From NCBI GenBank assembly GCA_019096065.1, contig JAGUCH010000002.1, positions 5,096,501 through 5,160,500 of the forward strand: a DNA stretch of 64,000 bases, given 5' to 3'. The notes under the pieces were generated by a model, which did no database searches, was not told the origin of the DNA, and saw only the letters and a program-made list of their open reading frames with translations. How positions within the stretch are numbered: position 1 is the first letter of the stretch; every line of letters begins with the position of its first letter. The position numbers were made by a program, and so were the translations under genes. Shown piece by piece: positions 1 through 64,000 of this stretch. The stretch is from Paracyclopina nana (taxonomy: Eukaryota; Arthropoda; Copepoda; Cyclopoida; Cyclopettidae).

Positions 1-20
1 TCATGTTTGCTCATTTCTAG

Positions 21-1334
21 GTATGTAGAGGAGATTGGCGGTGGCGTTAAAATTGAGTGCCAACATTGCGGATTTAAGGCTGCAGCTTGGGAGGTAAGAA
101 TTATTTTTCATGGCTACCATAGCTTGCTAAAACATAGGCTGTTTTTTAAAATATGCAGACATGCTAATGGCATACCATCGATGTAGTTTCGATATTTCAT
201 TTTTGTGCTTACTCTTTTGCTTAGAACATTGTTGTTTTTAGATACAATTTTACAGCACGACTTACGCATTTTGCATTTCAGAAATACACGAGTCATTTGA
301 TTGGAGAAATGCACGCGGGGTCTCTTAAAGCAGTGCGGACGAGGCTCCAGCAAAAGATTGGCATCTTGAGAGCAAGTCAAAGAAAAACTCAGAATTCCTT
401 GACAAAAAGGATGGAGGAGGATGGCTCTCTATTTGATGAAAGCGGCATGCGAAAAGCAACATTATTTTGCAAACTGTGCAAACTTCTCTTTAATCAGAGC
501 CGCGAATCACACAATGAGTCTGAAGATCACAAGAAAATTGTCCTGTTTCTCAATCCTCTCTGTGAGATATGTGATATCAGGTTTCGCACTCCAATGTCGT
601 ATGAAAAGCATCTGTGCTCGGAAAAGCACCTCAAAAATATCCTCAATCCCCCTACGAAGAAAAAGGAAAAACCTGATGAAGATGACGACAACGAAGAAGA
701 AGAGGAAGAAATGGATTTTAATCCTGATGATTTTGTGACCCTCGACGAAATTGTCGAAGAGGAGGATGACAAAGAAAGCGAGGAAACCTCCCATGCCGAA
801 GAATCTGATAAACCTATTGACGAAGCAAACAGTTCAATGGTGTGCGAGGGAGAGAAAGTCAGAGTTGAATCGACAGAGACCGACAATGACTCTAAATTAA
901 AAACTGAAGGGGAATCTAATGAAGCTTCCTCTAAAGTTAGAGAAGAGGCTATTGAACAGGAGGAAGAGGAAAATAAGGGGGTTGTTCTAGTTGAGCCTGA
1001 CACTCCTGTTGGGCTTGATTATGTTCGACAAGTAGTGATGTTCTATTGTGATTTATGTCACAAATACTTGCCCAAGTTGAATAGGGGCGATCCAGATGAA
1101 CTCGTTGACAGCCACTGCTCAAGTCCTGGACACCAGGATGCCTACGTAAAGAAAGAAACCGAGAAGAGGGCTGAGGAAAAAGAGGCCCTCAACGCCCTCG
1201 TAAAAGAGGAGCTCGCTGTGCCTAGTAAGACTGCTAAGGTGGATAAAATTGTTTTCAACGAAGACCAACTCGATTACGAAGCTGAATCCGAGTCTGTGAA
1301 CGGAGACATCAAATCCGAAGCCTCAGAGAAGTAG
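21..1334 (+). CDS. Matrin/CIZ1-type zinc-finger protein, 5' partial
   Basis: Two coding exons are visible: 21..93 (after a TTTCTAG acceptor, ending GAG|GTAAGA) and 282..1334 (after TTTCAG, ending in TAG). The upstream part lies outside the window. The join rebuilds a C2H2 finger, CQHCGF with the histidines in exon 2 (HLIGEMH). Further fingers read FCKLCKLLF...H and CEICDIRF...H, and a last one FYCDLCHKYLP...HCSSPGH follows the motif GLDYVRQVV. A long Asp/Glu-rich linker lies between the third and last fingers. Spacing and the terminal CHxx-type finger resemble the nuclear-matrix/RNA-associated CIZ1 and Drosophila PEP (zinc finger on ecdysone puffs) proteins, so a nuclear role in RNA or chromatin is inferred. 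The tail is acidic and lysine-rich. The family call is fair; the exact orthologue is uncertain. Confidence 0.7.
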
Positions 1335-1480
1335 ACTTAATGTTGTGTATTTACATGAATCGCAATATAAACGTTGGTTTACTTTTGGGGATGAGCCGTC
1401 AGCAATCCGAACCATGATTACTCAAATGAGCCTGAAACCAAAGAAACTTTTACCCAAGAGAAGGAGATAAGATTTCAGCA

Positions 1481-4400
1481 TTAGCATACCTCCGGATATT
1501 TGTTCATCAACTGATCTTTCAACCTCCTTGCTACAGATTCGAGTTGGGACAAATATTGCAAGGTATCCTCTCTGCATGCTCCATTTTTGGCGTCCTCTCT
1601 ACCACTCTCCAGGAGTGTTAAGAGGACTCGCAACTTTTCATCAACATTGGGCTTCGCTTCACGCTCACTCGACAAAGCCCTTGGAATTCTGGAGGGGCTA
1701 AGTGCAAGCTGCTCTCGAGCGGTTCTTCTCGGCTTAGGCTGGACTCTTCCTATGGCAGGTTGAACTGGTGTAGTAAGGGGGGAAGGAAGCGGTCGATATG
1801 GGGGATGAAATGCGAGAGCGGCACCTTGGACAGTTCTCGGCGAGGGTGCAGATTGAGCTGAGGGAGTAGGCGACATTGACTCTCGCTCGTGGTCTGACCG
1901 CTCTAGTTCAGGCACAGGAGGAAGGGGTACGCGTCCAACTGCAGCTGGACCGAATTGGTGAATGGGCGCTGGCCTATTATACATGCGTTGCTGCTGAAGC
2001 TGGAACAGCCTTTGCTGCTGCTGGTGGAATTGGCTCATTTCTTGGGCCCTTGTGTCCGGTAGCTTACGTTTTGGAGCTGCTGATCCTGCTGTTGCTCTAC
2101 TTAGGGTGCCATTCGTTGCAATTCTTGGTAACTCACGACGGGTTTGCCTAGTAAAATTGGGCTGCTCAGAAGGAGCCTTTTCTCTAGGATCGGGTGACGG
2201 AGAGTCGGAGGAAGATGATTCGCTGTAGCTGCTTTTATCATTATTGTCACCGTTGTTTTCTATCTGTATGACCGTTATCCTATGATCTTCCTCTGACATG
2301 TCCTCTTCAGTCATGGATTCGTCAAGAAGACGACCACTGTCATCATGGTGATCCTCCATGGAATCATCATGTGTATCATCTTCTGCCTCGTTCGTACCTT
2401 GGCTAACCTCAAGACTATGGGGAGGTGAAGGGATCTTGCTGCCACATGGGCTCGACTCTTTAGAATGAAGACCGGCTGAGGGAGAGCTGTAACCAGAGGT
2501 GGAAGAGTTGTCAGGACTGGCAGATCTGTCTGACCTATTTTCAGACTCAGTCCCACCGCTCTTGGGCTTATGCTTCCTGGCTGGCTTGTGAGGAGCTGCA
2601 TGCTTCTTGAACTGCCCCGTATACTTAACCTCGTTGTTATTAGGCTCGACCTCTTCTTGTTTGCTTGCCCTGACGACGCTGATATCCGTTTGAGTGCCAC
2701 TTGAGCTCTTGTTATTTCGGAAGCTTTCAACGCGAAGCCTCAGCTTGCCTGTACTGCTTACTCTGCTATTAGATTTTTTCACAGTTGCCCCCTTACGGGG
2801 AACTGTGTCGTAGATGAGCACAGACTCCGAGCTACTCATCTTGCCCATGCTGCCAAAGTACATGGTGGGCACCGAAGATGAATCCTGGCTGTAAAGACTA
2901 GAGGGAGTGTACGACGCTTGACGCCCGTTTGTGAGGATTCCTTTCAGGTGGTGCTGCTGGTGTTGCTGCTGATGCTCTGATGATCCAACGCTTGAAATAG
3001 ATCCAGTTGAACCATACTTGACCATTCCAACATTGACCGCTTCTTCGGATCGTTCTGACAAAAGGTTTTCCATGCTTGACGAGTAGTGCGCCTGCAAAGA
3101 AAATAGTTTCTTATAAAGAGGTTGCGCCACGAATGCAATATTTGTTCCGCTGAAAGAAGTTAGTTACCGATCGAAGTAAATGGCTATTGGATGCTAGCTT
3201 GTGGCGTGAACTTTGAACCAGTCCCTCGACCGCTTGATAGCGTATGTTTTCACCGCAGCTATCCGTCGAAAGTTCTTCTTGAGCATGCCGAATATATGGG
3301 CTTTTAGAATTATCGGTCGTTTCCAGGAGAACGCAGTTGCCGTTTGCAGTGATATTCCCAGCGGACCATCCGTACCTGCGCATCTTCTCCCTATCTGGTA
3401 AGTCGAAGCTTCTGCCAGCCTGCAATGCATAATTGATTGCAATAAGTATGCGGACAAATATGCGCCACATTTGCAATTTTCTCAGATTGGCGAGAGAATT
3501 AATAAATAGCATGATTGATGAGAAATTATGACGTATTTAAAGCAATTTTAATAACAACTGGCGTTTAGAAATCTTATTACGCACTCTGCATTTACGGTTA
3601 ATTAGCGGGAGCTACCTGGAATTCGCAGATGTCGTCAAAGTGGCTGTAATGATGGGATTTGCGTTTATTGGTGCCATAAACGTTGTGGTTGTGGTCAAAT
3701 AGTTTCATCTGCTTGGCAACGCTATTACTGCGGAAAGTTCTCGTTGGAGGCTGGAGCGTCGAGGCTCCTCTGTAATGCATGGGTGGCTGCTGCTGGCTCA
3801 CTTGCCCCACAGTGGTTTTACTCCTCTTTAGCGTAACGATGGGTCTGACCTCAGATTTCCCCGAAGCCTCATGCATGTTGAATGTTGGCACTTCATTAGC
3901 GGAGAATGAGGGCAACACCTCGGTCGCCCTGGGGTGGATGTACATGGACTGGTGCCTGCGGATGACGGCATGCCTGTTGCCACCGAGCTTCCCACCACCA
4001 CCGGCAGGAGAAATGGGGTCCACGGTTTCAGAGATGGTCCGAATACCTGCTGAAAAGTGTAATAATTATCTGGCATTTTGAGGCCAGCATTGAGTGATAG
4101 ATGGGTAGCTCGTTGGCTGCTGACGTTTCGTTATTTATGCGTGCATGGAACGTGATGGCTGATTGAAAATTATGCAAGTTCTTCTGCATTCTATGTGTAG
4201 ATATGCTGCGTACCGGGTGAGTTTTGCTCTTGTGACGAGGATTTGGTCGCCTTCAGAAATGACAGCGAACGCTTGACATTGGTGCCTAGGCCTCCCGTAG
4301 AGGTCGATGCGACGGTGCGTGCCACCGAATGGAACGGGGCGTAATTGCCCCGGTAGATCCACGTCGGGTGGGGGATGGGACCGCTCGGCGTTTTCAAGTT

Positions 4401-5122
4401 CAGGTCGTCGTCATGCCGCTTCACGAAATCCTTAACAAAGTGGGACTAGAAATGAGTGTCATGATTTTCCATTGAAAGATGCTACCTTGGGCATCAGAGA
4501 ATCATTGTCCTCGATTGGGTCAAAGTTGTGATGGTGGACCATATTGCCGCTGGGGCTTTTCTTACTAGCAGCAGCCTCCCTATCGGCCAGCACTTGCTGG
4601 AAGCAAAATGCGTATTGCGAGGCCAGAAAAGATGCGATCATGGCGATCACCGTGCTGATCGTGGTGCACAAGTAGGCCGAGTACATCAAGCCATCCAAAA
4701 CATGCTCCTTGATGTAGTTGGTGTCCTCGGTCGAGAGGAAGCCCCGCCACTCGCCCACCTCAAGGATGACCAGGTTGACCAAATTGACGATGGCGACGAC
4801 GAGTGATAGGAGCAAGAACCCTTGCGCTTTGAGGGTGGTCATTGAGCCTGCGCAACCCAGCAATATGATGGTGACTCCGCTGAAGCAATTCTGTAACGAT
4901 AGCGACAAATGGATGGATTCCGCGAAAGCGCACGGGTGCTATTATTGATGTGTACGCTTACCCATGCTCCTGTCCAAATATTTGATCCCAGTTGAAAGAT
5001 GGGCAACTCGAGCATGAAATAAATGCCCGCGACGAATTGCACGGCGCCACAAAAAGCATAAATCGCTCCCCAGGCCAATTGCAAGGCGTGACTCGCTCGG
5101 CGGTTGGCACAAAATTGGAGGC
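1481..5122 (-). CDS. Four-pass membrane protein with long cytoplasmic tail, 5' partial
   Basis: Six exons join in phase on the minus strand: 5122-4962, 4890-4486, 4445-4214, 4046-3616, 3419-3168 and 3091-1481 (stop TAA), about 1030 residues. The first ATG exon is not found; exon one here begins in phase 1. The N-terminal quarter has about four hydrophobic segments: LAWGAIYAFCGAVQF, CFSGVTIILLGCAG, LLLSLVVAIVNLVNLVIL and CTTISTVIAMIASFLAS. The spacing resembles CD20/MARVEL/FAM189-like tetraspan proteins. The rest is a low-complexity Ser/Pro/Gln tail with a Gln-rich helix (FHQQQQRLFQLQQQ) and a conserved-looking C-terminal helix (DTLQYLSQLESVARRLKDQL). If the donor at 3615 is not used, exon four reads to a stop at 3598, giving a short isoform. 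I do not recognise the orthologue; a plasma- or endosomal-membrane adaptor is only an inference. Confidence 0.65.
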
Positions 5123-6068
5123 CTGCAATAAGGAGAAAAACATGATTAGGGCCATTTGACGGAAAACTAGCTTAAACTGACTGCCGCATTTCTTTAATCA
5201 CCCTGCGCCGTCCCTTTAGTATACTTATAGTAGGATATGCCCAATGACATTGCCGAAGTTTCCCTTTCTCGCAATTCATATCAAGCTATCGAGTTTCTCT
5301 TTCATGGAAAGGACTGCCATCCTCGAATTTTAGATGACCGCATTGTTTTTCAAATATTTTAAACAGGCATGGCACCGCCGGCGTTTATTATTAGGCGATA
5401 CAACTGCTAATAAAAGTTTGGAGCCACATCCATTAGCATCATCATTAGATAGGAGCCCTAAATGCCGTCGATCACGCAACATGCGAGATGGGGAGGAGGT
5501 TTTAAGAATATGTGGAGTAGCCTAGCGAAAGGGAGCTGAAATATCAAATAGCCGGCCGGCATAAGCATATTAACGTCGAAAGTTGGTCGTTGGGGGAAAG
5601 CTTACTGTATCATGATGAAAAGAGGCTGCAGCAGAGAGGAGGAGGAGAGAAAGGACATCAAGGCGCAAGTGGCTATCGATCCATTACTTTATACTACTTT
5701 CAGTAGCATGGCTTTCTACGTGGATGGGAGCGGGATTTCGTCTTCACTTTGGCGGATGCTGAATCAGACCGTACGTACGAAATGTAGCACGGCGGCGGCG
5801 GCGGCTACAGCCGCAGTAGCGCCATGATGTCCCTTGAAAGCCATCAGCAGCGGCAGCGCCAGCTGGAGCCAAGAAAGACCCCGGTTCGACTACTAAGGAC
5901 TTTGGAAAGCCAACCGCGTCGTCGCGCGACAATCGATCCGGCCTCAGTCAGTGTCGCGGCCGTGCTGAGGCCGCAATGATGATGAGTGCATGAGGCAAAA
6001 ACACAACAAACCACCCAATCGTCAAGCCGTTCACGCATCTCGTTGAGCCTAACCGGAATCTCTTCAGC
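5123..6068. other. Spacer between tetraspan gene and flotillin-1
   Basis: No convincing coding exon was found here on either strand. I looked for the missing phase-1 first exon of the minus-strand tetraspan gene. Candidate donors near 5605 and 5770 are preceded by in-frame stops or lack an ATG. A GCC-repeat tract (about 5790-5815, reading poly-Ala or poly-Arg) is low complexity. The stretch must contain the flotillin-1 promoter and 5' UTR; no clear TATA box was seen. Confidence 0.4.
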
Positions 6069-9000
6069 ATGACTTGGGGCTTTGTGGTGTGCGGCCCCAA
6101 CGAGGCGCTCGTCGTGTCGGGTAGGACCATTTCATCGCATCAATTATTAAAGCAACGACAATTGTTGATTTCTGTATACAGGATGCTGCCATCGAAAGCC
6201 TCTTCTCGTCCCTGGAGGCCGGGCCTTTGTCTGGCCCGGGATCCAGCATGTGCAAAGGTATCAACACTATCACGCATTATTAAAAGGACCATTTATAAAT
6301 GAAGGGTGGGTTCCATAAATAGCGAATTGCCAATAAGCTATGTATAGATACTATTATGCGTCCCTTGGGGAGAATTGGGGCAAAGTTTGTGCTATAAAGT
6401 ACTGCATCACGCTAGGATCTCGTTGAATGTGATGACGCTCAAGGTGTCCACGAACCATGTCAATACCGTCGAGGGAGTCCCCATATCCGTCACGGGGATT
6501 GCTCAGGTGATCACATAATGCAGGATGTTCAGCGACATTTCCTCGTGTCTTTTGCACAGCTTTCAGCATTTCTTTTCTTTGGGTTTTTTTCGTGCCGTAG
6601 AATGAGACAACTTAATTGATTGGCTTTTTCTCCATTCTCCTGGCGCTTCACCTTTTTTAGCGTATACCCCTTTTATTTTGGTGTCATATCGATGTTGATG
6701 CTTCCATAAGACACATATTGTGACGAACACACTCAACATTTCAATTACACACAAAATGGTGGTTTGCAACTATACTGCACTTATTGTATACGGAACCCAA
6801 GGTGGTGGAAATCCGGGCCATTAAACAACCTACCACCGCACCACTTTGAACAGTTAATGATTTTTATGTTGCCATACAAAGTCTAAACAAAAGAAGGTCA
6901 GAGCGTGCTCTACCGTGGGTGATCTGCTTAAAAATATGGAGGCCGCAAATAGGTTTTGATATGATATGAGATTGCATAGACGGAACCCGCCCTGATCATA
7001 AAGGAACATGCATTATTATAGCAAAGAGTGGGTTTGATCATAGACACGTGCTAGTCTTCCCATATCAATTGTGTACAGAAAAATATGCTTAATCGTTTTT
7101 CGATCTCATTAGGTTGCGCTTGAACACCATGACACTTCAGGTGACGAGCAATAACGTTTATTCCGCCCAAGGTGTAGCCATCTCGGTGACGGGAATCGCT
7201 CAGGTACAACACACATTCTCACATTAGTACATAGGTACTGCAAGTAGTGTTTCAGTATAGTCTACTTGGTGCTTTTTATCATTTGTGGTGGATTTGTCAG
7301 GGTGCTAATTTGCCAACCCACTATTGATGGTGCTAGCAAAAGTCTTAGCCAGCTGATTAGATTAACTGGGAAAGGCGCTACCAGATAAACTATTCGTATA
7401 CATCCAAAACAGATGCGAGGACTTTTTTGCGCTTCTTTGCACTGGTTTAAAAAACGAACGGAGGCAAACTCACCTCTAGCACCAAAATGGCTTGATTAGC
7501 AAAAAGCATCGATGAAGTGAGCAGGGAAGTTTTTCCCAGTTTGAAATGCTAATTGAGATTTGTTTTTTAACCTCGCCTCATCATTAGTCATATTATTATA
7601 AGCCATATGCGCGCGACCTTAGCAGGTTGAGTCATTAATTACAAGCAAGATTTGTGGTTTTTCAACTTTTTTACATGCCATCCCGAATAGGCTATCTGGC
7701 GTTTTTGAGATGTTTTCCCGATTTGTCAGCAGCATAATTAAGGCCCACAGCTGCCAAGTTTGAATCAAGGTCATGATCAAATCGTGAAAGACTCCCTGAT
7801 CGCTCGATTTGTAGCTTGGGTAGCTGCGTAGGTAATAATCTGAATTAGAAATTGGGAAAATGGAAGTCAAGCAGCAGTGTAATCGTGATCACAATCATTT
7901 CGGGGTCACGTCTCGTTGAGAGATTCCAATCTGGAGATTGGCCTTGTCAGCATCGACTCGGCTTGACATCTTCACACCAAAAACAGCTGGACCACGATGA
8001 CACTTTTGAGTTTTGCATGACACTATTTTGGTTGACTATCCACCTACTTATTCGTTTACCTTTGCACCTCTATATGTCCTACGTATGCATGCATGCGCGC
8101 CAGCCCCTAATTACAGAAAAGACTATGTATATGTAAGCACCCCACCCACCCACGCAAATGATGTTGAAACACACTCGCACACATTTCGCAACTGCTTGCT
8201 TGCCAATTACCACATATATACGTAACACCGCAAGCCAAAGGCTTTTTATTCGGGAAAAAGAGCGCATGTCCTTGGCACTGATCCAGCCAAGGAAACCTTC
8301 TTACTTTTTTCCACTTGTCACAGCCAAACTAAGTAGCGACTTATATAATTGATGATGATCATTTTAGGTCAAAATCCAAGGGCAAAACGAGGAAATGCTA
8401 TTGGCCGCCTGTGAGCAGTTTCTGAGCAAAACCGAGGAGCAAATCCAACAAGTAGCATTAGAGACTCTGGAGGGCCATCAAAGGGCCATCATGGGATCGA
8501 TGACAGTGGAGGTAAGAAGAAGAACTTGCTTTTATTTCCGTCACGTCTTGACGCATTTTGCTGCGCGCGCTATACCCTGCACAGCTATGCAGACGTGACC
8601 TTTTTATGCCCCATAGTTGCTGTGTGCTTGAATGCACGCGTGAGATTGCGTTGGATCCTCCTTTTCCTGATGAGAAAAGATCTGACCTTTTGGCATTTTT
8701 CCGCCATCTATTATTGAGCTGGCGTCAAAATTCAAATATTTTGGTGGTAGAACGGCAAGGGAAAAAAATGCCTTCTTCCACTACCTATTTTTGTATTCAC
8801 AGTGGTGTCTTTGTGGGCTCTGCAGCATAGCTCGAAGGTTATCAATGCCAAAGAACACAATACAGTTTTTCTTTGACATTCGATATTTGCCACTCCCGCG
8901 CTTTGCTTGGGTGGTCAAAAGATGGAAGGTACGTGTACTATGTGTGTGCTCTTAAGACCAATAATTGTCGACGCGCCCTTTGGCTCGCATTCTAGTAGTG

Positions 9001-12000
9001 AAAATTGCTATGGGCACTTGATTGCAGCCGGTGGCAATTAGGATCATCGCGAATGGACATTACTAGTGTGCTACAAATCAAAAATGGATGTCATGAACAG
9101 CAGGGAAAGCTTTCACAACATTTGTATTCAGCTTGCACCCCTATATGCTTCGCATAAAGGAGCACCCCTGCTCTGGTGTATAAGGGGAAGCCAGAAAAGT
9201 AGCACATTGAAGGCTTACCTGCAAAATAGAGACGAGAAAAGCATGAGAAGGGTGACCAACAACGTTTAAAAAAGAAACCATACACATAATAAAGCAGCCC
9301 CCCTCACAGTAACTGTGCGGTAAATGGAGCTGCTTTATAATATCGCCCTTTATAGGAGCAAAATGTGGAATTTGGCGGAATTTCGAAAAATGCTTGGCAA
9401 ACTTCCTCGTGGTAGTAGTATATCCGTTACACTGCATGTATCATCTCATGACGTGAGACAAAGAAGCGATCGGCGCAATAAAAATCATATGTGCAAAGAT
9501 CAAAGCTGGAAAAAGCAATGATATGAGATCCGAGGTCGTATTCATCGCCGCACCGCAAATAATGCGCTGCTTGCGTGTCGTTCGCCAGAGTTTTTCTCGA
9601 TGTGCGAACAAAACTTTTTTCCCTCAGAGAACAAAGTTTGGCGTTGTCGACACAAGCTTGTACTGTTCATCGGCCACAAGAAACAATGCCCCTCAAATGT
9701 CATGCTTCCGCACTTTGTGATTTGGCAACACAAATAATGATAATTTATCCTGCAAAACCCCAGTAGCAGCAATTACTTGGTAGGTTCGCGTGTTGTTCGT
9801 TTTGCATCCCGACATGCAGCAGACAAATGGCTCGGTGGAAGAAGACTGAGAAAATGCAATAAAGCCCTCTAACGTAATTTGCAATTTGCCATCAGTTCAT
9901 GGTATTCATGCAGCCGGGTAATTGCACAAAGAACCAAGATATGGGCCTAAAAATATGCCAAAAATACTACCACGTACCACATGCAGGAAGGGGCGTGTTG
10001 TGTTGTTCATACGAAGCACACACTACGTATATGTTGCTCATGTCGACATTTATTGATCGATGTGAGCACGTTTTTGAGGCAGAACGACGCAAGCTGTGAT
10101 CAGGGACCATTTGCATAGTCTTTCGTCATTTTTCTCAATACGAGGCATATTAAATTAGAGCCCATCTTTTGTTTGGCAGATATCGCAAGGTCTCGCTGCA
10201 GCAGAATTCGGCAATTTGCGTCACGAGATTTTTGTCGCTGCTGCTGCTGCCGAGAAACTCGTGCCATGGCCCCATTATAGTCTCATCATGACATAAGAAG
10301 ATGATGATCATCATCATCATGTTGAGCAGTTTCTAACAGCAGGTTTTTGATAGAAAATGAGAGAGCCTCGGGGGCCACCCACGAATGGTTTTTCGCCAGG
10401 AATAAAGACCCATTTTCAGGTCACTACTATTGACTCTAATGATTAACATGCGCGCGCAGACGTCTACCACAATGAATATAAGGTACAGCATGCTGAAGCA
10501 AGGTCTGATCCAGAGATGTCATGCTAGGCGCCCATTTTCTGTCATATTTGCGTCTCATCTTCGTCAAAAGATTGTTGCATCATCCTGCTAAAAGAGCCTT
10601 TCTGATTTTTTCTATACGATCATTATTATTGCTTTATTTATGGGCAATTTTCCCATTGACGCGTTGCGTGCAGGAGGCTCGTTGAAGTGACTTGCAATTA
10701 GAGTAGGGAAAAAGTCAAGCATCGTGAGCACCCAATAAAATAGAGACGCCATAATGTTCGCGCTCTTGTCACAAGTGGGTTAAATTCGCATCAAGCCCGT
10801 GCTGTGTACAGATTTTCGGGCATCACGATTTTCCCTCATGAGCTCCAATTTTTGTAACGGTGATGCGACCATCAATCCATCAGGCATTTTGATCATCTTT
10901 GGCTTCGGGCGGACATTTCTTGCTACTCGTGTGCAAAATTCGCGCGAATGCAATTTATACGATCATGCAGCCATTATGCAATGCCTATTGTCTAATTACA
11001 TCCGTTTGATGTGGACAGTCGAACGATTTACTTTCTATACATAATTTTTGCATATTTTGCGCTACTAGTATGCGATCCTAATTGGAGCGAAACGGCAAGA
11101 AATTGGACATCTCGTGCAATATTCCTTGCCAGACCTCTGGTTGTCCAATAGCAGAGAAAGTCGCGGACTTTTTTCGATTTCTTCAATAGACAAACAAAAA
11201 CGCGAAGCTTTCTCTCTCCATTCGTGTTGAGGCGAACAAGTAAACATGGAAGGTATAAGGGTAAAATCTACTGTGTAGAAGGAAAAATCACTGCGATTTT
11301 CGGTAGCGTCCGGGAGAAATGGGAGGGAAGGTATATATCCGAATCGATTGGATATGTCAGACCAGAATTGGACTCGAAACAATGATCGATTTGGATCAGT
11401 TAAGTAGGAGGGAAAAAACGAACAGTTTTCTCAGAGCGTCGCGAAGTAACCAGCTAGAACTCACATGATACATATAAGCAATTGGGAGCAACACCAGCAA
11501 AATAAATGGACGGAAGTGCGCATTTGACAGCAGCAAGCTTGTTAAATTGTACCGTTTCGAAGAAATGGCAGAAAAAGCGAGCACCAATGTCTTGCAAAGA
11601 TACCGCGATGCAGTAATTTGCTACAAATGAGAAGAGATACTAGGTGGCTACAATGATTGCACCTTAAAAGGCCATAAATATAACGCGAAATCTGTTGCAG
11701 TCGCACGATCGCCTGGCAGAAAAATACGGTCGATTGGCAGGAGAAAACTTGGCTGATTTTCTCAGCATCTTTTTATGGCACCCTTAGCAGTAGAGCAGCA
11801 TTCTTAGGTGCTGAGAGAGAGAAGACCGCAGATCATCACGTGCAGAAATTTGACAGAATCTTGTTAATGCCATATGGCAACAGGAATTTCTACTTTTTTG
11901 CTGGCATCTTGTTATTTGGGCAAGCTTCTTTCAAAGCCATGTTGCGGTCAAAGTTAGTTTCCAAATCCGCTAGAACGTGGTAAAGTTCTCACACAATATA

Positions 12001-15000
12001 CAGTATGCTATCTCATGACACAGCAGAAGAAAAGTGGCAAGAACTGCCATCTCTATTTATCAAGAAGCCAATTTACTGCTAATGATGAGCAAACGATCCG
12101 AGCAAAAAAGCTTCTGGCGCGCGGCTTTGGAGTAATTAAAGCACATTTAAGCATGGTGGCCTTCAAGCAGTGCAGTAATGAACTCCTCAAAACGACTGCT
12201 AAGAAATGGCACGAAAAGACACATACCTTTTTTCCCAAGAGCTATTCTAAGTGGCTATACTTTGTATACGAACTAGAGCGTTTCTCGAGCCCTACTATCC
12301 AGTAGGTACGAGGGAAATAGCATAATTAGTTACAAATGACAAATGAACTTTCAATAAATGGCCTGAGGATCGATTCCATGAGATAATATAGTGCATATAG
12401 ATTTTTTGCGCGAGCTAACTCACAGCTGGATCAGAAGGGATCTGATTAGACCGGGTGGTCCTATAGTGTATCTCTAAGGCATATAAAAACAGTTTGTATT
12501 GCCTTTCTGGAACGAGATCCATTTATTGATCCAACTGCGATCTCTATGCAGCACACCAAGACTACTTGCGCAGCGTCAAGGTTTCTGCTTGCGCGATGAA
12601 AGGCAGCTAAAACGCGCACGACAATTAAAGCATAAAAACCGTAGCATCACGAGGAGGAGCCGACAATCGTCATTTTCCGCTTCCAAAAGAAAGAATCCAA
12701 CCTTTCTTCATTACGAGACATTTTGTCCATGCATCCATTATCCTGCATAAATTGCTCCTCGAGCCTCGCAGCTTTTATTGTGCGCTCGTGAGCGCGCATA
12801 TTTAATGCTTATTATAAAAAAAATACGCGCGAATTCGCACACTATGGCCGCGAGTGGGCCAAAGTAATTGGCAGAAAATCTGTTTCAAGGCAGAAAGTCC
12901 CCATAGTGCATCATTCCCTTCCTCATTCGCATTGTTAGTTTCTAGCGGGTTGTCTTCTATGTACTGCAATATGTGTACTAGGTTGCATTTTAGCTTGCTC
13001 TTGAAATAGCCGACATCTAAGTGGTTCATTAGGTCGAAGAGTAATTTCAAGGCTGCGTCTTTGACGCGCGCATATTTTTTAAAGCAACCCAAGTGTTTAT
13101 TGACTACAAACCTTGCACTAACTAGAAGTATACATATGCGAAAGGTATTTCTGTTTTAATTGGCCTTCGGTATGGGATGATGCACTCATCGTATTCGCAC
13201 CGCGGCTCTTTTTCCAACCTAACAAATGCCATGAAGAATCAATTACAATGGGCAGAAGTAGCTCGTTTTGAGCACTGAATTTTCCGCTGGCTTGATTTTG
13301 AATGCCGTGATTTCATTGAAGGTTAGGGGGCTCGTTTCATCACACTTATTTGGGGCTTTAATTAACCTCTCACAGTTTTAAGCGCGTCAACGTAGTAGAT
13401 TGCACTACAATATTTTTTGGCCACCCAAGAAGGCGTTTTTTTACTTCTTATAGCGCTGTGACGCAATGCCAATCAACTTATAGCGTCGGGCCTTGAATAT
13501 CGCGTATTATTATCTGTACGGGCAGACCGAAATGATCCACCACCACGTGCCATCTCAGCAGCAACTTTTTGGCCCTAGCCAACGAGATAATCACCGCAAG
13601 AGATTCCTATCTATTGATTGGCTTTAACAAAAGATCCATAAACAGATATTATTGACGAGGGAGCAGAGGAGAGTGATTGTACAAATACCAGATTTTGAAT
13701 ATTTCGCCTGGAAATTCGGACTCGGTAATTAAAAGCTGTCAAGAAGCTCAGCAGAGCTGTTTGAGGTGTCAAGGCTGAAATGCATCGAAAGACCATCGTG
13801 ATCAAGACTGCGCTGCATTTAAAAAGGGAAGCCAATTATCAGTTAGGCTTGACCTCTAGCATGATGGGATCACGAAAAAATTCAAAGATCCTCATGGCCA
13901 TAAATCAGTGAGAGCATTAATTGTGCAGACTGTACAAAAGACGAGATGATGGATGAGACAAACTCAAAAGCGCCAAGCGGTTTTCTCTTACGAACAAAAG
14001 TGAATACGTACATACACTATGCTCCGCTGGCTGGCCGGGGCAAATCATCAACGGAAGGCAAATTACGGACCTAATTCATCTTGCGGATGAAAAAACCAAT
14101 TTGCTCGCTAGAAAAATATTTTACATCAGGAGTAGCGCTGCATTTCTCCCGAAATCTGTGGATGTAATAAGGCGCATGCACTCCTACTATTCTACGCTGC
14201 AAAGATGTCACTGGTTGTGCAAGATCTTCTTCTTTTGTGCTCAGATTTAAAATCGATCACCTGGCTCCCCATGAAATTTCTTGCTAGTGATGAACGAAAG
14301 TGAAAAGGTGGAACATTTTTTGCCGCACAGCCAAACTCTTTTACATTACTATGCAGCACCTGATCCTCTTGCGTCGTGGTGAAGGTGGCGCTAGACAAAG
14401 GTCATGGTAGTATTTACAAATGAAAAAAACACAGATAACTGTATATGCTCGTAAATAGGATTGGTTTCACCTATAGCTTCTTTGGGGCAATTACGGAGAT
14501 TGGTGGTCGGAAATGGTCAGATGACAAAAACGTGATATCGTTTCAGCACTTTTGATCCCACTGCAGTAACCAGCACCTCAGTAATGATATCGTGAGAAGT
14601 CCATATCCGCCGAGCCGTTTTTCTTAAAGGCCACGAAATGACGCACCTTTGAGAAATTCTACCCCGCTGTGGCCTTAAAATTGCCCTGACCACGCTGAAA
14701 ATTCCATATCAGGACCTTCCAGTATTGCATGACACCGTCATGGGATATATACAGTTTAAATTGTCAATATAAAAAGATTTCAGTTCTCGCGCGGCCCAAA
14801 TTGGGATATATTTCGAAATAAGTCCTGCTTATACGTACAGTAGATGAGGGATATTTGACGTGCATTTAAAAAAGCAGAACTATATGTGGCGGCTGGGAAA
14901 ATTGAGGAAGAATCCCTTATGTATACGCACTACAACATACAGTGTAGTATGTTGCGCAATCTTGTCAAGTAATTGATTGGACAAGTCAGTTCCGGACACA

Positions 15001-18000
15001 ATTCTTTTTGTCCTTGCGTGGAAATGTGGAGCAGTAATGAATCACGAATCAACCTTGTGTGGGAACAGCCCCAATAAGGGACAAAGTCTTCAAGAGATGA
15101 CACTGTAATGTGAAACTCGTTTTTCCCACAACAATGTAGATCATGATGATGAAACCGCAACTACTGCTCCTATTGCAGCGACTCCTCTGCCTCTTTAACT
15201 GATCTGGGTCATGAAAATGGAGGAGACAAACTACAAGGAGACTTTTTGTCGAAATAATAAGAAAGAAAGTTGGGAACAGCGATGACAGCTCGAGATTCCC
15301 ATCATCATCATCTTGTTCTTCTTCTTCTTCATGAGAATGGGCGAAAATTTCCACTATCATGATCATTTCCGTGATGACCTTTCCCACTACATATGCCAAT
15401 TTTAGTAGGCACATATTTATATACTGTAGTACGCCGAAAAAATAATAAAATTAATGAACAATTGTTTGCGAACGCGCATGATTTATAGATCTCTGGGCAC
15501 GAAGGTCATCATCATTCAGCTAGCTGCTGCTGCAGCCCGCGGGGCTGAATTAGGGCCAAGAAAATCATCTCGGTCAACAACACTGTATTGCAATTTCCAC
15601 CTGAATGATATCATCAGATTCACTGACCTTCGGCCAAAATCCTCGATAATTGCCATTCACAGTCGATGCCCATTAGTTCGCAGCTTCCATAGCAAAAGTA
15701 CAACTATGGTGGCAAAATGACTGCTCAAAATCACCGTGGGTGGACTTTTGATCATTATCCACTACTCTGTGCCACTACTGCAGTCTATCAGGGTGGATCA
15801 TTGGGGATGATGGAAATTTGGGAGGACACATGAACGTGCAATAAGTCCACCACCAACATCTTGAAAATACTGAATCTATGATCAGAGCTCATGATCTTCT
15901 CTATATGGAAATGAAGGCGCTCAATCAAATCCCGTCGAGCTTGGATTGAGAATCGATCATTAGCGCGAACAACATCCCGATTTGGAGCGATTTGGCACTC
16001 TGGTCCGCTTAATTTAGTCGCCATTTATGCAAAACCATCATTGAGTTTGCTTATGGCCATCAATCAAAAAACGCGAGGGAAGACCGAAGACCGGTAAACA
16101 CCTTGGAAACGGAGCGACAATTTTCGGCGCCATTACAAGCATTGGCGTCTTCACACTATTATGATTTTGGGCACATCTTCAGCAACAAGGAAGAGCAAAT
16201 AATGATGATTCTTTTTACTACTACTCCACTGTCACAATTGATCGAAAGAAGGTTGGAAAATAGACCGGATATTGAATCAAGCGTCCGGCTCGGGGCCAGC
16301 AATTAAACCCTCACACCATTGTTTTTGTTTATTTTCCCGCGCGCTCCTTTAAATGATCAACTTCCGCCAAATTGTGTGGGGTGATTTCTGCGTTCCTTGG
16401 GTCAAAACTATGCTGCCATCGATCTTGCGTTGACAATGGTCTCAGATGACCATGAGCTGATAAAATCATCAAGATCGTCGCCATAGAGCGCACACACATG
16501 TCTCAATTTTGCATCTTTGTTGCGCGTACATGCCTTTAAAAGGCTTAATGAAGTTTTTGCCCAATTTGTTGGTCGCTGGCGGAGAAGAAGGCCTTAAAAA
16601 GTGCGTGGGCGGGAGACACCTCTGATGAAGAATAGCAAGTTTGGGAGGAGAACGTGGGATGAGCCAGGATAATACTTAGTGGCAAAAAAATAGCCAAGAA
16701 TGAACAACGGTTTTATCTTGGCAGCCTTTGCGGTCTTCACCAATGACTATTGAAGACTAGCAGGAAATCTTGCCTCACTATTTGACGGCACCATGATTGC
16801 TCTTTCTTAGACATGATCATCATCATCATGTAAGTCTATCGATGCATCTGGAGAAAGTACTTTACAGCGGAATTGGCCGATCATTTTGAAATTACGCGGA
16901 AGAAGGCAGCTCGCAATTGGCGACCACATATGGCAAAAACCTGTTTTTTCACTTTAAACGACGTCTTATCAGGAAAATCGTTGATCGACGGCCGTGCAAA
17001 ATCTTTGATTTGTGATAATACTCAGCTGCTGCTGCTGAGCCTCTAGTGCTGGCAGTCTTTAAGCTAAGCTCAAGCTGTACTTACTTTGACAATTATTGCT
17101 AGTTGCAAATTGTCAAGTTGTTTATTGTAGAGCCTCGCACAATTTTTGCCAAACATTGACAAACAACCCTTGACTTTTGAATGTAATTTGTCATGTAAGA
17201 TGTGGATTCAAGATTGTACGTGCTAAATGCAGCAGCTGGATATACCATTTTCTAATTCGCAGGTGTTGTTCCCAGTTAGTTCTCCGGATTTTTTGCTTCA
17301 TAATACATATTATTGACAGTTGGTCTTCACAATTGTAACAATAATTTCATTGTAGTCATTGCCTGAGATGGAACAGTTAGGCTCATTCAATAGACACATT
17401 GAACAGTAGTGGCATTATGTTACTGGGAAATCTTACTCCATTTTTTATACATTTAGATGTCTGCGTGCACAGTATGCCTACTAGGCTCTGTTGCTGCGAC
17501 CAATTTTCGGGGGGCAAGCTACAGGTCAACAGCGTCTCATTGCTAAGGTCACAGAGGAAGTGTTACAGATATCCGGGCAACTTGGAACAAGAGCATATTT
17601 GGGAGGAGTCCTGTGCCATTTTTTACGCCACTAATTTTGGTACATCCATCACAAAATGTGGCTGGCAACGCTATTTATTGTGCCTCCGTGGACTTTGATA
17701 GTATGAGCGCGGTTTCTCATATAAACACTTTGCGCGCTGATTAGCATTCCTTCAGTGTGTGTGCTATGCTAATGCTTTCAAATTGACATTGCTGGCAAGG
17801 CCACAAAAATATGACTAATTATGCAGGGAGTCGTGACTTTGAAAGGACAATTTCTGAATTTCCTGATGTCTTTTTTTCAAAGTGCTTATTTAGTTTGTTT
17901 GATCTCCTGAGGCGAAGCAGTAAATCTTTAAAGCGTGGACTAATTCGCAAGGTTGCACTGAAGCAAATAGTCTTTTTCTCACGAGCGAAATACAGGCAAA

Positions 18001-21000
18001 AATGGCCCTATAATATCTTAACTATTGTTCGACTGACTTCCTGATGTACTTGCTTGATCCATTTTTCCAAATTGACCTTTTTACTGTCATGACGATGAAC
18101 TTTTTACATATGCCCTTGCAATAAATAAGCTCATCCCTTTTATAGATTCTGAGCTGTAATGAAATACCACCACCATAAAAAAGATCATCTTGAGCCCATG
18201 ATTTATGGTAGTGTCGATTGAATTTGATACAGCTCGCCTTTTTTCCGACTTCGCCAAGATTTATTGGTCCTCTAATTGGCGACTGATATTTCCGTAAAGG
18301 GTGCTCAATTAAAGATGAAACTTTACAGCGAGTTTTCACGTTATGCTGTTTGCCTGCCTCGCGAGTGAATGGCATATTTCTAATCAAAGTGGCTTACCTG
18401 CAGTGACCCAAGGAGATGAGATGCCCATTCTGGGCAATCTAAGCATGCTTGACAATGGCCTTTCAACCTTGTTGACCGAAAAGGTTCGGTGTAATCTCGT
18501 CATCGTTGAGCTTCACATTATTATTTCACTTCACATAATTTGCCTCATGAACTACTGCATGTAGTAATATTATGTATATGTGAGCATGTAGGAGGTGGGA
18601 CCTCTCAGACGTCCCGCAGACGACTGAACCTTCTTATTACATCGGCGCTTTAAAGCAAGAAGCGCACTAAAACCAGCGCCGCGCTGGGGGGAGTTGATGT
18701 GGACAGCATGGCCCGAAAGGCATGATATCAATTTGCTGGTAGCTTGTTGCCAAAAAACCTGATATAGTTTTGACGAGGTGTGAAGAATGATGAATTAACC
18801 TTTTCAAAAGATGCTCTTATCTCAGTTTTAAATGCTACTGCCACGTAACTTGTGCTTGAGTTTTTTACCAGCCCAAACTGACATTTTACCGATTATTCAG
18901 AGTTTTTGTGTTCTACATCTTTATAGCCGTCACTCTGCCCAAGCTTGAATGTGCATGGGAATGTCTTAATAAGCCACAATTATTGGGACCAGGTTGAGAA
19001 AATTGCATCACATGTTAAGTTTTCTAATTCCTTTCCCATGTCAACCCTGGAAGAGGAGATCACTCTTGACATCACTTGTCTTCACTAACATTTCACCTTT
19101 TCTGTGATAGGCCTCGTTAATGCGCTTCGACATAAAACACAAAGTGCATCATCTGCTCTCTCAAACACTGGATTAATTACTTTGTTTTGAAAAGTAGAAA
19201 AAGGACCAACTAGAATGCACCTTGGCTTTGATGATGCAAAGATGAGGCCAATTTAGGGCTGAAATGCAAAAGCCATCACAATGAAGATGAAGGGATCGGA
19301 GCATGCCTACATGGCATCTGGCTATAGCAATATTGTGCAGTATACGTAGTACATCATCAGGGAGATTTTTGCAACCTTTACCCTCTATTATCTTCATATA
19401 CTGGCCGCATTGACCGCGGCCGTCCACCAATACACGCATTTTGTTCTAGCCGCGAATTTAAGCCAGGAAAACTATGTGGCATAGCGCATGCCCAACTCCA
19501 TTTTTGCACACATTAGAGCCCCCTTAGTGTCATGAAACCGATGCTTATCTCTGAAATTCAAATCACGACAGCACTCGGCCAAATATGAAGCCAATATTGC
19601 ACCATAACAGTGCCTAAAATGCAGGATCAGCTAGCCTTGACCTCGAAAGGGGTGTAAAAACAATTGGTTTGTCACAACCTACTTGTTCTCACGGATTCCG
19701 AGCCGGGATATTTGACATGCTTCTAATCTAGCCTTGGATTAACTTTTGGAATTGTTTGTGGGAAAATGGACATGTATCTAATTATCTTCTAACTGACAAA
19801 TAGGTGGAGAAATTTCAGCTTTTTTTTTTGGGAACACTTTAATTACACACACTGTTGCTGGAGTTGTTGCTCCTAGGAAATCACATGTACACCATCTGTT
19901 CAACAGCAGCAGAAACCATTTCAGAATGAAAATAAGGCCAGAAAGGTTCAATAGGCAGAATGACTGATGATGCCACACTTTAGTACACCGAAGAGCTTTT
20001 TCACAAAGCATCTTCCAAGATATGACAACAAAGCAATTTTTAAGCATTTTCCAATATATACCTATAACCTAGTATTTAGGCCAACGTGCAAAGAGTAGCA
20101 GTAATTACGAGAGCAATGCTACTTATATTAAAGTTGATAAGGCACTTAATTTACGAATGCATTTTCCTGCAATTATGCACTCAATTACGACACTTTCACA
20201 CGCCATATTTTATGGTTTCAATTGTAGCCGCGCCAACAATAGGGCTTAGTATCTATGTTAATAGCCAAGGCGTCTCCAATTTCTCTGTTTCTCTTTGCTA
20301 AGTGGTCATTTGTTAAGCTTTGGATCCTGCTGTAACATTTCGTCGCTTCAAAAGCGAACGACTGCAAAAGATGGGACGCGAGAGAGATTTTTTGAAGCAC
20401 TTTAAAAGATTTGTAGCCATATGTTATGGAAGATGTTCCTTCATAACTTCTCGCGTGATTGCATTCCATATAGCGCATATACGTTACTGCAACCACGCTA
20501 AAAAGAACAGCAATAACGCAAACAAAGAGAAATTCTCGTTCAAAAGCAGCAATTGGATTTCTTGACCCCGCTTTATTTGAAGGCGAATCATTTGTTCACA
20601 AGAATTAAGAGGGAGCAATTTAGGTTTCTCACGAGAAATGGCCGCTACCATAAATATGAGAGGTGTTGCTGCTGGTGTTGAGATTTTTTGCTCCAATCTG
20701 GTAGTTTGATAAAGCTGCCTTTTTTGTTGATAATAGCTCAGCAAAAACAGAGATGAAGGCATCAATTATGTGGGAAAATTGGTAAAGGTGCATTTAACAT
20801 TCACAGGCTCATGAGACCGAAAATTATCTTGATAATAAACATGTACATACGCGCGCGATGTGATATGCACGTTGAGCGGTTCCTGGCATAATTAAGGGAA
20901 TCTATCGTGCTGTAGTCTTGGTTTCGGAGGGAAAACTTAAAATTACAAATGCCATTAAGGCAAACAATTTACACACCAAAGATTGGAAAGATAGTGTTTT

Positions 21001-23809
21001 TTCTTTTTAAAAACTTGCTGGCCAAGCTGCTATCTCAACTTTGGATCGCCATTCAAAGCACAAACCGAAACTGAAAGTCGAAGATGATGCAGATAAATAT
21101 TGCATTGTCAACTTTTTGGAATGTTTTCGAAAACAGTGACTCGGCATCTGCTAGTTGCGGTGTGGTAGTAGGGGCATCACAGGCTTCAAAGTGAGACATG
21201 CATAATTGTTATTAGACACACAGATGATCCTATCTCGCGTATTAAAAGCCATCAAGTTTACAGCCCTTTCAATTCTGCTTTACAAAACCACTTCACTTTA
21301 TGCCTATCCATAAAATTTTCCACGTCGCCGCGCTCATAGTACAGTGGAAGCCGCATGCTTATTTGATGCTGAAGCCAATTTCTTGAAGAAAAAAGAGGAA
21401 GTATAGTGTATTAAATTCGTCATTGTAAAAAAGGCCATAAAAATCCAGCAGAAAAAGGTGCTTGGCCCCCTGCAGGCCTGACAGATTTCCATGTTTTCTG
21501 GGCTCAGAGCAATACTACTATACTACAGAAATGGTCGGTTTTCAATATTGTCTACGTTCCATTTCGTCCGGAAGCGAGTGATTTTCAGACTTACTTTGAT
21601 GGATGGCATTTTGGTTTTGACCGCGTGCTGCTTGAGAACAATTTCAATTCAGTGCGAAAAAGCAGTGCAACAAATGTCGCCATGGGCACATCAACTTCGG
21701 CCGGAGTTTCCACAACATGTGTGAAATGATGGCCTAAAGGAGCCATCAAGTACTGCTATCCCATAGCACTCACTAGTGTATGAAGTACATTCAAATATGG
21801 CCATGCAAAAAAAAAAATGATTTTTCAGTCGGAAGCCTTGGGATTTATTAATTGACTCGCGCATCCTCCCACGAAAATCATCGGCAGGTTGTGCTAAAAG
21901 ATATGTTTATAGCTCGACGCGTCATCCATAAATCAGGCGCGCGCGAGACTAATTTTCGCTTTCCCATCATAATTTAGCATGCTTGCACAACTGATTGCTG
22001 TCAATTTAATGGCACACATGCAAATTGAAAGTGCCGTCATCATAAAGTTGTCCAATTCGTTTTTTTGTATCGGTGGCATGGTATTTGCAGGGCCGACAGA
22101 CAACCTCAAATATCCTGTCATACAAGTTATTAGCTGACGTGCGCCGAGAGAAGTTTATAAGGGGTGAAACTACCAAATTCATAGGAAAAGTGATTAGGAT
22201 TCATTACGCCAGCTCAATTATGCCTTATAAGCACAACCGGTGGCACCGCACTATGCGTGGAGATTGTTGGCAACCACGTCCAGCTACCAGATCTTCTTTC
22301 GTAAATTGCCTTTTAAACGAGAGAGAAAAAAGCTATTATAGTATGCGAGCCATCGTCATCTCAAATATCTGGAGAAGAAGTTTCACTTTTTCCTTCACGC
22401 AACCAACGTCTGTCAACTCATCATCCCCAATTACTTTTCCTTTCAGGAAATCTACAAGGATCGGAAAAAGTTCTCCAAGCAAGTATTTGAGGTTGCATCG
22501 TCGGATCTGGTCAACATGGGCATCACTGTCGTTTCCTACACATTGAAAGACATCAGAGATGACGAGGTAAGAACCACATTACTGTGACATGAGAATCAGG
22601 AAACGCGAGTGCGGGCTGAGCATGCATATTGCTCCGCAAAGATAAACCAACAGATAATTCTACGCATATCCCTCCTTTTTTAGAGCATGACAAAAGCAGC
22701 GCAATTTTGGCTCAATCAATTTGCCGAGAAGTAAATCATGTTCAAGAGCATTAACTATAATATGTTGCCAGCAACAATTTTAACGTAGCATATTTATGGG
22801 ACGTGACAACAATTCATTACATGTGTTGTAATATTTTATTTGCAGGGCTACCTTAAAGCATTGGGAATGGCAAGGACAGCTGAAGTGAAACGCGATGCTC
22901 GGATAGGCGAGGCTGAGGCCAAGCGCGATGCTCAGATAAAAGAAGCTATAGCAGAGGAGGAGAGGATGGCTGCGAGACTCCTCAACGACGCGGAAATCGC
23001 CAAGAGCAAACGCGACTTCGAACTGAAAAAGGCCGCGTATGACGTGGAAGTGCAAACGAAGAAGGCCGAGGCTGAGCTCGCGTATGAGCTGCAAGCTGCG
23101 AAAACGAAGCAAAGGATCAAGGACGAGCAAATGCAGATCAAAGTGGTGGAGCGCACTCAAGAGATCCTGGTACAGGAGCAAGAAATCATGAGGCGCGAGC
23201 GCGAGCTCGACTCCACCGTGCGGAGGCCAGCCGAGGCCGAAAAATTCAGGCTCGAAAAACTGGCCGAGGCCACTCGCAATCGCATGATCATGGAGGCTGA
23301 GGCTGACGCCGAGGCCGAAATCCTGCGAGGCGAAGCTGAAGCCTTCGCCATCGAGGCCAAGGCCAAAGCTGAGGCCGAAAAGATGGCCAAGAAGGCCGAC
23401 GCCTGGAAGGAGTACAAAGAAGCTGCCATGTTGGATATGATGCTTGACGCCATGCCAAAGGTACCATTGCGAATTCATCTGGATTTTTTGCTGTTGTCAC
23501 TTATTTCCCTTGCAGATCGCTGCTGAAATCGCTGCCCCCTTGTCACAGGCTAAGAAAATCACAATGGTTACCGACGGAACTGGCGAAATTGGAGCTGCCA
23601 AGCTCACCAACGAGGTGCTCATGATCATGGCTAATGTGCCGCTGTCAGTGAAAAATATGACCGGCGTCGACATCACTCAACAACTCTCGCGTTCTAGCGG
23701 CCTCACCGGATCTAGAGTAAGGGTCAACTTAAAGAAAACCCTGTTGTCCAATTAATCTCTTCTTCTTTTACTGCAGTCTGTGTCATTGGCATCGATGCGA
23801 ACGCATTAG
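6069..23809 (+). CDS. Flo1: Flotillin-1
   Basis: Membrane-microdomain scaffold of the SPFH/flotillin family. Coding exons: 6069-6120, 6182-6257, exon 3 as either 6416-6506 or 7113-7203, then 8368-8511, 22447-22566, 22846-23460, 23516-23716 and 23777-23809. All junctions are GT-AG and phase-consistent, giving about 430 residues as in other flotillin-1 proteins. The start [18 protein letters not shown] is the family signature. The SPFH core reads [17 protein letters not shown] and [18 protein letters not shown]. Exon 22846-23460 encodes the Glu-Ala-rich coiled coil ([31 protein letters not shown]). Adjacent cysteines in exon 2 (GCCHRKP) are likely acylation sites by analogy with the family. The last exon adds only ten residues; an alternative is read-through of the 23717 donor to a stop at 23755. 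Intron 4 is 13.9 kb, far larger than any other intron here. Confidence 0.95.
6416..6506 (+). other. Flo1: Flotillin-1 alternative exon 3a
   Basis: A 91-nt exon with acceptor CACGCTAG and donor CAG|GTGATC. Spliced after exon 2 it reads [19 protein letters not shown] followed by [12 protein letters not shown], which fits the SPFH domain. It has the same length and phase as exon 3b 606 nt downstream and is 19/31 identical to it by hand alignment. Neither including both nor skipping both preserves the frame, since 91 and 182 are not multiples of three. The polypyrimidine tract is weak. Confidence 0.85.
7113..7203 (+). other. Flo1: Flotillin-1 alternative exon 3b
   Basis: A 91-nt exon with acceptor TCTCATTAG and donor CAG|GTACAA. 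It reads [19 protein letters not shown] followed by [12 protein letters not shown]. It occupies the same SPFH-domain segment as exon 3a. Its middle (NTMTLQV..VYSAQG) looks closer to the usual flotillin-1 form, while 3a keeps RISLN and GVPIS. Transcript data are needed to say which form dominates. Confidence 0.9.
8512..22446 (+). other. 13.9-kb flotillin-1 intron 4, no coding seen
   Basis: Only short, unconserved reading frames occur, on both strands. I see no nested gene, tRNA or obvious transposon. The sequence is mixed-complexity, with small ATGATGATCATCAT-type palindromic repeats near 10300, 15300 and 16810. The heptamer CCATAAA/TTTATGG is frequent (12 sites found by eye: 10637, 11672, 11772, 13636, 13898, 18173, 18202, 20208, 20648, 21308, 21435, 21926). 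Such sites are bound by Caudal/Abd-B-class homeodomains, so intronic enhancers are possible. Confidence 0.5.
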
Positions 23810-23918
23810 AATCCCATGAAAAAGCACGGAGCTGGGACGGCGTCAATGATAATAATACGGTAATTTCCATTTAATTGCTCTTTATGAAAACTTGAAGATG
23901 ATGATCGCATCATTCCAC

Positions 23919-23924
23919 AATAAA
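23919..23924 (+). promoter_or_regulatory. Flotillin-1 poly(A) signal
   Basis: AATAAA lies 110 nt after the flotillin-1 stop codon and only about 27 nt before the 3' end of the opposite-strand DDX46 coding region. The two transcripts therefore probably overlap at their 3' ends. Confidence 0.6.
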
Positions 23925-23950
23925 TGTTACTTTTTCTGCGCTTGATCTTG

Positions 23951-26908
23951 CTACAACACTTTGTAACGGCCCTTGTTGATGTGATGAATGCCAGAAGTCT
24001 GCATCTTCATCAACTCCTCCTTGAGCAGTCGAGTGATTTCCACCTTGGCCTTCTGAACCGAAAGCTCGTTCGTGCTCTCAATCGCCAAGAAGAGCTTGCG
24101 GTCTCCCTCGGGCACTGCTTTTCCTGGCGGATAGTAAGTGCCCCTCACCGTGATGCCAGCGTCCGAGTATTCACTGATTTGGGCGAGTGCCTCCTTCGAG
24201 GTGACACGCCATCTGGCCTGTTGCGGGAAGTCGTTGATGATCAGCTCCTCCTCGAACTTCTGGAATCCACCCTTGGCTTCTAATTCTTCAGGAGTTGGCT
24301 CGTCGCTTGGAATATAGTTCAGTTTGGCGTTCAATTTGGCTGCTAAGTGGTCAGCCACTGTCTTGGCAGTTATGAGAGGAGTGCCTTGCTTGCCCGCCAA
24401 ATACGACTCAGTAGAGGCCTGAACTACCCCTTTGGGCGTGTTCTTAAGGTTGATCTTGGCAGCAGCCCTCTTCGCTGCCTCTAGTTTGTCGGCGGCGCTG
24501 GCTGAAGACTCGCTATTCGAACCATGGGCAGCGGCGAAGCCACGAATGAGGCCTGTTGCAGCAGCCTCAGAGGCACTCACTGTTTTCACTGATCTTTTAG
24601 GGTCAAGCAGGGCCTCGATTTGGTCGTCGATTTCGGCCTCCACATCCTCGTCGTCGCTGTCCTGCAGGCCGAAAACTGTCTTCTGAAACTTTTTCTTCTC
24701 GCTCGTGTATGCAGCCTCCGACTCGTCAAACTTGAAGCCCGACCCACCAAACCCACCCCCACCAGTTTTCACAGTTTTCCCCTCCTCAGCAGCTTTGGCT
24801 TTGTAGCCGTCCCACAACTCACGAAGCTCGTTGGGAACGACAGTCTCTGATTGCTCGAGAGCTTTGACGATTTCCCCAGCATACCGGCCCTGCTCTGGAG
24901 TGATCAAGGTGTGCGCATATCCTTTGTTTCCAGCACGGCCTGTCCTACCACACCTGTGCACATAGTCCTCATAGTGATTAGGACAGTCGTAGTTCACTAC
25001 AAGCACCAGTTCCTTCACGTCCAAGCCTCTTGCGGCCACTGAGGTAGCCACAAGAATGCGCAGCTTTCCGCTCTTGAAATTGGTGATAATGCTGTCCCTG
25101 TCATACTGATCGATTCCACCATGAAGCGACCCACACGATGTGTAGCTTGCATTCATCAGGTCCTTGAGCAAAGAATCTGCATGCTCTTGTTTGTCCACAA
25201 AAATGATGGACAAACCGTCGGATCTTTGACCCAAAATTTCGAGAAGCTTCAAGAATTTCTGATCGTCGTCCAAAACATGCACATTTTGCTCAATGTCTTT
25301 ACACACGACACTACGGCCACCGACTTGGACTTCGATGGGCCTCATAAGAATACGTCTAGCTAAGGCCTCCATTTGCCTCGGAAACGTGGCACTGAACAGG
25401 ACTATCTGCTTATCCGGCCGGCAGTTGTCAACGATGCGCATCACTTGAGGTTCGAAGCCCATGTCAAACATCCGGTCGGCCTCGTCAAGCACCACAAATG
25501 TCACACGCCTCAAATTGGTGACTCGACCTCCGTTTGCGGCCAACATATCAATCATGCGACCAGGAGTGCAAACGATGATTTCAGCGCCCCTTTTTAGCTC
25601 TGCAATTTGCTCAGAGATTCCTGTGCCTCCGTATACACAGACGCTCCTCGCGCCCTTGGTGGCTCTTTGAAAACGACGGATTTCTTTGCCAATTTGCAAG
25701 CATAATTCGCGCGTGGGTGTCATGATGATGGCAATGGGTCCGTCGCCATCTTCCAAAGGAGGTTGGGCTTTGATGTGACGGAAAAGGGGCAACAAGAAGG
25801 CCAAGGTTTTACCAGAGCCTGTCTTTGCAATGCCAATCATGTCTCGGCCTGACATCACCACTGGAATGGCTTGAGCTTGAATGGGGGTTGGCTTTTCAAA
25901 ATTTTTCTTGAGAATCTCCAGAATTTTGGTGCTCACGCCACACTGGGGCCATGTTTTGATGGGACGGGGACAGTTCTTACCTTTGACTTTAATGCCCTCC
26001 ATCTCCTCACGATACTCTTCAACTTCAGCGTTGGACATTTTTGCAATTTCCGGCACTTCACGGTAAAAGTTTTTCTCAAAAGGAAGATATTCAATCTTAT
26101 TGTGATCCACCATAGCGAGGTCCTTTTTCCCCTTTTTGGCAAGCTTGTCCATGGCTCCCTCAAGGCCTTCCTCTTTTTCCTCCTCGCTCGAGTATTCGAG
26201 TCCGTCCTGATTTTGCTCCATTAGCTCCCCTCGTTTAGGAGCAGCCATGTCCTTCTTTTTCGCCACCCCAGACATGACAATGATCGAGCTCTTCTTATCC
26301 CCAATGAGACCGCCGTTACTGTCAACTTTTGAGTCTTCCTTCTTAATGCCACTGACGATATTCACCCTCTTATTTGGTTGGCGGAATTTCCTCACCTCTT
26401 TATTGATTTCACTCATGTACGCATCGAGGGGATCTTCGTCAGCTTCCTCGGCCTTTTCTGCAATGCTTCCCTCCTCCTCCTCCTCGTCGGCTTCATCTTC
26501 GAGACTCCATACCTTGCCCTCGATTTCCTTCTTAGTCTGATCAATTTCAGCCTTCAGTGCTTCCATTTCCTTTTTCTTTTTCTCAGCACGCCACTTTTCT
26601 ATTCTTTCACGCCGCTTTTGCATTTCAAGCTCAAGTTTCTCTTGCTCCTTGTCTTTGTCAATTTTAAGGTCTCTTTCGGAGGTAACGGTCGAAGTGATCA
26701 CACTATCACTACTGTTTTTGCTAGCTAAAGAGGCGCTATGCTTTTCTCGACGTCGATCTCGGTCTCCTCGGTCACGATCTCTGCTTCTGGAGCGTCTTTC
26801 ATTGCGACGCCGATCTCGAGACCTACTTCGGGATCTTCGTCGTCGTCGATCACGATCTCTCGAACGACTTCGAGATCTCCTCCTCTTGCGGTCTCCTCTC
26901 ATTGTCAA
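23951..26908 (-). CDS. DDX46: ATP-dependent RNA helicase DDX46/Prp5
   Basis: A single uninterrupted 985-residue frame. It is the DEAD-box helicase that remodels U2 snRNP for branch-site recognition during early spliceosome assembly. The N-terminus is an Arg-Ser/Arg-Asp repeat (residues 5-55), followed by a charged coiled coil (about 85-135). The DPLDAYM motif at about 159-165 is the Prp5 signature associated with SF3B1/U2 contact. The helicase core has Walker A AKTGSGKT (361-368), PTRELC, DEAD (475-478), SATFPRQ and HRCGRTGRAG. The length is close to human DDX46 (about 1030). The first ATG (26908) gives MTMRGDRKRR; a second Met lies at residue 3. The gene is intronless and head-to-head with Ku70. 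Confidence 0.95.
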   Translation of the reverse strand: MTMRGDRKRRRSRSRSRDRDRRRRRSRSRSRDRRRNERRSRSRDRDRGDRDRRREKHSASLASKNSSDSVITSTVTSERDLKIDKDKEQEKLELEMQKRRERIEKWRAEKKKKEMEALKAEIDQTKKEIEGKVWSLEDEADEEEEEGSIAEKAEEADEDPLDAYMSEINKEVRKFRQPNKRVNIVSGIKKEDSKVDSNGGLIGDKKSSIIVMSGVAKKKDMAAPKRGELMEQNQDGLEYSSEEEKEEGLEGAMDKLAKKGKKDLAMVDHNKIEYLPFEKNFYREVPEIAKMSNAEVEEYREEMEGIKVKGKNCPRPIKTWPQCGVSTKILEILKKNFEKPTPIQAQAIPVVMSGRDMIGIAKTGSGKTLAFLLPLFRHIKAQPPLEDGDGPIAIIMTPTRELCLQIGKEIRRFQRATKGARSVCVYGGTGISEQIAELKRGAEIIVCTPGRMIDMLAANGGRVTNLRRVTFVVLDEADRMFDMGFEPQVMRIVDNCRPDKQIVLFSATFPRQMEALARRILMRPIEVQVGGRSVVCKDIEQNVHVLDDDQKFLKLLEILGQRSDGLSIIFVDKQEHADSLLKDLMNASYTSCGSLHGGIDQYDRDSIITNFKSGKLRILVATSVAARGLDVKELVLVVNYDCPNHYEDYVHRCGRTGRAGNKGYAHTLITPEQGRYAGEIVKALEQSETVVPNELRELWDGYKAKAAEEGKTVKTGGGGFGGSGFKFDESEAAYTSEKKKFQKTVFGLQDSDDEDVEAEIDDQIEALLDPKRSVKTVSASEAAATGLIRGFAAAHGSNSESSASAADKLEAAKRAAAKINLKNTPKGVVQASTESYLAGKQGTPLITAKTVADHLAAKLNAKLNYIPSDEPTPEELEAKGGFQKFEEELIINDFPQQARWRVTSKEALAQISEYSDAGITVRGTYYPPGKAVPEGDRKLFLAIESTNELSVQKAKVEITRLLKEELMKMQTSGIHHINKGRYKVL

Positions 26909-27285
26909 AACTCAAAATTGGGCGATTTTTCAAACGTTTCACGGAAAATTTTTTGTTTGTTGACCCTTTGATTTGATAGACCGAGTTTAAGGTCGTCAAT
27001 TGACTGTTTTCAAGCTGAATCATGAATCAATACGAAATAGAGGTTTCACTTTTACTAACTGTTTTTGAGTATTACCATATCAGTAAAATATAATCATTAA
27101 ATGCAAACATCAACAAAGTTTTATTAAAATACTAGAGCAGTTTCGTTTAAAAAATGCCTTATACTTCGTAGCTCTATCTTGATGCCGGGCTAGGTCCAAA
27201 TCAACAAATTTTCAATCGTGATTATTCGTGTCGAGTACTACTGGTCTATAACAGTTTTTGACTTCTACTTTGCAGTTTGTAGAAA
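26909..27285. promoter_or_regulatory. Shared promoter region of DDX46 and Ku70
   Basis: These 377 nt separate two divergent start codons, so a bidirectional promoter is implied. A TTGCAG acceptor-like site at about 27270-27275, just before the Ku70 ATG, suggests a short 5' UTR intron. No TATA box stands out. Confidence 0.45.
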
Positions 27286-29191
27286 ATGGACTCTTGGCAT
27301 GATGACGATAGCGACAATGAGCGCGACGAGCTGGCAGATGATACTCAGTATGGGGGCAAAGATGCCATTCTATTTCTGGTTGATGCTGCATCCCCGAGAA
27401 TGCATCAAAAAGGGAATGAAGAGGAAGATTCTCCCTTTCAAATGACTCTCAAATGCGCTCATGCCACACTTCGTAACAAAGTAAGTCGCATACTTCTGCT
27501 ATGAGTACAATGCTATAGTTTACTCATGATAGATTTTCGCGTCCCCTAATGATGTCATCGGTGTCCTTCTCTTTGGAACTGAACGCAGCTTTGGCGTAAA
27601 GGATTTTGAGCACCTGTCCTTGCTGCTGCCAATGGGTATTCCAGAAGGCCGGAACATTACAATGATAGAGGACAAAGTCAATGATATCAAAGATCTCGAA
27701 AAAGAAGTCGGAGAACTGGGAGGACAAGGCTGTAAAGTTGCCATTCATGAAGCACTGTGGCAATGCCAATCATTGTTCAACGATATCAAAGGGAAGGTTG
27801 CTATGAGGAAAATAATTTTGTTTACTTCTAACGATGACCCTCATGAAAATGAGCCCGTACTAAAAAAGCAAGCTATGAAAAAAGCCAATGACCTTAGTGA
27901 CACAGGTATAGTCTTGGAAGTCGTCCCTCTAAGCTCGACATTTGATTGGTCCAAGTTTTACAAAGACGTGATTTCAAAAGATGACAATGATGATGATGCT
28001 CAAGTATTAGGTACAGAGGCATGTATGCAAAAACTGGATGATTTGATGAGGCTTGTCCGAAAGCGAGTGCACAAGAAGCGGTCCTCCGGTCGATGCTGTT
28101 TGGATCTAGGTAAAGGAGTTAAACTGGCTGTGTCTTCTTACAGCTTTGTTCAAAGGGCTTACAAGCCATCAAAGATTCGGCTCACAAGAGATACCAACGA
28201 GGAAGTTAGGACATTGAGGCAATTCATTGATTCGAATTCCGGTGCACCTTTGCTTACTTGTGACATCAGCAAATTTATGGAATATGGCAAACAGAAAATC
28301 AAACTTACTCAAGATGAGGTCAGAGCCACCCAGAAGGCCCTCTTAGATGGAACCTATGGGCTCAAGTTGCTCACTTTCAAGCCCATGAGTGATATGAAAT
28401 GGAGTGACTTCGTAAGGTCCAGTCACTTCATCTACCCTGATGAAAAGTCTATTAGGGGATCGAGGACTTTATTTGGTGCTCTCCTGATGCGATGCATTGC
28501 ACGAAAAGTTATGGCAATCTGTTCGTACAAAGCCCGAGAGACCTCGTCGCCATCATTTGTTGCCTTGTACCCTCAAGAAGAAGAAACAGATCCATCAGAC
28601 GGTGCCCAAAAAACTCCGCCAGGTTTTCTGATTGTGTACTTGCCATTTGTTGACGATTTTCGAGAGCTGCCTACAAATTTGCGTCCTCTTTTGGAATCTA
28701 GTGATGAGCAGAAATCTGTCGCCAAAAAAGTCATCAAAAAGCTCAAGATGAAAAACTACGATCCCGAGGCTTTTGAAAATCCCACGCTCCAAACCCATTA
28801 TCGCCTGGTAGAGGCTCTGGCTCTTCAGAAGGCTGATGTGGAAGACGATGATAATGTTGACAGTACAATGCCTCCTTTCGATATCATGAAGCGGCGCCTT
28901 GGAACATTAAGCCAAGAGTTCATTGAGGCAACCGAGCCCGATGAGTCTTTGGTTGAAATGGTCAAGGGTGACGTTAAAAAACGGCCAGCCCCCACTTCTC
29001 ACTTCAGAGCCAAAAGGCAGAAAGAGGATGACTGCGGTAGCCATGCGGATATGGCAGATATGGTGAAATCCAAGAAAGTTGACAAGCTGAAAGTTGAAGA
29101 TTTGAAAGCTTTTCTCAAGTCTGTCGGCATACCAGTGAGTAACAAGAGAAAAGCTGATTTGGTTCAAGCCATTTATGACCATCACAAATGA
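27286..29191 (+). CDS. XRCC6: Ku70, DNA end-binding subunit
   Basis: Two exons, 27286-27480 and 27533-29191, joined in phase 0 across a 52-nt intron (AAA|GTAAGT...GATAG|ATT); 617 residues. Ku70 pairs with Ku80 to bind DNA double-strand ends in non-homologous end joining and at telomeres. An acidic N-terminus leads into the vWA-like domain (KDAILFLVDAASPRM, IGVLLFGTERSFG). A central beta-barrel region follows, reading KLAVSSYSFVQRAYKPS and later YGLKLLTFKP. The C-terminus has a basic linker and a SAP domain (KLKVEDLKAFLKSVGIPVSN) for DNA binding. Length and domain order match animal Ku70. The stop lies 3 nt from that of HGH1 on the other strand. Confidence 0.95.
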
Positions 29192-29194
29192 TAT

Positions 29195-30256
29195 CTACAA
29201 GGCCCCTTCGAAGCTTTTTTGCACTTCGTCAGGCACATCGACTTCTTTGTAATTGTCAAGTTTGATTTCGTCCTCCTTCTTGATCAGGATGTCCACCACG
29301 TTTTCGCAAGCCAATTTCACTGTCTCGTCTGCCTCGTTTTTGTGCAACTCACGTAAAATATAATATGCATTTTGATTTCGAATGGTTTCGCGAGCTTGCC
29401 TAGTTGAGCAGAGTTGAAGCAGAGCTTCCAAAAGCAGTCGTCTGATGTCAGGATCGTCTTCAACTTTTTTGTCCTCATCCAGATACTGGAGGTCAATGGG
29501 CATTTTGTCAACTTCCTCTTCTTCGATGTCTTCAGGTGTTGGCCCAGCCAATGGAAGTAAGAGTCGTGTGAGTATGTCTAACTTTTGAAGCATCATCATA
29601 TGGATGGAGGTGTCAAAGCAGCAGTTTCGTATGCACCCAACCATTCCTCCCCTTCTCACCGAAGACGTTTTAAATTCGGTAAATGGCAGCAACCGGCTCA
29701 AAAGATGACAAGACTTGGCCAGTAGTTCTTCTCTAACTTCATGCAGCTGGCTTAAGTTGGACATGAAGGGACCTAAATAGTGCAACTTTGGCCCTTCAAC
29801 TTTAGTCTCCTTGCAAATTACATCGACCACTTTCTCCATTGATATTTGATTCTGCTTGAAGTAGTCATACACTTTATCAGCTCCAATTTTGTCAATCGTG
29901 AGGTTGGATAGCACCATGCAAGCTGGATCAGCAGAAGGCGACACTTCTTCAGTGATAACTTGCCACAACTTAGTCACCAGTTTCTTAGACTCCTCTTCCA
30001 TTTGCAGCATTTTGATCGCAGTTTCTTTGTGAGCAGAGAGATTGATCAGAGCCAAAGATGCGTTTTTCCTCACCAGCTCGGCTTTGTCATCACTAGCCAA
30101 TTTGAGCAATATAGAAAAAAGACCGTTTACGTTTGTCAGTAATTCGGCACCATCTGGAGTACCGGTCAGCCCAAGAATATGATCAAGCGCAACTGCCTTG
30201 ATCTCCACGCGAGCATTTATGTCAAGAAACTGAAGTAATTCCTTGATTGCCTCCAT
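29195..30256 (-). CDS. HGH1: HGH1 homologue, eEF2-folding cochaperone
   Basis: An intronless 353-residue frame. The HGH1/FAM203 family is an all-helical armadillo-like protein that helps the TRiC/CCT chaperonin fold elongation factor 2 in the cytosol. Diagnostic stretches are MEAIKELLQFLDINARVEIK, ACMVLSNLTID, LGPFMSNLSQ and GGMVGCIRNCCFD. A Met is at 30256; the frame stays open upstream to 30388 but without a further ATG, so I chose 30256. The gene is convergent with Ku70 (3 nt between stop codons). Its upstream side has an E-box and a CRE within 75 nt of the start codon. Confidence 0.93.
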   Translation of the reverse strand: MEAIKELLQFLDINARVEIKAVALDHILGLTGTPDGAELLTNVNGLFSILLKLASDDKAELVRKNASLALINLSAHKETAIKMLQMEEESKKLVTKLWQVITEEVSPSADPACMVLSNLTIDKIGADKVYDYFKQNQISMEKVVDVICKETKVEGPKLHYLGPFMSNLSQLHEVREELLAKSCHLLSRLLPFTEFKTSSVRRGGMVGCIRNCCFDTSIHMMMLQKLDILTRLLLPLAGPTPEDIEEEEVDKMPIDLQYLDEDKKVEDDPDIRRLLLEALLQLCSTRQARETIRNQNAYYILRELHKNEADETVKLACENVVDILIKKEDEIKLDNYKEVDVPDEVQKSFEGAL

Positions 30257-30307
30257 GATTCTAAGCACTGTAAAAGAGTAATTTAACGAGAAAAATAACT
30301 CGATTTC

Positions 30308-30330
30308 CACGTGTTGACTCTCTGACGTCA
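30308..30330 (-). promoter_or_regulatory. E-box plus CRE upstream of HGH1
   Basis: CACGTG (30308-30313) and TGACGTCA (30323-30330) are both perfect palindromes, 52-74 nt upstream of the HGH1 start codon. They suit bHLH and CREB/ATF factors, respectively. They could lie in the promoter or the 5' UTR. Confidence 0.5.
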
Positions 30331-31523
30331 CGCACACGGCACACCGAAATTTTTTAAAACCTGCCCGGGAAATTACTGATGCGCTCAACGCAACCAGATG
30401 TGCACTAAGGATCTATGTGTCAATTTAGTCAAACTCATTGCAAAATTATTGAATTACTATTGAAACTGATAAAACAATAAGCTAGCCCAACAACTTTGCC
30501 AAGTACATTTGACATGGCTGCACTACGTAAGCAACCTAAATGTGGCAATATTTCTGCTTATAGTCATAGTGTGTTTAAAGCTTAACACTTCATTAATATA
30601 AAATTACCTACGCTAATAATGGTACCGGCCTGTTCTTTCTTCCATGGTTCAATATCATTCAAATGTCAAATATTTACGCAGAAAATCAGATGTTCTAAGG
30701 CAGGCAGCAATTGCCATGCCTTACTAAGAGGCATTAAAGATGTTGTCCTTGGTAAAAGCCAAAATTTGCTTATATTGCTTTTGATATAAAGTTCCTGATG
30801 AGGTACACTAGATTTAAGCGTCCACAATGAGGACAGCAGGGAGCGGGCGTTTTAAAAGTCCTTACCTTGGCTTAAAGCGCTACATTGGCTAAAATTCGTA
30901 TTTTAATTCAGTAGCAAATTCCCATTGAAGCGAAGTTCAAAATGAACAAATATCTGTAGGCAATAATTACAGCCAGTTTAGCACTTTGAGCCATTCATCT
31001 CTACAAAGTCAGTAGCTTTGCTAATTATTTATGGTGGGCAAGCACTTCTCCCCGGTCCCGATAAAAAATTTAAGATGTCAATTTGAAAAATTAAGTACAC
31101 AGCATTGGCCGTTTTATGGTAGGTGGACAGTAAAGGGCAGTTGTAGTTTTTATCAGAGACTTATATAGAAAGAGAACTTCTTGCATTCTCACTGCACGCG
31201 AGCTCGCGCCAAGTGCTACAAGTGATTTTGATAACGTTTGGGTCAGCTGTGTTAATTAAGTAGTCAACAGGCTGCTTTGATCCAGAAAGGAAAACGCCAA
31301 CTGGCACCTCTGTTTTACAACTTTTAATTCCTAATAGTTGGGGAAATATTTATAAAATATAAAAGATAGCCCTAGCAAAATTGAGCAACTCGTAAAATAG
31401 GACTATTTTGGCTAAGTGGGCTCATTTAGGAGTTATTAGCAACCAAAAGTCTGCCCCGGCTCAAATTCAGGCAGCCGCGACCAAAATTCCATTGTAGTCA
31501 CTTCTCTTGTTATATAAGTCTCT

Positions 31524-31975
31524 GGTTTTTTTTATACTGTAATACGATTTCCTCGTGTTATAATTCAGTTTACCGATCCGACTCAGCTCTTTTATATCAC
31601 AGTTCTTTCTAAGCAATTTGGGGGATATTAAATACTTAACAGCCCTTGAATCAAATTTGAGGGATTTTAAGTAATTTAATGCCCCTCACATTCCATGGAA
31701 GTAATCCAAATTCCAAAGAAGTTTGAAAAAAGAGAGGATCATCCTAGATTCGAACCTCAGACAGTTGGATAAGCATTCCAATGCTCTAACCACTGAGCTA
31801 TGGAAACATCATGTATAGGATTTTAAAATGGAAAAACACTCATACAATTACAGCCCTCGCAGGCTCGGGCTAGTAAAGCTGTACTCAAGTTTTTCCATTT
31901 TAAAATCCTCGCTCAGCTATTTAATGACCCTACTTTACGTGCCCCAGGTCAAAATAAATAACTATTAAAATGGTC
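31524..31975 (-). mobile_element. tRNA-derived SINE, copy A
   Basis: Read on the minus strand, it begins near GGGGCACGTAAAGT, passes through a tRNA-like unit (31807-31741) and continues through a conserved tail to CGTATTACAGTAT followed by an A-run. The tRNA-like unit has an A box (31800-31783, TAGCTCAGTGGTTAGAGC) and a near-perfect B box (31756-31746, GGTTCGAATCT). A 5-bp anticodon-type stem, TTGGA/TCCAA, closes a 7-nt loop. The same segments occur in the same order at 62818-63395 on the plus strand, including the tail GAGCTGAGTCGGATCGGTAA. No coding capacity is seen, so the element is non-autonomous. Confidence 0.8.
31817..31909. repeat. Perfect 21-nt inverted repeat inside SINE copy A
   Basis: Positions 31817-31837 and 31889-31909 are exact reverse complements, both built around ATTTTAAAAT, and are separated by 51 nt. 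Copy B has only one arm of this sequence (about 62876-62888). The second arm and loop are therefore specific to copy A. Confidence 0.85.
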
Positions 31976-32634
31976 TGAAAATTTTTTTATGGGTGTGAGA
32001 ATGGCTTTTTGAGCCACTGCACAGTGATTCAAAATCCCTTCTGGACTAGGGCCTCTAATCTACGGCACTGTTCTGGACACGCTCGGACTAAGCTAAAAAT
32101 TGACTTTCAGAGCTCCCAATTCCGCAGCCAATTTTGATAAATAATCATGAAATGGGGTCTGATTATCATCATAGCCAAATAGTAGGCTAAATTGGGTTTT
32201 CTATTGTTTCCCTTCATGAGAACTGTTTCAGGCAAATTTTCATTTTAAAGATGAATTTCCACCTTTTTCTTTCAATTATCCCTAATTTTAGTTGTATTAA
32301 TGGCTAGGAAGTTATTCCAAAAAGGAGCTAAAGATGGTGGCAAAATGAAAATTTGGCATTTTTGCAGAATTTCTCATGCGCGTGAAAATGGCTTTTTGAA
32401 CCAACGTGCACCCTAAGAAGACTACTTTTCATGTTTAGAATTTATTTAACAGTTTTACCTGTCAACTGGTCTACTAGTCAACTTTGCTACTTTAAGAGGT
32501 CGACTCGCAGTCATTATGCAACTTGTCGCCTGGTAACTTCTATTGATAAGATCAATTTTCATTGGTCCTTTTAAAATTCTCAAATGTGATTGGTTCCGTC
32601 AATATTTGCCTTTTGCCCGTGTCAAAATGATTTG

Positions 32635-32658
32635 TGGGAGCGGGCGCGCCCGCTCCCA
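32635..32658. repeat. 24-nt GC-rich perfect palindrome
   Basis: The arms TGGGAGCGGGCG and CGCCCGCTCCCA are exact reverse complements with no spacer, in an otherwise AT-rich spacer. The word GGGAGCGGGCG also occurs near 30839. It lies 306 nt upstream of the gustatory receptor start. It could be a protein-binding site or the remnant of an element end. Confidence 0.85.
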
Positions 32659-32963
32659 ATAAACATATTTGAAGCTTGATTTGAAGCAAAAGACATGCAC
32701 TTCGCAACAATTTTTTTTCTAATAAGCCGACTCATGCAGAACATAGCGCATACATACTAGCTGTTGCTTCATTTTGGTAGAATCCAGCTATGTTATGCCC
32801 GCTAACTAAGAATTCAGCTTTAAAAGTGTTGGAACGACCATTAGACTTGCATTAATTTTGCATTAACCTGTCGCGGTACTTTTTTGTGGCGAAACATGCA
32901 CAGTAATTACATACCGGCCAATATACCTAGGCTTACTAGCCAGTTGAGAGCAGATTACCAAAG

Positions 32964-34292
32964 ATGGAAGCCATTGTGTCGCCGGTAAAGTGTTCATCTA
33001 CTCTATACCCTGTTCGAAGATGGCTCAAGATTTTCCAACTTCTTGGCGGATTGCCTTTGAGGATAGAAAATATGGAAGCCACCATATTCAAAAACTCTAC
33101 GCTTTATAGCGCCATTTTTTTCATGAAAATGATGTTCATCTTTGCGAGCTCCGTGTTCTCTCAGGTGATCGTTAATTTTGTCATCCTTGGCTACGATGAG
33201 TTCGAGAAGGCCATCAAAGACCTGAAAATTACTCAGACAGAGGTCATATCCTATTACGTTACCATCGTTCCGCAATTGTGCGGTTTGATTATCAATTTTT
33301 ACATACTCAAGCGTTTTGGCCCAGATCTGACCAATTTTTGCCAAACCATGAAAGCATTCGTTTCAGTCCCTGTGGATACGGGTATGCTAAGCATTTGCTA
33401 ATCATCATAATTTTGCGATGATACATACATATTGCGAATCTTAGATTACTTGGAAAAGTACACGAGAAGAAACAAGAGGAGAGTTGTGAAATACATCATC
33501 GTGAGCGGCTTTGGAATCGTTGCTGCTGGTATCACGCAAATCTATGTCAACTCTGGCATGGAAGATGCCTTTGGGCTTAAGGTTTTCGTGATTGCTCTCC
33601 AAATCACCGTGAATACGTTCGTTCAAATTCCAGCTTCCACCCTTGTTGTCCACTTGATGGTCTGCCAATCCATCATTCACTTGACCGCGTTAGCGAGCTC
33701 TTTGCATGACGTCGCAAAGGACAAAGCTAATTTTTACGGCCATGAGAAGCGGCAAAAAAGCAAGGCCGAGGATACCGCTAAGTGGATGATCGAGTCCACC
33801 TTCCAACTTTGCGAGTTGATCACGCGAGCGAACGCCACTTTTGGAAAGCTGATTTTCGTGGAGGTGGGCATCCTCATGATTAACATTGTCATCACCGTTT
33901 TCCTCGCGTCGAGCTTGATCACGTCATTCAAATTGGACGTTTTCCCCAACGCGCTGTTTTTCAACGGCATCAATCAAGTCTGTTCCGCTACCGTGTTTCT
34001 CTTGAGGATGTACGGGCTCACATCCACTGGAGAGGCTTTGGCAGCCAAGCTATTGGAGCTGCGAGTGGATCTCAAGCTTTTTGGAATCAGTCACTTCAAC
34101 GACATGAATGACCAATCAATTTTTGCGTTCGACGCAATGCTCGATCGCTTGCGAGGCTTAGATGCGCCCATTCGACCCTTGAATGGATTCAACTTGAACC
34201 TGTCATCAGCCTTGACTGTTTTGGGCTTACTAATCACCTACATCGTCGTACTGTTTCAATTCAAAGCAGACGAATTAGCCAATAGTAATTAG
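32964..34292 (+). CDS. Gustatory receptor (7tm_7 family)
   Basis: Two exons, 32964-33381 and 33445-34292, join in phase 1 (ACG G|GTATGC...CTTAG|AT TAC), giving 421 residues, a typical length. It is a chemoreceptor ion channel of the insect Gr family in the sensory-neuron membrane. About seven hydrophobic segments are visible, among them YSAIFFMKMMFIFASSVF, VEVGILMINIVITVFLASSL and SSALTVLGLLITYIVVLFQF. The C-terminal TYIVVLFQF matches the TYxxxxxQF signature of the family, and the final intron position is typical of the group. The ligand cannot be told. No second receptor gene lies in the window, so it is not part of a visible tandem cluster. Its 3' flank holds a hAT-type MITE about 110 nt away. 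Confidence 0.9.
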
Positions 34293-34408
34293 AAAGCCGT
34301 GCATTTTTCAGCTCCTAGCTAGTCCTTTTAGCTATTTAATTTCTGACTTTTCTCTCCATGTCACACGTGACCCAACGGAGGTAAACGAAGCTGGATATTT
34401 TGACATTG

Positions 34409-34900
34409 TAGTGATGGAACGAGTTTCAGCTTGGCTTGAAAGCTTGAAGCTGAAACCCAGCTTGAGCTACATAAGCAAAAAGCTTGGGATCGCTCGAACC
34501 AAATTTTGAAAAGCTTGAAAAAGCTTGAAGCCCAAAAATGCAAAGCTTGAAAAAGCTTGAGACCGAAAAATTTCAAAACTTTATCTATTTTTAATCAAAA
34601 CAAAAAAGGGCTGATTTTAAAATTAACAAATACTTGAAGGAGTGAAGTACTTAAGTCAAAGTTAAAGACATTTCTGTCATTTTTTGCGCTTTTTGGGTAA
34701 TTTTGTCAAATCTGGTGACTGATCGCAATTTTTTGTGTTAAAATACTAAATAAGTGAAAAGCTTGAAAAAAGCTTGAAATGTGAAATTTTGAGCTTGAAA
34801 AAGCTTGATAATAATTTTCAAAAGCTTGGGATCGCTCGAACGCTTTTCAAAAAGCTTGAAGCTTGATCAAGCTGAAATTTTCCGGCTCGTTCCATCACTA
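34409..34900. mobile_element. hAT-type MITE with 8-bp target duplication
   Basis: The 492-nt element begins TAGTGATGGAACGAG and ends with its reverse complement CTCGTTCCATCACTA. Both ends continue into a second shared block (TTTCAGCTT / AAGCTGAAA). It is flanked by the identical 8-mer TGACATTG at 34401-34408 and 34901-34908. An 8-bp duplication with TIRs starting TAGTG is diagnostic of the hAT superfamily. The interior is mostly tandem AAAGCTTGAA-like words and has no transposase, so mobility would need a transposase supplied in trans. The perfect duplication points to a fairly recent insertion. Confidence 0.92.
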
Positions 34901-35102
34901 TGACATTGGCTTCGAGCAGCTGCGAGAAATCATTAATCATTAATTCAATGTTCCATGGCGAATATAATTGTAATGCAAAACTTGTAGGTCTAGTATTTTG
35001 AAGAGATGAATAAAAACAATAAAAAGCCAAGTTTTGCAATCTTTCGCCGAGACTCGTAAAAATGATTATTCGCCACGCGCAATTCTGAAAAACAGCAAAA
35101 TA

Positions 35103-35244
35103 TCCCGCGAAATCCGGCGAAAATACGCGCGAAAGAAATATAGAAACGCGCTGATTGGGCCCACCTGGAACGGGTTAACATAATGGCGCCAAATTAGGAA
35201 AGCCTGATTGGATGTCCCGTAAAGCTCGATAAATGGTATAAATA
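35103..35244 (+). promoter_or_regulatory. H2B promoter: E2F-like, CCAAT and TATA elements
   Basis: TATAAATA at 35237-35244 lies 56 nt before the H2B ATG. Two inverted CCAAT boxes (ATTGG) lie at 35154-35158 and 35207-35211. E2F-like sites lie at about 35104-35111 (CCGCGAAA) and 35127-35134 (GCGCGAAA). The combination is usual for S-phase histone genes, so cell-cycle control is inferred. Confidence 0.6.
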
Positions 35245-35299
35245 CGACTCAAACTTTCTGCAGTGACCATAGTCGATCTCGGAAATTTGCCTAGTCATC

Positions 35300-35695
35300 A
35301 TGAGTCAAGTTTCAGGAAAAATTGCCAAAAAGGGAAAGAGTGGGAAGTCGCTCTCGAAGGACAAGCGGAAGAAAAGCAACAATCTCGATTCTTATGCCAC
35401 TTTTATCAGGAGAGTGCTCAAGCAAGTCCACCCGAGCCTTACCATTTCTACCAAGTCCATGGCGATCATGAACTCTTTCTGCAAGGATGTGTTCGAGCGC
35501 TTGGCCTCGGAAGCGTCTCGTCTGGCTCACTACGATACCAAACGCAAGAGGTCCGCCGTCACCTCTCGGGAGATTCAAACTGCCACAAGGCTTCTTCTTC
35601 CTGGAGAATTGTCTAAGCACGCCGTATCGGAGGGGACTAAGGCGATCACTAAGTGGAAAATCTCCGAGGCCGAAGCCAAGAAGAAATCTTTATGA
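35300..35695 (+). CDS. Divergent histone H2B
   Basis: An intronless 131-residue frame. The histone fold is clear: [56 protein letters not shown] and SEGTKAITK. Departures from canonical H2B are a rewritten Lys/Ser-rich N-tail, a small insertion in loop L2 ([13 protein letters not shown] where HYNKRSTITS is usual), and a C-terminus extended by about ten residues ([13 protein letters not shown]) instead of ending near YTSSK. The lysine in AITK, equivalent to the usual ubiquitination site, is kept. It stands alone with no other histone gene nearby. I see no histone 3' stem-loop after the stop, so the mRNA may be polyadenylated. It is probably a replacement or germline variant. Confidence 0.88.
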
Positions 35696-36288
35696 TTTTC
35701 CATGAATTTGAAAATTTCCCGTTAAATTCTTATTGACATCCATTTCTTTAATATCCGACGAAAATACAGAAATCGGAAACTTTGACTTTGGACGCGTCCA
35801 GCTTGGCAATGCTGAATGCTCCGGATTTCTTGCTGCGAGCGATGCAGTATTTCTGTAAACCGAACTATTAAGTACTTTTTTTGTAGTAACATTTGCTGAT
35901 TATTTTGAATTGATATCGCAGTTTGATTATGCCACACTCCATTTATGGCTGATGCGCGCCCTAAGGAAGAAAGTGGGAACTTTCATTTTTTTCTTTGATA
36001 AAGTATCCGCAAGTCTGGAACACGGAACCTATCGTGCCAAGAGCAGTATTTTTGTGCCTGGCTGATTCGCCACCAACACATGATGCTCCACTAAGGAAAA
36101 CCGATGCGAGAAAATTGATACTGCAATGCATATATTCTTATAATATAAATTTGACCTTAAAGGCACAAAACAAATACAAACGACTGAAACGAGGTAACAA
36201 TGTGTTCAGCTCAAGTTGGATAGCGCCAATTGCTTCAAGTGGAGATGCGAGATCATGAGCAAATAGCATTAATTGAAGATTCCGTAAG
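35696..36288. other. Spacer between H2B and C/EBP-gamma 3' ends
   Basis: No coding segment, histone-type stem-loop or repeat was identified. It contains the 3' flanks of the convergent H2B and C/EBP-gamma genes. Confidence 0.4.
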
Positions 36289-36635
36289 TCAACGCTTCAT
36301 GATGGCAAGGATGTCAGATTTTTCGAAAGAGAAATTATCTGTAAAATTGATTGAATGACTTGACTTTCATTGATAGTTAAAAATAGGGTCCATCACTTAC
36401 CGCTATGAGCAATGAAAACATCCTTGAGAAATGACAATTCTTTCTTTAAGATTTTAAGCCTTTCCTCCAACGCCTCGTTTTCTTGCTTCAGCTTTTGCAC
36501 ACGATGGAATGTTTGTTGGGCCTTCAAACGAGCCTTTTCTCTGGACTTCCTCACAGCTTCGTTATTTCTTTCCCTCCTTAAGTGATACTCGTCCTTGATG
36601 GTCTTTGCTTTACGCTTGGAAACCATTTTGATCAT
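36289..36635 (-). CDS. CEBPG: C/EBP-gamma-type bZIP transcription factor
   Basis: Two exons, 36635-36401 and 36338-36289, join in phase 1 (AGC G|GTAAGT...TTTACAG|AT AAT), giving 94 residues. Without splicing the frame stops right after the donor. The basic region YHLRRERNNEAVRKSREKAR and the leucine zipper (VQKLKQENEALEERLKILKK, ELSFLKDVFIAH) match C/EBP-gamma. That is a short, activation-domain-poor C/EBP that works as a heterodimer partner; the fly counterpart is Irbp18. I chose ATG 36635 (MIKMVSKRK), as no ATG lies further upstream in frame. The gene is divergent to a PAR-bZIP gene 2.7 kb away. Confidence 0.9.
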
Positions 36636-39352
36636 GTCACTTGTGGATACAATTGGCAAACACTAACTAGAAACCAACTAAGACTAGCGAGCAGTAAGAC
36701 CGCGGCTTCTAGTTCTAGACTATTCAGTTTTTGGTGTACACATGCAATTTCATCATGTTCCGTCATTTAGTGCTGACAGCGGTTCCCGATTTTTTGGTGA
36801 AAAGACGCCTCACGTTGGCCAAAAATAGCCGGAATCGGCGTTGCCGAAAAAACTTCCCACAGTTTCAATTTTCTGTGTTTTTCATTCATCCGAAAAAACG
36901 ACACAAACCTCTGATAAATATTTTTTCGGTACACTTTCAAATATACCTGCTTTGGGGCCTTCTCCTCTTCAAATTTTGAAGCTTAGAAACCAGCGGCTTT
37001 GGCATAAAACAGCCACATCTGGCAGAACTGAAAACGCTGATCTGACGTACGCACAAGGCAGTGTAACCAGATGTTGCCAATGCGCCAACAATTTGACAGT
37101 AACCACCATAGCTCTAAAAATGAAGCTATTTTGGGGTGGCATTACTAAACCCTATACTATTTATTAGTCACTACTATTTTTGAACATAAATTAAACGCAA
37201 CACTGCTTACACTCAAAGAACTAGGTAAGATTTGTAAGGTCACACTTTGAAGGTTATGCGTTTAAAGGTTTGGCTTTTTTAAGGGGTCACTCAGAGGCTT
37301 GCTCTGATGAAGTTATTCAAATTGTCCGGCAATGTCCGCAGCGAGGTGGCAATTTCGGTCATTCGGTGAGAATCGGTGCCGTACCCTGTACACATCAATA
37401 TATACGAATATGTATGCTCAATCTAGTCTAGATTCCACATTTGGGATATTGTAAGATGGACTTTCTAAAAAATTGCCCAACGTAGCTTTTTTTCACTCTG
37501 CTCAAGTGCATTTCTGAGGCCATGTTGCATTACATAAAACTCATCCCACTGTATAGCCTAGGCTAAAAGATTTAGTTCAGGCGTTTTGCCACCACACAAT
37601 TTGATGGCGCCAGGTGTATCCGAGCTTGGATATTTTTATTATGTTTACATTTTGGCGCTTTGAATGAGCGAATGGCTAAAATATACTTAGAGCGCATACA
37701 TTTACGTCATGTGGTTTATAATTTTTGGTTTTAGGGGTGGTTGGTGAATTGAAGTAGGATTTCCCCTCAGAGTCTCAAGTCAATTTGAGTTATTATGGCT
37801 TACTTGAGGAGGCAAGGCAAGGCAAACAACTCACATCAGTTGCTGGAAAGCAAAACGATCGAGATTCGGCGTTCACCATGACATGCGTTACATAATACGG
37901 TCAAATGAACAGTGAGCTAGCATGCGCTCGTGTAGTGAACGAGATAAGTTTAATAAGATAGCCTTTTGCAGGTGTAGGTAAGCGCTAATCGTGTGAGCTG
38001 AAAATTATTCGGATAAACTATTATATACTAGATTAAAATGTATTGATCTTGAACTTTGCGCTACTAGGATTAAATAATGCGGTCGTAAATAAATGCTGCT
38101 TGGCTAGTTGGCTTGAGTGCAGCAAGCCGAGCTTCGGTTAACTTTGGGACACGTTAGGTACAAATCTAAAATCAATGGGACTTGGCCTGGAGTGGAAAAA
38201 ATGCGTTAGCAACTACGCCTATTATAGCATGTTAGATAACACAAAAGTAGAATATCAAAGCGCGAGCTCCTCGACGTTTTTCTCGTCCTCGGACCAACTC
38301 GACTTCTTCATTGTGCCGTGTGATAGCTATAATAAACCTATGCGATCATTGTCGTCGAAGAAATCCGGTTTGAAAAATTTGGAACGATTTTGGCCTAAGC
38401 TCTAAGGCTTAAAAAGATAAAGGGTAATGTAAGATAGATTGCTAAAACCAAGCAGGCCATCGCTCTAAAAAAAGCAAACGTCTGATCAATGCAAGGATGT
38501 GCTTTTTAGTCATTTATAGCAGTGGCTTTGAGGAAATTTCCTTTTAATCCTGTCCGTTTTTTTACACGGAGACAGGCAATGATTTCAAAGTACACATTGA
38601 CAGTTGACACAGAATAGAAAGACTCAAAGAGCACTCGCCATTGGCTAGGCACCGTCGACTCTGCGGCCTACTGCGCGCGCGCGGAGACCGATCAAAGTGG
38701 ATTACATAATATGAAAAAATACGGCACTGAATTAATAGTATTTTGGCAAGAAATGTTCTCAGTGCTGCTAAATTCCCACGACTTCCTTACATAACCGAGA
38801 GGCCCACGTGACGTCACAAGCGTAGAAGAGAATCGCTTCCAGATTGACTTTTTCTCTACGTTAAAAGCCGGTTTTTGGCGAAATCTCAAAGTTAGTGGTC
38901 ATAAGCACTCAAGAGTATACCCAACATTTGTCCATGATAGCTGCAGTCCTGACATTCTAGTGCTCCGAGTTACTTTGTGCGTGTTGGCAGAGAAGACAAG
39001 TCTTGAGAGAAGTCGCTGTCGAAACTGCGTTCATACCAACGAGAAAATTCTAAAGTGTTTTAATCGTGAAGAAAATCCCGGTCCCCGATCAAGTAAGCGA
39101 TCCTTAAAATGTTAAACAGTAGAAGCTCTAGAACTTTCAGCTTTCAAGGTTCACTTCACAAGAGCCTACCGCAATTACGTACTTGTCGTCAGCTCCCTTT
39201 TTTTGTTCGCGATCTTTGGTCCAAAGTCCGATTTTTTTGCTCAGAAAGTTTGTGACTTCAGGAGGATAAAACCGACAGGATGGAAATTTAGCGGAATTAA
39301 AATCATTTACAAGATAATAATTTATTTTGTCGTGATTTTGCAGGAGGAAGAA
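36636..39352. promoter_or_regulatory. Shared 2.7-kb upstream region of two bZIP genes
   Basis: Four exact TTACATAA words (37530-37537, 37888-37895, 38702-38709, 38787-38794) fit the PAR/C-EBP consensus TTAYRTAA. Two of them match the full RTTAYRTAAY. A fifth near-match (ATTACGTACT) lies near 39175. An AG acceptor at 39341-39343 just before the PAR-bZIP ATG shows that at least one upstream non-coding or alternative exon of that gene lies here. A 76-residue frame at 38175-38405 shows no recognisable similarity. Confidence 0.5.
38787..38816. promoter_or_regulatory. V/P-box, E-box and CRE composite
   Basis: TTACATAA (38787-38794), CACGTG (38805-38810) and TGACGTCA (38809-38816, overlapping the E-box by two bases) occupy 30 nt, about 540 nt upstream of the PAR-bZIP ATG. 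In flies the PAR gene Pdp1 is driven by CLK/CYC through E-boxes, and PDP1/VRI bind V/P boxes of this type. A clock-style input is thus possible here. Confidence 0.5.
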
Positions 39353-40387
39353 ATGAGTTTTGGATCGCAATTCAACTCAGACAGCTTGGCCACCGCCAAC
39401 GTTGGCGCCTGGCAAGGCCTCACCATTAAAGAAATCCTTGAGAAGGTCGACCTCTCCAGCATCATTATGGATGAGTCCGACAACAAAAGCAAAGCCAACA
39501 GTCCCATGTTGTCCAATGAGATCAATCCTGAGGCCGCCTTTCTGGGGCCCAAGTTGTGGAGCAAGTCTGTGCCCATGCCTATTACTGGTGAAAATGAGGA
39601 CTTCTCCGTGATGAATATTGATGATTTCCTATCAGAAAATGGCTTCGACCTCAATGATCCACCATCACCCTCCTTGAGCAGCCATTCGAGCCGTAAATCC
39701 ATCTCAGAGGATATGGACACAGACAGCAACATGGAGCCCCCCAGGAAGAGGTTGGCTGGCAAGCAACGCCTCGAACCTGATTTCCAGAAAGGCCAAAAGA
39801 CCAGCAGTTCTCAGAAGGCCGAAAATAACTTCCTCTACGTTGAAAGCAAGAGGGCCCGAATGGAGCGTGAAAAAGAGGAGAGACAGCGCAAGAAAATGTC
39901 CGAGATCGAGTTCACGCCTCAAGATCTAGCTTTGGCTACAGTGCCAGGCATGGACTTTGATCCGAGACAAAGAAGCTTTGCTCCTGACGAACTTCGACCA
40001 CAGCCCATAATCAGAAAGCGAAAGAAGGTAGCTATATAAAACCAGTTTATCGTCCCCGAGGCGTTTTTTGACTGCGCGTTTCCTTGTTGCTAAGACCGTT
40101 AGCAGAGCATGCATCTGATCGTGCCTTGTTTTTCCTTCTAGTCTTTTGTACCATCGGAGAGCAAGGACGACAAGTATTGGGAGAAGAGAGAAAAGAACAA
40201 TGTGGCTGCCAGACGAAGCCGAGAAGCTCGTAGGTTGAAGGAGAACCAGATTGCTCTGAGGACGGCTTTTCTTGAGAAAGAAAATGCTCAGCTAAAGGCT
40301 AGCCTCGATGAAGCCATGGCTACGAACTCTGAACTGATGTCCGAAAAACAGATGCTTCTGGAGAAGCTAAGGAAGTACGAAAACTAG
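39353..40387 (+). CDS. Pdp1: PAR-domain bZIP factor (TEF/HLF/Pdp1 type)
   Basis: Exons 39353-40027 and 40142-40387 join in phase 0 (AAG|GTAGCT...CTTCTAG|TCT), 306 residues from this ATG. An acceptor (TTTTGCAG) ten bases upstream shows an earlier exon. The PAR segment is proline/acid-rich ([17 protein letters not shown]), followed by [20 protein letters not shown], the basic region [15 protein letters not shown] and a leucine zipper ([19 protein letters not shown]). This matches TEF/HLF/DBP and fly Pdp1, regulators of circadian, growth and detoxification genes. The N-terminal part contains Ser/Pro-rich activation-like sequence. In flies several promoters yield isoforms; the upstream acceptor suggests the same here. 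A poly(A) signal AATAAA lies at 40717-40722. Confidence 0.93.
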
Positions 40388-40716
40388 CTTGCACATAGCT
40401 CTTATTTCGTGCATTAGATGTTAAGTTACTACAGTACAACAACCATAATTATCCTATGTGTTAACACAACAAGAGTGATGATGTTATGCGAGCAACTTCA
40501 GATCGAGGAAGTTTGATGTGATATACATGGCGAAGTTGCCACTTTTTGGCTAGTTCTTTAGAATGACTGATAAACTCGTATTTTTAAGCTCAATATCACT
40601 TATGTATGGCTACAAGAGATATATACATTTGTGCACAACGCTAGACTACTACTTCTACTATATGGGGCACATACAAAATTGTCGTAAATGAAAAATCTAT
40701 GTTTTTTGTCACAGAA

Positions 40717-40722
40717 AATAAA
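40717..40722 (+). promoter_or_regulatory. PAR-bZIP poly(A) signal
   Basis: AATAAA 330 nt after the PAR-bZIP stop and 23 nt before the 3' end of the opposite-strand SnoaL-like gene. The rest of 40388-40744 is non-coding 3' UTR with nothing else notable. Confidence 0.55.
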
Positions 40723-40744
40723 AAAGCTGTTCAAAAACCCAAAA

Positions 40745-42094
40745 TCACTCGTCAACGATCATTTGGTATCGAGTTTTCGATATCTTGGCGTCTACTAATG
40801 GTGACACGTCCACTTCTTGAGCAGCCATCTTATGAGCCCGCTCATAAAGGTTTACTCCAGACTGGATGAAGAACCCAGGTAAATCGAACAGACCGTAGCC
40901 CTCGGTAATTTTTCGGTTTTCAATATGCCAATGCATTCCAAATCTCAGCTTTGTGATCGAATTGGATGGCCGCTCCCCTGCACGAAAACAAGAAAAAAAT
41001 TAGCGATTACCCCCAATATATTGCAGCCAACTGTATGGTACCAAGAAATGACCCTGTGAAGTTGCCTATCAAATATCCATGTGCACCACAATAATTTCCC
41101 TCGCAGACCATCATATCCAATTGGAGTGATCGCGATTGAAAAGCCCGGTTCAGCGTTTGCACAAAAAAATACGAGTACTCCTCTTTTCCTTTAGCCTCTC
41201 CAAATCCGTACGAGCCGTACCAAACCATATTATTTCGCCAGTAAGAGCTCGCTTCGGGTCCTTGTAAGAAATCATGCTCAAGAGCTCTCATGGCGATTTC
41301 CTAAAAGGAAATGCACCATATTGATGAAGCATTTTACGCGAATGCAGTCCTTTATCACCTTAGATGTCTCAGTGTCAGTAGGATTGACAGTTCTTGAAAC
41401 TGGAGCCGGAATTCCATCCATTGCGTTAGGAGGCAAGACGTAGCCTTGCCGAAGCGGATTCCAATTTTTGGGTAGAACATCGAAGCCAGCTTCGTACATC
41501 ATGTGAACGGTGTCCAATAACATCCAATTATACCTAATAGGATAATTGATCATAATTCACTAATCCAAAACTTTTAAGGGCTACTACCAAATTTTGTTGC
41601 CTTTCAGGTGATAAAAGTCGAAAATCCTATATTTAACTATCTTCCCGGGAGGAGGAATGCCCACGAACGGCCCTTTAGTCCATGGAGCGATAGCGTAAGT
41701 GGTCGTTGTTGCAGTGAACTCATCAGCAGCGAATATCATTTGGCTAAAAGTCTGATTGTCAAAGGCGAGATTTATGGGCAGGTGCTCTCTATAGTACCAA
41801 CTGAGAAAAAGAAAAACGTGCATAGGGTAAACTCCAATTGGTAGCTAGAAATTACCTTTTTATGCCGGTGCCATTGCCCAATAGACTGTTGGAACCGTCG
41901 TAGTAGTTCGTATCGTAGATCATGTCACTAGTGAAAAATTCCCCCATGATTGTGGACCATTTCTCGTAATCGTCCCATGCTATATGATCACTTATTTGTC
42001 TATCCATGGCTCGTATAACAATCTTGGCACGAGGATCACTCATTACCATTAAAAAGCATGGTAGCAGCAGAATGAGGATCCGAGCGAAAGTCAT
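40745..42094 (-). CDS. Secreted protein with two SnoaL-like domains
   Basis: Five exons (42094-41856, 41800-41588, 41533-41359, 41300-41042, 40977-40745) join in phase to 372 residues. The N-terminus MTFARILILLLPCFLMVMSD is a signal peptide, and NGT, NQT and NFT are glycosylation sequons, so the protein is secreted. Unit 1 carries SnoaL/NTF2-like motifs (WYYREHLPINLAF; TKGPFVGIPPPGKIVKYRIF; GNKIWYNWMLLD). Unit 2 repeats the plan (FTGSFLGERPSN; LRFGMHWHIENRKITEGYGL; FDLPGFFIQSGV), so an internal duplication is visible. SnoaL-like ester cyclases are mostly described from bacteria and some protists. The substrate here is unknown, and unit 2 has diverged most. A TATAAATT on the minus strand (42185-42178) lies about 85 nt upstream. 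Confidence 0.8.
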
Positions 42095-42468
42095 TCTTAA
42101 GGAGGACAGACTGCCGCTTGAGTCGAGTTAACACCAGATAAGCGAAAAAACGAGTTTGGAAGTAGCTAGTCGTTTCAATTTATAGCCTACATGTAAAAGA
42201 GGGGGAGTATTGATCTAGCGACTCAACGGGCGTACAACCGAACGAATGGAAAAGCACTAAAACCCGTAGGAAAATCTCCGATGAGCCCATGATTACTTAA
42301 AGAGAAAAAAAATTGCAAAGAAGAAATCACGTGTATTTCTTCGCAAAAATTAATCATAGCCATAGAATTGATACATACGCAAAAGAGTTACAATTGCCGA
42401 TGTAACCACGAGAAAATTGCAAAAATAATTGGTAAGGCAGATGAACAACAAAATTTTGCATAATATAA
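42095..42468. other. Spacer with SnoaL gene promoter
   Basis: Holds the minus-strand TATAAATT (42178-42185) for the SnoaL-like gene and the 3' flank of the next minus-strand gene. No further gene was seen. Confidence 0.45.
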
Positions 42469-44780
42469 TTAGGTGACGACAGAGGGAGCAGCGCTGACCT
42501 CGGTGACCTCACTAATCTTGGTGACACCTTGAGCCTCCGAGGAGAAGGCGTCAACATTCTCGTTAATCTCAGTTTCTCCCTTGGCTTTTTCAGTCTTAGG
42601 CGGAAGGAATTTGTCAACCTCAATACTTTTGTCAAGATCATCCAAGAGACCCTTGATCTCATCATCGGAAATATCGCTTTCCTCATCCTCCGAATCCTCT
42701 GCTTCACCAGGGTCATAGTCTGGGTCTTCTTCGGACTTGTACTCATCATCAACCTCGCTCATCAAAAACTTCTTCCAGTCAATACGATCCTTCTTCACGA
42801 GTTGAAGAGAATTAAGCCTAACTTTCTTCTCTCCTTTTTTGGAAGGCATCACCGCGTGCTTGAGCACATCAACGTTGCATGCAACAGCATCGTAGGGCTT
42901 GGCCTCCTGTTTGGGGTCAACGTAGAAGTTGATCAAATCCCCGACGCTGAGACCAACACCTTGAGTGGTAGTCAAGAATTGAGGGGCCTTAGGAGTGTTG
43001 ACATGCTTGAAGGCCCAACCAGGAACGAAAAAACGCTCAACTTTTTCTGGCTCAGTGGTGCTATCCTTGACCACAGCAACAGCACCGTTCTTGCGAATCT
43101 CAGTCACGGTGCCCATTTTCATGTAGCTCGTGTTTATCTCGTCAGACTTCTTGAAATGAGTCTTCTCCTTCGCCCCGTCCCTAAAAAATTTTAAGCGTCA
43201 ATATTCAGCGAAATTATAACCCGATTAGAAATAGGATATACCTGAAATAGGGGCAGCTTAACAACTCCTCCTTTGTGGAGCAGAATTTTGGATTTGGCTT
43301 ACGTCCAACCCAAGTCAGAACAGCGAACCACTTGAACTTGTCCGATTTGTGCTCAGAAGGAATTCTAAATCCATCGAAGAAGACTGGTGGCAGCGACTTG
43401 GGATCCCCGTGCAATTGGTACCCATCCTTAAACAGCGCCCCAGTTGAAAACAAGGCAGTGCAAACCTCTGCACCACGGTTGAAGCTGATCAAGCCATACT
43501 TTTTATCCAGGAGGCTGACAATGATTCCAGTCATGCCAACTATCACTTCAGTGTCCGCCTTGCTGATAGACACCAAGTAAGGAGACAATTGCTGGAATGG
43601 AGGCACATTATAAACCAAATAACAGTTTTGAGAATAACGATCAAAAGCTTTAGGCAAGCGTAAATATCTGAATTCAAATAGAAGTAAGACACGGCCTTAA
43701 AACTCTATATTGCCTCTTACCTTAAAGAAGAATTGCTTCCTGTAGAGCTTGAAGTAAGTTGGAATCAACTTGCTTCCGTGATCATTGTGCAAGTTAGTTG
43801 CCATCCTTAAGTTGGCGTGGAAAGGCTCAGTCTCCTCATAGTACAATGGATCGAAAAAGTAGACCCCGTACTCATCAGCCTTGTGAGAAAAGTACGCGTA
43901 CAACCCTTGCTCCACGAGATATCTCATCTTAGACCTTGCAGTCTGAAAAATAGAAAATTAATTAAGGACCATTTTAAAGATATCGATAATGCATCAGTAC
44001 TAGAGGAGAATACGACTCAAGAAACTGAACCACATTGCTCTTCAAAGCAAACTTCTTAGGATACTCCTTAAGTAACATTGGGAGGAGTTGATTAGGCCCA
44101 TTTCCCTTCAAGTAAAACCTCCTCTTCGCCATGTACCAAGCTGCAGCATTGGCAGGCATGACGTTGTGACGAAAGACTCGGAATAAGTCATCCTCCAAAG
44201 CTTTGATCTCCTGACCCTTGACGCCATGGTAGGAAGCAGAAGTGACAATGAACTCGGCAAGCGTTGCCTGAGGAGTCATTTCTTGAGCCCTAAAAATGCT
44301 TAGTTATTTAAAAAAGCGAATCTGGTCGAAATTTATCCTTACATAGGCACACCGAACCTCTCGGCCATAAGAGAGTTCCTGCGCTTCTTTTTTCCAGGAG
44401 ACTTGACGCTCATCAAGGACGGAACATTACTGTCCCACGTCACCCGGAACGTGGGAAAGCGGGAGTAGCCATGGTTATTGGGCTTGGCCTTCTTTCCATC
44501 CGCATCGCCGACAATGGCTTCTTGTGCATCATCCAGAGTAGAGGCGACCGCCTCGACCTTTTCGCTCCTGATAGGCGTAGACGGAGGAGCCTTGGAACCA
44601 ACCGCAACTTCATCAATAGCTTTGGGACCAGCGTCGCCATCCGCAAGTACTTTAGCGGCTATCTCCACTTGACTTCTAGAAATGAAGAGAGAAAAATAGG
44701 ATCGCAAAGATACGTTACGATTTGCCTTACACTGACGAAGAAGATTCGACGACTGCAGATGGGGCTTCAACGTCGGCCAT
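42469..44780 (-). CDS. Unrecognised protein with possible cold-shock-like folds
   Basis: Six exons (44780-44731, 44675-44343, 44289-44001, 43942-43721, 43591-43242, 43180-42469) join in phase to 651 residues. For exon five the acceptor at 43592 (CCATTCCAG) is the only one that keeps the phase; an upstream one at 43670 would frameshift. The N-terminus is acidic and Ala-rich with a basic patch (SPGKKKRRNS). The middle is helical (KALEDDLFRVFRHNVM). Two beta-rich segments follow (VGMTGIIVSLLDKKYGLISF and MGTVTEIRKNGAVAVV...RFFVPGWAF...DLINFYVDP...YDAVACNV); the hydrophobic spacing is OB/cold-shock-like. The tail is Asp/Glu-rich. I do not recognise the family; RNA or chromatin binding is a guess. 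Confidence 0.7.
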
Positions 44781-45323
44781 ATTGAAATTAATGAAAATAA
44801 ATTCGCGCCTCTATTAAGTTAAGGGGAACGGCTCTTTTTCAGCCAAGTCTCGAAGCCTTAGGACTTACGAGCAACTTTAGAGCATGAAAACGACCTTGCG
44901 CCTGTACCTCGAGAGGGAATTCTGCAAACTGTGACGATCAACAATTTGGCAATATTTTACTGAGAAACTATCTCGCAAAATTAATGATCAGTTTTCAGCA
45001 ATTTATTGCAGTTGAGACAATTATCATTTTAATGTGAGTTTCTCAACGAATTCTCCGAGCTTAGTTTAGTGACCGATATCGACTAAATTAATTTTTTAAC
45101 CTATAACTTTAACCGAATGCCCAGCTCTAATTTTTTGCTAGGAAGTACCGAAAAAATCCGAAAAACGGAATGAAAAATTTCATTTAAAGAGGTTGTGTGA
45201 TTTCTTCCAATCAGCCGCCGTCGGAACTTGAAAATCTCAAGCCCAGCCTAGGTTTGTTGACGTTTTTTGCGGCTACGGGCTACCGCCAAAGTTAAAGTCA
45301 GTGGAGAACGGATAAGGTTGATC
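44781..45323. other. Divergent promoter region before BAP18
   Basis: These 543 nt separate the start codons of the unrecognised minus-strand gene and BAP18. A frame runs into BAP18 from 45267 but has no ATG better than 45324. No repeat or TATA box was identified. Confidence 0.4.
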
Positions 45324-45912
45324 ATGAGTCCGACGAATAGCCAGCGTGTGGGAGAGATTTTTACCACTGCTGGTGACGCTTTTAACACGTTAGGTCAGTT
45401 AACGTCACAATTAGAATCATCCGGACCGAATGCTACAAAATGGACTGATCAAGTAAATAGTCTTGTCAATTTGACCTTAGAAAATTCCTCTTAATTGTTA
45501 TGAATATGCTTACAGGAGATTCAGATGCTTGCCAACGCTGTGCATAAGTTTGCGAATGATCTCCAGACCATATCTGATACGATAAGAGCCAGAACAGTTG
45601 GTCAAATCAAGGGAGCTTTGCAAAAGAGAGCATTTGAAGAGGCTGGCATTTCTATCCAAAACCAGCAGCCTGTGCAAGTATGGCTATTATCTACAATTAA
45701 CTAATGTGCCCTATTCATTGCATTTTTCTCTTTGTTTTTAGACTCTGTCAGCGAGTCAAGAAACGAACAACTCTCTAATGTCTTCAACCACCAAGCAAAA
45801 TGCGAGCGTAACGTTAAACGCTCTGAATGCTACCGAATCGGAAGTGGACGTGGAAGCCTCCAATGATTCACCTCTAGACTTTGAATCTACAGCGGCCGAC
45901 GTTGCCATATAA
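45324..45912 (+). CDS. BAP18: BAP18, chromatin complex subunit
   Basis: Three exons (45324-45452, 45516-45677, 45742-45912), all phase 0, encode 153 residues. The start MSPTNSQRVGEIFTTAGDAF matches human BAP18/C17orf49 (KVGEIFSAAGAAF). A SANT-like domain follows: KWTDQEIQMLANAVHKFAND, then ISDTIRARTVGQIK. The C-terminal part keeps VTLNALNATESEVD (human VTLSALNDSDANSD). The family binds H3K4me3-related complexes (NURF, MLL1/WDR5), so a nuclear cofactor role is expected. I chose ATG 45324 over the upstream open frame because the homology begins there. Confidence 0.92.
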
Positions 45913-46458
45913 ACTGTTCGAATGGCTAAAAAATGACTGTGTTGTATTAAAATAAGTATTCTTTTCATGGAGTTGCTTCAAATTTGGGAAGGCAAATAAT
46001 TTGCTGGACCGCTTAACTTGAGGCAATCCTTGAGGCAACCTATTCGCGAAGCATCTAGCGCTAATAAAAACTTCAGTTTATAAGTATTTTCGAACCTATG
46101 ATACGGAGAATAGTGATTTTCATGCGAGCAGTATCGGTTTATCTCTAATGTAAAGCAAAGCTGTTTAAAATGCTCGGTAGGCTGGGAAAGGCACTAGCAC
46201 ACTCAACTTTACTTCAATAAAAATGGCAATGTTAGTAGAATAGGTGAGCTTGTTGCGCCATCTTCTCATTGTTTATATAGCGTCGTCGGCGTCGCTTCAT
46301 TATTCAGCTGCCAGTGATCACCAAAACACAAACGTTTTCTCACTTCGACACTAATCGTCGAATATCATTTGCATCTTCGATATCAAGTGTAAGTTTATCG
46401 CATTTACATCATCTACTCGCTCCTAACCGACTTTTCATTGCAGATTTGATAATTCACA
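45913..46458. other. Spacer and UAP56 5' UTR
   Basis: Contains the BAP18 3' flank and, towards the right, the UAP56 leader. A 5' UTR intron at 46388-46443 (CAAGT|GTAAGT...TTGCAG|ATTTG) ends 15 nt before the ATG. Confidence 0.55.
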
Positions 46459-48492
<2,034 letters not shown>

Positions 48493-48884
48493 GACTCAAA
48501 TCTGAGAAACAAAACATGGAAGCCAAGCCTCTGCACGGAGCATTTTGTTTAATTTTCATCCAAGAAATGTAGAATAGAAGACCTGCATTAATAAATAAAC
48601 TTGAAGAATTTGTAAAATTGCCTCTCTGGGTTCATTTAATGTCAAGCTTTCACGCCTATTTTTGTAATAGCCTAGGCAAGGGTTTTAAAATAATGCTTTA
48701 TCAACGATGGATATTATGCTTGTTGTAACGGAGGGCCAAAGACGCAATAATGCGATAAAATCTATTAATAAACCTCGAACCGCTCCTTTTTGAATTGTTT
48801 ACATCGCGTTGAAGGGCTGATTTGGCTGTGCTGGCTGGTTTGGGCTGTAGGGCTATGTGAGTTCCCCTGGCTCTAGTGGCTTGT
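48493..48884. other. UAP56 3' UTR and spacer
   Basis: Overlapping AATAAATAAA at 48590-48599 ends UAP56. The remainder is a short promoter region for the next plus-strand gene; nothing else is recognisable. Confidence 0.5.
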
Positions 48885-50961
48885 ATGTCGGAAAATCAAA
48901 GCAGGAGCGTGGCAGCAGACAAGTGCTTCATTATGGATGACAAAAGCAAGGCTGCGAATGTTGCCAATCAGGCCCCAGTTGTCGCTTCCAATCAGCCGTC
49001 CTCTAATCTAAAAGATGAAAAATCCGGAGAAGTGAAAGATCAAAAGATGGAGCACACAGAGCAACAAACTGGCTCGATTTCGGGCGAAAAGGCCAAAGAG
49101 TCTTCGATGTCAGCCAATGAAGAAGTTGAGGCTAAGAAATCCGAGATTGCCGCCTCTTCTGATGCCAACAAGAGGCCTAGAGAGGTGAGTGAAGAGGACC
49201 TTGACGAGTCGGCGAAGAAAAAGACCAAGAAAGATGACAACACATCCTCCTCATCCTCTACTGTGGCTACCTCGGAACCTACTATTTCGGCAGCTAGCTC
49301 TGCTGTGGCTCCAGTCACTTCGACGACCGTCTCATCAAAGCCTAGCCGTGGAACCAGGGGGAGCCTCTCTGAAAAATCCGAGAAGGCCGGAAAAGGGGCC
49401 AAAAGGGGAACTGAAAAAAGGGCCAGTCCAACTTCTTCAGCCTTGAACAGTCCTAAGAAGCCATCAAGCAGAGACCAATCAGACGAGGAAGATGCTGAGA
49501 GTGCCAAAAAATCAGCCTCTTCAAACAATGAGCCTAAAGTTCCTCCTCTAAAAATCGTGCTATCGGGCTCCACTGGCTCGAATGCCTCTGAAGACAAAAA
49601 GTCACCCACGGGTAAAGTGTCCCATCATTTCCATTTTTTTCTCTTTTCAATTTCTTGTCTATAGGCGGCAATAAGGACGACGGTTCGAAAGAAACTGAAA
49701 AGTCTGGAGGCAAGGATATGTCAGAGTCAGCCGACAATGCCAATGCTACCTCGCATCATTCTCCTAATTTGGAAGCTTTTGACGATAACGACTCGAAGGG
49801 TGCAGTCGGTACCAACACGCGATTGACTCGAAGTCGTGCTAATCAAGGCACACCCGGCCCTGGTGACGACTCTCCAAGTAAGATTTTCATAGTACCTGTA
49901 ATTGTCATCAGTTCAACGAGTCTTCGTCAGATATGAGCCAATGTGAAAATGCCAACCTTGAACCTGCCACCAAGGAACCAGCTGCTACTGCAACCACTTC
50001 GAACGTGAGCTCACAAAACTCACAATCAAGCTCGGATCGGTTAAATTATGCAGACTATCACGTGAAAAAGCGCAAACTGCGGTCGCAAGTGGACCAAGAA
50101 CCTGGCGGTAGTAGCTTGACCAACGTAGCGTCCGCCTCAACCTCTGCTGTGAGTGGCGGTGATCCCAAGTGTCAAAAGTCTTCATCCTCCACCTCAGGCG
50201 AGCCCCTCAATGACATCGAAAAGTACTTGAACATTCGCAAGCAAGTTGAGCAAAGACGCAAGAACTTGTTCCCTGTCCAACCCAAGCCTCCGCAAGGTTT
50301 CAAGGATTACTTGATGAACAGGAAAACATACTTGCTTCAAGGCAACGCGCACGAAAGGTTGCGCTCAATCCCTATGATTCAGCCTCCCCACTCACTTGAT
50401 GGGCCTTTGAGAGAGTTGTTTAAGCAGCAGGAAGAAGAACGGTACAAACTAAGGTTGAAGCACGTGGTTGAAAAGGAAAAGCTCGTTTTGGCTGTTGAGC
50501 AAGAAATTCTTCGCGTCCATGGGCGTGCCGCGAGGGCTTTAGCCAATCAATCGTTGCCGTATTCGGTGTGCACAATTCTTCGTGACGAAGAAATCTACAC
50601 CCCCATTGATCCCCAGCAAGAGGAAAAGAACCGAGACATTCGCTCAAGGTGAGACATCTTGCCAGCAAATTATAGAAAGCATCACAATTAAATTCCTGTC
50701 GTTAGGTATAATGGTCGCTTGTTCTTATCCTGGTTGCAAGATGTGGATGACAAATGGGAAAAAATCAAGGAGCAAATGGTCCTCAGGCACCATAACGAGG
50801 CTGAATCATTGAATGCTGTGCAGAAAATGGACTGGGAATGGAAAGTGAATGAAATCACTGGAAGTCCTGCCAACGACGGTGGTAATGGTGTCCTCCAGAT
50901 GGACGACTTGCACATTCCTATGGTCCATGTGTCAGACGACTTTGACATGTCCATTTCCTGA
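48885..50961 (+). CDS. ANKRD11/12-like C-terminal protein without ankyrin repeats
   Basis: Four exons (48885-49611, 49665-49877, 49931-50648, 50706-50961) join in phase to 637 residues. The first ~450 residues are Ser/Lys/Glu-rich and disordered. The last ~200 match the conserved C-terminus of ANKRD11/ANKRD12 (FKDYLMNRKTYLLQGNAHER; GPLRELFKQQEEERYKLRLK; EILRVHGRAARALANQSLPY; LFLSWLQDVDDKWEKIKEQM; IPMVHVSDDFDM). In vertebrates that region mediates transcriptional repression and protein turnover, downstream of ankyrin repeats that bind nuclear-receptor coactivators. No ankyrin repeats are present, and the close upstream UAP56 gene leaves little room for missing exons. I chose ATG 48885; 48936 (MDDKSK) is an alternative. 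Confidence 0.85.
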
Positions 50962-51072
50962 ATCTCTCGAGAACTTATGTTAATTTTTTGTGTAGTAATC
51001 CATATATATCAATAACGCTATATAAACCTGTATGCACCGAGAGCATATTTTATTTTTTCGCAATTACAATTT

Positions 51073-54000
51073 TTAGAGCATTTTAAAGTTCCCTTTGATC
51101 ACTCCAGCTTTGGCTTTTGGTAAGGACATGAGTCCCAAATTGGGCTTCTTTGCACCTGAAGAGGTACTTTTGGCACTGCCATAAGATGACGATGGTGCTG
51201 CAGGGGAATCCGAGGGATAAGACCGTTTCCGACCTCCTCCACGAGACCCTCTAGACGACGAGTTTCCTCCTCGCTTTTTGAAGAAGCCTCGGCCTCTTCC
51301 ACCTCGCGAACCACGGCCGCTGCTACCACCACCACCGATATTAACTGATTTCCCCATCCATCCCGATCTTCGCTGAGTGTCATTTTGATACATAGGATTG
51401 TTTGAGGTTGGTGCCGTGAAAACATTTGCCTCTTCCTCCTTGGCCATCAGCTCGGCAAGTTGCTTGTCCTCTAAGTAATTCATTCGTTTGGCATTGAACT
51501 CTTTGCAGACGTCGAGTAAATGAGAGCCGAATCGCTCAAATCTAAAGTGTGTCATCTGATCAACTTCCAGCATTTCAGCCTTGGTCTGAGGTAGCTTCTC
51601 TGCAATTTCCCTGAAACACTCAATGGGCAGAGCCAAATAAACGCTTTTCAGCTCAGGGAAATGCTTGGCGATTGCATTTTTGAGTTGGGCAAAGCACTCT
51701 TCCTCCAGAGTTTTGAGGACATTGTCGTCTTCGTTGTTGTCATTGTTGGAAACCACTGGATCTTTATTGCTCGTTGCCTTCTTCTCAATGTTGATAGTAA
51801 TCTTATCAGTTTTGATTCTCTGAGCCTTGGGACCTGGTTTCACATATGCTGACACAACACCCTCTTGAGAAATTGCAAGTTCTTCCCATAAATATTTCTC
51901 AAGAACAAGCTTGCGGATGATTCTAAAGAAGAAAAAGAGAGGCGTGACAGTTTTGCCTTTTTAATTTTATCCCAAAGTTTTTCCCCTTGGATTTTTTGGC
52001 ATAATTGTCTAACCGCAAATCCTCCCAAACATAAGCGCAGACCAACCTAAACGAAATCTGATTCAATGCAACCTAAAAATAAACCGACATAATCGCAAGA
52101 GTCAACAAGAAAAGATATACGTACAGGCTGCATTTAAGCAGACTGCTTGCTGATGGACTAGGTGTAAGAAGATTTGCGTAAAAGTGAAGCGCATTTTGGT
52201 GGATTGGGGCATTGGGCAGTTGCTGCATGGTACCTAGTGGAGTAGGTACCATACAACAGGCAGTACATTGACCTTTGTAATTCTTTTCGTTTGCCCCTTG
52301 GTAATGCCCAAAGCAGCTTTCTTTGAAATTTTTGATTTTGGCCCAAAAGATTTGACTTTTGCCCTTTGCAATTTTACCCCTGGAAATTTTGCCCTAATTC
52401 CCAGCCTTACCTAACCATCCCAAGGTTATTTGTGTCAGGACCCAGGATTTTTATCCCTTGGATTTTTGGCCCTTACTCGAGCAATAATTTAGCCATGGCT
52501 TATTCTAATTTGGATATCTGGTAACGACACAATCAACAGCTGAGCGTTTCGAGTTTGTTATGATTATTGTAAGAAGCTTGAAGAAAGCAAAGGAGGAAGT
52601 GTCCTTTCGTGAAAATGAACCGAATTCGGGCATACGAGCGTGACCTCAGGACTTTGATAAGACTTCAGAGGATTCAAGGTCAAAATGTTGACCTTAAGAT
52701 CATTTCTCGTAGTGGTGTGTCTCTAGCGCATACAGCCGTTTTATCGCACCTTCATCCATACTGGGAAGGAATTTTAGCCGAATTAGCGACAAGCGAGGAG
52801 AACTTTGGCGTGGTTATGATGCCTGATACTGACCATGATGAAGTAGAACAATGGCTAGACCAGTTATACTTGCCATCTGGAAGCAAAGAAGTTGTGACCC
52901 AAAGGAAACAAGTTGTGACCCAAAAGAAGAGGAGCCTTTCTCAGCGAAAGGCCTGCGAAATTTGCTCGAAAACCTTTAAAAGCAAAGCTAGTTTCTACTC
53001 TCATATGCTGGAGCACAAGCCCGAAAAATGGAGCATCAAATGCGCTGCTTGCCCCACAAAATCATTCAAAACCAGTCGTCATCTAGCAATGCATAATGCT
53101 AAAGAGCATGGAGTGAAATCGCTGGTTTGCCTTCAATGCGGCAAAAGCTACTCCACTGATGCTAATCTAAGATGTCATGTCATCGCTTCGCACAATAACA
53201 GCCAATTCCCATGTGAAGACTGTGGAAAGGTGTTTGCCTCAAAAGTGTATTTAAAAGCTCACCAAAAGTTGCACAACAAGGACAGCGACCTAGGAAAAAC
53301 TTGCCCCAAATGTGGAAGGCTATTCAAGGGCAGATATTACTACCAACACCTTCAGCTGCACAGTCCCTCCAAATGGAAGCACAAATGTACACATTGTCCC
53401 GAAAAGTTCCAATCTAGATACAAAATGCTCGAACACGAGTCATTGTTCCATACTGGGTTAGCCCAATTTCCCTGTGATAAATGTAACCAACTATTTCTCA
53501 CGTCAGCTCGGAGAGCAGTGCACAAAAGATCTTGTCAAAAAATACTGAATTAGTTCAATTTGCTAACGCATGCATTTATGTCTCTTCACAGATCATGGAT
53601 CTTCCCTTCAAGTGCGGGGATTGCTCGAGATCGTTCAACCTAGAGCAAAGTCTGGTTGCCCATGTGAATTTCAGGCACAAAAAGAAGTTCTTGTGCAAAA
53701 ACTGCGACGATATTTTCAACAGTGATGTGGAGCTTGTGAGGCATCGCTTGGAGAATCACAAAGAGGACATCAAGGAGCGCATCAAGAGCACGAGGCATGC
53801 ACAGACCAATGATGCTCCATCCGAGGAGCTCATTCAATCCTTCGTTTCTCGTACCATCTCTCAGCGCAACCGAAAGCCAATGTACGCTTGCAAAGAATGC
53901 AAATTCGAGTGCGTCACTGCAAACTCCATCAAAAGACACGTCACCATCAAGCATTTGAGAGTCAAATGCTACGAATGCTCCATATGCGATAGCTCGTTCC

Positions 54001-57000
54001 TGCATAGGCCAAGTCTGGTCGAACACAACCTCAAAGTACACGGTATAAAAACGCTGAACAACAAAGAGAAACGCGAGCGTTTCCTTGAGACCGCTGCACA
54101 ATTCGTGGCCTACGACTCAGACAAAAACCCTACCTCTCAATGCACGAAGTGCGACAAAGACTACGGAACCTACGATAAGCTACTGGTTCACATTCAAAGA
54201 GTGCATGTCACAATGGCGTCAACCAGCATTTGCGATATGTGCGGGAAAGTGTGCAAAAACGGCGGAATCTTGCGTGAACATCGAATGACAGCTCACGGCA
54301 TAGGCGACGAGAAAAAGGCAAGAAAGCTCCGCATGATGGATGAATATTTTGATGGCTTTGTCGACAACAAAGCTGGAATCAAGTGCAAAAAGTGCCAAGT
54401 TGTGCTAAGAGGTAAAATTAGGTAAGGCTATGAAAAAGCCGGCACTGATTTAAATATCTTTCAGGTGGAAGCTTCCATTATCTGCGGAGACATGTCGAGT
54501 ACATTCACGAGAAAGGCGATCGGGAATATCACTGTGAAAAGTGCGGAGAAACCTTCCACCATAAGTACACCTTAAAGGCTCACATGAAACGAAAACACAA
54601 AGTTGATTGGAGCCAAGTGTGCGTGCCAGAAGAAGGAGAAGAGGCCGACATCAAGATCCTGATTAAGCAGCTTTTCATTGAAGCTGAACATAATGGGAAA
54701 ACAAGAGTGAAATGCGTTGAGTGTGACAAGCTATACAACCCCAAGTACAACAAAAGAGAGCACGTCAGACGTTTTCATTTGAACAAGAGCCATATTTGCA
54801 ACCAATGTGGCATTGAGGTAGCAAGTGCTGACCTATTGGTTGAACACGAGTCAAATCAACACGCCGAAGATAAAGGAGAAGTCTGTGCTCAAGAAATTCT
54901 GGCTGTTGCCGATGATGATTTTCTTATGGAAGATGAAGTCACTGAAACCTCACCGATAGAGGACAGCGAAGCCTATCTAATTCAAAGCGACCCAGAGGAA
55001 AGTAAAAATGTTAGACACAAGGAAGATCATGCGGAAGAGAACCTAAAACAGGACTTCGAGGAAGCTGGAAAACCTGAAAAGGATTTGAGCATATCGGCTT
55101 CAGTTTCACTCATCGAGGAGAATAAAATAAAAGAAGAGCCTACTCAAGACCCACTCGAAATTGTCAAGGTCGAAGCTATTTCTGATCATGAATACAGTGA
55201 GGCTGAAGTCAAGGAAGACAGTGAGACTGAAGTCAAGGGGGACAAGGAAGACAGCGAGACTGAAGTCCAAGAAGACAGTGAGACTGAAGTCAAGGTGGAA
55301 GAGGCACCAAAAAAAAGGAAGGATTTTACAAGAAAGCTCACGGCCGAAGAAAAAGCCACAGCAAAGAAGTACACTATCAGAACAAGTGAAAAGCTTTTTG
55401 AGTGCAAAATTTGCGCTAAGGTGAAGGCCAATATTGCCATGGGTCATATTCTACGTCATATAGTTTCACAACACTTGACGTGTGATATTTGCAAGGAGAG
55501 CCTCGTTGACACTACCTACTCTGAGCATTTGGAATCCGTGCATAAGCTCACAACTGAAAAGGCTCACGAACTAAGATCAGATGAAAGTTCACCTTTGGTG
55601 CCTTTCGTTGGAGAAAACAATACCTGCAAAGAATGCCTGACTCAAAAGAAGTCCTTCTGCCACCTAAAAACCCACATAATACAGCATCATTTACCTGCAG
55701 TCCCCTTTTTTAAGTGCACTATCTGCAACCTGAAATACTACTCTCCTAGATGCTACGACAGCCATGTTGAGAGATTTCATGCGAAAGCTAAACCGAAAAC
55801 GAAAGAAGAGACCTTGCTGCAAAATTTCCTTCAAGAACATTTTGGCTGCATTGATCGCTCAAAAGATAAATCAGAGCTCTTCAGGTGTAAGATTTGTGAA
55901 AGGCACTTTCTAACAGAGCATCATGCTGTCAGGCACCTGCACATGAAGCACCACATCTTCTTTACGGGAGGAAGCCATGTGTGTGATACCTGTGGCCTAA
56001 GCTTCATCAAGCTCAGCTTGTTCACCGCTCACATCAAAACGCACCAAAAGAAGACGAAATGCTCAGTCGATGAAAGCTTAAAGAAGGTCAATCACATGTG
56101 GCAGTGCAAAGAATGTGACCAACAATTCCTCAAGAAAGATCCGCTGAGAAGACATTTTATTATAGATCATCTAAAAGTGACACCAGATATTTGCGACGTG
56201 TGCGGGGAATCTTTCACCAAGACTGGACTTGATACGCACAAAAGGGCTCAACACAGCATCAAGAAGGCAGCCAAGAAAACTTTGTCCACCATGGAGTTAG
56301 ACAACGCCATTAGGCTATTGCAAGACGGACTCAAGTGCCTGAAATGCACGCGAGTCTTCAAAACTGAGGAGAGAGTACAAAAACACATAAAAAACTTCCA
56401 TGTCAGGCAGCCAGAAATCTCGTGCGACTTTTGCGAGGCTAAGTTTGTCAGTATTAACTCCAAAATACACCACATGGTGAAGGTTCACGAGGTGAAGTCG
56501 CAGGACAATTTGCTTAAAGAGAATGAAGAGGCTGATGAGAAGCTGAAGCAGCTGGAGTTCGTCAAGAAAAACATCGCTGAGGCTAAGCAGTTTGAAGAAA
56601 ATGGAGTCACATTCTTTGAGTGCCCTTTGTGCAAAAAAGTGGTCACGAACAAGCAAGGCTTGAGAATTCATCTGAGGCAGGTTCACTTACAAATCAAGTA
56701 TCTGGAATGCGAGCATTGCCGCAAAAGGTTTTCCTCTACTGGCACTATGGCATACCATACGAAATTCATTCATGGAAGCAAAAATGAAAGATCGAGGCAC
56801 TTAGAAATAATTCGAGAGGTAACCAAAGAAGCCAAAACCATTGTCAAAGATGGTCAAACAACGCTATATGAATGTGCCAAATGCAACAAGTTCTTGAAAG
56901 GCAAGCAGGGTCTTAGGCTACATTACATGAGCATTCATATCAAATAGAGAGGGACAATAAAACCTAACTAGGCTAAGATTTTCAAAAGAAACCTAAGAGT

Positions 57001-59336
57001 ACTGAAATTTGTATCTACCTTGAAAGATCCGATGATGAATACGCCAAGCCTGTTTTATAGCCGGGATCCGAGTCCCATCCTCGACCCAAGAGCACCTTGT
57101 TTTTGGAGCCTCGTAAAATGTCCACTAGATGGTTGACGGTGAAGTTTTTCTCCATGAACTTCGGCTTCATAGCCAAACGAGCAACCATGGCCACGAGCTT
57201 TCGAGCAAACTCGGTTATGTCTACGATTTCTGGTTTGCCCTTCTTACAGTTGTCACAAGCAGCACCCGAAGTTTTGCAGTGACGCGCGTCAAAAACCTCG
57301 CCCAGGTATTGAAGCTGTAAGACTCTCCGACAATCCTGAGTGTTTTCACAATAGTTGACCATTTCCCAGAGATTTGAGTAATGAATTTGCTTCACATCTT
57401 CTCGCGCTCCTTTGTCAAGATCGATCAGCTTTCGGACACGATACATGTCAGCGTAGGAATAACTAGAAAAAATACTCATGAAACCAAAAGCATAATGGCT
57501 GGTTAAAAGATGGACTCACAAAAGAATGCAGATAGATTTTCTGCCGTCACGGCCAGCTCGACCTGACTCCTGATAGTAGCCCTCAATCGACTTCGGTAGG
57601 GAATAGTGAATAACGAAGCGAACGTCAGGTTTATCAATGCCCATACCGAAGGCAATGGTAGCGCACACAACATGAACACCATCCTTAATCCACAAATCTT
57701 GAGCTCTTGTACGCTCTTTGTCACCAAGCCCAGCGTGATATGGCACCGCCGTTACACCATTTTTTCTCAATTCATTGGCAACATCTTCACACTCTTTGCG
57801 GGAAAAGCAGTACACGATTCCACATTTCTTGCTAAATTCTCTCTTGATAAGATCGATTATGTCATTAAGAGCGGTACCTTTGCCTTTTTTCGTTCGCACC
57901 TAATAGCATAACATTAAAATATTACAAATCTTATTCTATGTAAGTCAACTTGCCTCGTATTGGAGATTCGAGCGATTGAAACTGGTAAGAAACCACTTAG
58001 TCTGTTCCATACCCAATTGCTTGACAACATCAGCTCTGACACGAGGAGTTGCAGTCGCGGTTAGAGCCATGAATGGGACACCAGGGAAATTTCGCCTTAA
58101 CTGCTTTAAATCACAATAATCTGGCCTGAAATCGTGTCCCCAAGCAGACACGCAGTGGGCTTCATCAATGACAAATCTTGAGAGTTTTCCACTTCGATTC
58201 AAAGTATCCAAAGTGTCATTGAGCATTTGGCTCGCCTTAATTTTTTCGGGCGTGACATATAGCAATTTGATGGTAGGATTTGGCCTCCTCAGATCGTCAA
58301 AAACTGAGCGCCATTCACAGTCACCAGACAGATGCTCAGATGCGATGCCCAAATCTTTGAGTTTGGTCACTTGATCATGGATCAGCGACACGAGAGGTGA
58401 AATCACGACAGTAACGCCTGGCAACAAGGTTGCGGGAAGTTGGTAGCACAAGCTTTTGCCCCCTCCTGTGGGCATGAGGATGAAGCAGTCTTTTTTCAAC
58501 ATTGCAGCGTTGACAGACGGGAGTTGATTGGGGCGGAACCTTTTAATCCCGAACAACGAATGAAGTGCCTCAAAGAGTTCTTTGGAAAAATGGAAATCTT
58601 CGCGTTGCAATTCTTTGTCGCCAGCATCGTTTTGAACATTGCCCACAAACCTCACTGAAGTGGTGATGAAACCATCACCAACAACTTCAGGCTCTTCTTT
58701 GAAAGCAAAAGCATCTGAAATTTTCGGGGATGTCCTCACCGAAAAGGATTCAGATTTAGGGTCTGGTGGGGTAGGCTGTGCGAAGTCATCATCGTCGTCG
58801 TCGAATGGAAACTGCTCATCGACAATTACTTGTTGAGTACAGGTTTCTGTTTGAGAAACTATGATCGGTTTCTTGGGCAATTCCTCAATCGAGTCGTTGA
58901 CGTGATCGCCATTACTTCCAGTTTGGGAAAATAATTCGAGTGACGCCAGTAATTTGGTAATAGGCCCAGGCAATGGGTCCTTAGCCACAGCCTTGAAATA
59001 CTGAATTATCAATGCTTGAGCATTTATGACATCAGAGCTACTATGGACAGCTGCATTGCTGATTTTTGACAAAATGTCTCGATGGGTTTTGCCAGGATCA
59101 ACGATTTCGCTCTCATCGAGGAAAGGATTCATGGACGCCGTTTTCTTGAATATAGGAGATTTTTCACACCTTTCAGGTACATCATCGTCTTCAGCAAAGT
59201 CATTCACTTCAAGTATGCTCGGACTCGGAGGAGAGTAGCTTCGATCGTATTCTTCACGGTCGTGGAAATCGTGTTCAGTTTCTAGGTTGGCTAGCCATTC
59301 GTCATCGTCTGGCATAGATATGTCAAAATTGCTCAT
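51073..59336 (-). CDS. BLM: Bloom syndrome helicase (RecQ family)
   Basis: Four exons (59336-57954, 57899-57520, 57462-57019, 51922-51073) join in phase to 1018 residues. BLM is a 3'-5' helicase that dissolves recombination intermediates with Topo III-alpha. The acidic N-terminus is shorter than in vertebrates. The helicase has GGGKSLCYQ (about 291-299), DEAH (391-394) and QESGRAGRDGR (571-581). An RQC region with zinc ligands CRR...C...CDNC follows. The winged helix (IIRKLVLEKYLWEELAIS) is rebuilt exactly by the 57019-51922 junction (AG + A = Arg). An HRDC domain lies at about 812-880, and an RGG-rich basic tail ends the protein. Intron 1 appears to start with GC (GAG|GCAAGT). The 5.1-kb last intron contains two opposite-strand zinc-finger genes. 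ANKRD11-like lies tail-to-tail 111 nt away. Confidence 0.95.
51923..52614. other. BLM intron sequence upstream of first nested gene
   Basis: Low-complexity T-rich text with repeated TTTTGCCCT/TTTTGGCCC words between about 51960 and 52470, plus a short hairpin at 52227-52252. It must hold the promoter of the nested zinc-finger gene. No coding seen. Confidence 0.45.
52227..52252. repeat. Short perfect hairpin in BLM intron
   Basis: ATGGTACCTA (52227-52236) and TAGGTACCAT (52243-52252) form a 10-bp stem with a 6-nt loop. It may be a regulatory site or chance. Confidence 0.7.
52615..53553 (+). CDS. BTB-like C2H2 zinc-finger protein nested in BLM intron
   Basis: A single 312-residue frame. Residues ~25-90 resemble a shortened BTB domain (VSLAHTAVLSHLHPYWEGIL...VEQWLDQLYL). 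About seven C2H2 or near-C2H2 fingers follow (CEICSKTF, CAACPTKSF, CLQCGKSY, CEDCGKVF, CPKCGRLF, CTHCPEKF, CDKCNQLF). The last ends HKRSC, a CCHC-type variant. An 8-residue repeat (VVTQRKQ/VVTQKKR) forms the linker. ATG 52615 is the first in frame (MNRIRAYERD). DNA binding is expected; targets are unknown. The stop lies only 38 nt before a splice acceptor leading to the next zinc-finger frame, so the two may share a transcript. Confidence 0.8.
   Translation: MNRIRAYERDLRTLIRLQRIQGQNVDLKIISRSGVSLAHTAVLSHLHPYWEGILAELATSEENFGVVMMPDTDHDEVEQWLDQLYLPSGSKEVVTQRKQVVTQKKRSLSQRKACEICSKTFKSKASFYSHMLEHKPEKWSIKCAACPTKSFKTSRHLAMHNAKEHGVKSLVCLQCGKSYSTDANLRCHVIASHNNSQFPCEDCGKVFASKVYLKAHQKLHNKDSDLGKTCPKCGRLFKGRYYYQHLQLHSPSKWKHKCTHCPEKFQSRYKMLEHESLFHTGLAQFPCDKCNQLFLTSARRAVHKRSCQKILN
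53595..56947 (+). CDS. Multi-C2H2 zinc-finger protein nested in BLM intron
   Basis: Exons 53595-54411 and 54465-56947 join in phase 1 (AGA G|GTAAAA...TTTCAG|GT GGA), encoding 1099 residues. About twenty C2H2 fingers are spread through the protein, for example CGDCSRSF, CKECKFEC, CSICDSSF, CDMCGKVC, CEKCGETF, CNQCGIEV, CDTCGLSF, CKECDQQF, CDVCGESF, CPLCKKVV and CEHCRKRF. Many are separated by long spacers rather than TGEKP linkers. A central acidic tract (about 54900-55310) includes short tandem repeats. The ATG lies three bases after a CTTCACAG acceptor, so there is an upstream exon, coding or not. Nuclear DNA/RNA binding is expected. Confidence 0.82.
55195..55305 (+). repeat. Coding tandem repeat, Ser-Glu-Thr-Glu-Val
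   Basis: Within the second nested zinc-finger gene, a unit of about 24-36 nt encoding EDSETEVK/Q recurs about four times (EVKEDSETEVK, KEDSETEVQ, EDSETEVK). Copies are nearly identical at DNA level (GACAGTGAGACTGAAGTCAA), indicating recent slippage or unequal exchange in a disordered acidic segment. Confidence 0.8.
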
Positions 59337-59577
59337 GATGCGCTCAGAATTTTTTCATGGCATTGGCGCTATTTTTCAGAAATCAGGACTTTGTTGATAG
59401 CTCCTCAGCTTTTTCAGCTGATGAAGAGCTACCGGAAAACACTGCGATTTGACGAAATTCCAAAATAAGCCAATATATTGCAATCTCGACTTTTATTATT
59501 CTAACCTACCTACGCTTTCCACCAGATTAACAGCTACATTCTCCTGTTCGCTGATTATATGAAGTACAAACACAAGA

Positions 59578-61689
59578 TTACTTAAGAAATAATTGGACTT
59601 CTTTCCTCAGCCCAGACAAAGACTGAACATTTAACAGAAGATAATCATCGGCTCCTCTTCGAACTGCTTCCATTTGCAACAGCCGATTTATCACACGATT
59701 GACCTGATCGAGAGTTAGATGGGTTTGCAGGCAAATCTGACTTATTTCAATGGCATCCGAGTTCTGATTATCTAGGCACTTAAGCACCTTGTCGTAAGCT
59801 TCAAACAGAGGTCTTGCCAATTCGTAGAGAAACACGAACTCATCAACCGCCTTGTGGCCAAGACAAACCAGATATACAACGTCTTGTGCTTGTGTACCAT
59901 GTCTCCCGTCTTCGGAATCAGAATCTTGAATCATTTCTCGCTCAAGGCGCTGGGCCATCTTTCTTGACCAATTTTCCTGAAATTACGATAAACACATCCA
60001 TTTAGTTCATGTAAGCATTAAGTGGTTAAAGTTACCTGAAAATTCTCACTCTTTGCTTCCTCCACCACTCGAATGATTTCCTTCAATTTCAGCAGCTCAA
60101 TTGTGTCATCCACTTCGTCAATAATTCCTTTGCACGGCAAGCTAAAATGGTATTCGTGAGAGAGCAGCTCAAAAGCCACTAAGCATCTCTCCAGTAAATC
60201 AGACCGCCTCACAGTGATGTCACCGTTCATTCCCTCATAGCCACTTCTAATTGGTGTGTCAATCAAAGACCCTAAAGCTGCAGCCACGATGCCTTCACGT
60301 AAGAACGCAAAAGCTAATGCCCAAGCAAGATCGTCCACATGGTCATTACGAATGGCAGGACCTTTGATGAAGGGAAATGAAAAACCTATATGACTTCTGC
60401 CAGATAAATCCACAGCGAGAGCGTCAACTTGTTCAAGGGAAGGGCTAGGGCTTTTTTTGTACTTTCTAAAAAAAGCTACCACTTCAGATGGCATTATTCT
60501 GCACGAGTCCCAACTAGTTTTCATAACATGCGTAGCTAAACGCTCTTTTGCGTCTTCGTGAGAGAGGTCGCCTATTTTGGAGAGGTACTCTTGCAATGAA
60601 AATGGCTGATCAAAGTCAACCCTTGCACATCCATAGTTTGGCATTACACCTAGCCAAATCTTGCAAACATCCCAAAGATTGACAGGCCATTTAGGATGTG
60701 GCACTTCGTACGAAATACCAACAGGCACTATTTGAATGTCCTCTAACTTTTCTCCATACATGCACTCCAATGCATGGTCCAATACATCCTTATCTAATGC
60801 GAGATTTGGCCTTACCCCAGGCGAAGGCTCAAGAAAAGACATCAGGTGACAATTGTTTTCAAAAATCGTTGCAACCAATCCTTGCTGTACGGCCCACACA
60901 ACATCTTGACTTGACCAATCCTCATGGTTTTGAAGCACAAATCCCTTTCCAGGAGAAGAGCTACCACTCGGATGCCTTCTAGCATAAAAAGTTGAGCAAT
61001 CAAGCCTATTTTTAGTCATTGATAGAGCAACTTGGAAGACAGCCTCATCCATGTCCGATTTGTGTACTGGTAAAAATAGGAAGGGTATTTTGGAGAGCGA
61101 GCACCGATCCAAAACTTCCAGTTGACCCGGATGATAAAAGATGCCACGAGGAAAGAGCAATCTGAGAATTTTGGCAATAATCCACAACCATAGCCTCGAA
61201 AACGTCGAGTTCTCCAAATTTTGGGATTCAATGACTTTGTTCACTTCCTTTTCTTCAACATTGGAGGCAGCGACAAAGTCGTTTTTCTTAATTGAATTTG
61301 TAAAGTCAATGGCCGCACCCTGAACGAAATAATCAGAAAAAGTGCGCAAACAATACAGAAGGCTGCATACTCACAAGACATTTAGCAGGTTGCAGTTCGT
61401 GATCAAGTCCGTCTTCAAGAGCTGAATAGTTGTAAATTGAATCCGGAAAGAAAGTTGCTCCACTGTGAACAGTGCATTTCGAGCAAGCGCCAATGAATAG
61501 AGGTCTTGAGCGAAAGAGGTTGAATCTCTGCTGAAGTTCAGAATCAGGTTGGGCTTTGAATGCAGCTAATCTCTTGCCTAACGTAGCATTAACAGGGTCT
61601 TCATTAAGCAGATTCCGTTTACTGTGGTCCTGAATTTCGCGCCTATAACGAGATCCTCCTCTTCGACGATTCTGGTAGAACTTGGACAT
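59578..61689 (-). CDS. Mitochondrial GPAT1/minotaur-like acyltransferase
   Basis: Three exons (61689-61375, 61319-60036, 59976-59578), all phase 0, give 665 residues. The family esterifies glycerol-3-phosphate at the mitochondrial outer membrane; the fly member minotaur also acts in piRNA production. Block I keeps H-x4-D (HKSDMD, residues 191-196), and block IV reads VPVGISYE (~303-310). NYGCARVDFDQPFSLQEYL matches GPAT1 closely. Blocks II and III are degraded: the segment between I and III is shortened, and the usual EGTRSR reads ENNCHLM (~259-265), losing the Gly and Arg of the glycerol-phosphate site. It may thus be a pseudoenzyme or an altered acyltransferase. A hydrophobic helix (LWLWIIAKILRLLFP, ~148-162) precedes block I. 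It is head-to-head with a USP30-like gene. Confidence 0.87.
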
Positions 61690-62090
61690 GTTCAACTTTG
61701 TTTACAAAATTCTTCAATAGTGGACTAGCGGCTTCTGCCGACGGGCGATTTTCGTCGTGAATGCGATAGTCTGATTCAGATTTTTCGGCACCTTAAGCAT
61801 ATATTTGCCACCCTTCATTTCACGCAAAAAACGAACGATGATTGTTGACAAAAACTAGATGAATGCTGACCGCTGCTCAAACCTGAGATACTGAGATTTG
61901 AAATTCTCATTTCGGAAATTGGCAGGGAAGTTTACCGCCGCACATTTGAATGAACGTAGCCGAATTTCAGCTGATTGATGGGGTTCTCATGCTACTGATG
62001 CCAGTGCGAACTGCGAGGAATTATTCAATGAAAGCACTTCCCAGAAAGAGTGGCCAACTGTGTGGTTGAAGGCTGTGACAGTCAGGTTCA
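61690..62090. promoter_or_regulatory. Bidirectional promoter of GPAT-like and USP30-like genes
   Basis: 401 nt separate the two divergent start codons. No TATA box is evident. Sharing a promoter would co-express two proteins whose families sit in the mitochondrial outer membrane. Confidence 0.45.
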
Positions 62091-62481
62091 ATGATAGGAT
62101 CTCTTCGACAGTACCCTGTGGCTGCAATTGTGGCTGCAGTGGTCACCTCTGTGGCAACAGTTTACGTGGTTTTGGGGGCCGCTTTATTGAAGCCCGGCAG
62201 AAAGAGGCTCAAGGGGCCTCGAGGTCTTCAAAACTACGGACGGTCGTGCTACATGAATGCTGTACTTCAGGCAATCGCTTCTAGTCAAGCTGTGCAAGAA
62301 TGGCTCTCTCAGTGTCGTCCAACACCTTTGAAGCAAAGCTTACTCAAGTGGTTGGTCATTAGTCAGAGGTCGATTAGGTCAAAGCATAATGAGCTTTTAT
62401 TTTTAGCATCAGAGTATTGAACAGAATTGATGAGGATCCGAGTGAGGAGATATCACCTTCGTACTTACTGTCAGCCCTAAG
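62091..62481 (+). CDS. USP30: USP30-like mitochondrial deubiquitinase, 5' part
   Basis: Exons 62091-62347 and 62407-62481 join in phase 2 (CTC AA|GTGGTT...TTTTTAG|C ATC). The gene continues beyond 64000, as exon 2 ends in a good donor (AAG|GTAAGC). The N-terminus has one membrane helix (VAAIVAAVVTSVATVYVVLG) followed by basic residues (KPGRKRLKGP). The USP catalytic Cys box follows (GLQNYGRSCYMNAVLQAIAS). This order, a short N-terminal helix and then the protease, is that of USP30, which removes ubiquitin from outer-membrane proteins and opposes Parkin-type mitophagy. The His and Asp boxes are not in the window. Confidence 0.82.
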
Positions 62482-62817
62482 GTAAGCTATTTAGGTAATC
62501 AGTTTATCTAATCAATAGCATTTTATACTCATATTGAATAAGATTTCATTTTTGGTGTGTCACACCAGGTTTGAGCCCCTCATGACTGATGCGAAGATGA
62601 GCTCAATTTTCACTGTTCTTGTTCAAAATTGACTTAGTCTCGAGTTTTTTTTTTCTTGGGACATCATCCAAACTTGCTAGACATCAAAATAAAAGTGTCA
62701 GAATTACTGAGATGTTTTTTGGGTGATTGTGTCTACTAGTTCCATATTGGCTGTACACAGTACAATGTTGGGACACTTCCCATCAAATTGTATCAGCTAC
62801 TAAGCGATGTATTTTGA

Positions 62818-63395
62818 AATAGTTATTTTTTTTGAGCTGGGGCACGTAAAGTCGGGTCATAAAATAGCTGAGCGAGGATTTTAAAATGCTGCTCGGTTTT
62901 TAGTTGCTATGCTATGTGAATATCACTGGCTCTCAAGTGCTAGCATCCTGTGGTTTGGGAGCAATTAAATAGACTTTTAAAAACTCTTCTATAAAGGTGC
63001 TTCTATGGCACAAAGATTAGAGCCCTGGGCTCTTCATTCAGCTGTCTGAGGTTCAAATCCCAGTCATGCCTTTACTTTTCCAGATTTCTTTATTGGGCTT
63101 AGATTATGTGAAAGTCCTGTAATAGCAGCCAAATAGCATGAAGTTTCCATAGCTCAATGTTTAGAGCATTGGAATGCTAATCCAACTATCTGAGTTTTGA
63201 ATCTAGGTAGTCCCTCTCATTTTTCTAACTTCTTTGGAATTTGGATTAGCTCCATGGAATATGAGGGCCATTAGGTATTTAATGTCCCCCAAAATGCTTA
63301 GAAAGAATTGTGATATTAAAGAGCTGAGTCGGATCGGTAAACTGAATTATAACACAAGGAAATCGTATTACAATACATAAAAAGTAAAAATACAT
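62818..63395 (+). mobile_element. tRNA-derived SINE, copy B with two tRNA-like units
   Basis: Shares with copy A (31975-31524) the head around GGGGCACGTAAAGT, the GCTGAGCGAGGATTTTAAAAT block, a tRNA-like unit (63143-63209, A box TAGCTCAATGTTTAGAGC, stem TTGGA/TCCAA) and the tail ending CGTATTACAATAC. The B box of this unit has decayed. Between head and unit it has an extra tRNA-like unit (63003-63070) with A box TGGCACAAAGATTAGAGC and intact B box GGTTCAAATCC. That makes a two-headed composite. Confidence 0.78.
63003..63070 (+). repeat. Extra tRNA-like unit in SINE copy B
   Basis: About 68 nt with pol III A-box-like (63006-63023) and B-box (63050-63060, GGTTCAAATCC) sequences. The arms do not form a complete acceptor stem, so this is a SINE head rather than a functional tRNA gene. 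Confidence 0.7.
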
Positions 63396-64000
63396 CCAAT
63401 TTTGAGCTCACTCATGAGAGGCTGTACCTTAACCTTAAATTGCTCAAAATGGTTGATTTTTTTCTGGCAAGTAAATATTATGTGGGTACTTTTCACCAAG
63501 TTTGAACCCAATTTCTTTCATACATTTCGATCTAGAGCTGTTATTTCAAAAAGGGCATTACATGAATCGCTGCATAAATATATCTTTTAAATAGCTTTAT
63601 CTTCAAATGATCAAATATTGAGGCCTATTCAAAAACTGGAGTCACTGTTTTAGTACCCTCTCTTAACTTTTCTAACCTTTCCGGGGGGCTGTGCCCACTA
63701 TAAATACTTTGCCTAAGTCACCTCAAGCATACTGTATGTTAGGTTGCTTTCAAGAAAAGATGTTGTTAGTCTCTATTCTTTAGCAAGCGTGCAATCTCCG
63801 AATCCCTGTTACAAATGCAGAGCTTCATTTTGCTTCCCCCTCTGCTCACTGGAAACCACCCCTTGCTATCATGCAATTGCAGTGATTCACATGGAAGTAT
63901 TAGACTAAATCAGTCCCTACTTCTGAATTTTCTCTCAAATGAATTGCTTTTTTCTTTTTATCTTTTGGTGACTATTTTAAATATGACGCTTTACTGCATT

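Follow-up and report, generated by a model that had tools for sequence, protein, structure and literature searches.

The plus strand of the window (the whole 64,000-nt stretch of DNA under analysis) carries a complete and intact flotillin-1 gene, with its exons lying between positions 6069 and 23809. Coding exon 1 (6069..6120), which starts with the ATG at 6069, and exon 2 (6182..6257; 3′ border AAG|gtatca) are followed by two copies of exon 3, referred to here as 3a (6416..6506) and 3b (7113..7203), which are separated by an intron of 606 nt (6507..7112). The remainder of the coding region is made up of exon 4 (8368..8511), exon 5 (22447..22566), exon 6 (22846..23460), exon 7 (23516..23716) and exon 8 (23777..23809), the last of which includes the stop codon and was placed on the basis of splice borders and frame only. 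Exons 4 and 5 are separated by a 13.9-kb intron (8512-22446), in which the list of ORFs of 130 aa and more contains nothing save one ORF overlapping exon 5. At positions 32964-34292 of the window, two long open frames resemble, by eye, pieces of a gustatory receptor gene of the insect type.

The products predicted with either copy of exon 3 contain the SPFH/Band_7 and flotillin C-terminal domains, with scores above the Pfam cut-offs in both isoforms (Band_7, 91.1 and 88.3 bits; Flot, 33.7 bits each). The first 121 residues scored 158 bits against PDB FLOT1 chains, compared to 104 bits against FLOT2 chains, and the gene was assigned to FLOT1 rather than FLOT2.

Anatomy of the exon 3 pair

An earlier note had described the two exon 3 copies as mutually exclusive, and the anatomy given there was exact. 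Each copy is 91 nt long (6416-6506 and 7113-7203), is preceded by AG, begins with a G that completes an AG|G arginine codon, and ends in CAG|GT (donors CAG|gtgatc in 3a and CAG|gtacaa in 3b), while the neighboring junctions lie at the end of exon 2 (6257) and the start of exon 4 (8368). All borders of 3a and 3b are of the GT-AG type. The encoded segments share 19 of 31 residues, and the exons themselves 58 of 91 nucleotides. The 12 differing residues (segment positions 2, 3, 6, 10, 12, 13, 15, 17, 18, 19, 20 and 23) were fairly described as clustered in the middle, and the copies are identical over positions 24-31. The frame logic was also borne out: a transcript with 3a alone or 3b alone reads through 444 codons including the stop, giving a flotillin of 443 residues, while the skipping of both copies leads to a stop at codon 62 and the inclusion of both to a stop at codon 87.

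The likeness of 3a and 3b is not due to chance, since none of 200 shuffles reached their local alignment score and both copies were matched in tblastn with human FLOT1 (44.7 bits each; residues 2-118 of the query agree with a PDB chain). A profile of exon 3, which itself contained these segments, detected the copies with E values of 5e-20 and 1e-19. No third copy was found in the window, where the next profile match had an E value of 1.2, in a search of open pieces of at least 15 residues that a badly broken copy could escape. The pair, which is at or under the similarity limit of the general repeat finder, was not reported by that program.

The copies share the features by which tandem exons are recognized, namely equal length (91/91 nt), the same phase and homologous sequence. 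The sequence-level features examined all fit a mutually exclusive exon pair in flotillin-1, which is how the locus is best interpreted; the exclusive use of the copies is itself predicted from the sequence. It is very probable that 3a and 3b are kept as a mutually exclusive pair, with one copy per mRNA and two isoforms of 443 residues.

Age of the pair and flotillin paralogs in the genome

The genome assembly searched comprises 92 Mb in 10 contigs. Close to each end of contig C1 there are arrays of TTAGG, the usual telomere repeat of arthropods, which fit an arthropod origin; the control pattern gave 0. Among the matches listed, the genome contains at least three FLOT1-like and at least three FLOT2-like loci, made up of the window gene and the paralog loci L017, L018, L019, L020 and L021. 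Vertebrates usually have one FLOT1 and one FLOT2. Several of the paralog loci have few introns in the SPFH part. The two other FLOT1 loci have exons 1-3 fused and keep the boundary that follows exon 3 (AQ|V); in the FLOT2 locus on contig C6, an intron interrupts the homologous segment internally, not at its start.

With the exon 3 profile, the window yielded two copies and the five paralog loci one apiece. No second copy was detected in these five, the next matches having E values of 0.55 and above (again with open pieces of at least 15 residues, so that a badly broken copy could escape). In the FLOT1 paralog on contig C3 (L018, minus strand, ∼5802-5750), the intron before the exon starting with VISYTLKDIKD contains a possible decayed copy of this exon start: behind an AG, it reads VVSYVILDIKD and then a stop, with 24 of 45 nucleotides identical. 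No relative was confirmed in viral contigs (7 pattern matches) or in contigs of prokaryote genomes (40).

The 33 nucleotide differences between 3a and 3b (of 91) are distributed over the first, second and third codon positions as 10, 4 and 19 (30 positions each), and affect 12 codons synonymously and 12 by replacement. The proportion of differing sites was 0.76 for synonymous (pS) and 0.24 for nonsynonymous changes (pN; Fisher P 2.9e-5). Estimates of dN ranged from 0.26 to 0.31 (four methods) and those of dS from 1.6 to 4.9 (three methods), with the NG86 value undefined through saturation. The synonymous sites of the pair are near saturation and the replacement sites are constrained, which shows purifying selection between the two. 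With dS near saturation on an exon of 90 nt, no date is given for the duplication.

The introns flanking the two copies are no more alike than shuffled sequences (the upstream score was reached by 27 of 200 shuffles and the downstream score by 121 of 200). Residues matching human FLOT1 number 21/31 in 3a and 20/31 in 3b, and those matching the C3 paralog 21 of 31 in each; both copies are as near to these two proteins as to one another (19/31). Given this equal closeness, neither copy looks decayed. The near symmetry toward the outgroups argues for constraint on both 3a and 3b, which the pairwise pS/pN test cannot apportion between them. From the near-saturated synonymous sites, the shuffle-like introns and the equal match to human FLOT1, we infer that flotillin-1 exon 3 was duplicated in tandem long ago.

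Splice signals and the proposed choice between 3a and 3b

Pyrimidines occupy 9 of 18 acceptor positions in 3a, the lowest count of the nine exon starts compared, 14 of 18 in 3b, and 10-15 in the other acceptors, with 10 in exon 4. The donors of both copies lack a G at +5, and so do those of exons 2 and 6, meaning that this is no peculiarity of the pair. The better pyrimidine tract of 3b suggests that 3b may be the default exon and 3a the regulated one, and the weak acceptor of 3a could mean that 3a is rarely used. In the case of U2AF1, U2AF35a is reportedly expressed at a higher level despite the weaker signals of exon 3. As far as the available text on U2AF1 goes, exon 3 has the less favorable splice signals of its pair, a caution against deducing usage from how strong the signals are.

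The low pyrimidine count of 3a (9/18 vs 14/18 in 3b), its donor with a base other than G at +5, and the greater closeness of the C1 paralog to 3b (19/31) than to 3a (16/31) could also point to a fossil exon, 3a being the likelier candidate, in which the frame has stayed open but useful splicing has been lost, with 3b being constitutive. The donor of 3b is, however, just as imperfect, and exon 4 has an acceptor with scarcely more pyrimidines (10/18). Moreover, the long drift implied by near-saturated synonymous sites should not have left an identity of 21/31 to human FLOT1, nor frame, length, phase and both splice borders intact; neglect may rather look like the candidate decayed copy of the C3 paralog, with its in-frame stop and 24/45 nucleotide identity. 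A fossil 3a is, on balance, unlikely.

Another possibility is that 3a and 3b are both in use without strict exclusion, and that transcripts carrying the two together, or none, are a means of turning the gene off via nonsense-mediated decay. The spacing of 606 nt should permit the splicing of both, all borders are GT-AG, and early stops arise in both-in and both-out transcripts. Nothing speaks positively for such use, which we rate as very unlikely and which would be compatible with mutually exclusive splicing as an added layer. An assembly artefact or mis-joined haplotypes, for which no support was found, can be practically dismissed, as 33 of 91 nucleotides differ between the copies, which are spaced by 606 nt and have unrelated flanks within a single 17.5-Mb contig.

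Under mutually exclusive splicing, both 3a and 3b would be spliced in vivo, and each mRNA would carry one or the other, giving two 443-residue isoforms of flotillin-1 distinguished by the opening part of SPFH2. Exclusion would be enforced at least by the frame: transcripts with both copies or neither contain early stops and would for that reason be expected to undergo nonsense-mediated decay. On top of the frame, the choice would probably be regulated, with 3b as the likely default and 3a in need of help. Steric exclusion between the copies is unlikely because of their 606-nt spacing.

Competing RNA structures were also considered as the means of choosing the exon, and this idea is unsupported: the longest complementary stems, those of the 606-nt intron included, were within the range of 15 single-base shuffles. 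The energies of three intron-intron duplexes were equalled by 5, 35 and 1 of 40 shuffles, in a calculation with whole-intron duplexes, which are unrealistic.

Position of the segment in the protein and the FLOT2 counterpart

Exon 3 encodes residues 43-73 of the window flotillin-1. According to the available part of PMC11775717, SPFH1 of FLOT1 comprises residues 1-43 and SPFH2 residues 43-160, and only SPFH1 is inserted into the membrane leaflet. By these limits, exon 3 opens SPFH2. The position "near the membrane" proposed in the earlier note is therefore roughly right, in that the segment adjoins the inserted SPFH1, but the segment itself is not in the inserted part. The likely effect of exchanging 3a and 3b would be to alter contacts among neighboring subunits, or with partners, at the SPFH rim of flotillin cages, while the membrane anchor and the coiled-coil wall would remain unchanged.

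The statement that no flotillin with this arrangement had been described needs correction. Two FLOT2 chains of the PDB, 9l3g_a and 9bq2_A, which we take to be human, present two versions of the homologous segment (human FLOT2 residues 44-74): over 402 aligned residues, their differences are confined to this segment, in which 21 of 31 residues are identical. The human FLOT2 sequence matches 9l3g_a over 428/428 residues. This implies, as far as protein sequences can indicate, that FLOT2 has the same kind of exon choice, with two putative alternative exons. A FLOT2 model of residues 1-402 was obtained from HEK293 cells (PMC11260169), and the main text of that paper contains none of the words isoform, splice and exon.

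The FLOT2 pair resembles the window pair in consisting of two variants of the same 31-residue stretch, and differs from it in belonging to the other paralog, in stemming from a separate duplication and in that its exons are deduced from protein. In a tree of exon 3 sequences, the FLOT1 and FLOT2 segments were split with support of 98/98; the window pair fell on the FLOT1 side and the human pair on the FLOT2 side. Since each pair falls within its own paralog, the two duplications were independent events, and a shared ancestry of the pairs was rejected. Six variable positions are common to both pairs (of 12 and 10), an overlap that is not significant (P 0.10).

Human FLOT1 exon 4 corresponds to exon 3 of the window gene in its 3′ boundary (the following exon begins at residue 71) and in a length of 1 mod 3, but is single-copy, so far as the accessible text of PMC5187529 tells. 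The length derived from the same text is 91 nt when calculated from a clone with a 17-bp deletion, and 85 nt when calculated from the residue counts of an insertion clone. In the available parts of other reports, FLOT2 is listed under exon skipping (PMC9205547), among genes with splice events (PMC10135431) and in gene-ontology tables of Qki-dependent splicing (PMC6429586), and Drosophila Flo-2 is credited with eight transcripts (PMC3578937). A fly counterpart of the exon pair may exist in Flo-2. Among arthropods, the crab gene JX228176 consists of nine exons (PMC4506021).

Mutually exclusive tandem exons are well known as a kind, and the flotillin-1 pair adds a case. In the portions of the literature covered, U2AF1 exons 3/Ab, the Dscam clusters and insect Mhc are likewise built of tandem homologous exons; there, one exon is used at a time, as is predicted for 3a and 3b. 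Among the matches listed in the literature searched, which were available in part, no flotillin appeared among the mutually exclusive tandem-exon cases, and no flotillin exon pair was found. FLOT1 and FLOT2 are not named in the main texts of PMC9741552 and PMC5740500, whose supplements may list them, and a flotillin exon pair is absent from the available portions of PMC1891103, PMC11260169, PMC3228551, PMC6712619, PMC7561204, PMC11775717, PMC4506021 and PMC5187529.

We give an even chance to the view that the exon opening SPFH2 is a recurrent site of duplication in flotillins, having been duplicated independently in a FLOT1 gene of an arthropod-like lineage and in human FLOT2, and that mixed versions in the 44-subunit cage would tune the rim and not the wall or the anchor. 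Flotillin cages are visible by cryo-EM, and what tunes them is less clear. Pairs of SPFH2 variants at the same place in FLOT1 and, separately, in FLOT2 would mark a small unit that evolution has made switchable, and 3a and 3b would offer a small swap with which to probe binding at the SPFH rim or the packing of subunits.
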